From Sulfurovum sp. 16-42-52 (lineage in GTDB: Bacteria; Campylobacterota; Campylobacteria; Campylobacterales; Sulfurovaceae): a stretch of 60,013 nucleotides of DNA. Below the pieces are notes generated by a model that was not told the origin of the DNA, searched no databases, and was given only the letters and a program-made list of their open reading frames with translations. Below, in pieces: positions 1 to 60,013 of this stretch. The translations under genes were made by a program, and so were the position numbers. How positions within the stretch are numbered: the stretch's first letter is position 1; each line of letters opens with the position of its first letter. Location of the stretch: NCBI GenBank assembly GCA_002281755.1, contig NCHB01000018.1:1-60013 (forward strand). Reading direction: 5' to 3'.

Positions 1-494
1 AGATACCCGCTGGTGAGTACACCATAGGTATTGAGCAGATAGAGTATCCATAACAGTATCGCGCCAAGCGGTGTGGGAACACCTTCAAAGTATTTTGCCA
101 CTTCGCCGACATCCATCTTGAGATTGAACTCTACCAGTCTGCGCAAACCGCTGATGATATACCAAACAAACACCAAGCCCACAACTATCTCTTCCAGATC
201 CGCTAAGGCACTCTGCTTTTTGAGTGCATAAAAGAGCAAAAAAGCAGGCATCACGACAAAAGAGAGAAAGTCTGCAAACGAGTCGAGCTGTATGCCAAAC
301 TCAGTAGAAAGGTTGTATTTTCTAGCCAGTTTGCCATCGATGATGTCACATGCCCCTGCAATCCACGCAAGGATAATGGCAGTGAAAAAATCCCCTTTTA
401 CAATAAAAAAGATAGCCATCACCCCCGCTGAGACATTGAGGTAGGTTACGATATTGGCTATATTAAAGCGATTGTTTTTGTCAAATAAATTCAT
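1..494 (-). CDS. pssA: CDP-alcohol phosphatidyltransferase, probably phosphatidylserine synthase (3' end cut)
   Basis: Reading leftward from an ATG at 494, the frame is open to the window edge, so the C-terminus is missing. The protein carries the complete CDP-alcohol phosphotransferase signature D53-G-x2-A-R-x8-G-x3-D71-x3-D75, which binds the metal and the CDP group, followed by hydrophobic membrane segments. Family knowledge: these integral membrane enzymes transfer a phosphatidyl group from CDP-diacylglycerol, here most likely to serine, giving phosphatidylserine and then phosphatidylethanolamine. Phosphatidylglycerophosphate synthase is the main alternative; the motif placement near residue 50 and the PssA-like run of helices favour pssA. 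It is divergent from miaA, with about 60 bp between the starts. Confidence 0.8.
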   Translation of the reverse strand, partial: MNLFDKNNRFNIANIVTYLNVSAGVMAIFFIVKGDFFTAIILAWIAGACDIIDGKLARKYNLSTEFGIQLDSFADFLSFVVMPAFLLFYALKKQSALADLEEIVVGLVFVWYIISGLRRLVEFNLKMDVGEVAKYFEGVPTPLGAILLWILYLLNTYGVLTSGY

Positions 495-543
495 TGTTTG
501 CCTTCTTCATGAAAATACTATTTTACCTTTTTTGGGGTTATGG

Positions 544-549
544 TATGAT
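544..549 (+). promoter_or_regulatory. extended -10 of miaA, possibly leaderless
   Basis: TATGAT preceded by TATGG fits the epsilonproteobacterial extended -10 (TnTGn-TATAAT). It ends 6 nt before the miaA ATG at 556, and no Shine-Dalgarno sequence lies in between, so transcription may start at or next to the A of the start codon. Confidence 0.45.
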
Positions 550-555
550 TACGCT

Positions 556-1464
556 ATGAAAACCTTCAGACAACTTGCACTCATCGGGCCTACTGCGTCT
601 GGGAAAACGGCGCTTTCCATTGATGCGGCAAACAAGCTGAATGCACATATTTTATCGCTCGATTCACTTTCACTTTACAAAGAGATTGACATCACCTCCG
701 CTAAACCAAGTCTTGAAGAGCGTGGTGACATCAAGCATTTTGGCATCGATATGCTTTACCCCAATGAACCGTTTGATGTGACCACTTTTATCGGGCTCTA
801 CCATGAAGTTATTGCCCACTGTTTACAAGAAGAGAAAAATCTTATCATTGTGGGGGGGACAAGTTTTTATCTCAAGATGCTCATAGAAGGCATCAGTAGC
901 TTACCAAAAATAGACGAGCAAACCAAACAACAGGCAAATGAGATGCTGCGTGAACTTCAAAAAACTTATGTCTATCTTCATCGCTTAGATGCGGGCTACA
1001 TGTCACAGATAGAAGCCACCGATAGCTACCGCATCGAAAAAGCCTTGCTTATCTATCTGCAAACTGGGCTTACCCCCTCTGAGTATTTTAAACGCAATCC
1101 TCCACAGCCCACCATCACCGAACCACTCCCCATTTATCAGATAGAGATCGATAAACAGTGCCTGAGAGAGCGTATCGCACTACGTACTAAACTCATGGTT
1201 GAGAATGGGCTCATTGATGAAATTTGTATGTTGGAGCATAAATACACCCGCACACCCAACTGCATGGGTGCCATAGGTATCAAGGAGACACTAAGTTATC
1301 TCGATGGCATCTATGACAAAACCATGCTCATAGAGAAAATTACCACCAACACAGCGCGTCTGGCAAAAAGGCAAACTACCTTTAACACCTCTCAATTTAA
1401 AGATGTTATCAAAGGCAGTGTTGATGTATTGGCGCAACACTTTGATGCATTGAATTGGCATTAG
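556..1464 (+). CDS. miaA: tRNA dimethylallyltransferase
   Basis: 302 aa, the usual length of MiaA. The enzyme adds a dimethylallyl group from DMAPP to N6 of A37 in tRNAs that read codons starting with U. Visible features are the P-loop GPTASGKT (residues 11-18), the following DSLSLYKE segment that corresponds to the substrate-binding DSxQxYK region of the family, and the conserved IGIKE stretch in the C-terminal third. The frame is open further upstream to 454, but the family N-terminus and the promoter at 544 place the start at the ATG at 556. It is convergent with the exporter operon, whose last stop is 21 bp away. Confidence 0.93.
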   Translation: MKTFRQLALIGPTASGKTALSIDAANKLNAHILSLDSLSLYKEIDITSAKPSLEERGDIKHFGIDMLYPNEPFDVTTFIGLYHEVIAHCLQEEKNLIIVGGTSFYLKMLIEGISSLPKIDEQTKQQANEMLRELQKTYVYLHRLDAGYMSQIEATDSYRIEKALLIYLQTGLTPSEYFKRNPPQPTITEPLPIYQIEIDKQCLRERIALRTKLMVENGLIDEICMLEHKYTRTPNCMGAIGIKETLSYLDGIYDKTMLIEKITTNTARLAKRQTTFNTSQFKDVIKGSVDVLAQHFDALNWH

Positions 1465-1484
1465 ACTAGCCTACTTCAAAACCT

Positions 1485-2843
1485 TTAAAGTGTCAACAGT
1501 TCACCCATTTCTCTTTTGATATCCTGCTGAATGAGTAAAATATTGAGGTAATACTCCAATTGTTTCTGTTGTGCCTGAAGCGTAAACATTTCACGCTGAT
1601 TGACTTCAAAAAGATTACTTGACCCCACTTCATATTTTTTATTTTCAACTCTCTCAAGTTCTTCTACCAGCCCGATCTCTTCTTGACTGTTTTTAATATT
1701 TTCATTCAGTACTTCTAAAGAATAGAGTAAATTGGTCAAGTTTGTTTTCAACTCCAGTTTTAACTTGTTTTGTTCTTCTTCAACTTGTGCGATACCCCTT
1801 TGAATCTCTACTTTTCTTCCCTCATAACCTGTTCGCTCAAGCGGAAAATCAAAATTCAATCCAACCTTTGTTCCGCTGCCGTAACGTATATCCTGCACCC
1901 CATACGCAGAAATGCTCACATCAGGATATTGTGACAATGCATTATAATCACCCTGAAGGTTAAGTTTTGCCCTTTTGTATTCAAGTGCTCTCAAATCAGA
2001 TCTTTTTTCCAATGCTTCATCTATTGCTGATTGCAGGACAATCCTGTTTTTTTTCAAAAGCGACAAAGAAGGAAGCTGATAGTGTGCATCAAACTGATTT
2101 TGTGAGATATTCAAATATTTTAACAAAATTCTAAACGCATTATGATAGCTGTTTTGTGTGCTCAGTACTCTTTGTTTTCGCTGAAGAATCTGCTGTTTTG
2201 CATCTAACAATGCCACCTCAGGCAAATCACCCGAAGAGACTCTTGAGCGCGTAAAAGCATATCTTTTCTCTGCTTTTTGCAGAAGTGCTTTTTCTAGCTT
2301 AAAAATCTCATGATAATACAAAAGCGTATAGTATGAAACAATTACACTGGAGTAAAGATTTCGTATATTATTCTGTGCTTCAAACTTTGATTGCACTGCA
2401 CCAAGCGAGGCTGACTCAACCGTGTATTTACGATAGCTCATATCGTTTAAGATAGAGAATATGGGCACTTTAACCCCTATACGGTACTCCCCTTCATCTC
2501 CTGTTTTGATATTATTGTATTCTTGTATTCCTTCTGCTTTTCGATAACCAACCAATAATTCTGTTCCATTTTCAATGGGTTTTGCCAAAGTGACATCTAG
2601 GTATCTTCCATCACTGAGAGGATATTCCTTATTGTCCATATACGATGAGAGTTTACTATCAAATGCTCCCATAGAGGCTTGTGCACGCGCCTCGTCAATA
2701 TACTGTTTGCCTATTGCGGTATAAACATAAGGATTTTCTTTAGTGAGATATCTTGCTATCTGCTCAACCCTGAATACCTCTTTGGCGATGGCGTATTGCG
2801 TGCAACACACCATGACAAGCGTTGATACGATTACGGTTTTCAT
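1485..2843 (-). CDS. TolC-family outer membrane channel of an exporter
   Basis: 452 aa with an N-terminal signal peptide (hydrophobic residues 2-20, cut probably after A-I-A). The rest is rich in long amphipathic helices with the two-fold repeat typical of the outer membrane efflux protein family (TolC/CusC type), which trimerise into a channel across the outer membrane and periplasm. The ATG at 2843 overlaps the stop of the HlyD-type gene (ATGA), so the two are translationally coupled; the open frame continues upstream to 2984 but would only overlap the neighbour. It is the last gene of a three-gene export operon. The substrate is unknown. Confidence 0.85.
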   Translation of the reverse strand: MKTVIVSTLVMVCCTQYAIAKEVFRVEQIARYLTKENPYVYTAIGKQYIDEARAQASMGAFDSKLSSYMDNKEYPLSDGRYLDVTLAKPIENGTELLVGYRKAEGIQEYNNIKTGDEGEYRIGVKVPIFSILNDMSYRKYTVESASLGAVQSKFEAQNNIRNLYSSVIVSYYTLLYYHEIFKLEKALLQKAEKRYAFTRSRVSSGDLPEVALLDAKQQILQRKQRVLSTQNSYHNAFRILLKYLNISQNQFDAHYQLPSLSLLKKNRIVLQSAIDEALEKRSDLRALEYKRAKLNLQGDYNALSQYPDVSISAYGVQDIRYGSGTKVGLNFDFPLERTGYEGRKVEIQRGIAQVEEEQNKLKLELKTNLTNLLYSLEVLNENIKNSQEEIGLVEELERVENKKYEVGSSNLFEVNQREMFTLQAQQKQLEYYLNILLIQQDIKREMGELLTL

Positions 2844-4117
2844 AACGGTTTTTTCTCTGGCGTAACCATTTTGGGCGGAAATGCATTCATTAAACGCCAT
2901 AGCTGATACCAGATTGGAACATTGGACAATGCGACCCATACAGTCGCACCCGTACCGACTCTCAACTCTTTTTGTGACGGCCAAGGCTCTTTTGGATCTT
3001 CAACCACATAGGCATAGTAGTAACCTTTTTCGTGAGATACAGGGTCAACTTTTTTGATGATACCGCCAAAGGTTCCAAAACGGATCATCGGCCATCCGGG
3101 GATATTGAGTACAGGCCATCCATAAAATCGTATCCTCACACTCAGCCCTTCTTTGATAAGCGGCATATTGAAATCAGACACTTTAAGCAAAACCGTTCTT
3201 GTACTGACATCAGGTGAAAATTGCAAAACATCTTCGCCTTTTTTCACATAGGTGTTTTTGTCATTTTTTAATATTCTCATGACTGTGCCGTCTCTTTGTG
3301 CTAACACAGCAGCTGTTTCATATCGGGCTATATCAGTGAGTTGTCTCTCTTGTTCTCTTTTTAATCCATTTAGGCGTGTTTGAGATGTGAGAATGGTATT
3401 ATCAATCGTTCTTAATGTATTGTTTATCTCTTCCATAAATTGCATTTTTTCTTGTTCAATGATACTCAATCGACGTTTTTGTACACTGATATCGATATCT
3501 ATTTTTTCCAATTGTGCTTTTTGAACGATATAACTATTTTGCGCTTTTTCATAATGACGCTTTGATTCAATTTTTTCCCTGTAAAGCTGTTCTATCCTTT
3601 TGAAATTATTCAGCTCTATCGTATAACGATTGAATTGTGCTTTACGTTTGAGCTGCAGACTTTTTACCTGCTCCTCTGCTTGCTTATAGTGTTTTTCATA
3701 GAGTGCTGTACGTATCTTTTTTTGTTCTTCAGTACTGGTTTTGTTCTTTTTAAGTGCTTCTATCTCTTTCTCTGTATTTGCATACTGTATCTCCAAGCTC
3801 TCCTTCATACTATATACACGTTTTGTATACTCTTTATCCAAATCTGTCATAGTAAAGAGCTTGTCTCCCTTTAAGACATGCTGGTCTTCACCTGTATAAT
3901 AGTGATCAATAAATCCATTTATGGTCGCCGAGATAGTATGCACCCTTTCATTTGCATCATACGCTATCAGCTGACCTTCACCCTCGACGGTTTGTCTCCA
4001 TGGCAAAAAAAGCACAGCTATCAAAAATAACAAAATCACGATACTTACAAACCATATCTTTTCTGCTAAAGGGTTTGTTTTTGTTAGATTTAGTGCGGTA
4101 AACTCAAAATGTCTCAT
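2840..4117 (-). CDS. HlyD-family periplasmic adaptor (membrane fusion protein)
   Basis: 425 aa. A single N-terminal membrane helix (about residues 22-40) is followed by a biotinyl-lipoyl-like half (near residue 60-90), a long lysine/glutamate-rich coiled coil (about 95-265) and a C-terminal beta-barrel region. This is the layout of HlyD/EmrA-type adaptors that bridge an inner membrane exporter to a TolC channel. The last residues carry an unusual tryptophan- and proline-rich tail. Start and stop overlap both neighbours by ATGA junctions, which supports one complex made from three co-translated proteins. Confidence 0.85.
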   Translation of the reverse strand: MRHFEFTALNLTKTNPLAEKIWFVSIVILLFLIAVLFLPWRQTVEGEGQLIAYDANERVHTISATINGFIDHYYTGEDQHVLKGDKLFTMTDLDKEYTKRVYSMKESLEIQYANTEKEIEALKKNKTSTEEQKKIRTALYEKHYKQAEEQVKSLQLKRKAQFNRYTIELNNFKRIEQLYREKIESKRHYEKAQNSYIVQKAQLEKIDIDISVQKRRLSIIEQEKMQFMEEINNTLRTIDNTILTSQTRLNGLKREQERQLTDIARYETAAVLAQRDGTVMRILKNDKNTYVKKGEDVLQFSPDVSTRTVLLKVSDFNMPLIKEGLSVRIRFYGWPVLNIPGWPMIRFGTFGGIIKKVDPVSHEKGYYYAYVVEDPKEPWPSQKELRVGTGATVWVALSNVPIWYQLWRLMNAFPPKMVTPEKKPL

Positions 4118-5070
4118 AGGTTTTGACCCTCTAAACCAACAGACAATTTATGGATCTTGTAAAATCCTTCGATGGTGTCATAGATATAGTCTAGCTGTTT
4201 TACAAATCCTTTAAGCGAATAGGTTATTGAGGTCACAATGATCTCAGCTGCAACAAATTCGCCCAGTGGTAACGTGCCGATAATAACCAAATAACCACCC
4301 AAAATCAAAAAAATACTAAAAATAAGTCCTTCTATGAAATAGGTAAGTGCTAATTGTTTAATAATGATTTTGAAAAATTTCTGTCTTGCTTTGGCATAGT
4401 GACTCAGACTACTATCAAACCGCTGAAGTATCTCCTCATTACTGCCTTCTTCATCTTTGATATGCTGTAGAAAGTAAATCGTAGAGTGTTTTGCATCAGA
4501 TCGGTTTAATGCAAAATCGATGCCATTACGTCCCAAAAATAAAATGATATAAAAATAGAGTGTAAAAAATATGATTCCTGCAACAAATAACAACGGGTTA
4601 AATGCCAACAGAAGCAACATACTCACCAACATCTTTACCCCAACACCCAAACCATCAAGCAACAAAATGGGGAAGACCTTTTGAATCGCTGTAACATCAA
4701 AAAAATAATTCATCAGTTTTTTATACATCTTGGGATCAACCAAGGCTTTGCCTCTTAACTCCATCGCTTTTAGTGCTATTTCTATGCCTGCTTTTATAAA
4801 GAGTTTCTGTTGAAATTTCTCAATAATGTACTCTTTAATCACTTGCAATATCGTTACAAAAACAAATAAAACAAGAATAATAAAACCCAGTATGTAAATC
4901 GAAAAGGATGCATGCGCAAGAATACTGTTAATAACGAAAGAGGAGGCTAGAGGAATAGACAGGACCAACAGTGCATCAATCACCGAATAATAAATGAGGT
5001 TAAAAACATTTTTTCTGTCTTGTTTGATAATTTTTTTAACATTATCAAAAACAACATCATTCACATTCAT
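4114..5070 (-). CDS. ABC exporter transmembrane domain without ATPase domain
   Basis: 318 aa, strongly hydrophobic, with about five or six membrane helices and the charged cytoplasmic connectors of a type I (ABC_membrane) exporter domain. The chain stops where the nucleotide-binding domain normally begins: no Walker A, LSGGQ signature or Walker B is present, and no ATPase gene lies beside it. It heads the operon with the HlyD-type adaptor and TolC-type channel, which points to a type I secretion or peptide/small-molecule export role. Either an ATPase is encoded elsewhere or the protein acts without one. Function beyond this is not known. Confidence 0.7.
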   Translation of the reverse strand: MNVNDVVFDNVKKIIKQDRKNVFNLIYYSVIDALLVLSIPLASSFVINSILAHASFSIYILGFIILVLFVFVTILQVIKEYIIEKFQQKLFIKAGIEIALKAMELRGKALVDPKMYKKLMNYFFDVTAIQKVFPILLLDGLGVGVKMLVSMLLLLAFNPLLFVAGIIFFTLYFYIILFLGRNGIDFALNRSDAKHSTIYFLQHIKDEEGSNEEILQRFDSSLSHYAKARQKFFKIIIKQLALTYFIEGLIFSIFLILGGYLVIIGTLPLGEFVAAEIIVTSITYSLKGFVKQLDYIYDTIEGFYKIHKLSVGLEGQNL

Positions 5071-5117
5071 GTAAAATAGCCTTGTGTGTGAAAAACTTCA
5101 TAGGATACAAAAGTGAA

Positions 5118-5134
5118 GGGAGAGAAACTCTCCC
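5118..5134 (-). terminator. stem-loop after nuoN
   Basis: Perfect 7-bp inverted repeat GGGAGAG-TTT-CTCTCCC on the minus strand, 9 bp beyond the nuoN stop, followed by a modest T-rich stretch. It probably ends the nuo transcript and separates it from the exporter operon. Confidence 0.6.
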
Positions 5135-5142
5135 CTCTGTTA

Positions 5143-6633
5143 TCAATATCCGCTTGCGCTTATCATATAGTATAGATAAGAAAGAAGCGGTTGTACGTAG
5201 AAAATCGCTCCTATCGTAGCAAATGTTGCAAAACCGATAATCACCATGAGTGGTTTTGAAAGGTTATAGTAAATCGTATCAACATCTTTGATAGGGTCTT
5301 TAAGAAACATAAATACAATCAGTTTCAAATAATAGTATGCAGCAATCGCCGAGTTAAGTCCCATAACCACTGCAAGCCAGACATAGCCAGCATTGACAGC
5401 AGCCTGCATCACATAAATCTTACCCCAAAATACTGAGAATGGAGGAACACCTGCTAGTGAAAGCATAAACAATGCCATCACCACTGCACCCATTGGCATA
5501 ACTTTGATAAATCCTGCAAACTTTTCATACGGATGGTCATAGTCGATGTCAAAACGTCTTGTTTTGTGACGAGAGATCCACAGCATTGCAAATGCGCCCA
5601 GATTCGTAAACATAAAGAGTGCATAGTAAAGGAAGATACTGGTATTTCCTTCGCTGGTATCGAGTGCCATGGCAGCCATGATGAAACCTGCATGAGAGAT
5701 GGAAGAGTACGCCAGCATACGCTTCACATCATTTTGTACCAGTGCCATAATGTTCGACAGTGTCATCGTGATGACTGCAATGCCTAAAATCATCCATCTT
5801 ACCCACTCGACACCCAAATCAATATACATACCAAAAATTCTGATACTGACGACAAATGCGGCAACTTTTGGCACCACGGACATATACCCTGCCAAAGGTG
5901 AAGAAGCACCTTCATAGACATCGGGTACCCATGTATGGAAAGGAAAGAGTGAGAGTTTAAAGGCAAACGCCACCATCAACAACACAGATGAGCCAAAAAT
6001 GGTAATCATCAACCCTGTCTCATTCATGCGCCCTGCAAGTACTTCAGCCACTTTATAGAGTTCTACTGACCCTGTTAAAGCATAGACCACAGCTGAACCC
6101 ATCGCAAAAAAACCAGCTGCGAGAGCACCCATGGTAAAATACTTCACCGCTGCTTCATAGGAGTTGCTTCTATTATGAAGCGCAATAAGCGTATAGAGTG
6201 AGAGTGATGCCGTCTCAAGACCTACAAAAATAAGAATGAGGTTATCTGAAGCCACCATAAACTGAAACCCTGCAATCATAAACAAGAAAAGTGCAAAAAA
6301 TTCAGGGTACGAATACTCATGAAATCTTTTTGATGTGAGTGCAAGCGGTGTAAATATCATCGAACCGCCGATAATGAGCAGTTGAGAGATAATGGAAATA
6401 CCGTCTATCAGCATGACATCAAAGAAACCCCGTTCATTGACATTTAAGCCAAGAACTGCACCAAAATCAATAAAAAGCACCAATATGGTTAACATGACAT
6501 AAAGTGATTTGTGTATCTTGTTGTTCAGTAGATCGATAATCAGGATAATCAAACCGCCTACTATGGTAATAAGCATGGGCGCAAGTGTAATAAGATTTAG
6601 ACTCTCTAAACCCACTTTGATTGGCTCTAGCAT
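5143..6633 (-). CDS. nuoN: NADH-quinone oxidoreductase subunit N
   Basis: 496 aa, about 14 membrane helices, an antiporter-like proton-pumping subunit of respiratory complex I. The conserved Mrp/NADH dehydrogenase core is seen in the segment around FPFHTWVPDVYEGA, with the lysine and glutamate residues in membrane helices typical of this family, and in the later KRMLAYSSISHAG motif. It is the last gene of the nuo operon; its start overlaps the nuoM stop. Confidence 0.95.
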   Translation of the reverse strand: MLEPIKVGLESLNLITLAPMLITIVGGLIILIIDLLNNKIHKSLYVMLTILVLFIDFGAVLGLNVNERGFFDVMLIDGISIISQLLIIGGSMIFTPLALTSKRFHEYSYPEFFALFLFMIAGFQFMVASDNLILIFVGLETASLSLYTLIALHNRSNSYEAAVKYFTMGALAAGFFAMGSAVVYALTGSVELYKVAEVLAGRMNETGLMITIFGSSVLLMVAFAFKLSLFPFHTWVPDVYEGASSPLAGYMSVVPKVAAFVVSIRIFGMYIDLGVEWVRWMILGIAVITMTLSNIMALVQNDVKRMLAYSSISHAGFIMAAMALDTSEGNTSIFLYYALFMFTNLGAFAMLWISRHKTRRFDIDYDHPYEKFAGFIKVMPMGAVVMALFMLSLAGVPPFSVFWGKIYVMQAAVNAGYVWLAVVMGLNSAIAAYYYLKLIVFMFLKDPIKDVDTIYYNLSKPLMVIIGFATFATIGAIFYVQPLLSYLYYMISASGY

Positions 6634-8159
6634 TAGTTACCTCCCTTTGTTGTATTGCTAAGGCGTATCAAATCTTTTGCCTCTTGCGTGATTGCTTTCT
6701 CATCCATAAAGTTTAACAATGCTTTGACTGAATTATCGATAGGTGCTAGTACCGGTTTAGGATAGACCCCAAGCCAAATGACTATGGCTACCAATGGAAT
6801 AAGTGACCATGTCTCTCTGGTGTTTAAATCACTCAATTTTTTGTTCTCTTTGTTATCGAGCGGACCAAAGAACGTTTTTTTCATGACTCGTAACATATAC
6901 ACTGCACCCAAAATAATAGATGTTCCAGCTAAGATGGTCATCATAGGAGAGACCTGATAAAATCCAAGAAGTACCAAAAACTCACCGACAAAACCAATCG
7001 TTAACGGTAAACCCACGGATGCCATCAGCATAATCCCAAAAATCAGTGCGAATTTAGGCATCACGGCTGCAATACCGCCAAATTCTGACATCAGTTTTGT
7101 GTGTCTTCGCTCATATATCATACCCACCAACATAAACAGTGCGCCTGAGACAATCCCGTGAGACAACATTTGAAAGACTGAACCACTTAACCCTTCAGCA
7201 TTCATCGCAAAAAGACCCAGCATGATAATACCCATATGCGACACCGAAGAGTAGGCAATCACTTGCTTTATGTCTTTTTGTGCATAGGCTATCATCGCGG
7301 TGTAGATAATCATAATCAGCGACAATACTGCAATTGGTGTAATGGAAAGGACTGAAGCATCAGGGAACATAGGAAGCGAAAATCGTACAAATCCATAGGT
7401 ACCCATTTTAAGCAATACAGCGGCAAGAATCACCGAACCGATTGTAGGTGCCTGTCCATGGGCATAGGGAATCCATGTATGAAACGGAAACATCGGTACT
7501 TTAATCGCAAACCCAATAAAAAATGCAGCAAAGAGCCATAATTGATAATTGACCGGGAGCACCAATGCATACCAGTCTGTAATAGCAAAGCTCCAAACAC
7601 CCGTAAGGCTATGGTAGATATAGGCAACAAATAGCATACCTACGAGCATAATCAGTGAGCCTGTGAAGGTATAGAGAAAAAATTTGATCGCAGCATAAAC
7701 CCTTAACGGCCCACCCCATGCACCGACGATATAAAGCATCGGAACCAACGAAAGTTCCCAGAAGAGATAGAATAAAATCGCATCCAGTGCCACAAAGACA
7801 CCAACCATGGTCATCTCCAAGAAAAGAAGAGACAAAATCATATTTTTGATATTTTTAGTCTCACCCATACTTGCCATACCAATGAGTGTCATCAGTGTTG
7901 TCATGACAATAATAAAGAGAGAGATCCCGTCCGCACCAAGATAATAGGAAATCCCCATATCCGGAATGAGTGGTATCATCTCCACAAACTGCATACCGGG
8001 GTTTGCCATATCAAAACCTAGCCATAACCACAATGAAAGTAAGAACTCTATGGTGACTACGGTAATACCATAGGTTCTAATACTATTTTTATCTACTACA
8101 AATCCCAACAGTCCTGCAACTGCGGGAAAAAATACCAATACACTTAAAATATTTTCCAT
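6633..8159 (-). CDS. nuoM: NADH-quinone oxidoreductase subunit M
   Basis: 508 aa, polytopic antiporter-like subunit of complex I, homologous to NuoL and NuoN. The family core FPFHTWIPYAHGQAPT and the KQVIAYSSVSHMG helix are visible, as is the conserved membrane glutamate in LFWELSLVPM. It ends exactly where nuoN starts. Length and content are normal for the family, so it should form one of the proton channels of the membrane arm. Confidence 0.96.
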   Translation of the reverse strand: MENILSVLVFFPAVAGLLGFVVDKNSIRTYGITVVTIEFLLSLWLWLGFDMANPGMQFVEMIPLIPDMGISYYLGADGISLFIIVMTTLMTLIGMASMGETKNIKNMILSLLFLEMTMVGVFVALDAILFYLFWELSLVPMLYIVGAWGGPLRVYAAIKFFLYTFTGSLIMLVGMLFVAYIYHSLTGVWSFAITDWYALVLPVNYQLWLFAAFFIGFAIKVPMFPFHTWIPYAHGQAPTIGSVILAAVLLKMGTYGFVRFSLPMFPDASVLSITPIAVLSLIMIIYTAMIAYAQKDIKQVIAYSSVSHMGIIMLGLFAMNAEGLSGSVFQMLSHGIVSGALFMLVGMIYERRHTKLMSEFGGIAAVMPKFALIFGIMLMASVGLPLTIGFVGEFLVLLGFYQVSPMMTILAGTSIILGAVYMLRVMKKTFFGPLDNKENKKLSDLNTRETWSLIPLVAIVIWLGVYPKPVLAPIDNSVKALLNFMDEKAITQEAKDLIRLSNTTKGGN

Positions 8160-8168
8160 ATCTCCCCC

Positions 8169-10091
8169 TTAACCTATCATCGCTGAAATTGCAGCAATTA
8201 CCAAGAGTAGTACCGCACCTACAGCCATCCAATTGAGATAGTTTGAAAGGTTACCCGTTTGCATACTTCTTGTTTTGTCTCCTGCACCATAGAGGAATTT
8301 CGCAATTCCGTCTACACTTGCATCGACTATTTTTAAATCCACTTCTGTCCAGAACTTCTCAGAAATCATCATATACGGTTTAGTGATAAACTCTTCATAG
8401 AATTTAGGTACGTAATATTGATTTTTGAGTAATTTATAAAAGAACCCGTTCTCTTTTTCTTCATTGCGTCTAAAGGCATGTTCACCTGTTCTTGCGTATT
8501 TCAAATAGGCAATCACGATACCGCTTAGGGCAAAGAAGATAACAATCAAACCAAGATAAGTTGCCAAATGATGCGTATGTTCTGACATTTCATACTGTAC
8601 ACCCTCACCAATCTGATAGATAAATGCTTTATAGCTATTCATAAACCAACCTGTAATGATGGCAAGTATAGCCAAAGGTGACATTGCGATGAGTACAAAT
8701 CTGTACATTTCATGCGGATGAAAGCCTAATGGTGTATGTCTGTCTTCACCATGGAAAGATAAAAAGACTTGTCTAAAAGAATAAAATGCTGTCATACCCG
8801 CTGTGAGCACGAGCATTCCCCACAAAATATAAGTGTGTTCATTAAACGCCGTCTCAATGATTGCATCTTTTGACCAGAAACCAGCCAAAGGAGGCAATCC
8901 GGCAAGTGCCACTGAAGCGATGGTCATATAGATCCATGTGCCTCTCATTTTTTTGCGCAAATCACCCATTTTGAAAAGGTCGAGTTCATCATGCATCGCA
9001 TGCATGACGTTACCCCCACCAAGAAAGAGAAGTGCTTTAAAGAAAGCGTGAGCCCCAAGGTGAAACAGTGCAATCCAGTAGGCACCAAGACCTGCCGCTG
9101 CAAACATATAACCCAACTGTGAAAGGGTAGAATACGCGATAATTCTTTTAAGGTCACGTTCCACCAAAGCCATTGATGCAGCATAAAACGCAACAAAAGT
9201 ACCTAAACTGGCTATGAAGAAACTCACATCTGAGACTTCCGGCATACTGTAGAGCGGATTTGATCTGATGACCAAAAATACCCCTGCTGTTACCATGGTG
9301 GCTGCGTGAATCAAGGCTGAAACCGGTGTCGGTCCTTCCATCGCATCGGTCAGCCATGTATGCAGAGGAAACTGTGCTGATTTACCCATCGCACCGATGA
9401 AGAGTGCTACTGCAGCACCAACCAGTACTGTTTCACTCAAGTAGGGTAATTGTGCAAAGACTTCATCATATTGGAGTGAGCCTGTATTCCAGTAGAGTAT
9501 AAAGATACCGATTAACATCCCAAGGTCAGCAATACGGTTCATGATAAATGCTTCATTGGCAGCCCATGAGGGAGAGATAGAAGGGTTTTCTTCTCTTGTT
9601 TTATCGGCTTTGTGGTACCAGAAACCAACCAGTAGCCAAGAACAGACACCCACACCTTCCCAGCCGATGAAAAGTCCAAGGAAGTTATCTGACATCACGA
9701 GTATCATCATAGAGAATACAAATGCTGACAGATAGGAAAAAAATCGGTTGAAACTCTTGTCATGATCCATATACCCGATGGCATACACATGCACTATCGT
9801 TGAGACCAGTGATACAACTGTCATCATCGTTACCGAAATCTGATCGACCACAAAACCAAAGGCTACATTGAATTCACCGGCATTGATCCAATCCATCATA
9901 GTAACATGTACAACGGTACCTGTTACGTAAAGGTTGTATGCCAATATCGCTGAAGCGACAAAGGCAAGTCCTATAAATACAGAACCCACAATACCAACAA
10001 ATATTTTTCTTGGCGTCATACCAAAAAGTGCAGCAAAAAGAGAGCCTGCCAAGGGGGCAAACAGTGCAATATATACAAATTTTTCCATCAT
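8169..10091 (-). CDS. nuoL: NADH-quinone oxidoreductase subunit L
   Basis: 640 aa, the distal antiporter-like proton-pumping subunit of complex I. Recognisable parts are the FIGWEGVGVCSWLL stretch, the QFPLHTWLTDAMEGPTPVSA core and KRIIAYSTLSQLGYM, followed by the C-terminal region that supplies the long lateral helix lying along NuoM and NuoN. Length fits the family. It sits between nuoK and nuoM with one-base overlap with the nuoK stop region. Confidence 0.96.
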   Translation of the reverse strand: MMEKFVYIALFAPLAGSLFAALFGMTPRKIFVGIVGSVFIGLAFVASAILAYNLYVTGTVVHVTMMDWINAGEFNVAFGFVVDQISVTMMTVVSLVSTIVHVYAIGYMDHDKSFNRFFSYLSAFVFSMMILVMSDNFLGLFIGWEGVGVCSWLLVGFWYHKADKTREENPSISPSWAANEAFIMNRIADLGMLIGIFILYWNTGSLQYDEVFAQLPYLSETVLVGAAVALFIGAMGKSAQFPLHTWLTDAMEGPTPVSALIHAATMVTAGVFLVIRSNPLYSMPEVSDVSFFIASLGTFVAFYAASMALVERDLKRIIAYSTLSQLGYMFAAAGLGAYWIALFHLGAHAFFKALLFLGGGNVMHAMHDELDLFKMGDLRKKMRGTWIYMTIASVALAGLPPLAGFWSKDAIIETAFNEHTYILWGMLVLTAGMTAFYSFRQVFLSFHGEDRHTPLGFHPHEMYRFVLIAMSPLAILAIITGWFMNSYKAFIYQIGEGVQYEMSEHTHHLATYLGLIVIFFALSGIVIAYLKYARTGEHAFRRNEEKENGFFYKLLKNQYYVPKFYEEFITKPYMMISEKFWTEVDLKIVDASVDGIAKFLYGAGDKTRSMQTGNLSNYLNWMAVGAVLLLVIAAISAMIG

Positions 10092-10393
10092 TATCCTCTC
10101 ATGCTTGCTAGATCATCAAGATCAAGACTTCCGTGTTTTTTATACAATACAATCAATATCCCAAGCCCTACAGCAACTTCAGAGGCAGCGATTGCTATGA
10201 TAAAAAATGCAAACATTTGACCTGTTAAATCATTATAATAGTGTGAAATAGCCGCAAAGGCAATATTGACCGCATTGAGCATGACTTCAGTTGCGAAGAA
10301 AAGCATCAAAAGGTTTCTTCTTCTCAGTACACCTGCCAATCCTATAGAGAAGAGTATTGCTGCGATGATCAGGTAGTGAGAAAGACCTATCAT
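10091..10393 (-). CDS. nuoK: NADH-quinone oxidoreductase subunit K
   Basis: 100 aa with three membrane helices, the full length of NuoK. The two buried glutamates that carry protons are present, one in the MLFFATEVMLNAVN helix and one in IAIAASEVAVGLG. It overlaps nuoJ upstream by 4 bp (ATGA junction) and nuoL downstream, which indicates coupled translation inside the nuo operon. Confidence 0.95.
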   Translation of the reverse strand: MIGLSHYLIIAAILFSIGLAGVLRRRNLLMLFFATEVMLNAVNIAFAAISHYYNDLTGQMFAFFIIAIAASEVAVGLGILIVLYKKHGSLDLDDLASMRG

Positions 10394-10983
10394 TTTTCAT
10401 CCTTTATTATCATAATTTCATCATCTGCACTCATATCTTCAGTCAAACTTTGATCCATTTTTTTACCTGCAAGGATAATCCCTGCAATCATTGCAACCAA
10501 CAACATCAGAGCTGCAACTTCAAACGGAACCAAATATTTTGTAAAGAGTACAATACCCACATCCTGCGCATTCCCCACACCTTCGGTCATCGGATACAAC
10601 GCAACCACATTTTCTGAAAAAACAGGTGCTGCAAACATCAGTACCAAGACCAATGCAGAAAGTCCGCCAAGAGCAAATACCAACATCCCGTTTGTATTTT
10701 TCTCTTTAATATCTCTGGTTGCATCAAAAAACATCATCGCAAACGCATACAACGCCATAATCGCACCAACATACACAACAAGCTGTACCACACCTAAAAA
10801 ATCTGCACCCAACAAGAAGAAAAATCCTGAAATAAGCACCATTCCTGCAGCCAATGAGGTCATCGCATAGAGAATATTTTTACTCAATACAGTAATCAAA
10901 AATAGAACAGTAGTTAACGCAGCAAAGAGATAAAAGGCAAACCCTTCTGCGGTTAAAAACGCGTTTATAAAGTTTTCAAACAT
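10390..10983 (-). CDS. nuoJ: NADH-quinone oxidoreductase subunit J
   Basis: 197 aa, five predicted membrane helices, belonging to the membrane arm of complex I next to NuoK, NuoA and NuoH. The conserved helix LGVVQLVVYVGAIMALYAF, which contains the pi-bulge that rotates during turnover in characterised enzymes, is clear. The hydrophilic C-terminal tail is rich in acidic residues. It follows nuoI after a gap of 12 bp. Confidence 0.94.
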   Translation of the reverse strand: MFENFINAFLTAEGFAFYLFAALTTVLFLITVLSKNILYAMTSLAAGMVLISGFFFLLGADFLGVVQLVVYVGAIMALYAFAMMFFDATRDIKEKNTNGMLVFALGGLSALVLVLMFAAPVFSENVVALYPMTEGVGNAQDVGIVLFTKYLVPFEVAALMLLVAMIAGIILAGKKMDQSLTEDMSADDEIMIIKDEK

Positions 10984-10995
10984 AAGCTCTTCTCC

Positions 10996-11619
10996 TTAAT
11001 ACGCTAATGGCGTTTTTTTAATATTGTCATCGGCATTGGGAGAGATTGCGCCAAATCCGTCATACTCTTGCTGCAGATTGAGCTTATCAATAGGAGTGAG
11101 CATATCTTCAAAGAGAGAAAATCCGGCTCTTTGCTCTGAAGCATTTTCATAGCGTGGTCCATGCACGATGGCAAGTTCCGGACATACCTCCGCACAGTAT
11201 CCGCAAAAAATACAACGGCCGAAGTTAATCGTATATTCGCTCACCTCTTTACGCTGATTTTCATCATAACGTGTATCCATAGAGATACAGTTAGAGATAC
11301 AAATCTTTTCGCAAAGTCCACACCCGATACAACGGTAGCTTCCGCTCTCAAGAAGCCTGAGCATATCATGAATGGCTCTGTATCGTGGTGAGATAGGGAG
11401 TTTTTCAAAGGGGTATTTGACTGTAGCCATGTCACCTTTAAACAGCGCATTGATCATCTCGCGCAGTGTGACCCATAGACCTACAAAAAGCTCACCTTTG
11501 ACTGTTCTTTTTGCAACTTGGGTAAATGTCTGCATTGCACCCACCGGAGTGTGACCTACATCTATGGTCGTATAGTGCTGTGTGCCTATATTTCTGTTTT
11601 TAAAATGTTCTAAACTCAT
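10996..11619 (-). CDS. nuoI: NADH-quinone oxidoreductase subunit I (two 4Fe-4S clusters)
   Basis: 207 aa. Two ferredoxin motifs are complete: CIGCGLCEKIC and CIFCGYCAEVCP; they bind clusters N6a and N6b, which pass electrons from the peripheral arm to NuoB. The segment before them is amphipathic and would contact the membrane subunit NuoH. Gene order (nuoH before, nuoJ after) is standard. Confidence 0.95.
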   Translation of the reverse strand: MSLEHFKNRNIGTQHYTTIDVGHTPVGAMQTFTQVAKRTVKGELFVGLWVTLREMINALFKGDMATVKYPFEKLPISPRYRAIHDMLRLLESGSYRCIGCGLCEKICISNCISMDTRYDENQRKEVSEYTINFGRCIFCGYCAEVCPELAIVHGPRYENASEQRAGFSLFEDMLTPIDKLNLQQEYDGFGAISPNADDNIKKTPLAY

Positions 11620-11628
11620 ATTTTTTCC

Positions 11629-12675
11629 TTATACCATCATCACGATTGCCGTAATTACTATATTGACCACAGCAATCGGCATCAATACTTTCCAGCAAAG
11701 CCACATCAATTGATCCGGTCTAACGTGTGGCCATGATGCTCTTACCCATAACATCAAGAAGAAGAAGAATGCTATCTTGAGTATGATAAACAGCCATCCC
11801 AACGTACAGTCTGCATCATAACCGCCCAAAAATACAACCGAAGCGATAATCGCGACGGTTATCATGTTTGCATACTCACCGATAAAGAACATACCCCATC
11901 TCATCCCCGAATACTCTGTTGCGTACCCTGAGACAACTTCTGCTTCATGTTCAAGAAGGTCAAAAGGTGTTCTGTTTGTCTCTGCAAATCCTGCAATCAA
12001 AAACAGCACAAATGCTACCGGTTGCTGCCAGATAAGCCAGGAGCCAATGCCTCCACTTTGTGCATTGTTGAAATCCACAAAAGATAGTGAACCCACTAAC
12101 ATAATCGGTGCCAAGATAGAAAGCCCCGTCACGACCTCATAAGACAAAAACTGGATCGCTGTTCTGGCTGATCCGATGATTCCCCATTTATTGGCCTGAG
12201 ACATTCCTGCCAACAAAGGCCCGTAAAGTCCGGCTGCCATCATACCGAGAACAAATAATACACCTACATTGATATCAGATGCGATTGAAGGCACAAAGAC
12301 ACCTCCGAGTAAAGGCACAAACTCAGGAATGGTAAAATCAGGAAATACAGGTACTGCCGAAAGCGCAATAAATGCTGTGGCTGCTGTAATAATAGGCGCA
12401 ACCATAAAGATAAATTTATTGGCATTTTGCGGGACAATATCTTCTTTGGTAAAGAGTTTAATCCCGTCTGCTGCAATCTGCAACAAACCATAAGGTCCTA
12501 CGTGCATCGGTCCAAGACGTCTTTGCATAAATGCAAGCACTTTTCTCTCTATATACGTACCAAATCCTGCAATGGCTGAAATCACAGCCAAAATGATCAC
12601 GGCTTTGATGATGACACCTACTGCTGTTACCTCATGTATCGCCTGAGGAAGCGTTTCTACCAGTGTTATTTCCAT
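11629..12675 (-). CDS. nuoH: NADH-quinone oxidoreductase subunit H
   Basis: 348 aa, about eight to nine membrane helices, the subunit that forms the quinone tunnel with NuoB and NuoD. Signature parts are YIERKVLAFMQRRLGPMHVGPYG near residue 40 and the GFAETNRTPFDLLEHEAEVVSGYATEYSG loop, whose charged residues lead to the quinone site (quoted in pieces; the motif is complete). It lies one base after the stop of nuoG. Confidence 0.95.
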   Translation of the reverse strand: MEITLVETLPQAIHEVTAVGVIIKAVIILAVISAIAGFGTYIERKVLAFMQRRLGPMHVGPYGLLQIAADGIKLFTKEDIVPQNANKFIFMVAPIITAATAFIALSAVPVFPDFTIPEFVPLLGGVFVPSIASDINVGVLFVLGMMAAGLYGPLLAGMSQANKWGIIGSARTAIQFLSYEVVTGLSILAPIMLVGSLSFVDFNNAQSGGIGSWLIWQQPVAFVLFLIAGFAETNRTPFDLLEHEAEVVSGYATEYSGMRWGMFFIGEYANMITVAIIASVVFLGGYDADCTLGWLFIILKIAFFFFLMLWVRASWPHVRPDQLMWLCWKVLMPIAVVNIVITAIVMMV

Positions 12676-12676
12676 C

Positions 12677-15172
12677 TTACACCTTTCTGATTGTTACTGT
12701 TTGATATCGCGATGCGCCAAAGAGACCATACACGTCTTTGGCAGCTTTAAAATCCGGTACCTTGACGATATCACCTTCCATTTTTGCGTCACTAACCACA
12801 TCAAGTACAATACTACCGTTTTCAAATACCACTTCAACCTTTTCACCCAAACTTTCTGCTTTGGCAGGACTTGCATACAAGGAGAAGGTCTCAAAAATCT
12901 CATGTGACTTGTCTGTAAAATCATTGAACTGTCTAGCAGGGTTACATCTGTATGCGATCTCTCCCTCAAGTACAACACTCTGATCAAACGGCTCAACTGC
13001 AGGCAGTTGTACCTCTTGTCGTGTCACATCCAAAACATACCCGCGGTTATCTCTGCCGTCATTGGTGAAGGCATTGGGCAAGGTATCAAATGCGAGGGCT
13101 TTAAAGCCTTTACTTACCGGAAGCATCTGCGTCCAGTCGATGGTATGCTCTGGCGCACCCACAAGGGCTTTTACAATATCGTTCAGCTCATAGCCTTCAT
13201 ATTCTAATGCCGCATTGGTAGGAAGCACTCTTTTAGACATGGAGGTGAGCGTGCCCTCTTGCTGGTTCATCGCAGGCATGTCCAAATCCCCATCACCCAG
13301 TGCTGATAGTCTAAAATCACCATTTTCATTGTAGCCTACCGTGTAGCCTGTAGCTGTGTCATCAAGATCACAGATGAGTGCTACACCCAAAGCGTTGGAT
13401 TTTGGTGGAGTCATCACCACATCCATATTACACGTAGCTTCTATGAGTGCTACCAGTTTGGCTAAATTTTCTGCTTTGGGGTGAAAATAAAAATCTTCGC
13501 CCACCATCAATGAAAATGCCTCTTTTTTACTCATCATTTTTGCAAAGACATCATCAAATTTACTTGAATCTCCGCCAAGCAAATCAACAAGACCGTTGGT
13601 GGTAACGATTATCTCTTTTTGTACATCCTCTTTGACTTTTTTGGAAACCTCTTCTTCTTCACCCGTCTCTTCGTTTAGCACCATTTCTTTGATGGTTTTC
13701 TCAACTTTTTCGGTGATGGTCTGTGTCTCTGTTGTCTTAAAACTGTCAATATAAGCTTTCACTTCAGTAGGCAATTTCTCTTTGTCTGCGAACAAATCCA
13801 AGATCAGATAAAGTACCGCCTCTTCCAGTCCTGCTTTGTGTGTGAATGTTTCAACACTTTTTCCAAAACCAGCAATCAGAGTATCGGCAATAGGATGAAA
13901 GTAGAGTCCTGCTCCTTTATTGAGCTTCTGAACGTTGTTAAATGCATACTTGAGTGCAGGAGAATCATGTCTAAGTGCTGTCCCCACCGCAATCACAAAA
14001 TCACTTTTTTTCATAATGGCATCAGTATCGGTTGAATACAATGAAGAACCCGAAGCTGCAATATAATAGCCCAAGAATTTTTGGAAAGCTCTTACTTCAG
14101 GGTTGTAAAGTTTAAGACCCATTTTTTCTTTGAGTGTCTGAAGCATCAAAGCTTCTTCATTAGTGATCATCGCATTAAAACGAATCGTCTCTGCTTTTTT
14201 GAACGCTTCCAGTGCTGCAGCAAATGCAGTGCTGTCTTTTTTGACACCCGTGTTATCTGCACCTCTGTTTTCAAAATCATAGGCAAAACGCGCTGAACCG
14301 TCCAAAGAAACAAAGTTCCACTCATTGGTCACACGGTAAATCTTTTCTGTTCTGTCTTCAATAGAGCCGTGTTTGACTTCATAATAGATTTGTGCACCGT
14401 CACTGGAGTGTGCTGCAACAGCAGGGATACGTTTAAGCTCCCACGCATTTGACTTGTAGACAAAATCACGGCTTACCAATGCGCCCACAGGACAAACAGC
14501 CAAACACTCACCACAGTCTGAACAGTTCGTAAATTCAGTTCCGTTACTAGGGGCAATAACAGACTTTTGCAGTTTGTTCCACATAGCATAGGCATCTTTT
14601 GGCATAGACTCTTTATAGCCTTTATCGAGGTCTGCACCCCCTCTTTTTGCCGTTGTGATGGCTGCATCACCTATCATGTCTTTACACACCGTTGTACAGC
14701 GTTCACAGACGATACAAAGACCCGGATCATAGTGCAACACCGAAGACCAATTTGTCGTCTCCCTTTTAGTATCAGGAATCATATACGATTGGGAATCAAC
14801 ACCGATTTCTAGCGTATAGTTTTGTAATTCACATTCACCTGACTTGTCACACACACCGCACTGCAGCGGATGATTGACATCATAGACTTCCATGATCGCT
14901 CTACGCTCTTCAAGGATCGTAGGTGTTGAAGTAGTCACTTCCATTCCCTCTTTGACTTTGGCATTACAAGAATAGACCTGTTTACCGTCTGCCTCTACAA
15001 GACAAATACGACATGCTAATGTCGGTGAACATCGCGTCAGGTAACATATCGCGGGGATAAACACATCATTGGCGCGTGCAGCATTGAGAATATATTCACC
15101 CTCTTTTGCCTGATACTGGGCACCATCGATTGAAATGGTTACCATATTCTCTACCGTTTGTACTTCACTCAT
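12677..15172 (-). CDS. nuoG: NADH-quinone oxidoreductase subunit G
   Basis: 831 aa. The N-terminal part has the [2Fe-2S] ferredoxin domain (cysteines in CYLTRCSPTLACRIC and CN), then the His/Cys set HPLQCGVCDKSGEC, then two further cysteine sets, CIVCERCTTVCK and CSDCGECLAVCP. The remainder is a molybdopterin-oxidoreductase-like domain without cofactor ligands that can be recognised. An acidic, lysine-rich insertion (around residues 490-525) looks like a surface loop. It overlaps the NuoG-like paralog upstream by 8 bp. In this group NuoG is thought to receive electrons without canonical NuoE/NuoF. Confidence 0.94.
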   Translation of the reverse strand: MSEVQTVENMVTISIDGAQYQAKEGEYILNAARANDVFIPAICYLTRCSPTLACRICLVEADGKQVYSCNAKVKEGMEVTTSTPTILEERRAIMEVYDVNHPLQCGVCDKSGECELQNYTLEIGVDSQSYMIPDTKRETTNWSSVLHYDPGLCIVCERCTTVCKDMIGDAAITTAKRGGADLDKGYKESMPKDAYAMWNKLQKSVIAPSNGTEFTNCSDCGECLAVCPVGALVSRDFVYKSNAWELKRIPAVAAHSSDGAQIYYEVKHGSIEDRTEKIYRVTNEWNFVSLDGSARFAYDFENRGADNTGVKKDSTAFAAALEAFKKAETIRFNAMITNEEALMLQTLKEKMGLKLYNPEVRAFQKFLGYYIAASGSSLYSTDTDAIMKKSDFVIAVGTALRHDSPALKYAFNNVQKLNKGAGLYFHPIADTLIAGFGKSVETFTHKAGLEEAVLYLILDLFADKEKLPTEVKAYIDSFKTTETQTITEKVEKTIKEMVLNEETGEEEEVSKKVKEDVQKEIIVTTNGLVDLLGGDSSKFDDVFAKMMSKKEAFSLMVGEDFYFHPKAENLAKLVALIEATCNMDVVMTPPKSNALGVALICDLDDTATGYTVGYNENGDFRLSALGDGDLDMPAMNQQEGTLTSMSKRVLPTNAALEYEGYELNDIVKALVGAPEHTIDWTQMLPVSKGFKALAFDTLPNAFTNDGRDNRGYVLDVTRQEVQLPAVEPFDQSVVLEGEIAYRCNPARQFNDFTDKSHEIFETFSLYASPAKAESLGEKVEVVFENGSIVLDVVSDAKMEGDIVKVPDFKAAKDVYGLFGASRYQTVTIRKV

Positions 15173-16529
15173 TATTGTTTCCTATTTTTTGATTATTGGT
15201 GTTTTCAAAAGCTAGTCTGCTAAATCTGTAAGAGGATAGCAAAGATGGACTTAATTTTATGTCAAAAGTAGGATTTAGCGCAATGACTCCTTTCATATGT
15301 GTATCAATCTTAAACACACGTGTAAATTTGACACCTTCTATGACAAATGAAATCCGCTCTCCATCCTGCAATTTTGCTGCGAGCGCAAACTGTTTTGAGC
15401 CGCTTAAAACACCTTCAAGAGTCTCTTTTTCACTTCGTTTTTCTGTCGTCTCATAGGTATAAATAACGGCACCGTCATACACAGGCAACGCATCAATTTC
15501 GTCCAGAGTAAAATGACCGCAGTGTTCTATCGGTGTTAGCGCATAAAGACAAGTCTTAGCAGTAACACTGCTGTTATGCCCATGAAATCCTTTATCTTTT
15601 GGTAACAGCGTGCTAAACTCGGAGATGTCTTGAACGGTGTATCCTACCTGTGCACCAAGGGCATTTAAACCCTCAACTCTATCTGATTGACTATTGGGAA
15701 GCATACACACTTGCTTATCGGCGTTGATAAAAGTCCCTTCATGACAACTTTGATACACCACACTTTCATCCGCTGAAGCTTCATCAAGTGTACATAGCAG
15801 TGCTACACCCAAAGCATTGTGTGCTGGAGGCAGACAGACCACATTGAGCTTTGCATAACACTCAAGTAATCCAAGCAGTTTTGCAATCTGTTCTGCTTTT
15901 GGATGTGTATAGAGATCACTGCCTACAATCAATGAAATGATGCTCCCACCCTCTATCATAGTACACACCGTGTCAAGTTCTTCTTCACCTACATTGCTTT
16001 CTGCACTAAGATACCCAATATCTAATTCCTCTAAGCTTTCTGCTATGACTGCGGGAAGTGTTTTTTTGTTTAAAAGTGCCTGTGCAAGCAGTGCTGCAAC
16101 ACCCTCTTCGCTACCTACTTCATACTTGATGAACTGCTCAACAGGAGTCTGCAGGATTCTGTCTTCCATGGGATGCATAAAGACGATTTTTGGTTTTTTT
16201 TCTATCAGGATATCACGCAACACGCAGAGGGATTCTGAGCGGTCGTCTTCATACCATACCCCAAAAGTGATGACCACCTCACTACGCGAAACCGTATCAA
16301 GATCCCCTTTAAAAAGATAGTTATTGCTGGCACTTGCATAGGCAAGTAAAAAATGCTGGTATGCTTTGGCTTCAGGACAAAGCAATGCTATACCACATTT
16401 ATTGTGCAGCTGTTCCAAAAGCACTGCCTCTTCATTACTGATATCTGCCGAAAACCGTACCGTGTGAGCCTCTTTCAGATTAGTCATACTTTGTTGATTC
16501 TTTTCTGATTTTTCATACCCATGCTCCAC
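15165..16529 (-). CDS. NuoG-like paralog lacking all iron-sulfur motifs, in the position of nuoF
   Basis: 454 aa from a GTG at 16529 that has an AGGA Shine-Dalgarno 6 nt upstream and a promoter at 16590-16618; the frame is open up to a TTG at 16607, but that start would lie upstream of the promoter's -10. The sequence is clearly homologous to the C-terminal half of the adjacent NuoG: shared blocks include VRFSADISNEEA versus IRFNAMITNEEA, YTHPKAEQIAKL versus YFHPKAENLAKL, NALGVALLC versus NALGVALIC, and LLPKDKGF versus MLPVSKGF. None of the cysteine clusters of NuoG is present. Inference: a structural partner in the electron-input arm, produced by a partial duplication. In C. jejuni and H. 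pylori this operon place is held by Cj1574c/HP1265. Confidence 0.75.
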   Translation of the reverse strand: MEHGYEKSEKNQQSMTNLKEAHTVRFSADISNEEAVLLEQLHNKCGIALLCPEAKAYQHFLLAYASASNNYLFKGDLDTVSRSEVVITFGVWYEDDRSESLCVLRDILIEKKPKIVFMHPMEDRILQTPVEQFIKYEVGSEEGVAALLAQALLNKKTLPAVIAESLEELDIGYLSAESNVGEEELDTVCTMIEGGSIISLIVGSDLYTHPKAEQIAKLLGLLECYAKLNVVCLPPAHNALGVALLCTLDEASADESVVYQSCHEGTFINADKQVCMLPNSQSDRVEGLNALGAQVGYTVQDISEFSTLLPKDKGFHGHNSSVTAKTCLYALTPIEHCGHFTLDEIDALPVYDGAVIYTYETTEKRSEKETLEGVLSGSKQFALAAKLQDGERISFVIEGVKFTRVFKIDTHMKGVIALNPTFDIKLSPSLLSSYRFSRLAFENTNNQKIGNNNE

Positions 16530-16589
16530 ATTTTTTCCTTTTAGACTGCTTAGACCTAAGCTGTTGTGCCATCGGTAACTATGGCGGTG

Positions 16590-16618
16590 ATTGTAATCAA
16601 AAATCAATTAAAATTCAA
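16590..16618 (-). promoter_or_regulatory. promoter of the nuoG-like/nuoG-N half operon
   Basis: On the minus strand TTGAAT (16618-16613) and TACAAT (16595-16590) are separated by 17 bp, a good sigma-70 fit. A start near 16583 gives a leader of about 54 nt to the GTG at 16529. This lets the second half of the nuo locus be transcribed apart from nuoABCD. Confidence 0.5.
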
Positions 16619-16775
16619 AGTACTGTGTTAAAACGTATCTCTTCATCTGCCTCTAAAGCACTTTTGCAAAGATATGTTCTCTTGTTTGCTTCTTTTTATG
16701 TTACCTATAGTCACAAAATAGCATCACATTATGAAAGTTATAATTTTACTTGCACACTTTTATAGGCTTGGCTGT

Positions 16776-16781
16776 TATAAT
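16776..16781 (+). promoter_or_regulatory. extended -10 of the fqrB-like gene
   Basis: TATAAT preceded by CTGT (TGn element). It lies 32 nt before the ATG at 16814; AAGG at 16803-16806 is the ribosome binding site. The 285 bp between the two divergent starts hold this promoter and the opposite one at 16590-16618, and no other gene is seen. Confidence 0.55.
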
Positions 16782-16813
16782 CCAAAAAAATATCAGTATT
16801 GTAAGGAAATAAA

Positions 16814-17830
16814 ATGATTCATGAGAACGGAAAAGTAGTAGACATTGCCATTATCGGTGCGGGTCCTGGCGGTATGGCGTGTGCCATTGAAGCAAAACTG
16901 GCTGGCATCGAAAATATCGTCGTTATAGACAAAGCACCTCATCACAATGATATGATTCACAAATTTTACAAAAAAGGCAAACGTGTCGATAAAGACTGGA
17001 TGGGAATCAAGTTTGAATTTAAGGGGAATGTAACGTTCGAAGAGTGTTCAAAAGAAGAATATATCCAACAAATGGATGAAAAACTTAAAAATGCCGGCGT
17101 ACTTGACAAATTTGAATACAATCATGAAATCATGAAAGTGAACAAAGGGGTAGACGGTCTGTTTGAAATCGTTTTTGGTCAAGACAATGTTGCAGAGGGC
17201 ATTGAGACCATCAGAGCAAAAAATATTATCCTCTCTGTGGGTCGTATGGGTAAACCAAATAAACCAAAATATAAATTTCCAAAAGAACTTAAAGATGTTT
17301 TGAACTTTAACCTCTCTAAAGTGCAAAATGGTGAAAGAGTGATGATCGTTGGTGGTGGTGATACGGCTGGCGAATATGCGTATGGTTTGGTAGAGCTTGA
17401 AGGTATGGAAGATTGTGTTGTAACGCTGAACTACAGACAAGCTGAGATTAAAAGAATGAACCCGACCAACACACAAATGTGTATGAAATATCTTGATAAC
17501 GGCAAAATCCTTAACAAAATGGGTGTAGACATCGAAAGTGTTGAACCTTCAGAGACAGGAAAAATAAAAGTAAACTTCACAGATGGCAGTACGGCTGAGT
17601 ACGACAGAGCCGTCTACGCACTAGGTGGAACAACACCTGTAGATATCTTGGTAAATTCAGGTGTTAAAACCGGCGAGTGGGATGTACCGGTTTACAACGA
17701 GAACACGATGGAAACCAATGTAGAAGGTCTTTATACGATTGGTGACGTCGTAACAGATCAAGGAAGTATCGCATTAGCATTTAACCATGCGTGTTTTGCG
17801 GTAAGTGACATCGCTTCTAAACTTAAATAA
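16814..17830 (+). CDS. fqrB: NAD(P)/FAD-dependent oxidoreductase, flavodoxin:quinone reductase FqrB-like
   Basis: 338 aa of the thioredoxin reductase-like fold: an FAD-binding GAGPGG at residues 15-20, a second dinucleotide motif GGGDTAG from residue 180, and the C-terminal IGDV flavin motif. The redox-active CxxC of thioredoxin reductase is missing, so it is not TrxB. This matches the group that contains H. pylori HP1164 and C. jejuni Cj0559, shown to be FqrB, which moves electrons between flavodoxin and NADP(H) or quinone. Its place, antisense between the two halves of the nuo locus, supports a role in feeding or draining the flavodoxin/ferredoxin pool used by this complex I. The substrate assignment is inference; a ferredoxin-NADP reductase is an alternative. 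Confidence 0.7.
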   Translation: MIHENGKVVDIAIIGAGPGGMACAIEAKLAGIENIVVIDKAPHHNDMIHKFYKKGKRVDKDWMGIKFEFKGNVTFEECSKEEYIQQMDEKLKNAGVLDKFEYNHEIMKVNKGVDGLFEIVFGQDNVAEGIETIRAKNIILSVGRMGKPNKPKYKFPKELKDVLNFNLSKVQNGERVMIVGGGDTAGEYAYGLVELEGMEDCVVTLNYRQAEIKRMNPTNTQMCMKYLDNGKILNKMGVDIESVEPSETGKIKVNFTDGSTAEYDRAVYALGGTTPVDILVNSGVKTGEWDVPVYNENTMETNVEGLYTIGDVVTDQGSIALAFNHACFAVSDIASKLK

Positions 17831-17837
17831 TCTTCAC

Positions 17838-17874
17838 GGCACTTCTTCTCTGGTTTATACTAGAGAAAAGTGCC
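17838..17874 (+). terminator. terminator of the fqrB-like gene
   Basis: Long stem GGCACTT...AAGTGCC with further pairing of TTCTCT to AGAGAA, 8 bp past the stop, followed on the plus strand by TCTTTACTTTTT. On the minus strand no T run follows, so it should act mainly on the rightward transcript. Confidence 0.75.
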
Positions 17875-17974
17875 TCTTTACTTTTTATTAAACCTATCAT
17901 ACAAAGCTAAATTTTATTGATAAAAATTACAGAGGCAAAAATACATTTGCCTTGTAGTGAAAATGCAGAAAGTG

Positions 17975-18298
17975 TTAGGCTTCTTGGGTTGTTTCTGTAG
18001 CCTCAACAGCTTCTTCAGATTTGTTTTGTGCATCTTGCAGTGCTTCTCTATTTTCTTTTGCCATCTCTGCACTTACTTTTTTGACAACAATCGTCCAGTC
18101 CACTTCATTGAATTTGAGTGAATTCATTAAATCATGACCTGTTGCTTTGATGACATCTGCAGATTTTTGTATACACTCAAAATCTCCCACTTCAAAGAGG
18201 AAAATTCCTACCTCACCTACAGTAAGACCTTTGTCAATCAGTCCAACCATTCTGTCATAAAAATCATCATGCAAATGTCTTAAATCATATCTTTTCAT
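17975..18298 (-). CDS. NuoE-like subunit of the HP1264/Cj1575c type
   Basis: 107 aa. The first 75 residues begin MKRYDLRHLHDDF and contain VGIFLFEVGDF and DWTIVVKK, the pattern of the short protein that replaces NuoE in Helicobacter and Campylobacter (HP1264). It has no cysteines for a [2Fe-2S] cluster, so it cannot be a classical NuoE. A C-terminal tail of about 30 residues is rich in Glu, Ala and Thr and is probably disordered. Its ATG overlaps the stop of the 31-codon ORF upstream by one base (TAATG). It is the last gene of the nuoABCD half operon. Confidence 0.8.
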   Translation of the reverse strand: MKRYDLRHLHDDFYDRMVGLIDKGLTVGEVGIFLFEVGDFECIQKSADVIKATGHDLMNSLKFNEVDWTIVVKKVSAEMAKENREALQDAQNKSEEAVEATETTQEA

Positions 18299-18393
18299 TA
18301 ATAGGTTCCTTTCTGAGCAAAGCTCATAAAAGACTCTTCAGCAGAGTGCTCACTCGACTTGTCGCTTTTCAATACTATTTTAGTATATACCAT
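18298..18393 (-). CDS. 31-aa small ORF between nuoD and the nuoE-like gene
   Basis: An ATG at 18393 stands 6 nt behind a near-perfect Shine-Dalgarno (GGAGGT in the end region of nuoD) and opens a 31-codon frame beginning MVYTKIVLKSDKSS and ending FAQKGTY. Its stop overlaps the next ATG by one base, and the ribosome binding site of the nuoE-like gene (AAAGGA) lies inside it. The peptide is soluble, charged and Ser/Lys-rich, with no membrane segment. Function is unknown; it may be a small complex I component or a translational coupler. Confidence 0.6.
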   Translation of the reverse strand: MVYTKIVLKSDKSSEHSAEESFMSFAQKGTY

Positions 18394-18403
18394 TACTGAC
18401 CTC

Positions 18404-19633
18404 CTATCTGTCAACTTCGCCAAATACGATGTTGGTCGTACCAATAATCGTAACAACGTCTGCAATATATGTACCCACAAGAAGTTTTTGAAGCAATCCT
18501 GTATGGAAGAAACTTGGTGCTCTACACTTGAGTCTGTACGCATAAGGCTCACCCTCAGATTTGATATAAAAACCAAGTTCACCTTTTGGAGACTCTGTCG
18601 GAACATACACTTCACCTTTAGGAGGTCTCATCCCCTGTGTTACAAGTACAAAGTGTTGCATCAATGCATAGTTCTGCGTCATAATATCTTCTTTGGTCGC
18701 TGAAATATATTTTGGAGCATGTGCCATAAGCTGCGGCTGGGTCTGTGCATACATAGGAATAAGCTGTCTCATGATACGTACAGACTGTTTCATCTCTTCC
18801 ATATACAGTCTGTAGCGACCATAAGAGTCACATCTGTCACTCACCGGCACATCAAAATCAAGCTCGGCATAGAGTTCATACGGCTCTTCTTTTCGGATGT
18901 CATATTTTACACCCGAACCCCTAAGCATAACACCGGTACAACCCCAGTTTAGTGCATCCTCAGCAGAAATCACCCCTACATCTTCCAAACGCATTTTCCA
19001 AATACGGTTTTCTGTCAGCAGCGCTTCATAGGTATGCTCAAGCTCGTACTCTACTTTGTCACAGAATGCCGCAAGATTTTCCAACCAGTTTGCAGGCAGA
19101 TCAAGAGGTACACCCCCAATACGTACTGCCGAATGCGTCAGTCTTGCACCACAATAGTCTTCCATTAAGTCCATACCAAATTCACGTTCTCTAAAGGCGT
19201 ACAAAAAGACAGACATAGCCCCCACATCAAGTGCATGGGTAGCGATAAAGAAAAGGTGTGAAATCACACGATTGAGCTCAAGCAACATCGTTCGAATCAC
19301 CTGTGCACGTCTTGGTGCTTCGATACCCAGCAGTTTTTCCACAGCCAAAGCATACGCATAGTTATTGGACGTTGAAGCGATATAATCGAGTCTGTCCGTG
19401 GTTGGCAAAAATTCATTATATGTCATGTTTTCCGCCATTTTTTCAATCCCGCGGTGAAGATAACCGATATCCGGATAGGCTTTAACGACCTGTTCGCCAT
19501 CAAGTTCAAGTACCAGTCTTAGCTGACCGTGTGCAGAAGGGTGTTGGGGACCAAAGTTGATAACCATCGTATTGTCATCACGCTCAAAATTGAGGTTTTC
19601 AAAAAATGGTGATAATTTATTTGCTACTTGCAT
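18404..19633 (-). CDS. nuoD: NADH-quinone oxidoreductase subunit D
   Basis: 409 aa, the 49-kDa subunit that forms the quinone reduction site with NuoB. The conserved [11 protein letters not shown] is near residue 28, with the quinone-ligating histidine, and [21 protein letters not shown] follows (shortened here). The C-terminus is the family-typical [19 protein letters not shown] region. NuoC and NuoD are separate genes here, not fused as in E. coli. Confidence 0.96.
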
Positions 19634-19641
19634 CGACTCCC

Positions 19642-20424
19642 CTATCTTCGCTTGTCTAAAGTTTTAGACTCTTTTTTGTTGTAGTTTACCAACAAGGCTT
19701 CACTGTATTCAATCTCTTTTTGAGTTTCACCTTCTGAGATATCTGTACCAAATGGCACTTCGTACCCGATGCGGGCAAAACGCTTGGTATCGTGTCTGTC
19801 CACTTTGGCAGGGTCTCTGTTTTCAGGTCCGATGATATCTCTGTATTCTTTCCCAAAAATCTTATCGACTTCATACCATGAGGCAAACTCATCCCCATGC
19901 AGCGGATAAGTTTTGAGTAAAGGATGTCCTTCCCAGTCATCAGGCATCAATATACGCTTGAGGAAAGGATGGTTGTTAACCTTAATGCCGAACATATCGA
20001 ACATTTCACGCTCAGCAAAATTTGCCGAATTGAATAGTGGTACGATACTCTCTATGGCTTCACCTTTTTTAATGCGGCACACCACTCTTGCTCTTTTGGC
20101 TTCATTGACGTTGAGCAGTTGGTAAAAGAGTTCAAACTCACCGTCTTTTGCCAAATAATCCACGGCTGACTGTTCTGAACACTGTGTGTAACCACATGCT
20201 TCCTTGAGCGCTTTGATGACTGCAACATTGTCTCTTGCATCAATGTGTACAATCAACTGCCCAAGCTCCACATGTGCCTCTTTTGCCAACACACCAAGCG
20301 TTGCTACCACGCCTGTAAAATGCGCATCCGTAACCTCTTCTCTAGGCACACGGGGTGCAACCCAAAATCTGTCCGTATAGTACGACTTGCCTTGTACATT
20401 GTCTTTTGGAACATATTTACGCAT
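19642..20424 (-). CDS. nuoC: NADH-quinone oxidoreductase subunit C
   Basis: 260 aa, the 30-kDa subunit of the peripheral arm. The signature ERE-x-F-DMFGI (about residue 135-145) and the [17 protein letters not shown] block are present. The N-terminal 40 residues and C-terminal tail are longer than in minimal NuoC proteins, as is usual in this phylum. It overlaps the nuoB stop by one base and precedes nuoD by 8 bp. Confidence 0.94.
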
Positions 20425-20966
20425 TAGATTAACCTCGCTCTTTTACCTGTTTGATTGGTCAAATCCTGTTTGGTATTTTTCTTCATGTCTGCAGACTCTC
20501 TACGAATCTTTTTTTGAAGCATCATCATTGCATACTGCAGTGTTTCGGGACGTGGGGCACATCCTGGTAGGTATATGTCCACAGGGATAATACGATCCAC
20601 ACCTTGCACGGTGGCATAGGTGTTAAACATACCGCCAGTGTTGGCACAGCTTCCCATAGAGATAACCCATTTAGGCTCTGTCATCTGATCATACAGTCTT
20701 CTTGCAAACTCTGAGTGTTTTTTGGAGAGTGTACCTGCGAGTATCATCACGTCTGCCTGTCTTGGTGAGGCTCTAAAGATGGTTCCCATCCGGTCAAAGT
20801 CATAGCGCGATGCACCCGATGCCATCATCTCTATCGCACAACAGGCGAGTCCGTAGGTCAGTGGCCAAAGCGAGTTTGAACGCCCCCAGTTTACCAGTTT
20901 GTCTACCGAAGTCAGTGCTATCGGCAAGCCAGCTGAACTGGCATAATTTACTTGATGCTGTGCCAT
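20424..20966 (-). CDS. nuoB: NADH-quinone oxidoreductase subunit B (cluster N2)
   Basis: 180 aa. All four ligands of cluster N2 can be seen: the tandem cysteines in [11 protein letters not shown], one in [11 protein letters not shown] and one in [10 protein letters not shown]2 is the last cluster before quinone. The C-terminal tail is basic. The start overlaps the end of nuoA by 19 bp, which indicates tight translational coupling. Confidence 0.96.
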
Positions 20967-21337
20967 TCAAGTGCTCCTTTTTTCCATGCATATACAAATC
21001 CGATTGTAAGCAGCAAGATGAATAATATCATCTCTGCAAATCCAAACCATCCGAGTAACTTAAAGTCAATCGCCCAAGGAAACATAAAGATAATCTCCAC
21101 ATCAAACAAGATAAACAAAAGTGCTATCAGGTAAAACTGGGTAGAAATCGTATTGGGTTGTTTCGTGACTTCCGGCCCACACTCGTAAATACTAAGTTTA
21201 AGCCTTTCCGTGTCAAGCCGTGCAAATTTTCGTGACACAAAACGTGCCGCCCATAACGTCGCAGGGAAGGCTACCGCTGTGAGCGCAAATAAAACAAAGA
21301 CACCGAAATACGGGTGTTCTGTAAGTACATGAGTCAT
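20948..21337 (-). CDS. nuoA: NADH-quinone oxidoreductase subunit A
   Basis: 129 aa, three membrane helices, first gene of the nuo locus. The loop between helices 1 and 2 carries YECGPEV with the conserved cysteine that lies near the quinone cavity, and the acidic helix [17 protein letters not shown] is typical. An AAGGA Shine-Dalgarno lies about 9 nt before the ATG. No clear sigma-70 promoter could be assigned in the 210 bp upstream. Confidence 0.94.
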
Positions 21338-21547
21338 ACTGATTCCTTAAGTTTTTCATCTATTCTCCTCATAACACGCATGCAGAGAACTGTTCAGAAT
21401 ATTTGTCTGATAGTAGCGCAAAGATGATTAAACTCTATTGGCGATGTGGGTGCTTGAGAGGATTCGTTTTAGCGTGTAACTATGTGAAACAAAGGATTTA
21501 CGGGTACAATATCTCAAAAAATGATAATAATTATAAGGAGATACAAA
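21338..21547. other. intergenic region between divergent nuoA and rhodanese gene
   Basis: 210 bp that must hold the promoters of nuoA (leftward) and of the rhodanese gene (rightward). The only -10-like sequence that stands out is TACAAT at 21505-21510 on the plus strand. No additional coding frame with a ribosome binding site was found. Confidence 0.5.
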
Positions 21548-21961
21548 GTGTCTTTACTCAACAAATATACCAACATACTCTACTGGATAGCCATGGCGGG
21601 TCTGCTTTTTTGGTTTGTCTATTCCAAAGGATGGATACTTGCCAATTTTCAATCCATAGATGCCAAACAAGCGCTGCATTTAGCTGAAAACGACAGCAAT
21701 ACCAGTGTACTTGATGTTAGAACGATAAAAGAATACAAAGAGGGACATCTCAGAGATGCAATGCTCATCCCTGTCCAAGACCTTGAAAATAACCTAGGTA
21801 TGCTCCGCCAAGACAAAGATAAAAAGATTATCGTCTACTGCGCAACAGGCAACAGAAGTGTGAGTGCTTCACGTATCTTGGAAGAAAAGGGCTTTACCCC
21901 GCTCAATGTCAAGGGCGGCATCATCGAACTGAAAAATGCCGGTGCAACACTCATTAGATAA
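21548..21961 (+). CDS. membrane-anchored rhodanese-domain protein
   Basis: 137 aa. A GTG at 21548 is chosen because the strong AAGGAG lies directly before it; the ATG at 21521 would place that site inside the gene. One N-terminal membrane helix (about residues 10-26) precedes a single rhodanese domain with LDVRTIKEYKEGHL and the active-site loop C98-ATGNRS. The domain probably faces the periplasm. Rhodanese domains transfer sulfane sulfur; in a sulfur-metabolising bacterium this may be sulfur handling, but the partner is unknown. It is convergent with the AAA+ gene, 5 bp away. Confidence 0.8.
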   Translation: MSLLNKYTNILYWIAMAGLLFWFVYSKGWILANFQSIDAKQALHLAENDSNTSVLDVRTIKEYKEGHLRDAMLIPVQDLENNLGMLRQDKDKKIIVYCATGNRSVSASRILEEKGFTPLNVKGGIIELKNAGATLIR

Positions 21962-21966
21962 GCAAT

Positions 21967-23697
21967 TTAGACCTTAAATCCCATACTCTTAGAGCCGTCA
22001 AAACTGCTTCCCAGTTCTTTTTCTATCTCTTCTAGGAAGTCCTGCAGGCTAAAAACACTTTCATCCCTGACTGCCACTTTGTAAGCGGTGTTTTTGATGA
22101 TGAGATTGATTTGTCCGCCGGTGAGTTCATGTCCGGCAAGGTCTTCTATCTTAAAGCCCTCTTCATAGTCTGCATTTTCAGGAAGCATAAACTGCCACAG
22201 CATGAGACGCTGTCGTTTACCCGGCTTCTTAAACTCTATCTTGTGGTTGAAGCGGCGTGAAAAGGCTTTATCGATATTACCCAGCAGATTGGTCGTTGCG
22301 ATCAAGATACCTTCAAACTTTTCAATTTGTTCCAAAAAGATATTTTGCATCTGGTTGTGCATTTTATCGGCAGAACTTCCCGTACCTTCACTTCTGGAAC
22401 TCAAGAACTGATCGGCTTCATTGAGCAGCAAGATCGGTTCTACTTTTGCTTTGATGCTTAGTTCTTTAAAGTCATCAAAAATCTTGCGAACGTTTTTTTC
22501 ACTCTCTCCTACATACATCGAAAGGATTTTTGAACAGTCAAAAGACAAAATAGGCTTTTTGAGTGTTTTTGCCAAAGACATTGCCGTCATCGTTTTTCCC
22601 GTACCGGCTGCCCCATAAAATATAATCCGTGCATCAATGCCTTTTTTGTCCTTGATGCCCCACTCTTTGAGCTTCCTGAACACTTCTTTATCGACCTGTT
22701 TAATGACATTTTCGAGCGTTTCTCTGGTTTTAGGGTGCAGCACCACATCCTCAAGTGTGGTTGTGGGTTTGAGGTACTCAAAGATTTCCTGATCTTTGAC
22801 CAAGGCATCGAGTTTGAGTTTGGTAACTTTTTTAGTTTTGGTGGAGTGGATGATACGCTGCATCACCTCTTCTTGCAGATAAAACGAGCGGCTGACTCCG
22901 CCAAACATATTGAGTATCTCTTCATAATCGATAATCTCTTCGCTGATCAATCTTGCACCGTCTTCAAGTAAAGAACGGTTTTTGATCTTGTCGTATTCAT
23001 CAAAAGAGATAAGTTCTATGAGGGTGTTCATCTCCCTAAAATGTCCCTCACCGCCTGAATACTCTTCTTTGAGCAAGGCAAGAAAGATGCGCTTTTCTTT
23101 TTCATCCAGCTCTTTTTCTTTAAAAAACTCCTCTACAACGATCGGTGCTTCTGTCATCTTGACACGCTCTTCGATACGTGTCGTGAGCAGTGAGAGTTTG
23201 TTTTTCAGCCGTCCGATGCTCAAAGAGTTGTCCGCAAACCCCTGTTTAAATGTGGCGATGTTATGCAAAAGGGCAACCATATCAAACTGATCTTGCAGAT
23301 ACTCCAGATGATCGGTATAGGGTTTGATCTCAGGAAGCAAAATCTCCAAAGAGCCTTCTTCAAGCAACCTCAACAAAGAGATACTGGGTGTCACAGAAGT
23401 GCTAAGAAGCTCCAACTTGGATGACTCATGGGCTTTCATCTGACCAAAACTGACCTGGATCATCCAGCCCAGATCCAAAAGATTTTTAACCAGATCCAAC
23501 TTTTCCAGATACACATACCCGCTCGCCGAAAAATGTTCCTGAAGCATTTCAAGCACCGAAACCTCTTCAAGACCAGAAACATACCGTTTGCACAAATACT
23601 GTATAAGCAATGCTTCTTCCTCGGTGCATTTTAAGTGTTCAAAAATAGAAGCTTTGGATACATCTTTTGTTTCAATAAAGTCAATCAGGTGTTTCAA
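21967..23697 (-). CDS. AAA+ ATPase of unknown role
   Basis: 576 aa from a TTG with a GAGGA ribosome binding site. The N-terminal 330 residues are helical and match nothing that can be named. A single AAA+ module follows: Walker A GAAGTGKT at residues 362-369, Walker B-like ILLLNEAD (Asn in place of the usual Asp before Glu), and an FSRRFNHKIEF segment with arginine finger and sensor features like FtsH/spastin-type ATPases. No protease domain or zinc site is present. It is probably a remodelling ATPase with a phylum-specific substrate domain. Confidence 0.65.
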   Translation of the reverse strand: MKHLIDFIETKDVSKASIFEHLKCTEEEALLIQYLCKRYVSGLEEVSVLEMLQEHFSASGYVYLEKLDLVKNLLDLGWMIQVSFGQMKAHESSKLELLSTSVTPSISLLRLLEEGSLEILLPEIKPYTDHLEYLQDQFDMVALLHNIATFKQGFADNSLSIGRLKNKLSLLTTRIEERVKMTEAPIVVEEFFKEKELDEKEKRIFLALLKEEYSGGEGHFREMNTLIELISFDEYDKIKNRSLLEDGARLISEEIIDYEEILNMFGGVSRSFYLQEEVMQRIIHSTKTKKVTKLKLDALVKDQEIFEYLKPTTTLEDVVLHPKTRETLENVIKQVDKEVFRKLKEWGIKDKKGIDARIIFYGAAGTGKTMTAMSLAKTLKKPILSFDCSKILSMYVGESEKNVRKIFDDFKELSIKAKVEPILLLNEADQFLSSRSEGTGSSADKMHNQMQNIFLEQIEKFEGILIATTNLLGNIDKAFSRRFNHKIEFKKPGKRQRLMLWQFMLPENADYEEGFKIEDLAGHELTGGQINLIIKNTAYKVAVRDESVFSLQDFLEEIEKELGSSFDGSKSMGFKV

Positions 23698-23747
23698 TCA
23701 GAATTCCTCAAAGGTAGAGTATGGGTTTTAGTATAACAAATATTTGC

Positions 23748-23753
23748 TATACT
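23748..23753 (+). promoter_or_regulatory. extended -10 of the ptsHI fusion operon
   Basis: TATACT preceded by TTTGC fits TnTGn-TATAAT. A start near 23760 would leave a leader of about 48 nt to the ATG at 23808. Confidence 0.5.
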
Positions 23754-23807
23754 TTGAGGCATACGTACACCCTTTGTATAGTCAACACACAGAAGCGAAT
23801 CTTATTG

Positions 23808-25631
23808 ATGTCTTTATTTAAAACTCTTTTTTCAAAACCGCTTTCACTCACGATGAGCGTCACTTCAGCCAACGGATTTCACCTTAGACCTGTCGCGCAA
23901 TTTTGCACGCTAGCCAAAACCTTTCCCTGTTCTCTCACCGCTTCATTTAAAGACAAAACAGTCGATGCCAAAGCTGTCAATGCACTGCTTTCACTCTCAC
24001 TGGAACAAGGAGACAGCTTCAGACTTGACGCAAAAGGAAATAAAGCAGACAAGGCACTTGAAGCACTAGAGGCATGCTTTACTGCACTCATGCAAAATGA
24101 CAAAGAACAACACAGCCAAAAAAAGAGTGCGCATCACTATCTTGGCAAGACGATAGAAGCAGCGATCATCTTTAGAGGTGTAGCCGTTGCCTGTTTACAT
24201 CATCACACACGCCAAGAGCATCACAACAAAAACGAGTGTACTTTCAAAGAGGCTTTAGATAAAAGCATGGATGAACTAGAAAGACTGTACATAAACCAAA
24301 AAGAAGAGGAAAATGGGACTATCTATCTGGCACAAAAAGAGTTACTCTTTTCTTTAGGCAGTACTTCAGCAACGCTAAGCGAGTTTGAGCAAAAGATACA
24401 GAAGGAGTCCCAAAAACTTATCGGTACCATGTTGGACTCTAAGCGCAGCGACTATCAAGACATTTTACAGCGAACCAAAACACATTTAGGATTTAACACA
24501 GAGGTCATTTTCCCTGATGTCCCGTTTATCTTTGTGAGTAAACATTTATTGCCAAGCGAGGTGGACACACTTAAGCATACGAAAGTTGCAGGCGTGATAC
24601 TCCAAGAAACCGCTCTTAATTCCCATACTGCCATCTTGCTTCGTGCAGCGGGGATTTGTGCGGTGATTTGTGATGCGGCACTCACACAAAACGAGACGAT
24701 TATACTGGATGCAAATGCAGGTGTCATCTTGCAAAATCCTAGCCAAGAAGATGTAGAAAAAGCGCTTCAGCGTCAAACCACAGAGCAGGCACAAAAAACA
24801 CGCAATGCACACAATCGTTTCCAAAGAGCATACACAGCTGAGGGTAAGCCCATCCAAGTCCTTGCCAATGTTTCAGATCTGGCTTCCGCGGAGGCAGCCA
24901 AAGAACAAGGTGCAGAAGGCATAGGACTGTTGCGTTCTGAGTTTTTATTTAAAAATGAAAAACCCTCATTTTTAATCCAAAAAGAAGCGTATGAAAGTAT
25001 ATTTGCGCTTTTTGATGACATTACCGTTCGTACCCTTGATGTGGGTGGAGATAAAGCGTTGCCCTACATAACCCTTCCATATGAAGCCAATCCTTTTTTG
25101 GGTGTGAGAGGCATACGACTGCTTCAAACCCACCCAGAAATCCTTGAAGAACAGCTCCATGCTCTCTTTGCAGCCGCGCAGAACAAGCCTATCAAAATCA
25201 TGTTTCCGATGGTAAGTAGCGTTGAAGAGTTTGTGAACATGAAACGTTTTGCGCAGGAGATAGCAAAAAAATATGCTTTAGATATCTCGCACCTACGATT
25301 TGGCATCATGATAGAAGTGCCTTCTGTACTTTTTCTACTCGAGGCCTTCAATGAAGTGGTTGACTTTTACTCCATCGGAACCAATGATTTGACTCAGTAT
25401 CTTTTTGCCATAGAGCGTACCCATCCGCTTCTTAGAACAGATGAATGTTCGCCTGTTGTCTTTTCAGCTCTTGAGATGATTATGCAAAAAGCAACTAAGC
25501 CCGTGAGCATCTGTGGAGAGTTGGCGGCGAACAAAGATGCCTTGCCTATACTGCTCAAACTAGGTATCGCCACGCTGAGTATCTCACCCAGCAGCATCGC
25601 ACAAACCAAAGAGGAGATACGTCATGCTTAA
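23808..25631 (+). CDS. HPr-Enzyme I fusion of the phosphotransferase system
   Basis: 607 aa from the ATG at 23808 (the frame extends upstream to 23721, before the promoter). The first ~90 residues are an HPr domain with phospho-His25 in NGFHLRPVAQF. The rest is Enzyme I: swivelling domain with active His273 in LNSHTAILLRAAG, and the PEP-binding barrel with GLLRSEFLF, MIEVPSVLFL and SIGTNDLTQYLFA. It takes phosphate from PEP and hands it to HPr and then to EIIA. No EIIA domain is fused, unlike FruB- or multi-domain PtsP-type proteins. It overlaps the EIIBC gene by 8 bp. Confidence 0.9.
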   Translation: MSLFKTLFSKPLSLTMSVTSANGFHLRPVAQFCTLAKTFPCSLTASFKDKTVDAKAVNALLSLSLEQGDSFRLDAKGNKADKALEALEACFTALMQNDKEQHSQKKSAHHYLGKTIEAAIIFRGVAVACLHHHTRQEHHNKNECTFKEALDKSMDELERLYINQKEEENGTIYLAQKELLFSLGSTSATLSEFEQKIQKESQKLIGTMLDSKRSDYQDILQRTKTHLGFNTEVIFPDVPFIFVSKHLLPSEVDTLKHTKVAGVILQETALNSHTAILLRAAGICAVICDAALTQNETIILDANAGVILQNPSQEDVEKALQRQTTEQAQKTRNAHNRFQRAYTAEGKPIQVLANVSDLASAEAAKEQGAEGIGLLRSEFLFKNEKPSFLIQKEAYESIFALFDDITVRTLDVGGDKALPYITLPYEANPFLGVRGIRLLQTHPEILEEQLHALFAAAQNKPIKIMFPMVSSVEEFVNMKRFAQEIAKKYALDISHLRFGIMIEVPSVLFLLEAFNEVVDFYSIGTNDLTQYLFAIERTHPLLRTDECSPVVFSALEMIMQKATKPVSICGELAANKDALPILLKLGIATLSISPSSIAQTKEEIRHA

Positions 25632-27000
25632 TCTGCTTCAGCGCATCGGCAAAGCGCTCATGACCCCCATCGCGGTACTTCCTGTTGCAGCCCTCTTGCT
25701 TAGACTTGGCTTTGGAGACATCTTTGATGGTCAGATTGCAGAGGTGATGAAGTCTGCTGGCGAAGCGGTATTTTCAAACCTTGATTTACTCTTTGGCATC
25801 GGTATCGCTTATGGGCTTGCCAAAAACAATGACGGTGCTGCTGCACTTGCAGGTGCTATCGGGGTACTTATCGCCAAAGCAGTTTATGTGAGTATTGATG
25901 CAGATGTCAATATGGGTGTCTTTGTGGGCATCATTATGGGTGTATTGGCAGGCATACTCTATAACCGTTTTCATGCCATCAAACTGCCTGAATTTCTAGG
26001 TTTTTTTGGAGGCAAACGCTTTGTGCCCATCATCACGGCTCTTTGTGCCATCGCTGTTGGGGTGTTAGCAGGCTATTTTTGGCATATTGCCCAAAGCGGT
26101 ATCGATTGGTTTTCCCATACCATCATCGGACTGAATACTTTGGGTACATTTATCTATGGAGTGCTCAACCGCCTACTGATACCTTTAGGACTGCACCATA
26201 TACTCAACTCCGTGTTTTGGTTTCAGCTCGGTGAATACAGCTACCTCAAAGACGGTGTACAAACCATTGCCAACGGGGATCTGCACCGTTTTTTTGCCGG
26301 AGACAAAAGTGCGGGTATCTATATGTCCGGTTTTTATGTGGTAATGATGTTTGGATTGCCTGCTATGGCGTATGCGATGTATCTGAGTACAGCCAAAACA
26401 TCACGTAAAAAAGTGGGAGCTCTTTTGGCAGGTGTTGCACTCACCTCTTTTCTCACTGGCATCACCGAACCACTGGAGTTTCTTTTTTTGTTTGCAGCGC
26501 CGCTGCTTTTTGTTTTACATGCCCTGCTGACAGGTCTTGCTTTAGCTAGCGCACAACTCTTGGACATCCATGCAGGTTTTGGATTTTCAGCGGGATTGAT
26601 TGACTATCTCATTAACTATAAACTTTCAACAAATCCTCTGCTTATAGTTCCTCTGGGGGTCGTTTTTGGTCTAGTCTATTTTGTGAGTACCTATTATGCT
26701 ATCAGACTTTTTAAGATTAAACTGTTTGAACCAAGCAGACAAGAGAAGGCAAGCTCAGACTACAGTGAAGCCCTTGCATATATTGAGGCATTGGGAGGAG
26801 CGGAAAATATTAGACTGACTGAAGCCTGTATCACTAGACTTCGCATGAGCGTCAATGACAGCAGTCTACTACTAGATGAAGACTTTAAAGCGCTGGGAGC
26901 AAAAGGGGTGATACGTCCCGATAAACACTCCATACAGATTGTACTAGGCACCAAAGCAGAATCCGTCGCAGAATTCATCAAAGAGGCACTAAAGTCTTAG
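25624..27000 (+). CDS. PTS EIIBC transporter, glucose/N-acetylglucosamine family
   Basis: 458 aa. About ten membrane helices form EIIC (residues 1-360), with GLHHILNSVFWFQLG and GITEPLEFLFLFAAPLL typical of the glucose superfamily. The C-terminal 75 residues are EIIB, with phospho-Cys402 in EACITRLRMSV. It imports and phosphorylates a sugar; N-acetylglucosamine is inferred from the resemblance to NagE and from nagA and EIIA in the facing operon. EIIA is a separate gene here. Confidence 0.85.
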   Translation: MLNLLQRIGKALMTPIAVLPVAALLLRLGFGDIFDGQIAEVMKSAGEAVFSNLDLLFGIGIAYGLAKNNDGAAALAGAIGVLIAKAVYVSIDADVNMGVFVGIIMGVLAGILYNRFHAIKLPEFLGFFGGKRFVPIITALCAIAVGVLAGYFWHIAQSGIDWFSHTIIGLNTLGTFIYGVLNRLLIPLGLHHILNSVFWFQLGEYSYLKDGVQTIANGDLHRFFAGDKSAGIYMSGFYVVMMFGLPAMAYAMYLSTAKTSRKKVGALLAGVALTSFLTGITEPLEFLFLFAAPLLFVLHALLTGLALASAQLLDIHAGFGFSAGLIDYLINYKLSTNPLLIVPLGVVFGLVYFVSTYYAIRLFKIKLFEPSRQEKASSDYSEALAYIEALGGAENIRLTEACITRLRMSVNDSSLLLDEDFKALGAKGVIRPDKHSIQIVLGTKAESVAEFIKEALKS

Positions 27001-27003
27001 TGT

Positions 27004-27099
27004 TTACTTTTTCTTTTTGGGCATTTTCAATACGATTAAAAATGCAATCAAAATAATGCCGTACACGATATAGTAATACACATTGTCACTCTGCGGCAT
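27004..27099 (-). CDS. 31-aa single-helix membrane peptide, coupled to the EIIA gene
   Basis: ATG at 27099 overlaps the EIIA stop (TGATG), with GGAGGT 6 nt upstream inside the EIIA gene. The 31 codons encode a polar N-terminus (MPQSDN), one hydrophobic helix (about residues 8-25) and a basic tail ending PKKKK, so the C-terminus should lie in the cytoplasm. The stop is 4 bp from the end of the convergent EIIBC gene. No known family was recognised; a small regulator or stabiliser of the PTS permease is a reasonable guess. Confidence 0.6.
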   Translation of the reverse strand: MPQSDNVYYYIVYGIILIAFLIVLKMPKKKK

Positions 27100-27569
27100 C
27101 ACTGTACCTCCATAATCATATCTTGACACTTGACACTCTTGAGCCGTTTGTCAATCTGTCTAACATCACTCTCATCAGAGATGACAACAGGGGTGACAGA
27201 GTCTTTGGCATGCGCTTTGATATACGCCAAATCTACAAGGATGATGGGATCCCCTGCTTTGACACTATCACCTTCGTTTGCCAATCGCTCAAAGCCTTCC
27301 CCCTTAAGTGCCACTGTATCAAGCCCGATATGTACCATCACCTCAAGGTCTTTAGCTGACTTGATACTATAGGCATGATTGGTAGAAAATATTTTTGTAA
27401 TCACCCCGTCTATTGGCGCAGTGAATAGGTTTGACATGGGGATAATCGCTACCCCATCACCTGCTAGTTTTTGGGAAAACACCTCATCATCAATGCCCTC
27501 CAAAGCAACCACTTGACCATCACATGGTGCATATATCTCTCTTTTTTTACGACTCAAAAACCCAAACAT
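27099..27569 (-). CDS. crr: PTS EIIA component, glucose type
   Basis: 156 aa, the size of E. coli Crr (EIIA-Glc). Both active-site histidines are conserved: H65 in STNHAYSI and the phosphorylated H80 in VMVHIGLDTVALKGEGF. It receives phosphate from HPr and passes it to EIIB of the EIIBC permease. It follows nagA by 8 bp and has an AGGAAGAG ribosome binding site. Whether it also regulates metabolism as in enterics cannot be told. Confidence 0.88.
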   Translation of the reverse strand: MFGFLSRKKREIYAPCDGQVVALEGIDDEVFSQKLAGDGVAIIPMSNLFTAPIDGVITKIFSTNHAYSIKSAKDLEVMVHIGLDTVALKGEGFERLANEGDSVKAGDPIILVDLAYIKAHAKDSVTPVVISDESDVRQIDKRLKSVKCQDMIMEVQ

Positions 27570-27577
27570 ATCTCTTC

Positions 27578-28702
27578 CTATCTTGCATATTTTATTTCAC
27601 CCATGACAATCGTTGTTATGATACTAAAGTTTTCATCAAAAATGACGATATCTGCATCATAGCCAACTTTGAGCTCACCTTTTTTGATTCCTAGCTTTTG
27701 CGCAGGGGCTTTTGTAGCAGCATTGACAACCTCCAGTAAACCCATTGAGGTGTATTGTCTCATGTTTGACAAAGCTTCATTCATCTTCAAGACAGAGCCT
27801 GCAAGCGTTCCGTCCTCCAGTACCGCTTTGCCATCTTGCACCTCAACATGCTGTCCGCCCAAATCATAACTGCCACACTTCATACATCCTGCACGCATGG
27901 CATCGGTGATGAGGATGAGTTTTTCTTTTTTCATCCGATAGACCAACTCAAGCACGGAAGGATGGGTATGAACCAAATCAGCGATGACATCACAACTCAC
28001 ATCTGAATCAAAGACTGCTCCCACAATGCCAGGACTTCGGTGATGATAGGGAGTCATCGCATTAAATAGGTGTGTGGCATGGCTCATGCCCCATCTAAAT
28101 CCCTCTTTACACTCCTCATAGCTTGCATCTGAATGCCCCACACTGAAGACAACATGAGGGTAGCTTGACATCATGTGCTTGACAAACGCCTCTGCCCCCT
28201 CTACTTCAGGTGCAAGGGTAATCATTTTTATCTCTTGCATATACGGCTCTATTAGCGCCATAGTGGGTGCTTGCACATAGTCTTTGTTTTGTGCTCCATG
28301 ACGCGAAACATTGATAAAAGGCCCTTCAAGATGCACCCCAAGGATATTTGCTCCCGTAACACTTTTGGCATGATCTTGCATATTTTGTAATGCTTTGTCA
28401 ATCGCTTCGTTTGACATCGTCATCGTAGTTGCCAAAAAAGAAGTAACTCCGGTTTGAAGTAGTGTTGCAGAGATGGTCTCCAGAGCTGCAGGGCTTGCAT
28501 CCATCACATCTGCACCCCCACTTCCGTGTACATGAAGATCGATAAACCCGGAACTCACATACGCACCTTTGGCATCAATTACCTCGCAGTTTTGTGCTGT
28601 GACATCATCTGTAATCTTGACAATTTGCGTGTCAAAAAAAAGGGTGCATCCTTCTAAAATAGTCTCTTCATGAAGTATCTTTGCATTGACAATCGCTTTC
28701 AT
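27578..28702 (-). CDS. nagA: N-acetylglucosamine-6-phosphate deacetylase
   Basis: 374 aa from the ATG at 28702, where the family N-terminus (MKAIVNAKIL) begins; a longer frame to 28726 would run into nfo. The amidohydrolase motifs are in order: LHVHGSGG, HLEGPFIN, VGHSDA, HATHLFNAM and ITDAMRA, giving the metal ligands and catalytic Asp. It removes acetate from GlcNAc-6-phosphate made by the PTS, yielding glucosamine-6-phosphate. No nagB deaminase is found in the window. Confidence 0.92.
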   Translation of the reverse strand: MKAIVNAKILHEETILEGCTLFFDTQIVKITDDVTAQNCEVIDAKGAYVSSGFIDLHVHGSGGADVMDASPAALETISATLLQTGVTSFLATTMTMSNEAIDKALQNMQDHAKSVTGANILGVHLEGPFINVSRHGAQNKDYVQAPTMALIEPYMQEIKMITLAPEVEGAEAFVKHMMSSYPHVVFSVGHSDASYEECKEGFRWGMSHATHLFNAMTPYHHRSPGIVGAVFDSDVSCDVIADLVHTHPSVLELVYRMKKEKLILITDAMRAGCMKCGSYDLGGQHVEVQDGKAVLEDGTLAGSVLKMNEALSNMRQYTSMGLLEVVNAATKAPAQKLGIKKGELKVGYDADIVIFDENFSIITTIVMGEIKYAR

Positions 28703-28715
28703 GTTTTTTATACCA

Positions 28716-29609
28716 CTATTTCTCAATCAGCGCATACAGTGCCCTAATTTCCTCTGCCCAAATGCTCTCATCAATGGTTTCAAGAATCAAGGGAATATCA
28801 TCCATTCTTGAATCGTTCATAATAAATCTAAAAGCATCCCAGCCTATCTCACCTTGCCCCAAAGAAGCATGCCTGTCTACTCTGGATCCCAGTTTAGGTT
28901 TGGAGTCATTGATATGCATCCCCATGAGGTACTCAAACCCTACGATGCGCCCGAATGCATGCATCGTTTCTTCATACGCCTCACGTGTTCTTAGATCGTA
29001 CCCTGCTGTAAAAGTGTGACAGGTATCAAGACAGACACCCACCCTGCTTTTATCTTCTATTTTATCGATGATATGTGCCAAATGTTCAAACTTATAGCCA
29101 AGGTTTGAGCCTTGTCCCGCTGTGTTTTCTATCACAAGTTTGACGCCTGAATCCTTCGTTGCTTCTATGGCTCTGTTCATCGAGTTTGCAATGACATCCA
29201 GACACTCCAACTCTGCCTGCATCAGTTTTTCATCATACGAAGGATCTTTTTTAGCCAATTTTGTCAAGTGTGAACCGGGATGAAAGTTCAGCTTGTCAAG
29301 ACCCAAAATATGGCAGCGCTCCAGTTCATCTATAAATGCCTCTCTTGATTTGTCTCGCTGCTCAAGTTCAGGATGTCCCAGATTGATAAGATAAGAATCA
29401 TGGGGTAAAATATGTTTAGGCAATATCCCTGATTTGTCAAGGTTTTTATGGAAGGCATCGATTGTGCTGTGCTCCAAAGGTTTTGCCACCCACTGCCGTT
29501 GGTTTTTTGTAAACAGGGCAAAGGCTTTTGCGCCAATTTCCATGGCATTGAGTGGGGCATTGTCAACACCTCCGCTTGCACTCACATGTGCTCCGACAAA
29601 TTTTGTCAT
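28716..29609 (-). CDS. nfo: endonuclease IV (AP endonuclease)
   Basis: 297 aa, normal length. Family motifs are complete: [10 protein letters not shown] at the start, [35 protein letters not shown] and the C-terminal LILETID, supplying the three-zinc site. It cuts DNA 5' of abasic sites during base excision repair. It stands before nagA and may share its transcript, though the functions are unrelated. Confidence 0.95.
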
Positions 29610-29624
29610 CTTTTAACCCTTTTT

Positions 29625-30110
29625 TTATTGTTTTTTGATTGATATCGTGATGGCATTGATTGTATCACGGAAGTGTATCTGTCCATTTAAAACACGGTAG
29701 TCTATGGCGTATTGGTTGTCTTTTGTAAGCTTTTGTGTAAAGCCGTTACGATTTTTTTCTACACCCACTCCGCCAAAAATCGCCCTTCCTCTAAAAATGT
29801 TTTCTAAGGTGTCTTCAGGATAAAATGCACTGAGAACCTTCACATTAAACGCTTTCCTGTCCATGCACTGCAACAGACTCAAACAGACTGACCGTTTTGA
29901 AATCTCCAAAGACATCAAAGCCTGACCACTGCCATAAATTTCTGTCTTAAGTCCCTCATCATTCTCATAGACAAAACCCATATCGGCGTATTTGAATGTG
30001 GGGGTTTTAAAGACGATAAAGGCTGCATTTTGTGTGCGGTATTCTTTGCTGCTACAGGCTGAAAAAAGAAAAGTGATTGCCAATGCGCGTATGATGTTTT
30101 GCAGAGCCAT
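29625..30110 (-). CDS. hypothetical lipoprotein
   Basis: 161 aa with a lipoprotein signal: hydrophobic residues 8-17 and lipobox LFSAC, acylated Cys at about residue 19. The mature protein is small and beta-rich by composition and contains two further cysteines. I recognise no family with certainty; similar conserved lipoproteins occur across this phylum. It precedes nfo in the same direction. Confidence 0.6.
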   Translation of the reverse strand: MALQNIIRALAITFLFSACSSKEYRTQNAAFIVFKTPTFKYADMGFVYENDEGLKTEIYGSGQALMSLEISKRSVCLSLLQCMDRKAFNVKVLSAFYPEDTLENIFRGRAIFGGVGVEKNRNGFTQKLTKDNQYAIDYRVLNGQIHFRDTINAITISIKKQ

Positions 30111-30173
30111 CTATTTTCCCTTATTTTTACGCAATTATAACAAATATTAAGAGATATTTAAGTACCAAATCTA

Positions 30174-30179
30174 TATAAT
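30174..30179 (+). promoter_or_regulatory. -10 of the tRNA-Glu pair
   Basis: TATAAT in an AT-rich stretch, 20 nt before the 5' end of the first tRNA-Glu. Confidence 0.6.
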
Positions 30180-30199
30180 TTCATCCACGAGTTACAGAT

Positions 30200-30274
30200 G
30201 GCCCCATCGTCTAGCGGTTAGGATCCATGGTTTTCATCCATGTTACCGGAGTTCGAGTCTCCGTGGGGTCACCA
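30200..30274 (+). tRNA. tRNA-Glu (TTC), copy 1
   Basis: 75 nt with encoded CCA. The acceptor stem GGCCCCA pairs with TGGGGTC (one G-T pair); the anticodon stem CATGG/CCATG encloses the loop TTTTCAT with anticodon TTC; the T loop GTTCGAG is standard. Confidence 0.95.
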
Positions 30275-30303
30275 TTTTTAACTTGTACAGCACTATCCTA
30301 AGT

Positions 30304-30378
30304 GGCCCCATCGTCTAGCGGTTAGGATCCATGGTTTTCATCCATGTTACCGGAGTTCGAGTCTCCGTGGGGTCACCA
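30304..30378 (+). tRNA. tRNA-Glu (TTC), copy 2
   Basis: Identical in sequence to the copy 29 bp upstream, including CCA, so the pair forms a tandem repeat of about 100 bp units with different spacers. Probably transcribed together from the promoter at 30174. Confidence 0.95.
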
Positions 30379-30386
30379 CTTCATTT

Positions 30387-30842
30387 TTATCTTACTTCCA
30401 GATACGCATACCCGTCATTTTGATAGTCAATCAAATAGATGTTTTTATTTCTGTCATGCTCAACATACCCATACAATGTTTTTGGATCAATCTTGCGTTT
30501 TTTCATCCCTGCTTGACACATTTTAAAGACCACTTTGTATCTGTCATGTAATGCTTCTAACCCTGAAGCAATCTTTTTATCATACTTCATTTTATCTTTA
30601 TAGGGTGAATGCCCGATATCTTCGATGAAATAACCATATGCCTCGCCTGATATCACCACAACCGCCAGAAGTGTATCTCCTTGTTTGTGATAATATTCAC
30701 TCATAGACTGTAGCGAATCAATCAATCCGCTGCTGATAACATGCGCATCCCCACTTGTGAGGTTGATAACCACTTTTTTCTCTGCAGCCTGCAATGATAG
30801 TCCCATTACTAAAACCAAAAACACTGTTTTAAACATTTGCAT
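30387..30842 (-). CDS. periplasmic DsrE/F-like protein
   Basis: 151 aa with a signal peptide (about residues 1-19, ending LQAA). The remainder (VVINLTSGDAH..., then VVVISGEAYGYF) resembles the DsrE/DsrF-like alpha/beta fold of small sulfur-related proteins. Only one cysteine (in FKMCQAGMKKRKI) is seen, at the position where this fold often has a reactive one. ATG at 30842 has AAGGA 5 nt upstream. A sulfur-related role is inference. Confidence 0.6.
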   Translation of the reverse strand: MQMFKTVFLVLVMGLSLQAAEKKVVINLTSGDAHVISSGLIDSLQSMSEYYHKQGDTLLAVVVISGEAYGYFIEDIGHSPYKDKMKYDKKIASGLEALHDRYKVVFKMCQAGMKKRKIDPKTLYGYVEHDRNKNIYLIDYQNDGYAYLEVR

Positions 30843-30896
30843 CGTATTCCTTTCAACTTTGTTTGATTATATCAAAAATCGGTTATTTAAACGATA

Positions 30897-32279
30897 TTAC
30901 TCTTTTTTATCAAAAACCGTTTCACTGAACTCCGCATATTTGCCCCGCACCGCTTTTTTGAGTTCGATGGCAAACATATTGATATGCTCTTGGGAGTTTT
31001 TGGTTTCCTTGAGCAGTTTGGTGAGTCCATTGTTGTATTTGTTGAGATAAAAGTTGTCTATCTGGCGGTTTGAGCCGATGACAATGGCCGTACAGCTGTT
31101 ATCAAGTCGTGAAAGGATGAGCTGTGTGGTCTTTTCGGAGCTATTTTGCCACTCATCCAAGATGACCACGGCATCACTGAGTGTTCGTCCTCTGGCTTCT
31201 CCAGGCCAGAGTTTTTCGATGCGGTATTTGGCGATGAGTTCAAGTATTTTATTTTCAACCGCATGGACATTGTCTTGGCTGTCATGTTTTTTGAGCAATT
31301 TTTTGGCTATATGCTCTAATGTATCATTCAGCGCCATATTGTAGATACGAAATTTCTCATCATTACCTGCTAGATACCCCACATCTGCACCCTTATCTAA
31401 ACTTTCGATGGAGTTTCGCACATAAATGATTTTATCGAAATGCTTTCTTTCCACCAGCTTCATCGCGCATGTAAATGCCAAAAGTGTCTTACCGCTACCA
31501 GCTTTTGCATCGACTACGATAAGATCGTAAAAGTGGCTCAGTATGGCTTTCATATATAGTTTCTGTTCCAGATTGATGGGCTTAACCTTTAAGCCTCTGA
31601 AGTCATGCTCACTCACTACTTCTATATGCCCATCGTGTACTATCGCAGGGTAGGTATCACTGTCTGTCATCTTAAAAATATAGGAAAAATTATGGGGTTT
31701 ATGTTCAGGATCAAATGCAAAGATAGAAGCATGCTGAAGCTTTTTGATATGCAAAGGCTCCATCTCAATTGTTTTTACAAAATCAAACTCAGGTACAACC
31801 GCTTTGTCATCATGGAGGGTTTCAGTTTTGACATTTTTAAGTATGCCAAAAGTTCGTGCATAGACATCCAAAGAGACAAAAATCGTCTTGAGACCCTTAT
31901 AATACTGCTGTGCCAAAACAGCTACTTCTATGATACGTTTATCGTTGCTTTCATTCATAAACGCTGTATCGATATCGGTCTCATAGCGGTCTTTTGAGAT
32001 GATATGAATCACAAGGTGATCCACAAAAAACTTGGCTACTTTGAACCCCTCTTTGTGGTCGGCTTCTTTGACTTTTGCCTGGGCAAGCAGACGGGCAAAC
32101 TCACGCGCTTGGTAGCCTATCTCGCCTAAAATCTTTTTTTTGTCTTCAAGTTCGATGAGTACGGTTTCTGGGAAAACGATAATGTTGTTTCCATTGTCTG
32201 AGAGTTTGACAATGTTTTGAATGTCATTAAGGACAACATTAGTGTCAACGACGTACACCTTGGCATTTTTGGGACTCAT
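30897..32279 (-). CDS. PIN-PhoH family ATPase (PhoH2-type)
   Basis: 460 aa from the ATG at 32279, which follows AGAGGAG; the frame is open to 32333. The N-terminal PIN ribonuclease domain has VVDTNVVLND with the first acidic residues. The C-terminal PhoH-like ATPase has P-loop AGSGKT at residues 260-265 and VILDEWQNSS. Proteins of this architecture act as RNA helicase-ribonucleases and in some bacteria form toxin-antitoxin systems with a short upstream gene; no such partner is seen here. Despite the name there is no link to the pho regulon. Confidence 0.88.
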   Translation of the reverse strand: MSPKNAKVYVVDTNVVLNDIQNIVKLSDNGNNIIVFPETVLIELEDKKKILGEIGYQAREFARLLAQAKVKEADHKEGFKVAKFFVDHLVIHIISKDRYETDIDTAFMNESNDKRIIEVAVLAQQYYKGLKTIFVSLDVYARTFGILKNVKTETLHDDKAVVPEFDFVKTIEMEPLHIKKLQHASIFAFDPEHKPHNFSYIFKMTDSDTYPAIVHDGHIEVVSEHDFRGLKVKPINLEQKLYMKAILSHFYDLIVVDAKAGSGKTLLAFTCAMKLVERKHFDKIIYVRNSIESLDKGADVGYLAGNDEKFRIYNMALNDTLEHIAKKLLKKHDSQDNVHAVENKILELIAKYRIEKLWPGEARGRTLSDAVVILDEWQNSSEKTTQLILSRLDNSCTAIVIGSNRQIDNFYLNKYNNGLTKLLKETKNSQEHINMFAIELKKAVRGKYAEFSETVFDKKE

Positions 32280-32372
32280 AATTTCTCCTCTGCGCTTTGT
32301 CTTGGGATACACCCAAAGACAATCGTAGTGCAAAAGAGATACATTTTGGCATCAAAATACTGCGATGCTTAC

Positions 32373-34250
32373 CTACCCATGAGACGGGGATGCTTCAAAG
32401 AAAAAATGTTCAAAAGCTTCTTTGCTTAACGGTTTTGAAAAGTAATACCCCTGCAGGATATCACAATCTTGCCCCTGAAGATAGTGTTGCTGTTCTATGG
32501 TTTCAATACCTTCAGCGACAACCCTTAACTTCAAGTTTCGCGCAATGGCAAAAATGGTGTCTATAAAACCTTTATCTGCCTGATTGGGATGATTCAGTTC
32601 GGCAATAAACGATTTATCAATTTTGATTTCATCCAAAGGCAACTGACGCAGATAACTCAAAGAGGAGTACCCTGTGCCAAAATCATCCATCGAAAATCGG
32701 ATCCCGTACTCTTGAAGCCTATTCATGTTCATAATGAGGAGTTTTACATCTTCAGCGACCGAATTCTCCGTGATTTCAAATATCAGCTTTGCACACTGCT
32801 CTTTACTCAGATAGGTCTGGCATAACTGTTTGACATCACTCACAAAACTGGGGTGAAACATTTGCCGCATACTGATATTGACCGAAAACTGCTGCAGCAC
32901 TATTCCTTTTTCTTCCCATGCTTTGAGTGTCTCAAAAGATGCCTTTAAGACTTCGTAGCCAAGCTCGACGATAAAACCCGTCTTCTCAAAAATAGGGATA
33001 AACTCAGCAGGACTCACTGAACCCAGCTTATCATTTTCCCATCTTGCCAGTACTTCACAGCCCATAATCTTCCCTTCAAGCGTCACCTGCGGCTGATAGT
33101 TGAGTGTAATCTCTTTCTTTTTAAGAGAAAAATGCAGGAAGCGTTCGATCTCAAGTTTTCGCTCCACTCTTTTTGAAAGCGCATCATTGAAAAAGATAAT
33201 CCCGTTGCGGCCTTGTGTTTTCGCCTCATACATCGCAATATCCGCCTCTTTGATAAAGACAGTCGCAGACAACTCCGGGTTAGAGATGATGCTCACACCG
33301 ATACTTGCACTGATGTAAAGATGATGCTCCCCGATGACATAACTCTCTTTGATACCGGCAAGAAGTTTATTCGCACAGTGGTTTGCCGCCGTAAAACATG
33401 CCTCTTTACTCTCATACAGTTCACTCAAAACACAAAACTCATCACCGCCAAGGCGTGAAACGGTATTTTTGTATTTTTGCGAGAGAAAAGACATGCGCGC
33501 AGAAACCTCTCTAAGCAGTGCATCGCCTACATCATGCCCCAAAGAGTCATTGATGGTTTTAAAGTGATCCAAATCAATGAGTAGCAGATAGAGATGTTTT
33601 TTTTCATGCTTTTGCATCTTCATCGCATTTTCAAGCAATTCGATAAAAAACCGTCTATTGCCCAGTGATGTCAGGTAATCATGATACGCTTGGTATTGGC
33701 TTTTGATGAGATAGCTGAAGGTGTTGTGTGCTGCATAGAGCAACACCCCACCCAACACGACCGTAAAAAAGGCCAGCAAATAGCTAAATGCTTCACCCAT
33801 CAATATAAAATAGACCGTCAGTGGCAGCATCAAAGTAACCAAAGTGAGTGTGGCAAGTTTTTTTTGCGATGCCAAAATCGTAGCAGAGACTACCACCACG
33901 CCAAGCTGTGTCGCAATAGCAACGTAATGAAGCTGCAGATCAGGGCGCACCACATAAACCACAAACATTACCGTCCACATCGAAAAATAGATAAACAAAA
34001 AAACCTGTAACTGCTTAAGCCACCGCTCCTTTTTTTGCGTATCCATCTCTTCTTTGATGTAAGTTCTGTGAAGGGTGTAGCCCCAAAATGAAACGCCAAG
34101 CAGTGCCACATACCATCCAAATTCAATACAAAAAGAGGCTGAATAGAGATACCCCATATAGATATATCCGGCACCCGTACCCGCAAAGAGACCTATGAGT
34201 ACACGAATCTGCTTATGCATAAAGTTGTAAAATCGTATATTGTCTAACAA
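32373..34250 (-). CDS. membrane GGDEF-EAL cyclic di-GMP protein
   Basis: 625 aa from a TTG with GGAG upstream. Roughly six membrane helices occupy residues 13-195. The GGDEF domain has an intact active site (GGDEF at 268-272) but no RxxD inhibitory site just before it. The EAL domain follows (EVLARW, FEITENS, MDDFGTGYSSL, IKIDKSF, AEGIET), so the phosphodiesterase residues look intact as well. It could make or break c-di-GMP depending on the signal sensed by the membrane part. No obvious target gene is adjacent. Confidence 0.9.
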   Translation of the reverse strand: MLDNIRFYNFMHKQIRVLIGLFAGTGAGYIYMGYLYSASFCIEFGWYVALLGVSFWGYTLHRTYIKEEMDTQKKERWLKQLQVFLFIYFSMWTVMFVVYVVRPDLQLHYVAIATQLGVVVVSATILASQKKLATLTLVTLMLPLTVYFILMGEAFSYLLAFFTVVLGGVLLYAAHNTFSYLIKSQYQAYHDYLTSLGNRRFFIELLENAMKMQKHEKKHLYLLLIDLDHFKTINDSLGHDVGDALLREVSARMSFLSQKYKNTVSRLGGDEFCVLSELYESKEACFTAANHCANKLLAGIKESYVIGEHHLYISASIGVSIISNPELSATVFIKEADIAMYEAKTQGRNGIIFFNDALSKRVERKLEIERFLHFSLKKKEITLNYQPQVTLEGKIMGCEVLARWENDKLGSVSPAEFIPIFEKTGFIVELGYEVLKASFETLKAWEEKGIVLQQFSVNISMRQMFHPSFVSDVKQLCQTYLSKEQCAKLIFEITENSVAEDVKLLIMNMNRLQEYGIRFSMDDFGTGYSSLSYLRQLPLDEIKIDKSFIAELNHPNQADKGFIDTIFAIARNLKLRVVAEGIETIEQQHYLQGQDCDILQGYYFSKPLSKEAFEHFFFEASPSHG

Positions 34251-34351
34251 AAAATCTCCATTTTGGTCTGTTCTTACTGTGTCTAAATCCCCTATGAATA
34301 TTTTACCCTATTATCACAAAAATTTGTATCCATTATGTTATACATCCCCGC

Positions 34352-34357
34352 TATAAT
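34352..34357 (+). promoter_or_regulatory. -10 of the lpxH-like gene
   Basis: TATAAT 31 nt before the ATG at 34389; the 138 bp region separates it from the divergent GGDEF-EAL gene. No strong ribosome binding site precedes the ATG. Confidence 0.5.
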
Positions 34358-34388
34358 CCTTCAAACAACTCAAGGCCACAGCACACCG

Positions 34389-35137
34389 ATGGATGATCCT
34401 ATCAAAGTACGTTCAATCTTTATCTCCGACATTCACTTAGGTACCAAATTTTCAAAAGCAGATGTTTTGCTTGATTTTATCAGAGACTATGAGTCTGAAA
34501 ACCTCTACCTTGTCGGTGATATTATTGATGGCTGGGCGATTAAACGCAAATTTACGTGGATGCAGTCACACTCGGATGTCATCCAAAAGATATTACGTAA
34601 AGCCCGAAAAAATACGCATGTCTATTTCATTGCTGGTAACCATGATGAATTTCTGCGCCCTTTTGTCCCCATACTCCTGGGTGACAGACTCAAAATAGAA
34701 CATGAAGTAGAGTATGAAGATTTGCATGGCAGAAGATTTTTAGTCACGCATGGCGATTTTTTTGATGCGATTACCATGACAAAAAAATGGCTGGCAGTTT
34801 TAGGGGATTACGGCTACGACTTGCTTTTGCATCTCAATGGTGTGGTGAATGCAACAAGGAGAGTCTTTGGCATCAACAAATACTGGTCACTCTCCAAATA
34901 CGCCAAAGACACCATTAAGTCTTCTGTCTCTTTTATCACCGACTATGAAGGTATGCTTGCCAGCCATGCCAAACATCACGACTATGACGGTGTGATTTGT
35001 GGACACATCATAAAGCCGAAATGCGTGAAATCGATGGTATACTTTACCTTAATTGCGGTGATTGGGTAGAGAGCTGCAGTGCAATCGTTGAAACATTGGA
35101 AGGTGAATGGAAAATCATACATTTCCTAGAGAAATAA
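34389..35137 (+). pseudogene. LpxH-like metallophosphatase with a 1-nt frameshift near the 3' end
   Basis: Calcineurin-type phosphatase related to UDP-2,3-diacylglucosamine diphosphatase of lipid A synthesis. Motifs SDIHLG, GDIIDGW, GNHDE and THGDFFD are present. At 35007-35010 the frame is broken: GGACACATC is followed by ATAAAG where CATAAAG would continue GHIHKAEMREIDGILYLNCG in the other frame to a stop at 35135-35137. As written, the product ends at 35069 (226 aa), and the metal-binding His of the last motif (GHxH) becomes Ile. One missing C restores the whole domain, so this is a recent deletion or a sequencing error. The restored tail overlaps the patatin gene by 31 bp. Confidence 0.8.
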
Positions 35138-35871
35138 GTCTCTGTCTCTCAGGTGGCGGTGCAAGAGGTGCGTATCATCTGGGTGCACTCTCTGTTTTGG
35201 AAGAACATAACATCACCATCAAAGCCATCTCCGGCACTAGCATTGGTGCGCTCGTCGGCGCTGCTTTGGCGTGTGGTAAAACCTCAACGCAGATTTTTGA
35301 GCAGATACGATCCAAAGCATTTAGAGATATTTTCAGCTTTGCGTTTTCAACCACCCATCTTTTCACGATCGATACTGAGGCAACAGTTTTTGATGCCCTC
35401 ATCACCCAGGAGCATTTTGAAGCACTGCAGATACCTTTAAGTATCGCCGTTTGCGACATCAATACCCAATCTGTTCATTACTTCAACACAGGCGACCGAC
35501 TCAAAGAACTGGTTTTGGCATCCTGTTCGATTGCACCGATTTTTAAGCCCGTACCGTATGATGAGATGCTGCTCGTTGATGGCGGCATCATCGATAATTT
35601 CCCCGTCGAACAACTCCAACACTCTGGCTACCCCATCATCGGCATCAACCTTTTCCCCAGTCGCCCTGTAGCGTCTTACTCCATTTTCGGCATGCTAAGA
35701 AATGTCCTCTTTACCGCTTGGCAAGCACACAACATACAAAAAAAAGCACTCTGCCATCTCTACTTAGGAAGCCCCGAACTCCACACCCTCAAAACATTTT
35801 CATTAAAAGATTTAGACAAAGCGTATGCCCTAGGAAGAAAAGAGATGCAGATGGTTTTTGAGGGATATTGA
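35107..35871 (+). CDS. patatin-like phospholipase
   Basis: 254 aa. The oxyanion hole GGGARGAYHLG (about residues 16-26), the nucleophile elbow GTSIG and the catalytic DGG (LLVDGGIIDNFPVE) are all present and correctly spaced, giving a Ser-Asp dyad. It is a cytoplasmic or membrane-associated lipid acyl hydrolase without signal peptide, close to the RssA/YchK group. It overlaps the restored 3' end of the LpxH-like gene, so both probably form a lipid-related operon. Confidence 0.88.
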   Translation: MENHTFPREISLCLSGGGARGAYHLGALSVLEEHNITIKAISGTSIGALVGAALACGKTSTQIFEQIRSKAFRDIFSFAFSTTHLFTIDTEATVFDALITQEHFEALQIPLSIAVCDINTQSVHYFNTGDRLKELVLASCSIAPIFKPVPYDEMLLVDGGIIDNFPVEQLQHSGYPIIGINLFPSRPVASYSIFGMLRNVLFTAWQAHNIQKKALCHLYLGSPELHTLKTFSLKDLDKAYALGRKEMQMVFEGY

Positions 35872-35882
35872 ATACAGAGGTA

Positions 35883-37649
35883 CTAAAAAGCGTGATTGGT
35901 GGAGCATAGCGGGCTCGAACCGCTGACCTCTTCGCTGCCAGCGAAGCGCTCTCCCAGCTGAGCTAATGCCCCACAAGTTGGAAGAATAGGATACAGCGTC
36001 AAATCAACGGCAACCAACTCTCCTTTTTTGAGTCGTGGCAGGATGTCCATTTTGATCTTTTTCACCAAAAATGCTTTTTTTTGCGTCTCCATCGTCATGT
36101 CTTTGGGGATACTCTTCAGTTTTTCCATGTAGTGCAGGGTAAGCAGCTGTATCAGGGCTTGAGCCAGCTCCTCTTCGTTCATAACTTGGAAATTTTCATC
36201 CACACTGAGTCCGACTATGCCGGGATGGGTATGTTGAGCGGTGATGATGGCTGTAAACAATCCTGCATAGGTGCCAAACATATCGCTATCCATGACATTT
36301 AAAACCGTGTCTATAAACTGGGGTTTTTCAATCAGTGTTTTAAGGATGCTCAACTGTCCTACATCGTCTCTTTTTTGCGTGAAGTTTTGTCTTGCTTTAG
36401 CAGGGTGCGCCCCTTTGCCAAAAAAAGACGGACTAAGCCCCAGCATCGTAGCAGCCATCGGGATATACGCATCTTTGATGATCTCTGAAAGGGTATCAAG
36501 ATACTGTTTGACCGCGCCAAATGCTGCCTCTTTTGCTCTGGGGTCACTGATATCGTACATCAATACAATCATCTCCAGCACAAACGGGATAAACGGTTTT
36601 GCTTCACGCAGCAGCTTTGCCACTGCCTCGCTCTGTCCTTTTGCGATGAGGTCTGCAGGATCCTGTCCATCAGGAAAAAGTACAACTCCACCGTCAAAAC
36701 CTGCTGCGGAGAGCATCTGGGAAGCCTTGAGTGCCGCTGCGATACCTGCTTTGTCTCCATCATACGCCAAAATGACTTTGGGTTCACCTTTGCGTAAAAG
36801 AGGCAAGTGTTCGCTTGTCAGTGCCGTACCCATCCCTGCAACCGCCTCTTTAAACCCAGCCTGATGAAACATCACTACATCCAGATACCCTTCGCAAATG
36901 ATGATTTTTTTGTTCCTGTAGATACTTTCTTTTGCCAAGTGATATCCGTAAAGTAATTGTGATTTGTTGAAGAGTTTGGTTTGGGGAGAGTTAATGTACT
37001 TGGCAGGATGGTTGGTGATGGTTCTGCCGCCAAACCCGACCAGTGATGCACTTGTGGAGTAGATAGGAAAAGTGATGCGTTCCACTAAACGCGCATAATA
37101 TCCGCTGCCGTTCTCACTGGGTGCGATAACCCCTGCCTCAACTGCGGTGGGCAACGGAAGCAAAGCACTTTGCAAAAATCCCATCACTTCCCCTCCGCTC
37201 GGTACATACCCTATCTCAAATGTTTCGATAGAGTGTTGCGAAACGCCTCTTTTTAAAAGATACTGCATCGCTACAGAGTTATGATTGAGATTTTTTCTAT
37301 ACCATTGCCCCATCGCTTCAAGCAGCCGTTTGGCATCGGAGTAATCCGAACTTCCTTGGGTGTAACGCAGACTAAAGTTGTGCATGGAAGCGAGTTTTTC
37401 GATGGCTTCTGGGTAAGAGAGTTTCTCCAGTTCCATCACAAACTTCACACTGTCACCCCCCACGCCACAGCCAAAACAGTGATAGATCTGCTTACTCGGG
37501 CTCACGACAAATGAGGGTGTTTTTTCGCCATGAAAAGGACAGTTTGCTTTATAATTTGCACCGGCTTTACGTAACTCGATATAGCTACCGATAACATCTA
37601 CGATATCAATGCTGGCTTTTAAGGATTCTATGGAGGCGTTATCTATCAT
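35883..37649 (-). CDS. dnaG: DNA primase, frame running through tRNA-Ala
   Basis: 588 aa as written. Zinc finger C37, H40, C58, C61; the TOPRIM core with EGYLDVV and AYDGDKAG; and a C-terminal helicase-binding region. It makes RNA primers for replication. The last ~30 codons (from GALAQLGERF onward) are translated from the tRNA-Ala gene on the same strand, and no stop occurs before 35883. The true domain probably ends near VAVDLTLYP. A TATAAT at 37661-37656 lies 6 nt before the ATG and no ribosome binding site is seen. Confidence 0.9.
   Translation of the reverse strand: MIDNASIESLKASIDIVDVIGSYIELRKAGANYKANCPFHGEKTPSFVVSPSKQIYHCFGCGVGGDSVKFVMELEKLSYPEAIEKLASMHNFSLRYTQGSSDYSDAKRLLEAMGQWYRKNLNHNSVAMQYLLKRGVSQHSIETFEIGYVPSGGEVMGFLQSALLPLPTAVEAGVIAPSENGSGYYARLVERITFPIYSTSASLVGFGGRTITNHPAKYINSPQTKLFNKSQLLYGYHLAKESIYRNKKIIICEGYLDVVMFHQAGFKEAVAGMGTALTSEHLPLLRKGEPKVILAYDGDKAGIAAALKASQMLSAAGFDGGVVLFPDGQDPADLIAKGQSEAVAKLLREAKPFIPFVLEMIVLMYDISDPRAKEAAFGAVKQYLDTLSEIIKDAYIPMAATMLGLSPSFFGKGAHPAKARQNFTQKRDDVGQLSILKTLIEKPQFIDTVLNVMDSDMFGTYAGLFTAIITAQHTHPGIVGLSVDENFQVMNEEELAQALIQLLTLHYMEKLKSIPKDMTMETQKKAFLVKKIKMDILPRLKKGELVAVDLTLYPILPTCGALAQLGERFAGSEEVSGSSPLCSTNHAF
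35897..35972 (-). tRNA. tRNA-Ala (GGC)
   Basis: 76 nt with encoded CCA. Acceptor GGGGCAT pairs with ATGCTCC (one G-T pair); anticodon arm TTCGC-TGGCAGC-GAAG gives anticodon GGC; D loop AGCTGGGAGA and T loop GTTCGAG are standard. It lies entirely inside the open reading frame of dnaG, in the same direction. Confidence 0.95.
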
Positions 37650-37655
37650 ACGGGA

Positions 37656-37661
37656 ATTATA
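37656..37661 (-). promoter_or_regulatory. -10 of dnaG, possibly leaderless
   Basis: TATAAT on the minus strand ends 6 nt before the dnaG ATG (37649). A start 6-7 nt downstream would coincide with the start codon, and there is no purine-rich binding site. Confidence 0.45.
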
Positions 37662-37671
37662 TCTAATTCGA

Positions 37672-37677
37672 TATAAT
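37672..37677 (+). promoter_or_regulatory. -10 of the lapB-like operon
   Basis: TATAAT on the plus strand, 30 nt before the TTG at 37707, divergent from the dnaG -10 and only 10 bp from it. Confidence 0.5.
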
Positions 37678-37706
37678 TTAGAAGCTCAAGCGTTGTAAGG
37701 ATTTGT

Positions 37707-38750
37707 TTGGAAACGATAATACCTGCTTATGATGATCCTCTCTTCAGTATTATGCTGATTGTTGTCATTTTTTTGATTATTGCGATTTTAACCTACGGAT
37801 GGGGATTGCGCAAACAACAAAAAGAAGAAGGCAATCTACTTAAATTTTTAGAAAAATTTGACACGGCAGAGTGTGCACTTGACACTGAAGAGATGCCTTT
37901 TGAACCTAGCATGACCAAACCGCTCACGCTGCTTGCAAAAGCGTTTGAAAACGCGGGAGAGTACCCCAAATCCATCAGTATCTATGTCTATCTGATTAAA
38001 CATATTCCCAATGACTCCGATCGTTTGGAACTGATGGAAAGGCTGGGCAGTACCTACCTGCATGCAGGATTTTTGGTACGCTCTATGCATATCTATATGG
38101 AAATCTTGCGTAAAAAACCGCGCAATGCCAAAGTACTCTATGAGCTTGGCATCGTGTATGAGATGATGCAGCAGTATGACAAGGCAAGAGAGACGCTTGA
38201 ACCCTTGAGGATGCTTGGAGAAGATGTGACATCGCTTGAGCGATTTTTGGATTTTTCACAATTGCTTGCTAACAAGACCCTAAACCCAAATACTAAAGTG
38301 GAAAAACTCAAAACACTGCTCCAAGAAGAACCTGCACTCTACAGGCACATTGTTGCCTCAGTGTTGCAGCTTGACACCAAAAGCGCATGGGAACTGATCG
38401 ATCCGCTGCGCATCCCTGAACTGCTTGACATCCTCTGGTACTTACCCCACTCACAACTCGATTTGGATATAATCGCGTCCAACCAACAACTCAAAACGCT
38501 TTATTATGCCAAAGGCTATCTGCAAGAGGCTGTCGTAGAGAGTGGTATTTTTAGTGTGGATATGCTGGCTTCGGCAAAACAAAACGGATTTACTGAAGGA
38601 GACTTGCATTTCTCCTATCTGTGCCAAAAATGTAAACAGCACTTCCCTTTTTCTTTTAAGCGCTGCCCGTCATGCATGGCAATACATTCTGTTAAAGTTG
38701 AGGAAAAAATTGCAAAATCAAGCCCGAAAACAGATTACTCTTTACTCTGA
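37707..38750 (+). CDS. LapB/YciM-like TPR protein with zinc ribbon
   Basis: 347 aa from a TTG with AAGGA about 6 nt upstream. An N-terminal membrane helix (residues 12-32) is followed by TPR repeats (about 75-190) and a C-terminal rubredoxin-like ribbon with C306, C309, C320 and C323. This is the layout of LapB, an inner membrane protein that controls LpxC turnover and lipopolysaccharide amount in enterics. LapB identity is inferred from architecture; sequence between the TPRs and the ribbon is divergent. The rnhA start lies inside its 3' end. Confidence 0.7.
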   Translation: METIIPAYDDPLFSIMLIVVIFLIIAILTYGWGLRKQQKEEGNLLKFLEKFDTAECALDTEEMPFEPSMTKPLTLLAKAFENAGEYPKSISIYVYLIKHIPNDSDRLELMERLGSTYLHAGFLVRSMHIYMEILRKKPRNAKVLYELGIVYEMMQQYDKARETLEPLRMLGEDVTSLERFLDFSQLLANKTLNPNTKVEKLKTLLQEEPALYRHIVASVLQLDTKSAWELIDPLRIPELLDILWYLPHSQLDLDIIASNQQLKTLYYAKGYLQEAVVESGIFSVDMLASAKQNGFTEGDLHFSYLCQKCKQHFPFSFKRCPSCMAIHSVKVEEKIAKSSPKTDYSLL

Positions 38751-39153
38751 CGGCTCCAGTCTTGGCAACCCTGGTCCTGGAGGCTACGGGGGTATTTTGG
38801 AGTTTAAAGGCACACGCAAAGAGTACTGGGGTGCTGAAGCCGATACCACCAACAACCGCATGGAACTTCGAGGGGTCATCGAAGGGCTTAAACTGCTTAA
38901 AGAGCCCTGTGATATAGAAGTGATATCCGACAGCTCTTATGTCATCAAGGCTATCAATGAGTGGCTGGACGGCTGGGTCAAAAAAGACTTCGCCAAAGTA
39001 AAAAATGTGGATTTGTGGAAAGCCTACCTTGAGGCTGCTGCGCCCCACCATGTACGTGGCACATGGGTGCGAGGTCATGACGGACACCCCGAAAATGAAC
39101 GCTGTGACGTGCTGGCGCGTAGGGAAGCTGAACGCATCAAATCACTGCTATAA
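38710..39153 (+). CDS. rnhA: ribonuclease HI
   Basis: 147 aa from a TTG at 38710 with GAGGA 6 nt upstream; the frame is open to 38542 but the extra part only overlaps the neighbour. Catalytic residues are visible: Asp in LYSDGS, Glu in NNRMELRG, Asp in ISDSSYV and the last Asp in ERCDVLAR, together with the His-containing loop [10 protein letters not shown]. It degrades RNA in RNA-DNA hybrids. It overlaps the upstream gene by 41 bp and precedes rnc by 10 bp. Confidence 0.93.
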
Positions 39154-39163
39154 AGGAGAAAAA

Positions 39164-39835
39164 ATGAATGATTACCATGAACTTGAAGAAAAAATAGCCT
39201 ATACATTTAAAGACAAGCAATTGATTATTGAGGCCTTGACACACAAAAGTGACAAAAAGCCTTACAATAATGAGCGGCTTGAATTTTTGGGAGATGCGGT
39301 ACTTGACCTCATCGTGGGTGAGTATCTTTTTACCAAATTCCCTCACTCCGATGAAGGCATCCTTTCCAAGATACGTGCTTCACTGGTCAACGAAGACGGC
39401 TTTACTCTGTTGGCACGAAAGCTTGATTTAGGTTCATACATCTATCTGTCACTGGCTGAGGAGAACAACAACGGCCGCGACAAACCCTCTTTGCTTTCCA
39501 ACGCCTTTGAAGCGGTTATCGGTGCGGTGTATCTGGAGGCGGGGCTTGGTACAGCCAAAGAAATAGCCATCAAACTGCTTGAGGCATGCCACCCCAAAAT
39601 CGACCTTGACACTTTGTCAAAAGATTACAAAACCGCTTTACAGGAGTTGACACAGGCAACTCATGGGGTGACACCGCAGTATGAAATGCTCGGCTCTTCA
39701 GGACCTGACCACAGAAAAGAGTTTGAGATTGCTGTCATACTCAACGGTACCACGGTTGCCAAAGCCAAAGGAAAAAGCAAAAAAGAAGCGCAGCAAAAAG
39801 CTGCCAAACTTGCACTCAAGGAGCTCAAACGATGA
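39164..39835 (+). CDS. rnc: ribonuclease III
   Basis: 223 aa from an ATG behind AAAGGAG. The signature NERLEFLGD is at residues 36-44, the second acidic site is [13 protein letters not shown], and the C-terminal double-stranded-RNA-binding domain ends with [13 protein letters not shown]. It processes rRNA precursors and structured RNA. It overlaps aroC by an ATGA junction. Confidence 0.96.
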
Positions 39836-40911
39836 ATACCTTTGGCAAAAAACTCACTCTGACCACTTTTGGAGAATCCCACGGCAAAGCACTGGGCTGC
39901 ATCCTTGACGGTGTACCTGCAGGACTTGTCATTGATGAAGTGTTCATACAATCTGAACTTGACAGAAGAAAACCCGGTAAATCAAAACTGGAAACAGGAC
40001 GTAAAGAAGATGACAGAGTTGAGATACTCTCAGGCACCTTTGAAGGGCTGAGTACAGGAACACCCATCGCGATGATCATCTACAACACCAACCAAAAATC
40101 CAAAGACTACGACAATGTCAAAGACCTTTTCCGTCCCGGACATGCCGATTTCACCTATTTTCATAAGTACGGGCTACGAGATTACCGTGGTGGGGGACGC
40201 AGTTCTGCAAGAGAAACCGCTGCGCGTGTTGCGGGTGGAGCGATCGCCAAACTGATGTTAAGGGAGTTGGGCATCTCTATACAAAGCGGACTGTGTGAGG
40301 TCGATGGTATCAAAGGTGAGGTACAGGATTTTGAATATGCCAAAACCTCAAAACTCTATGCGCTCGATCCGCATGTAGAAGCCGAACAGGAAGCCGCAAT
40401 CCTCGCAGCCAAAGAGAATCACGACTCTGTAGGCGGTGTGGTACTGACTACGGCTACGGGTGTACCCATAGGACTGGGAGAGCCTCTATACTACAAACTC
40501 GATGCCATTTTGGCTGAAGCGATGATGGGCATCAACGCCGCAAAAGCGGTCGAGATAGGAGATGGTGTTGCCAGCACCCACCTTAAAGGAAGCCAAAACA
40601 ATGATGCCATTACCCAAAAGGGTTTTAGCTCGAACCACGCAGGAGGCATGCTGGGTGGTATTTCTAACGGGGATACCATCATCGTCAAAACCCATTTTAA
40701 ACCGACACCGTCTATCTTCCAAGCTCAGCAGACCGTTACAACAGACAATGAAGAGGTAGAATGTGCCCTCAAAGGTCGCCACGATCCCTGTGTTGCCATC
40801 AGGGGTGCGGTGGTTTGCGAGGCGATGATGGCACTGACCTTAGCCGATATGGCGCTGCTCAATATGGGCAAAAAGATGGAACACCTTACTCTACTTTACA
40901 AAGGAAAATGA
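39832..40911 (+). CDS. aroC: chorismate synthase
   Basis: 359 aa. The family signatures [11 protein letters not shown] near the start, [14 protein letters not shown] and [18 protein letters not shown] (given in parts) are intact, as is [13 protein letters not shown]. It forms chorismate from EPSP with reduced FMN, the last step of the shikimate pathway. Coupled to rnc upstream and to the DUF945 gene downstream by overlaps. Confidence 0.97.
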
Positions 40912-42233
40912 TGAAAAAATTAGGACTTGGTCTACTTGGACTACTGATTGCAGGGGCAATGTACTACTTTACGGTGGGATCAAAACAGATTACCTCATTG
41001 CTGCAACAACAGCTTAACACTGAACTTACACAGATGCAAACCCAAGGGTTTACAGTCTCTGATGCGACGACAACCGACAACACTCAACACTTTACAGTGA
41101 TGCTTGATGATCCTAAAAAAGCCTTGCCTTATCTGAAACAAAAAGGGCTTGTGATGGCAGAAGAAGATTTGGCACAGCTTCAAGGTGCAAAACTAGGTGT
41201 TGATGTTTTGTATGAACATACCGGTGTAGGCTTTGATCTTTACCCTGTGAGCCTGCCTCAAAGTCTTTATGCGGATGCAGACGAAAGTGATAAAAAACTA
41301 CTGCAACAACTCGAAGCGATGATGACAAAAAAAGCGTTTCTTGTACATGCTGAAGTTGACCCTAGCGGAACTGCATTTACAGGTAACATGAAAGACATCA
41401 ACGAAACACTCCAAGGCGAGGGTGAGACTATCCGTTTTTCGAGTAAAGGACTAGATTTTAAAGGAACCCTGGACAATACTGAGATCAAAAATCTCACGCA
41501 AAGCCTAGACTCTTTGGGCATCGAAACAAGTGATGATATTCACATTCAACTGCTTGGACTACAAAGTACCTATGCCTCTACGGGTGCAACGGCGTATGAC
41601 TATACAACACAGTACAGTATGCAAACACTTAAAATACAAGGTGGCACTGAAGGCTCAGTCCTTGCAGACGGTTTTAGTATGCAGGCTGACTCAACCGTCA
41701 AAGAGGGACTTCTACAGGAAACTCTGCACACTAAGACCAAAAGTATCAAAATGCTGGGTGGCGCAGAAGAACTTGTGTTTGAAAATACCGCTTTAGATAT
41801 CAAAATCAACAACCTTCATCTCAATGCTTTTGAAAAACTTCAAAATGCCGATCCTCAAAATCAAGCAGAGATGCAGGCGATTTTGCAACAAATTGTCTCT
41901 AAAAATGTACAATTTGAACTCACAAATCTTAGTGCAGATACCGTAGTCCTTGAGAATGAACGCCTTAACGGATTCACCATGAATGCAAACCTTGCTGTTG
42001 ATAAATCACTGGATATTGCAAACCTTCAAATCAATCCTATGACTGCACTTGAAAGCATCAAAACCAATCTTAATCTATCACTCTCCAAAGCCTTGTTTGA
42101 AAAACTCTCAACCTATCCGGACTTGAGCCTGGTAGGGATGTTGGTACAACCTGAAATCGCCAATGATACCTACACCTACCGTTTAGAGCTTAAAAACGGT
42201 GACCTCTTGGTGAACGGAAAATCACTTCAATAA
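40911..42233 (+). CDS. DUF945/YdgA-like protein
   Basis: 440 aa from the second of two adjacent ATGs (40908, 40911); the AAGGA spacing favours 40911. An N-terminal membrane helix (residues 4-24) is followed by a long exported domain of repeated beta-strand and amphipathic character resembling the YdgA/DUF945 family of E. coli, whose role is not defined. It is the last gene of the run from lapB-like to aroC and is convergent with rnhB, overlapping it by 7 bp. Confidence 0.6.
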   Translation: MKKLGLGLLGLLIAGAMYYFTVGSKQITSLLQQQLNTELTQMQTQGFTVSDATTTDNTQHFTVMLDDPKKALPYLKQKGLVMAEEDLAQLQGAKLGVDVLYEHTGVGFDLYPVSLPQSLYADADESDKKLLQQLEAMMTKKAFLVHAEVDPSGTAFTGNMKDINETLQGEGETIRFSSKGLDFKGTLDNTEIKNLTQSLDSLGIETSDDIHIQLLGLQSTYASTGATAYDYTTQYSMQTLKIQGGTEGSVLADGFSMQADSTVKEGLLQETLHTKTKSIKMLGGAEELVFENTALDIKINNLHLNAFEKLQNADPQNQAEMQAILQQIVSKNVQFELTNLSADTVVLENERLNGFTMNANLAVDKSLDIANLQINPMTALESIKTNLNLSLSKALFEKLSTYPDLSLVGMLVQPEIANDTYTYRLELKNGDLLVNGKSLQ

Positions 42234-42790
42234 AAAAGTTGTGGCTCATCTAAACCTTTTACCCTAAAGGTTTGACGGTGTATGGCACATCTGCCATACC
42301 GAACTAAAGCCTCTATGTGGGCTTTGGTTCCATACCCTTTATGTTTTTCGAACCCATATTCCGGATATTCTTTAGCCAATGCTACAATTTCTCTGTCTCG
42401 TGTCACCTTCGCCAAGATACTCGCAGCACTCACTTCGGGCACTGTTGCGTCTGCTTTAACCATGGTGCTGATGCCTTCAACACCAAAAGTACTGTTTCCA
42501 TCAAACAAATAGCTGACATCACCTAAGGCTTCTTTGATGCTTTGTAACCCCATGTGTAAACACTTTGAGACACCATGTTCATCCACCTCTTTTGCGCAAA
42601 AAGAGACAATATGATAGTCCGCACTGTCAACGATTAACCCATAGAAGACTTCTCGTTTTTTGGCTGTCAACTTCTTGGAGTCCATCAAGCCTTCTAGTGG
42701 CTTTTGAAGTACCACCCCTGCCATCACCAAAGAACCCGCCAAAGGGCCACGCCCTGCTTCATCGATACCGCAAAGAGGCAGTTTATTCAC
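42227..42790 (-). CDS. rnhB: ribonuclease HII
   Basis: 187 aa from a GTG at 42790 that overlaps the recQ stop, with GGAG 7 nt upstream; the frame is open to 42847 inside recQ. Motifs are CGIDEAGRGPLAG (first Asp and Glu of the active site), DSKKLTAKKRE, VPEVSAASILAKVTRD and the C-terminal HRQTFRVKGL. It removes ribonucleotides and RNA primers. Both RNase H types are therefore within 5 kb. Confidence 0.94.
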   Translation of the reverse strand: MNKLPLCGIDEAGRGPLAGSLVMAGVVLQKPLEGLMDSKKLTAKKREVFYGLIVDSADYHIVSFCAKEVDEHGVSKCLHMGLQSIKEALGDVSYLFDGNSTFGVEGISTMVKADATVPEVSAASILAKVTRDREIVALAKEYPEYGFEKHKGYGTKAHIEALVRYGRCAIHRQTFRVKGLDEPQLFY

Positions 42791-44561
42791 ACAACATCTC
42801 CAAAAATGCTTCCCCGTAGCGTTCAAATTTGACTTCTCCGATGCCATGTATCTCTAACATCTCTTCTTTATTTTGGGGTTGTTTGTTACTCAAGTCTTTC
42901 AGTGTTTTATCTGAAAAGACAATATAGGGAGGGATGCCGTTTTGGGAGGCTATCGAAGCACGTAGGGTTTTGAGCTTGTCATACATCTGTACATCATAGT
43001 CATCAAAATAACTGACTTTTGCTTTACTCTGCGCTTTTTGTACGCTCAACCGCTCTTTTTTCAGCTCAATGGTATGTGCACCCTTAATGACTTCAACGCC
43101 AAAATGTGTCAATGTGTAAACCTTAAATGCGCCTATCTCAACAGCGCCCAGTTCTAAAAGCTTGTCACCGATGGTCATCCATTGGGCTTTGGTGTATGCT
43201 TCACCTATGCCGTAGACTGAGAGACTGTCGTGACCGTTTTGAAGGACTCTTTGTTCTTTACTGCCTTTGAGTACGTCAATCACATAATGTAAACCAAAAC
43301 TCTGCTCTGTACGTAAGATAGCTGAAAGCAGCATCCGTGCAGCAGTGGTGATGTCAACTTTTTCACTCTCTGGGGCACCGCAGTTGTCACACTTGTCACC
43401 ACAAGCTTCGATGCGGTCATCAAAATAGGCTGCGATGCTCTGATGTCTGCAACTCTCAGACTCACCAAAGCGTACCATGGCATCGAGTTTGGAAAAAGCG
43501 TACTGTTTGTACGGTGTCTCAGGGAGGTCTTCAATGAACATTTTTTGCTGTACGATGTCCTGCGCAGAGAAAAGCAGCAGTGTCTCGGCTTCCAAACCGT
43601 CACGCCCTGCTCTGCCTATCTCTTGATAGAAGTTTTCCAGTGTTTTTGGCATACTCATGTGCACTACAAAACGTATGTTGCTCTTATCGATGCCCATCCC
43701 AAACGCGATGGTTGCGACCACAATTTGCACCCTGTCTGCTACAAAATCCGCGTAGGTTTTGTTTTTCTCTTCGGTGCTGAGCCCTGCATGATAGGCTTTT
43801 GCTTCTATGCCTTTGCTTTGCAAAAAGCTTGCCACCGTTTCGGTTGATTTTCGAGAAAGGGTGTAAATGATGCCCGATTCACCTTTGTGCGTTTTCAAAA
43901 AAGCCATAAGCTGTTCACGTCCGTCTTTGATACGATGCGTTGCATTCAGCATAAGATTGTCACGAAAGAGTGAACCTCTGACACGAAATGGTTCATAGAG
44001 ACCCAAATTGTGCGCAATGTCACGCTCCACTGCAGGTGTCGCCGTAGCTGTAAATGCGGCAATGGGCGTGGTGGCAAACTGCTCTTTAAGCAACGAAAGT
44101 CGTCTGTAGTTTTCTCTAAATTCATGTCCCCACTCACTCACACAGTGGGCTTCATCTATGACAAAAAAGTTAATGGGGAGTTGATGAAGCAGATTTAAAA
44201 AGTAGGGATTGACCAGGCGTTCAGGTGCGACATATAGCAGTTTTATCTTGCCTTGACGTAACTGCATCTCGATGATTTCACTCTCTTGCGAGGTTTGCAT
44301 CGAGGAGAGCATCGCGGCAGAGATAGCATTGTTTTGAAGCGCAACCACTTGGTCGTGCATCAAAGCCAGCAACGGAGAGACCACCACCGTGATACCCTCC
44401 ATCAGCAAAGTAGGCAACTGATAACACAGTGATTTACCGCCACCTGTAGGCAGTATCATCAGTACATCACGTTTAGCCAAAATGGCATCTACCACCTCTT
44501 CTTGAAGCGGCCTAAAAGTACTGTGTCCGAAGTAGTGTTTGAGTGTTTCAATTTTATTCAT
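42783..44561 (-). CDS. recQ: ATP-dependent DNA helicase RecQ
   Basis: 592 aa. Walker A LPTGGGKS (residues 37-44), DEAH at 136-139, and the later helicase motifs YHAGLSTEEKN and QEIGRAGRDG. The RQC zinc site has cysteines in SCRHQ and EACGDKCDNCG, then a winged helix and a C-terminal HRDC domain. It unwinds DNA 3' to 5' in recombination and repair. Confidence 0.96.
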   Translation of the reverse strand: MNKIETLKHYFGHSTFRPLQEEVVDAILAKRDVLMILPTGGGKSLCYQLPTLLMEGITVVVSPLLALMHDQVVALQNNAISAAMLSSMQTSQESEIIEMQLRQGKIKLLYVAPERLVNPYFLNLLHQLPINFFVIDEAHCVSEWGHEFRENYRRLSLLKEQFATTPIAAFTATATPAVERDIAHNLGLYEPFRVRGSLFRDNLMLNATHRIKDGREQLMAFLKTHKGESGIIYTLSRKSTETVASFLQSKGIEAKAYHAGLSTEEKNKTYADFVADRVQIVVATIAFGMGIDKSNIRFVVHMSMPKTLENFYQEIGRAGRDGLEAETLLLFSAQDIVQQKMFIEDLPETPYKQYAFSKLDAMVRFGESESCRHQSIAAYFDDRIEACGDKCDNCGAPESEKVDITTAARMLLSAILRTEQSFGLHYVIDVLKGSKEQRVLQNGHDSLSVYGIGEAYTKAQWMTIGDKLLELGAVEIGAFKVYTLTHFGVEVIKGAHTIELKKERLSVQKAQSKAKVSYFDDYDVQMYDKLKTLRASIASQNGIPPYIVFSDKTLKDLSNKQPQNKEEMLEIHGIGEVKFERYGEAFLEMLCE

Positions 44562-44580
44562 ACTGCAAGTGTAGCGAGCT

Positions 44581-44609
44581 TACATACCAATAAATGGAAA
44601 ATTGGTCAA
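44581..44609 (-). promoter_or_regulatory. candidate recQ promoter with internal inverted repeat
   Basis: On the minus strand TTGACC (44609-44604) and TATGTA (44586-44581) are 17 bp apart. ACCAAT...ATTGGT, a perfect 6-bp inverted repeat at 44586-44606, fills the spacer, so it may be an operator or chance. Confidence 0.4.
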
Positions 44610-44667
44610 ATTGTAATGTTTTTTGCAAAATTGTTACTTAAACCGCTCAAAGATACCTCTCCCGCAT

Positions 44668-45366
44668 CTACACAAAACGATATCCTACGCCCCAAACCGG
44701 GTTAAAATACTGTTGCTCATTTTTGGGATCAATTTTATTTTTAAGACGGTTAATGGCAACATTGACAGCATTATCATTCACCATTTCAACACCACTTCCC
44801 CAAACTTCATCTCTCAAAAAATCTCTAGTCAACGGTTTACCAATATGTTTCATAAAGGTATGTAACAACCTAAATTCAAGACTTGTTAAAAAAATCTGTT
44901 TTCCTTCCACATAGGTTTCATTTTTTGTAAGATCCAGTGTCAGAAATTTGTATTTGAGACGCTCTTGTTTTTGTATAACACCTGTTCTTCTGAGCAATGC
45001 TTTTACCCGAAGCGTCAAATGTGTAGGAGAAAAAGGTTTACACATGTAGTCGTCACAGCCCGATTCAAAACCTTCTTCTATCTCGGCTTCTTTGTCTTTG
45101 GCTGTCAGAAAGATTACAGGGATATCATACCCGGACTTCCGTAAATAGCTAACAAATTCGCTTCCTTCCATCCCGGGTAGGTTACGGTCTATGATCATCA
45201 AAGCAGGTGTCTCTTCTTCTAAAAACTGTTCTACATTTTCAGACGAAAGAAAACCTGTTACACGATAGCCCTCTTTACTTAAATGATACTCAACCAATTC
45301 TAAAATATCTACTTCATCTTCAATGACAACTATTTCAATGGCTTGTTCTGTTGAGTCTATTTGCAT
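44668..45366 (-). CDS. OmpR/PhoB-type response regulator (copy 1)
   Basis: 232 aa. Receiver domain with acidic pair E16-D17, phosphoacceptor D60 in IIDRNLPG, and the T/K positions in FLTAKDKE and CKPF. A C-terminal OmpR-type winged helix follows (SLEFRLLHTFM, RDFLRDEVWG, VWGVGYRFV). It is very similar to the regulator at 52537-53220, including the TGFLSSENVEQFLEEE segment, so the two are recent paralogs. It follows phoU, the place of a phoB-like gene. No histidine kinase is adjacent. A TATAAT lies 6 nt before the ATG. Confidence 0.88.
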   Translation of the reverse strand: MQIDSTEQAIEIVVIEDEVDILELVEYHLSKEGYRVTGFLSSENVEQFLEEETPALMIIDRNLPGMEGSEFVSYLRKSGYDIPVIFLTAKDKEAEIEEGFESGCDDYMCKPFSPTHLTLRVKALLRRTGVIQKQERLKYKFLTLDLTKNETYVEGKQIFLTSLEFRLLHTFMKHIGKPLTRDFLRDEVWGSGVEMVNDNAVNVAINRLKNKIDPKNEQQYFNPVWGVGYRFV

Positions 45367-45372
45367 CTGTAT

Positions 45373-45378
45373 ATTATA
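45373..45378 (-). promoter_or_regulatory. extended -10 of response regulator copy 1, possibly leaderless
   Basis: TATAAT preceded by TGTGT on the minus strand (TnTGn-TATAAT), ending 6 nt before the ATG at 45366, with no ribosome binding site in between. Confidence 0.5.
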
Positions 45379-45436
45379 ACACAGAGTGATTTGAACCTTG
45401 CCTTAGCTCTATACTTGTGAGCTTTTTAAAAGTGTC

Positions 45437-46102
45437 TTAGAGCTTTCCGCCTATACGAGCAAACAACAAGCGTGAAGAAATATCTTCAAGACGGTCAAGA
45501 ATTTTTGCGTTTTTTCTGATGTATTTAAGCAGATTCATCATCTCTTCATTCACACCACCCTCTTGGTGCATACTTTGCAATACCTCTTTTTCAATCATCG
45601 TGTAGATATCATCCGTCTTTGAATTTTCGACATCAATCTTGTTTGCAAGGTCTATTAATTTATCTTTATCTTCTGTCTGTTTTATCATCTCTATGGTATA
45701 TTCCAATGCCTTGATGGCACAACGATTAATATAAAGTGATTCTTTAATCACTTTTTTGAACTCTAGTTCCATATCTGGTCTACAAATCTCCATATTTTTA
45801 ATATAATTCTTTTCGTTAATGGCAATACGCTGTAAAGAAGAGGTAATTTTCAAAAAAGCCACCATCTCTCTAAGGTCTTTTGCTTCAGGAGAGTAGAGTG
45901 CAAAAATGTTCAAAATAAGATTGTCTATGGCCTCTACTTTTTCATTGATTGCGTGAAGCGGTATACCTGCTTGTTCGTAGCTGTTTGGATCACAAGCTTC
46001 AAGTGCCTGTAGTACAAGTTTTTGAAAAATGGTAAGGTCTTCAAGTACAGCAATCGTTTTTACTCTTACTTCAGCTAATTTTTCTTCGTTTTTACTTAAC
46101 AT
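45437..46102 (-). CDS. phoU: PhoU-like phosphate regulator
   Basis: 221 aa, all-helical, with the two PhoU three-helix halves. It lies directly after pstB, the usual place of phoU, and would adjust the Pst transporter and the PhoR/PhoB signal. The metal-binding E/DxxxD motif of the first half is altered (SLQRIAINE where LERIGDxA is typical); the second half keeps LDRLEDIS. Function should therefore be close to PhoU but with one weakened metal site. Confidence 0.8.
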   Translation of the reverse strand: MLSKNEEKLAEVRVKTIAVLEDLTIFQKLVLQALEACDPNSYEQAGIPLHAINEKVEAIDNLILNIFALYSPEAKDLREMVAFLKITSSLQRIAINEKNYIKNMEICRPDMELEFKKVIKESLYINRCAIKALEYTIEMIKQTEDKDKLIDLANKIDVENSKTDDIYTMIEKEVLQSMHQEGGVNEEMMNLLKYIRKNAKILDRLEDISSRLLFARIGGKL

Positions 46103-46126
46103 AGTTGTCCTTTTTTGTCTGGTCTC

Positions 46127-46915
46127 TTAACCGAATCTACCGGTAATATAATCTTCAGTGAGCTTCTGAGTAGGATTTAGAAATATCTTTTCCGTTGCGT
46201 CATACTCAATCAAATCTCCCAGATACATAAACGCCGTGTAGTCACTCAGTCTGCTTGCCTGCTGCATATTGTGTGTCACAATGACCACAGAGACCTCTTT
46301 TTTAAGCTCAGCAATGAGCTCTTCAATCGCACCTGTGGAAATAGGGTCAAGCGCAGAAGTCGGTTCATCAAAAAGCAATACTTCAGGCTTAAGTGCCACA
46401 GCTCTGGCGATGCACAGTCTTTGCTGTTGTCCACCGCTTAAGCCCAGTGCACTTTTTTTAAGCCTGTCTTTGGTTTCATTCCAAATCGCTGCACCTTTTA
46501 ATGCGCGTTCTACTCTGCCTTCAATGTCATCTTTGATGCCCGCTAATTTGAGTCCATAGGCGACATTGTCAAAGATACTCATAGGAAAAGGGGTGGGCTT
46601 TTGGAAAATCATCCCGACTTTTTGACGCAGCTGTATAAAGTCATTTTCTTTTTTCAGCTCTAGTATATTTTGTTTGCCACCTTTTTTGTCAAACAGATTG
46701 ATCTCACCCCCATAAGTATTGCCGGGGTAGAGGTCATGAATACGGTTCATCGCACGTAGCAGAGTAGACTTACCGCAACCACTTGGGCCGATGAGCGCTG
46801 TGATTTTGTTTTCTCGTATAGGGAGGTTGATGCTGATGAGTGAAGGTTTATCCACACCGGCATAGGTAAAATCAAAATCGTTAATCTCCATAATGTTTTG
46901 AGTCTCTGTCATCAA
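46127..46915 (-). CDS. pstB: phosphate ABC transporter ATPase
   Basis: 262 aa. Walker A GPSGCGKS at residues 43-50, the PstB-typical [18 protein letters not shown]-loop, signature [14 protein letters not shown], Walker [12 protein letters not shown] and the switch THNM. It drives high-affinity phosphate uptake with PstA and PstC. Length is standard. Confidence 0.97.
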
Positions 46916-46921
46916 AGCTCC

Positions 46922-47734
46922 TTATTTTTTATTTCGGGTCATATAGCGACCTATTAGATTGATGCATAAAACGATGACCGTCAACACGAAAGAAGCTGCC
47001 CAAGCCAACTCCCTACTTGCCTCATCAGGGTAAGTGGCAAGCGTATAGATGCTCACCGTAAGCGAAGGGAACTGCTCACTCAGATCCATCGTAAAAAACT
47101 GGTTGTTTGCCGAAGTAAACAAAAGCGGTGCCGTCTCCCCGATGATGCGGGCAAAAGAGAGTAATACCCCCGTGGTAATCCCCACCTTGGCAGCCTTGAT
47201 GACAATCTGAAGAATAATCTTATGCTTGCTACCACCCAAAGCCATCCCTGCTTCTCTCAGTTCTTTGGGTACAAGTGAGAGCATATTGTCCGTGGTATTG
47301 ATGATGATGGGTATCATCATAATCGCCAATGCCGCAATTCCCGCCCAGCCGTTATAGCCCATGAAAGGATCGACCAGCAAGGCAAAGACAAACACCCCGA
47401 TGACGATGGAGGGTGCGGACATCATTACATCTGAAAGGTTACGAATGACCGAAGCCAATTTGGCGTTGGTACTGTACTCTCTAAGGTAGATGCCTGCAAG
47501 CATCCCAAGAGGAATGGCGATAAGCGATGCCAACAGTGCCATCGTAAACTGTCCTACAAGCAGGTTCCGTATACCGCCTTCGACCAAATCGTTCGTAAAA
47601 GTAGAAAGGTGCAAACTGGTGATGCCTTTGTAGCTAAGCGTAGCGAGTATCCAAAATAAAAACCCTATCCCCAGAAGTGCGGAAAGAGAGGAGAGGATGA
47701 GGATGATTTTGTTCAGTAGAAGTCTATTCATCAT
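46922..47734 (-). CDS. pstA: phosphate ABC transporter permease PstA
   Basis: 270 aa, six membrane helices, with the EAA-type loop ELREAGMALGGSKHKIILQIVIKAA (given in part) that contacts PstB. It overlaps pstC by 4 bp (ATGA). N-terminus and length are family-typical. Confidence 0.94.
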   Translation of the reverse strand: MMNRLLLNKIILILSSLSALLGIGFLFWILATLSYKGITSLHLSTFTNDLVEGGIRNLLVGQFTMALLASLIAIPLGMLAGIYLREYSTNAKLASVIRNLSDVMMSAPSIVIGVFVFALLVDPFMGYNGWAGIAALAIMMIPIIINTTDNMLSLVPKELREAGMALGGSKHKIILQIVIKAAKVGITTGVLLSFARIIGETAPLLFTSANNQFFTMDLSEQFPSLTVSIYTLATYPDEASRELAWAASFVLTVIVLCINLIGRYMTRNKK

Positions 47735-48585
47735 GCTACCTTTTTACCAAAGAAATAAAACTTCGCCACAGAGATAATCGCAAAACTTACCACAAACAAA
47801 ATCAGTGCCAGGTAATACATACTGCTTATCTCCAAATCTTCTGCTTCAGAGAAGTTATTGGCAAGTAAGACGGGTATGGACGTTGTAGGGTCTGTCACTC
47901 TGCTTGGCAAAGTCATCACTGAACCTATCAGAAATGCCACTGCCATCGTCTCACCCAACGCACGCCCCAATGCCAAGATGATTGAGCCGATAATCCCGCC
48001 CTTGGCATAGGGCATCACCACATCTTTGATGACTTCAAATTTGGTAGCCCCCATAGCATACGCAGATTCTTTCAGTACAGCCGGTGCCGTGTGCATCGCA
48101 TCTCTTGTAATGGCCGCCATAAATGGGATAATCATAATCGCCAATACCACCCCTGCAGTCAGTAGCCCCACACCGTCCCCACCTACACTCTCCTGTACGA
48201 TGGGCGCAAAGTAAAAAAGTCCCCACATCCCGTAAATGATGCTGGGGATGGCTGCAAGCAGCTCAATCGCCACGGAGACAGGGTACGCCAGCTTGGCTGA
48301 AGCAATCTCGGTTAAAAAAATGGCGATACCCATCGCAATGGGTGTGGCAATCACCATGGCAATCAGAGTGCTGAGCAAAGTGCCGACAATAGGAATGTAT
48401 CCTCCAAAGACACCTCCCTCTTCTTCCTCATCTGCCTCCCACACTTCAGTCAACAAAAAATCAAAACCAAAAGTATGAAGCGCTTCCTGTGCATAGGTAA
48501 AAAGCACAGAGAAGATGCCTACAAGTATAAAAAATGACAGTGTTGCAGAAAAAAAAGAGAGATTTCTAAAGAGTTGACCGCCCAT
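47731..48585 (-). CDS. pstC: phosphate ABC transporter permease PstC
   Basis: 284 aa, six membrane helices. The coupling loop KESAYAMGATKFEVIKDVVMPYA and GIIGSIILALGRALGETMAVAFLIG (given in part) are the PstC signature. A short acidic stretch (ADEEEEGG, near residue 50) in a periplasmic loop is a local feature. It follows pstS by 12 bp. Confidence 0.95.
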   Translation of the reverse strand: MGGQLFRNLSFFSATLSFFILVGIFSVLFTYAQEALHTFGFDFLLTEVWEADEEEEGGVFGGYIPIVGTLLSTLIAMVIATPIAMGIAIFLTEIASAKLAYPVSVAIELLAAIPSIIYGMWGLFYFAPIVQESVGGDGVGLLTAGVVLAIMIIPFMAAITRDAMHTAPAVLKESAYAMGATKFEVIKDVVMPYAKGGIIGSIILALGRALGETMAVAFLIGSVMTLPSRVTDPTTSIPVLLANNFSEAEDLEISSMYYLALILFVVSFAIISVAKFYFFGKKVA

Positions 48586-48597
48586 TGTGTGCCCTTT

Positions 48598-49596
48598 TTA
48601 CTTAATCTTTTTGGCTTCCCAGTACTGTCTTATCTGTGCCTTGGTTGACTCTGGAAGCGGTACATAGCCAAGCTTTGTTGCCGCCTCATCGCCATGGGTG
48701 TATGCCCAGTCAAAAAAAGCAACGACTTGTTTGTCTTTCTCTGTTTTTTCAGACGGCAGCAAGATAAACGTTGCCGCTACGATAGGATAGGACGTTGCAC
48801 CAGCAGGGTCAGCGATCACGGCATAAAAATCATTCTGTGGCGTCCATGTTGCATATTTGGCAGCATCTTGGAAAGAAGCCAAAGTCGGGTTCACAAACTG
48901 CCCTTCTTTGTTCTGTATCTGTGCAGCATTCAAGCCAAGCTCTTGTTTGAAAGAGTACTCCACATAACCGATAGAATTTTTAATCTGCTGAATGTTTGCC
49001 GATACACCCGAGTTGGATTTACCTGCTACGACTTTTGCCGCTTTCCATTGTGGCTGTTTGCTGACTTTAATGTTTGCATCAAGCTTGTTCAAAAAGTAGG
49101 TAAAGTTAAAGGTTGTACCCGACTTGTCTGCTCTGACCGCAACGGTGATAGGCTCATGGGGAAGCGTGAGTCCTGCATTGTGTGCAGTTATCTCTTTGTC
49201 ATCCCAGTAGGTGATACTTCCGTTAAAAATGCCTGAGAGTGCAGCACGGCTTAGCTTGAGTTCACCGTCTTTGATGCCATCGATGTTGTACGCCAATACT
49301 ACAGAGCCGACAACAGCAGGAAACATCAAGAGTTTTTGTTTTTTGAGTTTTTTTGCTTTTAATGGCTCGTCTGAGCCTGCAAAGTCAACCATTCTTTTGG
49401 AGATGGCTTTGACACCGTCACCAGAACCTGTGGGGGTATAGTTGATTTGATTTTGTGTTTGGGTGTAGTAGGCTGAAGTCCACTCCTTGTACACCGGTCC
49501 TGGGAATGATGCTCCCCTGCCACCGAGTTCGTCTGCGCAGATTGTTGAGAAAAGGCTCAAAGCCGCTATAACCGCTGTTAAAAATGTTTTTTGCAT
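48598..49596 (-). CDS. pstS: periplasmic phosphate-binding protein
   Basis: 332 aa with a signal peptide (residues 1-21). Phosphate ligands of PstS are recognisable: GRGASFPGPVYKEW near the N-terminus, TGSGDGVKA, FAGSDEPL and VRADKSGTTFNFTYFL. It delivers phosphate to PstCA. It has its own promoter region with a Pho-box-like repeat at 49662-49679. Confidence 0.95.
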   Translation of the reverse strand: MQKTFLTAVIAALSLFSTICADELGGRGASFPGPVYKEWTSAYYTQTQNQINYTPTGSGDGVKAISKRMVDFAGSDEPLKAKKLKKQKLLMFPAVVGSVVLAYNIDGIKDGELKLSRAALSGIFNGSITYWDDKEITAHNAGLTLPHEPITVAVRADKSGTTFNFTYFLNKLDANIKVSKQPQWKAAKVVAGKSNSGVSANIQQIKNSIGYVEYSFKQELGLNAAQIQNKEGQFVNPTLASFQDAAKYATWTPQNDFYAVIADPAGATSYPIVAATFILLPSEKTEKDKQVVAFFDWAYTHGDEAATKLGYVPLPESTKAQIRQYWEAKKIK

Positions 49597-49646
49597 GATA
49601 TACTCTTTCCTTTTGAAGGCTTACTATCCGTTACCAGATTGCGCGA

Positions 49647-49679
49647 AGTATAGTGTAGGCTGGAAACATTTTGATGACA
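49647..49679 (-). promoter_or_regulatory. Pho-box-like repeat and -10 before pstS
   Basis: On the minus strand TGTCATC-AAAA-TGTTTCC (49679-49662), an 11-bp period direct repeat, is followed 9 nt later by TATACT (49652-49647). It matches the E. coli Pho box pattern (CTGTCAT-N4-CTGTCAC) and the other boxes of this region. Confidence 0.55.
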
Positions 49680-49686
49680 GAGCCGC

Positions 49687-51402
49687 TTATGCTGAAAAAT
49701 AGCGCCTCTTTTTTGTCTCCTTGAGCAGTTGAAGATCCGCAACGATAAACCCGTCAATGCAGTTGTTAAAGTCTTTATCGTACCCAAAATCCAAGAACTT
49801 TACCCCCCCCTCTTCACACAACTCCGAATACTGCTTAAACAGGGTAGGTACAGTATAGCCCATAAATCCGAGCTCTTCTTTGAGGATTTTCAAATCGCTT
49901 TGATACTCTCCGCCTGTAAATACCATTTCGCAGTGATCTTGTACCCATTTGGGTGCGATGTAGGGTGTTTTATGTTTGACCAAGACGGTATCGGACGAAA
50001 AATACCTGCTGTAAAAATACACCATCAGACCCTGTGCCTTTTGATTAAAGCTGTCACTCAGACTCACCGCCCCGAAAAGATACTGGATATCAGGTCTTTG
50101 TCTCACATACGCACCGATACCCTGCCAAAGATAGTCCAGTGCTCTGCTGTTCCAGTATTTTGGTTGCACAAAACTTCTGCCAAGCTCCAAGCCTCTTTCG
50201 AGATAGTGATCAAACTCGCCGGTAAAAGAAAAAAGTGTACTGGTATAGAGTCCCTGTTTCTCAAAATCATCCAATATCTCACTACATAAACCCAAGCGGT
50301 ATGCACCTGCTATCTCAAGCGCCTCATCATCCCAGATGATGAGATGTTTATAGTAAAAATCATAGCTGTCTATGTCGCGTTTTTTACCACTTCCCTCACC
50401 TACATGCCGAAAACTGATCTCTCTGAGTCTTCCTATCTCTTTAATAACCGAATTTTCTATCTCAGATTCATACAGTAAAATTCGCTTCCCGTCGTTCGTA
50501 TGTCCCAGCTCGATACTGTTTTTCAGTTCAGACTTGAGTTCATGACGCTGTTCAGGGACAGAGATTTCATTTTGTGTTGCAAAAATAGGTTGGTGATTTT
50601 TGGCTACTTTATAGAGATGTTTCCTTAGAAGCTTGACTGTCTCTTTTTGTGAAAGATTGGGCAGATTGTACGCCTCAAAAGGGATGCATTTTCCTATCGT
50701 AAACCCGATACTTTTACCTCTTGCTTTGAACATCTCATGGGGCAGTGTCGCCGTTGCCAACGCACGGTTGATCATGGAAAGAAGATAAAAATTTTTTGAG
50801 TTGGTTGCCTTGATGTAGATGGGCAGTATAGGGGCACGCATTTTTGTGGCTATCTTCAAAAAACCGCTTTTCCACGGTGTGTCTTTGATGCCGTTTGGTT
50901 TGGCACGACTCACTTCCCCCGAAGGAAAGATGATGACCGCTTGCTCGGCTTCGAGTGCACTATAGATGCCCTTAACCGTCTCTTTGTCCATTCTGCCGTT
51001 GATATTGTCCACAGGGATGATGATCTCTTTAAGATTGTCAAACTGTGCCAAAAATGAGTTTGCGACTATCTTGATATCTTTACGCACATCTTTAAGCAGG
51101 TGCAAAAGTGCCATCGCATCCAGCGCACCCAAAGGATGATTTGCCATGATGACCGTTCGCCCGTATGCAGGGATACGAGTCAGTTCATTGGTTTTAAGCC
51201 CGATGGAAATGTCAAAATAATCCACAATCGCTTCAACAAAGGAAAAGGTATCTTTGTTTGCATTTTGTACCATAAATTGGTTGATCTCATTTTCATGAAA
51301 CAGATTTTTCATGCCACGAAAAACGAGTTTTTTAGCCAGTTCCGGAAACGCCTGCAAACTGGGGTAGTGATGCAGCATATACTCTTCAACGCTGAGTTGC
51401 AT
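49687..51402 (-). CDS. olsF: OlsF-like bifunctional acyltransferase (ornithine lipid synthesis)
   Basis: 571 aa in two parts. The N-terminal part (about 75-270) is a PlsC-type acyltransferase with NHPLGALD (H89, D95) and FPSGEVSR. The C-terminal part (about 290-560) is an OlsB-like GNAT acyltransferase (EIAGAYRLG, LGRSFVQPKYWNSRALDYLWQG). This fusion is the architecture of OlsF, in which the C-terminal part N-acylates ornithine and the N-terminal part adds the second acyl chain, giving a phosphorus-free membrane lipid. Its place before pstSCAB and behind a Pho-box-like site fits lipid replacement under phosphate limitation. Assignment rests on architecture and context. Confidence 0.75.
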   Translation of the reverse strand: MQLSVEEYMLHHYPSLQAFPELAKKLVFRGMKNLFHENEINQFMVQNANKDTFSFVEAIVDYFDISIGLKTNELTRIPAYGRTVIMANHPLGALDAMALLHLLKDVRKDIKIVANSFLAQFDNLKEIIIPVDNINGRMDKETVKGIYSALEAEQAVIIFPSGEVSRAKPNGIKDTPWKSGFLKIATKMRAPILPIYIKATNSKNFYLLSMINRALATATLPHEMFKARGKSIGFTIGKCIPFEAYNLPNLSQKETVKLLRKHLYKVAKNHQPIFATQNEISVPEQRHELKSELKNSIELGHTNDGKRILLYESEIENSVIKEIGRLREISFRHVGEGSGKKRDIDSYDFYYKHLIIWDDEALEIAGAYRLGLCSEILDDFEKQGLYTSTLFSFTGEFDHYLERGLELGRSFVQPKYWNSRALDYLWQGIGAYVRQRPDIQYLFGAVSLSDSFNQKAQGLMVYFYSRYFSSDTVLVKHKTPYIAPKWVQDHCEMVFTGGEYQSDLKILKEELGFMGYTVPTLFKQYSELCEEGGVKFLDFGYDKDFNNCIDGFIVADLQLLKETKKRRYFSA

Positions 51403-51611
51403 TAGGCAATCCTGTAGGTGTGGTTTATCTCTTCCATGAGTCGTGAATGAATCGTCTTGATTGTAGCGTTTGAGTGAAAAAGATCTTCAACCAAATCCCA
51501 CTCTTCATACACTAGACCCATGGCTTCTTCTTCATCGAGGGAAAATGTTTTGGCAAGCTCTTGTGCCAAATCTTCCAGTTTTTTACTAGATATCCATAGT
51601 TCATCATTCAT
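51402..51611 (-). CDS. 69-aa acidic protein of unknown function
   Basis: 69 aa, helical, acidic, beginning MNDELWISSKKLEDLAQEL, with no cysteines, signal or membrane segment. Its end overlaps the OlsF-like start (ATGA), so they are co-translated, and it is the first gene after the Pho-box-like site at 51655. No family recognised; it may assist the acyltransferase or be a small regulator. Confidence 0.65.
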   Translation of the reverse strand: MNDELWISSKKLEDLAQELAKTFSLDEEEAMGLVYEEWDLVEDLFHSNATIKTIHSRLMEEINHTYRIA

Positions 51612-51639
51612 CGTGTTTTCCTCATTTTATGATTTGACA

Positions 51640-51672
51640 CTATAAGCTGAAGCTATAACATTTCAATAACAT
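51640..51672 (-). promoter_or_regulatory. Pho-box-like repeat and -10 before the olsF operon
   Basis: Minus strand TGTTATT-GAAA-TGTTATA (51672-51655), period 11 bp, followed by TATAGT at 51645-51640, 29 nt before the ATG of the 69-aa gene. It is the least conserved of the four boxes. Confidence 0.45.
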
Positions 51673-51712
51673 TCTTTATAGGCTTTAGCTTAAAGGCAGA
51701 GCCAAAAGTTGC

Positions 51713-52432
51713 TTACTGAAACTTATACCCCAAACCACGAACAGGTATGATGTAGTTTTTTTCATTAAACGGATCGATCTTTTTTTTCAGACGGTTGATG
51801 GTTACATTAATGGTACGCTTTTGTGTCGATCTGTTGTCACACCATATGCTTTCAAGCAGATAATCGCGTTCGAGTACTTTATTTTTATTTTTCAAAAAGA
51901 TTTCAAGTAGTTTAAACTCCAGCCTAGTGAGGAGGGCTTCCGTATGATGCACAAAAACCCTGCGCGCATTAAAATCCATCACAATATCTCTTACTTTCAG
52001 TTTTTCACACTGTGCCACATGGGTACGTCTGAGTATGGCTTTGATGCGATACATCAGCTCTTTGACGCTAAACGGTTTTTTAAGGTAATCATCGCCGCCA
52101 CATTTAAACCCTGCTTCGATGTCTGCTTCTTTTGTTTTATCCGATACAAAGACAACCGGTGTACTCACACCTCTTTCCCGCATGGCACAGACAAAACGGA
52201 TGCCCTCTTCACCCTCTGCACTATGATCAAGTACGATCAGATCGATGCCCTCTTGCAGTACAGCGTGTGCAGAGGGTACAGAGTCTGTTTCAATAACTTT
52301 ATATCTTTCTTGCCTCATCGTTGTAATTGCCCATTCATACCTTGCCACATCCTTGGCAACCAGCAAAATAGTTGCAACAGGAGGCAAAGCATTTTCTATG
52401 GCAAAACCTTTTTTATCTACATCAATCTTCAT
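51713..52432 (-). CDS. OmpR-type response regulator with atypical receiver
   Basis: 239 aa. The C-terminal OmpR winged helix is normal (TRLEFKLLEIF, ERDYLLESIW, VRGLGYKFQ). The receiver keeps phosphoacceptor D69 (IVLDHS), Ser in FVSDKT and the Lys in KKPF, but the acidic pair that binds magnesium is reduced to AKD (residues 26-28). Phosphorylation may be weak or absent. It is distinct from the other two regulators of the region. Translation from ATG 52432 with AAGGAG about 11 nt upstream; a Pho-box-like site is at 52499. Confidence 0.85.
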   Translation of the reverse strand: MKIDVDKKGFAIENALPPVATILLVAKDVARYEWAITTMRQERYKVIETDSVPSAHAVLQEGIDLIVLDHSAEGEEGIRFVCAMRERGVSTPVVFVSDKTKEADIEAGFKCGGDDYLKKPFSVKELMYRIKAILRRTHVAQCEKLKVRDIVMDFNARRVFVHHTEALLTRLEFKLLEIFLKNKNKVLERDYLLESIWCDNRSTQKRTINVTINRLKKKIDPFNEKNYIIPVRGLGYKFQ

Positions 52433-52485
52433 CTGAAGTTACGCTCCTTAAACAGGGAAAAATACATGGGAATTTTGTTTTTGAT

Positions 52486-52516
52486 GGTATAAAAAAGGGG
52501 TAACAAATGGGTAACA
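52486..52516 (-). promoter_or_regulatory. Pho-box-like repeat and -10 before the atypical regulator
   Basis: Minus strand TGTTACC-CATT-TGTTACC (52516-52499), an exact 7-bp direct repeat with 11 bp period, and TATACC at 52491-52486, 7 nt downstream. Confidence 0.55.
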
Positions 52517-52531
52517 CGGGCTAAAGCCGTG
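52515..52531 (-). terminator. weak hairpin after response regulator copy 2
   Basis: CACGG-CTTTAGC-CCGTG on the minus strand, 6 bp past the stop codon region, overlapping the Pho-box-like repeat. There is no T run directly behind the stem, so termination is uncertain. Confidence 0.3.
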
Positions 52532-52536
52532 TCTGC

Positions 52537-53220
52537 TTAGATGAGTTTATAGCCTATGCCCCATACCGGTGCAAAATACTCTTTTGTTCCGCTGGGGTCT
52601 ATTTTCTTTTTGAGTCTGTTCATGGCTACGTTGATGGTCTTGTCGTGAAATTTACTGCTGTCATCACCCCAGACTTCATCACGCAAAAAGTCTCTATCAA
52701 GCGGCTGATTGGGGTTTTTCACAAAAGTGTGCAGAAGCCTGAACTCCAGATTGGTCAACTCTACATTTTGCTCATTCACTGACAATTCACGTTTATTCAT
52801 ATCCAGAACCAGATCTCGGTATTTGACCTTCTCCGCAGTGCGTACACCGGAGCGTTTCAGCAGTGCTGAGACTCTCAAAAGAAGCTCTTTAGTATTAAAC
52901 GGCTTGGTAATGTAGTCGTCACCGCCACTGTGAAATCCCTCTTCAAGGTCTTTTTCTTTGTCTTTTGCAGTGAGAAAGATCACCGGCATATCATACCCAG
53001 TCTCTCGCATCTGTGCAACAAACTCACTGCCCTCAAGCCCAGGAAGGTTTCTGTCTACTATCAAAAGTGCAGGATTTTCTTCTTCTAAAAACTTCTCAAC
53101 ATTTTCAGTGGACAAAAATCCCGTAACGGTATAGCCTTCTTTGCCGAGGTGATATTCCAAAAGCTCTAAAATGTCCTCTTCGTCTTCGATGACTACTATT
53201 TCTATGTTTCTATTTTCCAT
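52537..53220 (-). CDS. phoB: OmpR/PhoB-type response regulator (copy 2)
   Basis: 227 aa. Complete receiver: acidic pair E12-D13, phosphoacceptor D56 in IVDRNLPG, Thr in FLTAKDKE and Lys in TKPF. DNA-binding domain of the OmpR type (NLEFRLLHTFV, RDFLRDEVWGDD, VWGIGYKLI). It is the closest paralog of the regulator at 44668-45366. A Pho-box-like repeat lies immediately before it, so it may regulate itself, as phoB does. Symbol given from context; no PhoR kinase is in the window. Confidence 0.8.
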   Translation of the reverse strand: MENRNIEIVVIEDEEDILELLEYHLGKEGYTVTGFLSTENVEKFLEEENPALLIVDRNLPGLEGSEFVAQMRETGYDMPVIFLTAKDKEKDLEEGFHSGGDDYITKPFNTKELLLRVSALLKRSGVRTAEKVKYRDLVLDMNKRELSVNEQNVELTNLEFRLLHTFVKNPNQPLDRDFLRDEVWGDDSSKFHDKTINVAMNRLKKKIDPSGTKEYFAPVWGIGYKLI

Positions 53221-53229
53221 ATTGACATC

Positions 53230-53259
53230 TTAATATGCTTTGGTAACAATTTGGTGACA
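53230..53259 (-). promoter_or_regulatory. Pho-box-like repeat and -10 before response regulator copy 2
   Basis: Minus strand TGTCACC-AAAT-TGTTACC (53259-53242), period 11 bp; TATTAA at 53235-53230 follows 6 nt later, and the ATG is only 9 nt beyond it, so the leader is very short. A third similar half-site (TGTAACC, 53268-53262) overlaps the end of the Pit gene with a different spacing. Confidence 0.55.
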
Positions 53260-53263
53260 AAGG

Positions 53264-54808
53264 TTACAGCCCTATCTCTTTAAGCACCATAAATATACTG
53301 CCTGCAAGCCCTGCAGAGATCGGAACAGTAATGACCCATGCGGCGATGATCTTCACAACCATTTCACGCTTGATATGATTTTCCTGCAAAGAGCGTTTGA
53401 TGACCTTGATTGCTTTCTTTTGTGCTTTGATTGCTTCAAGCAGCTCATATTTACGTTTATACTCATCATCTGTAGATTGCAAAGAAGAAAGCGCTGCTTT
53501 GAGGCTTGTCAGCTTTGTCATCTCTATATGAAAGACTTCATGGTTTTTTTCCATATTTTTCGAATCAAGCCACTCTCTTAAAAACCCTACCCCAAAGATA
53601 GCGCCTACAGCAATGTGTGTAGAAGAGACAGGCAATCCGAGTTGTGATGCAAGTATCACCGTAATGGCAGCTGCCATCATAATCGAAAATGCGCGTATCT
53701 GGTCAAGCTCCGTGATCTCCGAACCTACGGTTTTGATCAGTCGTGGGCCAAAAAGTATAAGCCCTACAGAGATACCTACCCCGCCAACCACCATAACCCA
53801 CAAGGGTATCGCCGCCTTTTCAGACACGGCAGCATTTGTTAAAGCGTCATACACTGCAGCCAGAGGACCTACTGCATTGGCAACGTCATTGGCACCATGG
53901 GCAAAACTAAGCAGTGCAGCAGAAAATATAAGCGGAACGGTAAACAGCAGATTGATCTCTGCTCTTCTGCCCTCCATGCCTATCACTTTTTGTGCGATTT
54001 TGGGCTTGAGCATCACATACGTCAGAAGTGCCACAAGACCGCCCAAAAACGATGCCACCAAAAGAGATGGTTTATCACTTTGCGGTAAAAAGCTCAACAC
54101 TTCAACGATGTTAGGCCATATCTTTTTAAATCCTTTGAGTACAAGGTAGGTGGTAAATGCAGCTGCCATAATCGCTACCAAAATGGGTACCATTTTCTTA
54201 GCTGCCTCTAAAGTGTTTTTTTGATAGATGATTTGAGATTTGATGACATACAAAAATAGCGCAGCGATAATCCCGCCCATCACAGGCGATATGACCCACG
54301 ATGCCACTATCTCTCCCATCGTCCCCCATGAGACGATAGAAATCCCGCCCGCAGCGATGCCGCCACCCAGTACACCGCCCACAATCGCATGCGTCGTTGA
54401 AACAGGTGCTTTGAGCCATGTTGCAAGGTTTAGCCACAGCGCAGCCGCAAGCAAAGCGGCTGACATCGCATAGACAAAAAGCATTGGATCTCCAGAAAAG
54501 GCATCGGGGGAAATAATACCGTCTTTGATAGTTCCCACAACATCACCACCGGCTATCAATGCACCTGCAGTTTCAAATACAGCTGCGATCACTATAGCCC
54601 CTGCGATGCTCAATGCACCCGAACCCACCGCGGGGCCAACATTGTTAGCCACGTCATTTGCTCCGATGTTCATCGCCATATACGCGCCAAACACTGCAGA
54701 GAGAACCAAAAATTCTCCATGTAGCCTGTCACCCATAATACTTTGCGCATACCATGCAGCAACAGCTGCAAAACCTGCACCTAAAATAATTCTCATTGTG
54801 TTGTTCAT
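53264..54808 (-). CDS. pit: inorganic phosphate transporter of the Pit family
   Basis: 514 aa from the ATG at 54808 (MNNTMRII); the frame is open to 54871, across the promoter at 54840. The two PiT repeats are present, GANDVANNVGPAVGSGAL near residue 50 and GANDVANAVGPLAAV in the second half. About ten membrane helices, plus a soluble charged segment near residues 440-490 rich in Lys/Glu. It takes up phosphate (or metal phosphate) with protons or sodium. It lies between the porin and phoB-like genes. Confidence 0.9.
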   Translation of the reverse strand: MNNTMRIILGAGFAAVAAWYAQSIMGDRLHGEFLVLSAVFGAYMAMNIGANDVANNVGPAVGSGALSIAGAIVIAAVFETAGALIAGGDVVGTIKDGIISPDAFSGDPMLFVYAMSAALLAAALWLNLATWLKAPVSTTHAIVGGVLGGGIAAGGISIVSWGTMGEIVASWVISPVMGGIIAALFLYVIKSQIIYQKNTLEAAKKMVPILVAIMAAAFTTYLVLKGFKKIWPNIVEVLSFLPQSDKPSLLVASFLGGLVALLTYVMLKPKIAQKVIGMEGRRAEINLLFTVPLIFSAALLSFAHGANDVANAVGPLAAVYDALTNAAVSEKAAIPLWVMVVGGVGISVGLILFGPRLIKTVGSEITELDQIRAFSIMMAAAITVILASQLGLPVSSTHIAVGAIFGVGFLREWLDSKNMEKNHEVFHIEMTKLTSLKAALSSLQSTDDEYKRKYELLEAIKAQKKAIKVIKRSLQENHIKREMVVKIIAAWVITVPISAGLAGSIFMVLKEIGL

Positions 54809-54839
54809 CTTTTTCCTTATCTCAAATTTAGATGGCACT

Positions 54840-54845
54840 ATTATA
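54840..54845 (-). promoter_or_regulatory. -10 of the Pit gene
   Basis: TATAAT on the minus strand, 31 nt before the ATG at 54808 and directly after the terminator of the porin gene. Confidence 0.55.
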
Positions 54846-54848
54846 AAC

Positions 54849-54868
54849 AAAAAATGCCCTGTTGGCAT
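54849..54868 (-). terminator. terminator of the porin gene
   Basis: ATGCC-loop-GGCAT hairpin followed by TTTTTT on the minus strand, about 20 bp beyond the porin stop. Confidence 0.75.
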
Positions 54869-54887
54869 CACCTTTCAACCCTCTTTC

Positions 54888-55982
54888 TTAAAACTTGAAT
54901 ATCACATCCAAATGCATACGCCTATACTTTGCATCCATCGTCTCACTGTCTGTATAAAGCGTGGAAAACTGGAAATGCCCCCCAATGTCCATATTTTTGT
55001 TGAGCTGCATCTTGGGCAAAAAAACATGTCCCCTGCCATCAGTCCCCCCTGCGATAAAATCAGAATCATTATGTGCTGCAAAGACGGCATCTTTTTCAAT
55101 GTTTCTATAGGAATATCCTATCTTCCAATCAAGGTTATGTTTTATCTCACCCAGTTCTGCCCGTAGGTCATACCCAAGATTATGACTCTTTGCTGCAGCA
55201 TTGTACGCCAAGACAGTTGCCAACCTCACTGGTAGACCCGCTACTTCTGTGAGCAGGATTTCTGCAAACCCCTCGGCTATAGCATAGTCTTGTGTGTACA
55301 AACCATTGATATCTACACTGTTTCGCAAAGGACCTTTTTCATACGGCGCACTGTTGCCCTTTACCCCATCATAATAATAAAATCCGCCTCCTATGTTGAG
55401 TGCTGTATCTTTAACAGACAGGGGGTGCATGTATTGCCCGACAAACAGATAGATCTCACCTGAACTCGAGGCTTCATTTGCCAAACGGTGCACTTTCCAG
55501 ATAGCCGCTGTGAATTTGTCGCCGGTATCCGATCCGTAACTTAACCCTTCGGGTGTAAGGTCATTGTCCCATATCAGTTGTGTTTTGACAGGACGGTAAA
55601 AGAAGTATTTACTTTTACCTGCTCTGAGCCATGCATCTTCCATCTTATACGCGATATCCAAAATATCAATCTTAAATTGTTCGCTACCCACACCCTCTGC
55701 AAAATCAACGTTACCCGAAGTTGGGTTACCTTTTCCACTCGAAAGACTCGATTCAACTAAAACTGTATCGCTCAACTCATAGTCGACAAAAACTCTGGCT
55801 CTGTATTGATTGATATAGGTATTATCCTTGTCCTCACGCTGTATCTCCTGATCTCTAAAGCGCACATCCCCTTTTATGTGCAGCTTAGAGAGTGTGGACT
55901 CGGGAAGAGCTGTAGTCTTTTGTGCCAAAACCATGCTTGAGAAAACGACCACAAAAAAAATAACTCTTTTATTCACCCTCAT
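54888..55982 (-). CDS. outer membrane porin
   Basis: 364 aa with a signal peptide (about residues 1-20). The mature chain alternates polar and hydrophobic residues, with many aromatic girdle residues, and ends in a terminal Phe (VIFKF), the mark of an outer membrane beta-barrel. The fold resembles the putative porin/OprP-O type of proteins. Given the Pit, Pst and regulator genes beside it, a phosphate-permeable pore is a reasonable inference, but the residues that would bind anions cannot be named. Confidence 0.75.
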   Translation of the reverse strand: MRVNKRVIFFVVVFSSMVLAQKTTALPESTLSKLHIKGDVRFRDQEIQREDKDNTYINQYRARVFVDYELSDTVLVESSLSSGKGNPTSGNVDFAEGVGSEQFKIDILDIAYKMEDAWLRAGKSKYFFYRPVKTQLIWDNDLTPEGLSYGSDTGDKFTAAIWKVHRLANEASSSGEIYLFVGQYMHPLSVKDTALNIGGGFYYYDGVKGNSAPYEKGPLRNSVDINGLYTQDYAIAEGFAEILLTEVAGLPVRLATVLAYNAAAKSHNLGYDLRAELGEIKHNLDWKIGYSYRNIEKDAVFAAHNDSDFIAGGTDGRGHVFLPKMQLNKNMDIGGHFQFSTLYTDSETMDAKYRRMHLDVIFKF

Positions 55983-55985
55983 CCT

Positions 55986-56002
55986 TTGTCAACTGATGAC
56001 AA
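55986..56002. repeat. inverted repeat before the porin gene
   Basis: TTGTCA-ACTGA-TGACAA, a perfect 6-bp palindrome just before the porin start (ATG at 55982). It contains a TGTCATC half-site like that of the Pho boxes, but not the 11-bp repeat. Confidence 0.4.
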
Positions 56003-56019
56003 CAGTATAAAGACTTAGA

Positions 56020-59001
56020 CTAAAATGTTGCTTCGATTTTCACTCCCAAAGATCTACCCATTTTAAATCTGCGTGTCACCCCATCACCCTGTGTCCAGAC
56101 AACTTCCTGATCCAAGATATTCCCTAACTGCATTTTAAGATCAAAATCATACTCATAGTGAAATTTTTCTATCCACATCAAATCTAAAAGCAACGGTGGT
56201 GTCTCATACTGATCTTCTTCTTTGTCGGGTCCATCAATGACACCAACTTTACGGATACGTTCTGCCATCTTATTGAGGTTTAGCAACACATTACGATCTT
56301 GCACTTCATACCCCAGCGTCAAGTTGACAACGTAAGGTGATAAACCTTGCAACGCTCTGGTCTGAGAGGTAAAGATTTCTTTTTGTTCAGGCGTAAGCGT
56401 TACCTCTGAAAAGTTATACGAAAAGTTTCCCGATACATAATAATCTGCTAAATTCGTATGAACCATTTCAAGATTTTTTCTGCCATCGATTTCAAAACCG
56501 TAAAGTGTAGCTGATTCTGTGTTGGCAAACGAATAAATAGGTAAGGAGCTTGAGGGAATCATTACGTCTTCTATTGGTTTATCCATATACTTGTAAAACA
56601 GTCCTGTTTTGACATTGTCTTCGTCCGTAAAAAAATACGAGTATTTCAAGTCAAGGTTATAAATAAGCGTGTTGACCAAGTTTGGGTTACCTACGATCGT
56701 TGCCACGTCAAAAGGGTGAAAGTATTCTCCCTCTGTAAACTCTCTCATGTCAGGCATGATATAGGTTTTGGAAGTCGCAAAGTCAAATTGCTGTTTTTCA
56801 CTGTATTTGTACTTCACACTAAGCGATGGAAAATAGTCATCTATCGCCAATGAAGACCTATCAAGAATGACATCATTTCTTTTTGCAAAATCAGGATTGG
56901 TTCTATCAAGCTTATACTGATCAATATCTTGAGTCAAATCGACATATCGTGCACCAAGTACCACCTCAACATCATCCCAAGGTCTGCTGAGCCAAGAGAG
57001 AAACGGGCTTGTCTCATCGACATATCCATCAAATGAATCTCCTGCCTTAAAAAGCGTAGCCACTTGAAGCAGTTGATAATCATACGGATAGGGAGGCAAT
57101 ACATAATTGCTATAAATACTATCTATGTCCTGTACTAAATCACGATCAGTAACAGGAAGATTATTCGTCTTGTTAAGATAATACTTTTGCTGTTTTGATA
57201 TTCTCTCTTTGGATGAGATATTAATCCCGTATTCTATAGACTCATCTTCATTAAAGACTTCAATCTTGTGTTTATTCTTCAGATACATAGCATTGAGTGT
57301 ATCATCTGAGACTACCTTATTGGCAAGGTGGTTACTTTTGGTGTTGTCATTAAAAGTAAGCCCATCTTCAGTCAGATAAATGTATTGATAGTTGTTTGGC
57401 TGGTAAAAACTCGCTGTGCTGGTTTGAAAACCAAAATCTAAAACCGATTCAGAGTTAAATACCTCATAATCAAAATCACCAGAGAATTGATCGACATTCA
57501 ACTCACGTTCTTCCCAGTTTAAGGCATAATATGTCAAATGCTCATAGTTAGATCCGATGATACCGTCAGTGACACGTGTGGTTTTTGCAGCACTGTTAGT
57601 GTAAAGTTTGGTATATTTGACTCTGAGAACATCCATATAGTTATAGCCAATGTTAAGCATCCCGCCATGTGTCACAGTCATCGTCGTCTGATCTATCGTA
57701 CCATATTGAGACGGCTCTTTCTCCTGTACACCGTTAATGTCAAAGTCATACCCAAAAAACTCTTCCGGTACATATCTGCTGTCTTGTGTATAGGTATAGT
57801 TTCCATAAACAGTGAGGTGATTGTCTTCATCGATGTCAAAGCTTTTCGCCCCCTCAACAGATCCACCAAAACCAGGCTTCAGTGTCGAGTCATACACCTC
57901 ATAGATACGATTAGGATACGCTTGCGTGAACGCAGCCAATTGCTCTTTACTATAATCTCTGGTTGTCAATGTTGGGGTTCTCTCTCCAACCGTAACAGCT
58001 GTTGCATCCAAGATTTCTTGTGGGATAGGTCTAAAACTATGGTCATATCCTGTCCAGTCTGTCGCTGAACCAAAATAGTCCACCTGCTCTGTTCCAGTAT
58101 AGTTGTTAATCTTCCCTGAGAGTGATATCTTGATAAAATCTTCATCAAAACGCTCTTTGGTTCGTATGTCTATGTACCCACCACCAAAAGAACTTGGGAT
58201 GTCCGCAGAAGCACTTTTTTGTATCTTCATAGATCCGATGACAGAAGAGGGGAAAATATCTAGTGGTACGGTTCTCTCAAGCGGGTTAGGTGAAGGCAGA
58301 GGTAAACCGTTGAGCTCAACGTTTGAGTATCTATCACCAAGCCCTCTAACATAAATGCTTTTTCCGTCTATCAGCGTCACACCCGTTACCCTGCTTAACG
58401 CAGCTGCAGCAGTACTGTCACCCTTTTTTGACATCTCTTCATATCCCAAAATATTTGCTACCGCATTGATATTTTTCTCTTCAGCGATCACCTCTGCCAA
58501 AGAGCCTTCAACCTTAGGTGCGAGTACCACAAACTCTTCAAGCTCCATACTCGCAGGTGTCAAAGCGATGGTACGTGACGCCGCACCGTCTTTGGCTTTG
58601 CCTGTTACATTGACCGCTTGCGCTGTTTTGGCTTGTGTGAGTGTTCCCACAGGTGTATCGACAGAGACAACAGGGGTTTTACTGTTTGTAAAGGTTGAGA
58701 TGACTTGGGTATCTCTACTTTCTTTGATGGTTACTGATTTTTTGAAGTAACCCAGATTTTCTTTATTGACCCCACGTCCGACTATCTCGACTGTGTGTTG
58801 TCCTACTGGAAGTGTCGTCTTCAGTGCACCGTCGATGTCACTTTTAAAGACTTTTTTACCATCTACTGTTACAATACTTCCATTGAGTGGCGTCTCATTT
58901 TTAAAGACCAAAACTGTCAATGTTCCTGTTTTTTGTTCACTAGACCATGCTGCACTGAGTGCTATAAGCAACAACACACTTAACTTAAAAATCTGTTTCA
59001 T
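56020..59001 (-). CDS. TonB-dependent outer membrane receptor
   Basis: 993 aa from the ATG at 59001, one base after the stop of the TPR gene; the frame is open to 59025. Signal peptide (about 1-20), then a PEGA/carboxypeptidase-regulatory-like beta domain (about 25-100), a linker, and a plug domain with IYVRGLGDRYSNVELNG and FGGGYIDIRT, then a barrel ending in Phe. Plugs of this type occur in large receptors of diverse bacteria. The substrate is unknown; position in the phosphate region suggests a phosphorus compound, perhaps organic phosphate, but iron chelates remain possible. Confidence 0.85.
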   Translation of the reverse strand: MKQIFKLSVLLLIALSAAWSSEQKTGTLTVLVFKNETPLNGSIVTVDGKKVFKSDIDGALKTTLPVGQHTVEIVGRGVNKENLGYFKKSVTIKESRDTQVISTFTNSKTPVVSVDTPVGTLTQAKTAQAVNVTGKAKDGAASRTIALTPASMELEEFVVLAPKVEGSLAEVIAEEKNINAVANILGYEEMSKKGDSTAAAALSRVTGVTLIDGKSIYVRGLGDRYSNVELNGLPLPSPNPLERTVPLDIFPSSVIGSMKIQKSASADIPSSFGGGYIDIRTKERFDEDFIKISLSGKINNYTGTEQVDYFGSATDWTGYDHSFRPIPQEILDATAVTVGERTPTLTTRDYSKEQLAAFTQAYPNRIYEVYDSTLKPGFGGSVEGAKSFDIDEDNHLTVYGNYTYTQDSRYVPEEFFGYDFDINGVQEKEPSQYGTIDQTTMTVTHGGMLNIGYNYMDVLRVKYTKLYTNSAAKTTRVTDGIIGSNYEHLTYYALNWEERELNVDQFSGDFDYEVFNSESVLDFGFQTSTASFYQPNNYQYIYLTEDGLTFNDNTKSNHLANKVVSDDTLNAMYLKNKHKIEVFNEDESIEYGINISSKERISKQQKYYLNKTNNLPVTDRDLVQDIDSIYSNYVLPPYPYDYQLLQVATLFKAGDSFDGYVDETSPFLSWLSRPWDDVEVVLGARYVDLTQDIDQYKLDRTNPDFAKRNDVILDRSSLAIDDYFPSLSVKYKYSEKQQFDFATSKTYIMPDMREFTEGEYFHPFDVATIVGNPNLVNTLIYNLDLKYSYFFTDEDNVKTGLFYKYMDKPIEDVMIPSSSLPIYSFANTESATLYGFEIDGRKNLEMVHTNLADYYVSGNFSYNFSEVTLTPEQKEIFTSQTRALQGLSPYVVNLTLGYEVQDRNVLLNLNKMAERIRKVGVIDGPDKEEDQYETPPLLLDLMWIEKFHYEYDFDLKMQLGNILDQEVVWTQGDGVTRRFKMGRSLGVKIEATF

Positions 59002-59002
59002 G

Positions 59003-60013
59003 TTATAGGCACTCCATACTGTCATTTTGACATTTCTCTATATTTTTACGGATGATGGTCGCTTTGGAAAAGAGTTCATCATCGGTTATCAGCTTGAGCT
59101 GTTTTTCTGCTTCTTCATAATCTTTTGCCATATAGTACGCATACGCAACCGCATAACGGATATTGTCATCATCAAGCATTTTGTATCGCTCCAGTGCATC
59201 GATAAGCCCTATGATGTTCTCATACTCTTCACGATCAACATAGATGGCAATTTTCTGTTTCAGTTTCTCTACTTTATCTGTGATTTGCGAATTAAGATAC
59301 AAAGCATGCGGTGTAAGCCCCACTCTTCTGTAAACCTCTGCTGCTTCTTTGACGTACTTATGCTCATAGTAAGACGCTTCTTCAAACAGTCCTGCAGTCG
59401 TAAACTCCATACCGTTTTTCATATAGAGATGGCCCAAAAGCAAATTCACTTGACCCTCAGTAGGGAAAAGCATCTTTGTCTCTTCCAGTAAAGTGATAGC
59501 TTCTTCTCTCTGTCCGGCTGCAATGAGCATCTGTGCTAACGCCATGTACTCTTTTGCATTGGGTGCTGCGCGCTTCATGTAAGCTTTGGCACTCACGATG
59601 GCTTCTTGATACAATCCCAGTTCGGTATAGTAGTAAAACTTCTGTTTGAGTAGTGACTGGTCACTTCCAAAAGCCTTTGCACCTTTACTGAGTATGTCTA
59701 CAGCCGCAGCCTTATCGTTTGCTTTCCAGTAACAGTCCGCTCTAAGCATATACTCAGCCGCTTCATCTCTTCCTGCTGCGCCTTGCAAGTCAAGGTACTT
59801 GATAGTGTCAAGATACCGCTCTGCTTTGTAAGACTCTTGGCTGAGATGACTGTAGAGTTTTTGCAACTCTTCATGTCTGATTTTCTCTCCGTCAAAAGGA
59901 GGCTCAGTGCTGACAGGTTTTACTTCAGGCTCTGAAGCGACAGAAAAAAGATGTTTTCGTTTTTCTTTTGGCGCTTCGGGTGCTTTATAGACTTTTGCTT
60001 TTGTTGCTTCGAC
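59003..60013 (-). CDS. TPR-repeat protein associated with the TonB system (5' end cut)
   Basis: The frame is open to the right window edge, so at least 336 codons are present and the N-terminus is missing. The visible N-terminal stretch (about 45 residues) is rich in Lys, Pro and Glu, like a periplasm-spanning linker; several TPR units follow (ADCYWKANDKAAAVDILSKG, AQMLIAAGQREEAITLLEE and others). Proteins of this kind lie beside TonB-dependent receptors in many Gram-negatives and may join TonB or ExbB/ExbD. The upstream partners are outside the window. Confidence 0.7.
   Translation of the reverse strand, partial: VEATKAKVYKAPEAPKEKRKHLFSVASEPEVKPVSTEPPFDGEKIRHEELQKLYSHLSQESYKAERYLDTIKYLDLQGAAGRDEAAEYMLRADCYWKANDKAAAVDILSKGAKAFGSDQSLLKQKFYYYTELGLYQEAIVSAKAYMKRAAPNAKEYMALAQMLIAAGQREEAITLLEETKMLFPTEGQVNLLLGHLYMKNGMEFTTAGLFEEASYYEHKYVKEAAEVYRRVGLTPHALYLNSQITDKVEKLKQKIAIYVDREEYENIIGLIDALERYKMLDDDNIRYAVAYAYYMAKDYEEAEKQLKLITDDELFSKATIIRKNIEKCQNDSMECL

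Follow-up and report, generated by a model that had tools for sequence, protein, structure and literature searches.

Gene content of the phosphate region

The window analysed here, a stretch of 60,013 nucleotides of the Sulfurovum sp. 16-42-52 genome, carries a minus-strand gene cluster in the order TonB receptor, porin, pit, RR3, RR2, orf69, olsF, pstSCAB, phoU, RR1 and recQ. The pstS gene (48598..49596) matched TIGR00975 at 303.9 bits (cut-off 205), and its product is 95% and 81% identical to the PstS proteins of two Sulfurovum MAGs. The genes pstC, pstA, pstB and phoU (45437..48585) follow downstream, in synteny with relatives. The bifunctional ornithine lipid synthase gene olsF (49687..51402) scored 772.5 bits against NF052615, above the cut-off of 620. 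Its start is overlapped by orf69 (51402..51611), a 69-aa ORF that stands before olsF in many relatives. A family search placed orf69 in no known family, and it is a possible OlsF partner. At the other end, pit (53264..54871) encodes a PHO4-family phosphate transporter (PF01384, E 4.9e-109). The arrangement of pit, RR3, orf69-olsF, pst and phoU is common to relatives. Some of these also carry phoX (PF05787) or ppk2 (PF03976), either between phoU and RR1 (L069, L070, L073) or between RR1 and recQ (L072); the phoU-RR1-recQ spot of this genome contains neither.

Three regulator genes belong to the cluster: RR3 (52537..53220), RR2 (51713..52432) and RR1 (44668..45366), all on the minus strand. All three products combine receiver and Trans_reg_C domains and are thus OmpR/PhoB response regulators. 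PhoB was the best-scoring family for each, though none reached the PhoB equivalog cut-off of 296.2 bits (TIGR02154; RR3 171.9, RR1 182 and RR2 168.5 bits). RR1 is a paralogue of RR3 (64% identical), and the two form separate orthologous groups in a phylogenetic tree. RR2 formed a long branch, so its position is unreliable. The RR2 receiver is degenerate: it keeps the phospho-acceptor Asp but has Ala-Lys in place of the acidic pair. In another genus, some RR2 homologues have no acceptor Asp.

Two more relevant genes lie elsewhere in the window. The first, phoH (30897..32279, minus strand), encodes PIN and PhoH domains (PF02562, 146.6 bits; gathering score 27). The second, on the plus strand (34389..35137), encodes a PlcP-like phosphoesterase of the LpxH-fold, calcineurin type (PF00149), with a Metallophos domain and weak LpxH similarity but no match to a curated PlcP model. 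Its intact part is 61% identical to the relatives' protein. The frame is broken near 35010-35040: agreement with relatives runs through the N-terminal part as far as ...CGHI, after which the conserved C-terminus is encoded in a different frame. The gene may be truly broken, or the break may stem from an error in sequencing. Relatives have intact copies, and in several genomes the gene adjoins RR3, pstS, olsF, or a glycosyltransferase gene followed by phoH and olsF.

Six predicted Pho-box promoters with a fixed geometry

Six predicted promoters in the window share one architecture, in which two direct repeats of 7 nt with 4 nt between them (an 11-bp period) are followed by a -10 hexamer after exactly 9 nt (6/6 sites). 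The original prediction listed four 18-bp boxes, which are present as written, all on the minus strand, with the same 11-bp unit spacing and each oriented with its gene downstream. The pstSCAB-phoU promoter (49647..49679, score 29.4 with the 33-bp matrix described below) consists of TGTCATC-AAAA-TGTTTCC (49662-49679) and the -10 TATACT (49647-49652). The RR3 promoter (53227..53259, score 26.2) has TGTCACC-AAAT-TGTTACC (53242-53259) and TAAGAT, and the RR2 promoter (52484..52516, score 22.5) has TGTTACC-CATT-TGTTACC (52499-52516) and TACCAT. The weak orf69-olsF promoter (51639..51671, score 12.0) has its box at 51654-51671 and a TATAGT hexamer. This box had been attributed to an olsF operon; it does precede that operon, the first gene of which is orf69. 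The boxes do lie closely upstream of a -10, as was also proposed, but the suggested distance of 6-10 nt gives way to a constant 9 nt in all four. The broader range likely came from TATTAA, 6 nt past the RR3 box. We rejected this hexamer in favour of TAAGAT, because a TAnnAT-like hexamer at the 9-nt position is conserved in relatives.

The earlier count of four fell short by two sites. A fifth box, TGTATCC-ATTA-TGTTATA (34325-34342), stands with TATAAT before the PlcP-like gene (34325..34357, plus strand, score 13.3). The sixth, TGATGCC-AAAA-TGTATCT with TACGAT (32322..32354, minus strand, score 15.1), lies 42 nt before phoH.

We scored the window with two matrices. The 18-bp matrix was trained on pstS promoters of family relatives only, excluding the genome under study to avoid circularity. 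Among roughly 120,000 window positions, it placed the RR3 (23.0), pstS (22.2), RR2 (19.8) and olsF (14.2) boxes at ranks 1, 2, 3 and 5. The 33-bp matrix covered the box, the 9 nt and the -10, and was trained on 59 sites from relatives. It recovered the six sites with the scores given above, while the best non-site scored 3.0. Under a first-order Markov null, 0.11 matches scoring at least 10 are expected per window, and none scoring at least 20 occurred in 20 Mb. All window matches above 3.0 precede a gene, so the motif is not as frequent inside genes as before them. A covariance-model search with the 33-bp alignment was abandoned, since its local scoring and filters are poor for so short a motif; the ungapped matrix and an exact-geometry pattern replaced it.

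Sites elsewhere in the genome and in relatives

The whole 1.99-Mb genome, in which the window is contig C32, was searched with the exact-geometry pattern. The 18-bp box alone, with two mismatches allowed, is barely more frequent than its reversed control (71 against 57 matches), and the -10 geometry is therefore needed. The exact-geometry pattern yielded 13 matches against seven for the reversed control, five of the 13 falling inside the window, which represents 3% of the genome. The phoH site has TGA for TGT in its first unit, thus misses the strict pattern and was found by the matrix only. One match outside the window precedes a second pstS (contig C33:11064-12065), encoding a 47% identical PstS. 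A further candidate, with the -10 GATAAT, precedes a gene for a PBP_like_2-OmpA (PstS-like/OmpA) fusion at C50:14380-16050. Matches before isocitrate dehydrogenase (C27:11091) and at C37:18461 were set aside, as they have no -10 at 9 nt.

Sites scoring at least 10 were found before pstS in 45 of 46 distinct upstream regions from relatives, before orf69 in 15/16 and before pstC in 31/34. They were less frequent before PlcP-like genes (16/30) and phoH (5/11, about half). Part of the relatives' sites counted here also trained the matrix; with non-training sites alone, the counts were 17/18 for pstS, 13/14 for orf69 and 18/21 for pstC. Control upstream regions gave 0/20 for phoU, 0/32 for pstA, 0/13 for recQ and 1/27 for pstB, and shuffled sequences less than 0.2%. 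A site was also present upstream of RR3 in 26 of 35 relatives and of RR1 in none of five. In 90% of the relatives' sites TA...T stood exactly 9 nt past the box, compared with 0-9% at 5-8 nt and 30% at 4 nt. The two nearest named Sulfurovum MAGs have kept the pstS box and its -10 while the flanks have diverged, and the footprint of the orf69-olsF promoter is conserved in L299 and L300.

The association extends to the order. The best site outscored shuffled sequences (p<0.05) in 27 of 30 pstS upstream regions, and nearly all of these order-level sites had TAnnnT at the 9-nt spacing. As negative controls we used 20 regions from the same order that surround weak matches to the PstS family, probably unrelated to phosphate; none contained a site above 8. 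The sites before phosphate genes define a conserved Pho box of practical use, TGTWAYC-N4-TGTWWCC followed after 9 nt by TAnnnT. It applies to Sulfurovum and, in the case of pstS, to the wider Campylobacterales, and with it phosphate regulons may be predicted in environmental genomes for which there are no experiments.

No Pho box precedes pit in the window. In five relatives (L068, L069, L071, L072, L077), a high-scoring box that points the other way lies immediately upstream of pit. This reversed box overlaps a box-like sequence in forward orientation, itself followed after 9 nt by a -10. In those relatives, the pair possibly exerts dual or negative control over the low-affinity transporter.

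A candidate sensor kinase

We found no histidine kinase gene in the window's phosphate cluster. Between their phoU and RR1 genes, relatives have a 629-638-aa ORF that was considered as a kinase and turned out to be PhoX. Sister genera possess complete pstSCAB-phoU-RR-HK operons, whose kinases are 457-475 aa long and have a periplasmic region. In one-way blastp searches, these kinases matched an orphan PhoR-like kinase of the present genome best by far (E 1e-59 to 1e-80), the next kinase of this genome mostly reaching only about 1e-12. The orphan kinase (341 aa; G000, contig C12:40333-41358) has HisKA and HATPase_c domains and, as read by eye, two adjacent hydrophobic segments. In G062 a kinase gene lies directly before RR3-orf69-olsF, and in G036 one of the orphan type lies directly before the PlcP-like gene. 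From this orthology and linkage, we consider the orphan kinase, which unlike its pst-linked relatives has no periplasmic domain, the best candidate for the cognate kinase. It was matched in all 120 family genomes, including those without pstS, and its role may therefore be broader.

A proposed phosphate-starvation regulon

The original prediction saw in the boxes a candidate regulon of phosphate genes and their regulators, and at the sequence level these genes do share the motif. Very probably, the boxes serve as operators in a phosphate-starvation regulon of the PhoB type. What we observed directly is the sequence of the sites, their geometry, their conservation and the gene content; from these we infer binding, activation and the response to phosphate. 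The two 7-bp half-sites, 11 bp apart and 9 nt before the -10 hexamer, would sit at the -35 position. Phosphate scarcity would lead to the phosphorylation of a PhoB-like regulator (RR3 most likely), which would then bind both direct repeats head to tail and recruit RNA polymerase. Switching on pstSCAB-phoU would provide high-affinity uptake, switching on orf69-olsF would yield phosphorus-free ornithine lipids, and the PlcP-like phosphoesterase would release phosphate from phospholipids. The genes phoH, RR3 and RR2 would be switched on as well, RR3 being autoregulated. Beyond uptake, the regulon thus appears to replace phospholipids of the membrane with lipids free of phosphorus, which would tie phosphate scarcity to the replacement of phospholipids by ornithine lipids in these sulfur-oxidising bacteria.

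The RR3 -10 ends 6 nt before the ATG, and in 24 of the 26 relatives with a site it ends 4-9 nt before the start. With the -10 so near the ATG, the RR3 mRNA is probably leaderless, starting at or next to the AUG. The same pattern is predicted at the PlcP-like genes of many relatives. For RR1, which lacks a Pho box, a strong TATAAT near the ATG (45366-45400) suggests a constitutive leaderless transcript.

Although RR3 is the likely activator at the boxes, the three paralogues have similar DNA-binding domains (47-64% identity to RR3), and the main box protein might instead be RR1 or the degenerate-receiver RR2, the latter by occupying or latching the boxes without phosphorylation. The RR2 gene has a strong box of its own, and degenerate receivers also occur in its homologues from another genus. 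We regard this as unlikely, given that the box is conserved at a constant distance before RR3 orthologues, that RR1 has no box, and that RR2, besides its long branch in the tree, is missing from most clusters of relatives. More tentatively, RR2 could be a built-in second regulator. Its gene has a strong Pho box, and its receiver would no longer be normally phosphorylated. On this reading RR2 would hold the same boxes without need of the kinase, latching or damping the phosphate response, and its counterpart would be the unlinked PhoR without a periplasmic domain. A testable prediction is that the degenerate-receiver regulator modulates the response.

The boxes might also serve an OmpR/PhoB-family regulator of another signal, with the phosphate genes forming only part of its regulon; the candidate kinase and an RR1/RR3-type regulator do occur in family genomes without this pstS. 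This seems very unlikely, as the association with pstS is order-wide and all well-supported sites in the genome itself precede phosphate or lipid-replacement genes or regulators. Chance matches to an AT-rich repeat motif, to which the near-parity of the 18-bp box with its reversed control might point, have next to no likelihood in view of the relatives-only matrix, the constant -10 spacing, the conservation and the negative controls. For the pstS, RR3 and orf69-olsF sites chance is already refuted, while the phoH site could still be a chance match.

Comparison with known phosphate regulons

The Campylobacter jejuni PhosR/PhosS system belongs to the same order, and its PhosR box reportedly has the consensus GTTTCNAAAANGTTTC. 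The family relative L060 has TGTTTCCAAAATGTTTCC before pstS, and the consensus so reported lies exactly inside this sequence. The boxes had been thought to differ from the C. jejuni PhosR motif; as the reported box has the same 11-bp phase, that difference is doubtful. The kinase gene phosS is adjacent in C. jejuni, whereas the cluster in the window has no kinase gene.

The predicted likeness to the E. coli Pho box, which consists of two 11-bp direct repeats (PMC4415409), holds in general. In both systems TGT half-sites form 11-bp direct repeats that lie at -35, a short way upstream of the -10, and pst-phoU, phoH and a regulator gene are among the known or predicted targets. Head-to-tail binding at -35 and polymerase recruitment are proposed by analogy with E. 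coli PhoB (PMC4415409). In contrast to E. coli, the Sulfurovum half-site is TGTAACC/TGTTTCC rather than CTGTCAT, the kinase gene is unlinked, olsF and a PlcP-like gene are predicted targets, and the regulator mRNA is probably leaderless.

PhoB is established as a regulator of olsF in Vibrio cholerae, and epsilonproteobacteria are known to possess OlsF genes (PMC12186959). In marine bacteria, Pho boxes precede plcP and partner glycosyltransferase genes (PMC4796936); we found no mention of epsilonproteobacteria in that paper. Since both types of control were already known, the proposed Sulfurovum regulon is new but its type is not. As in PlcP/Agt and OlsF remodelling, boxes stand before plcP-type genes, with a glycosyltransferase partner in some Sulfurovum relatives. 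Unlike in those systems, a single gene region of Sulfurovum, a member of the Campylobacterota, holds both modules, and the same box precedes each.

RR2 resembles the ChxR-type atypical response regulators (PMC3960148) in being a PhoB-family protein with a degenerate receiver. It differs from them in lying inside a proposed phosphate regulon and adjoining an intact paralogue. Degenerate-receiver PhoB paralogues, in which either the acidic pair or the phospho-Asp is lost, recur in the phosphate clusters of two genera (the window; L065, L066 and L234).
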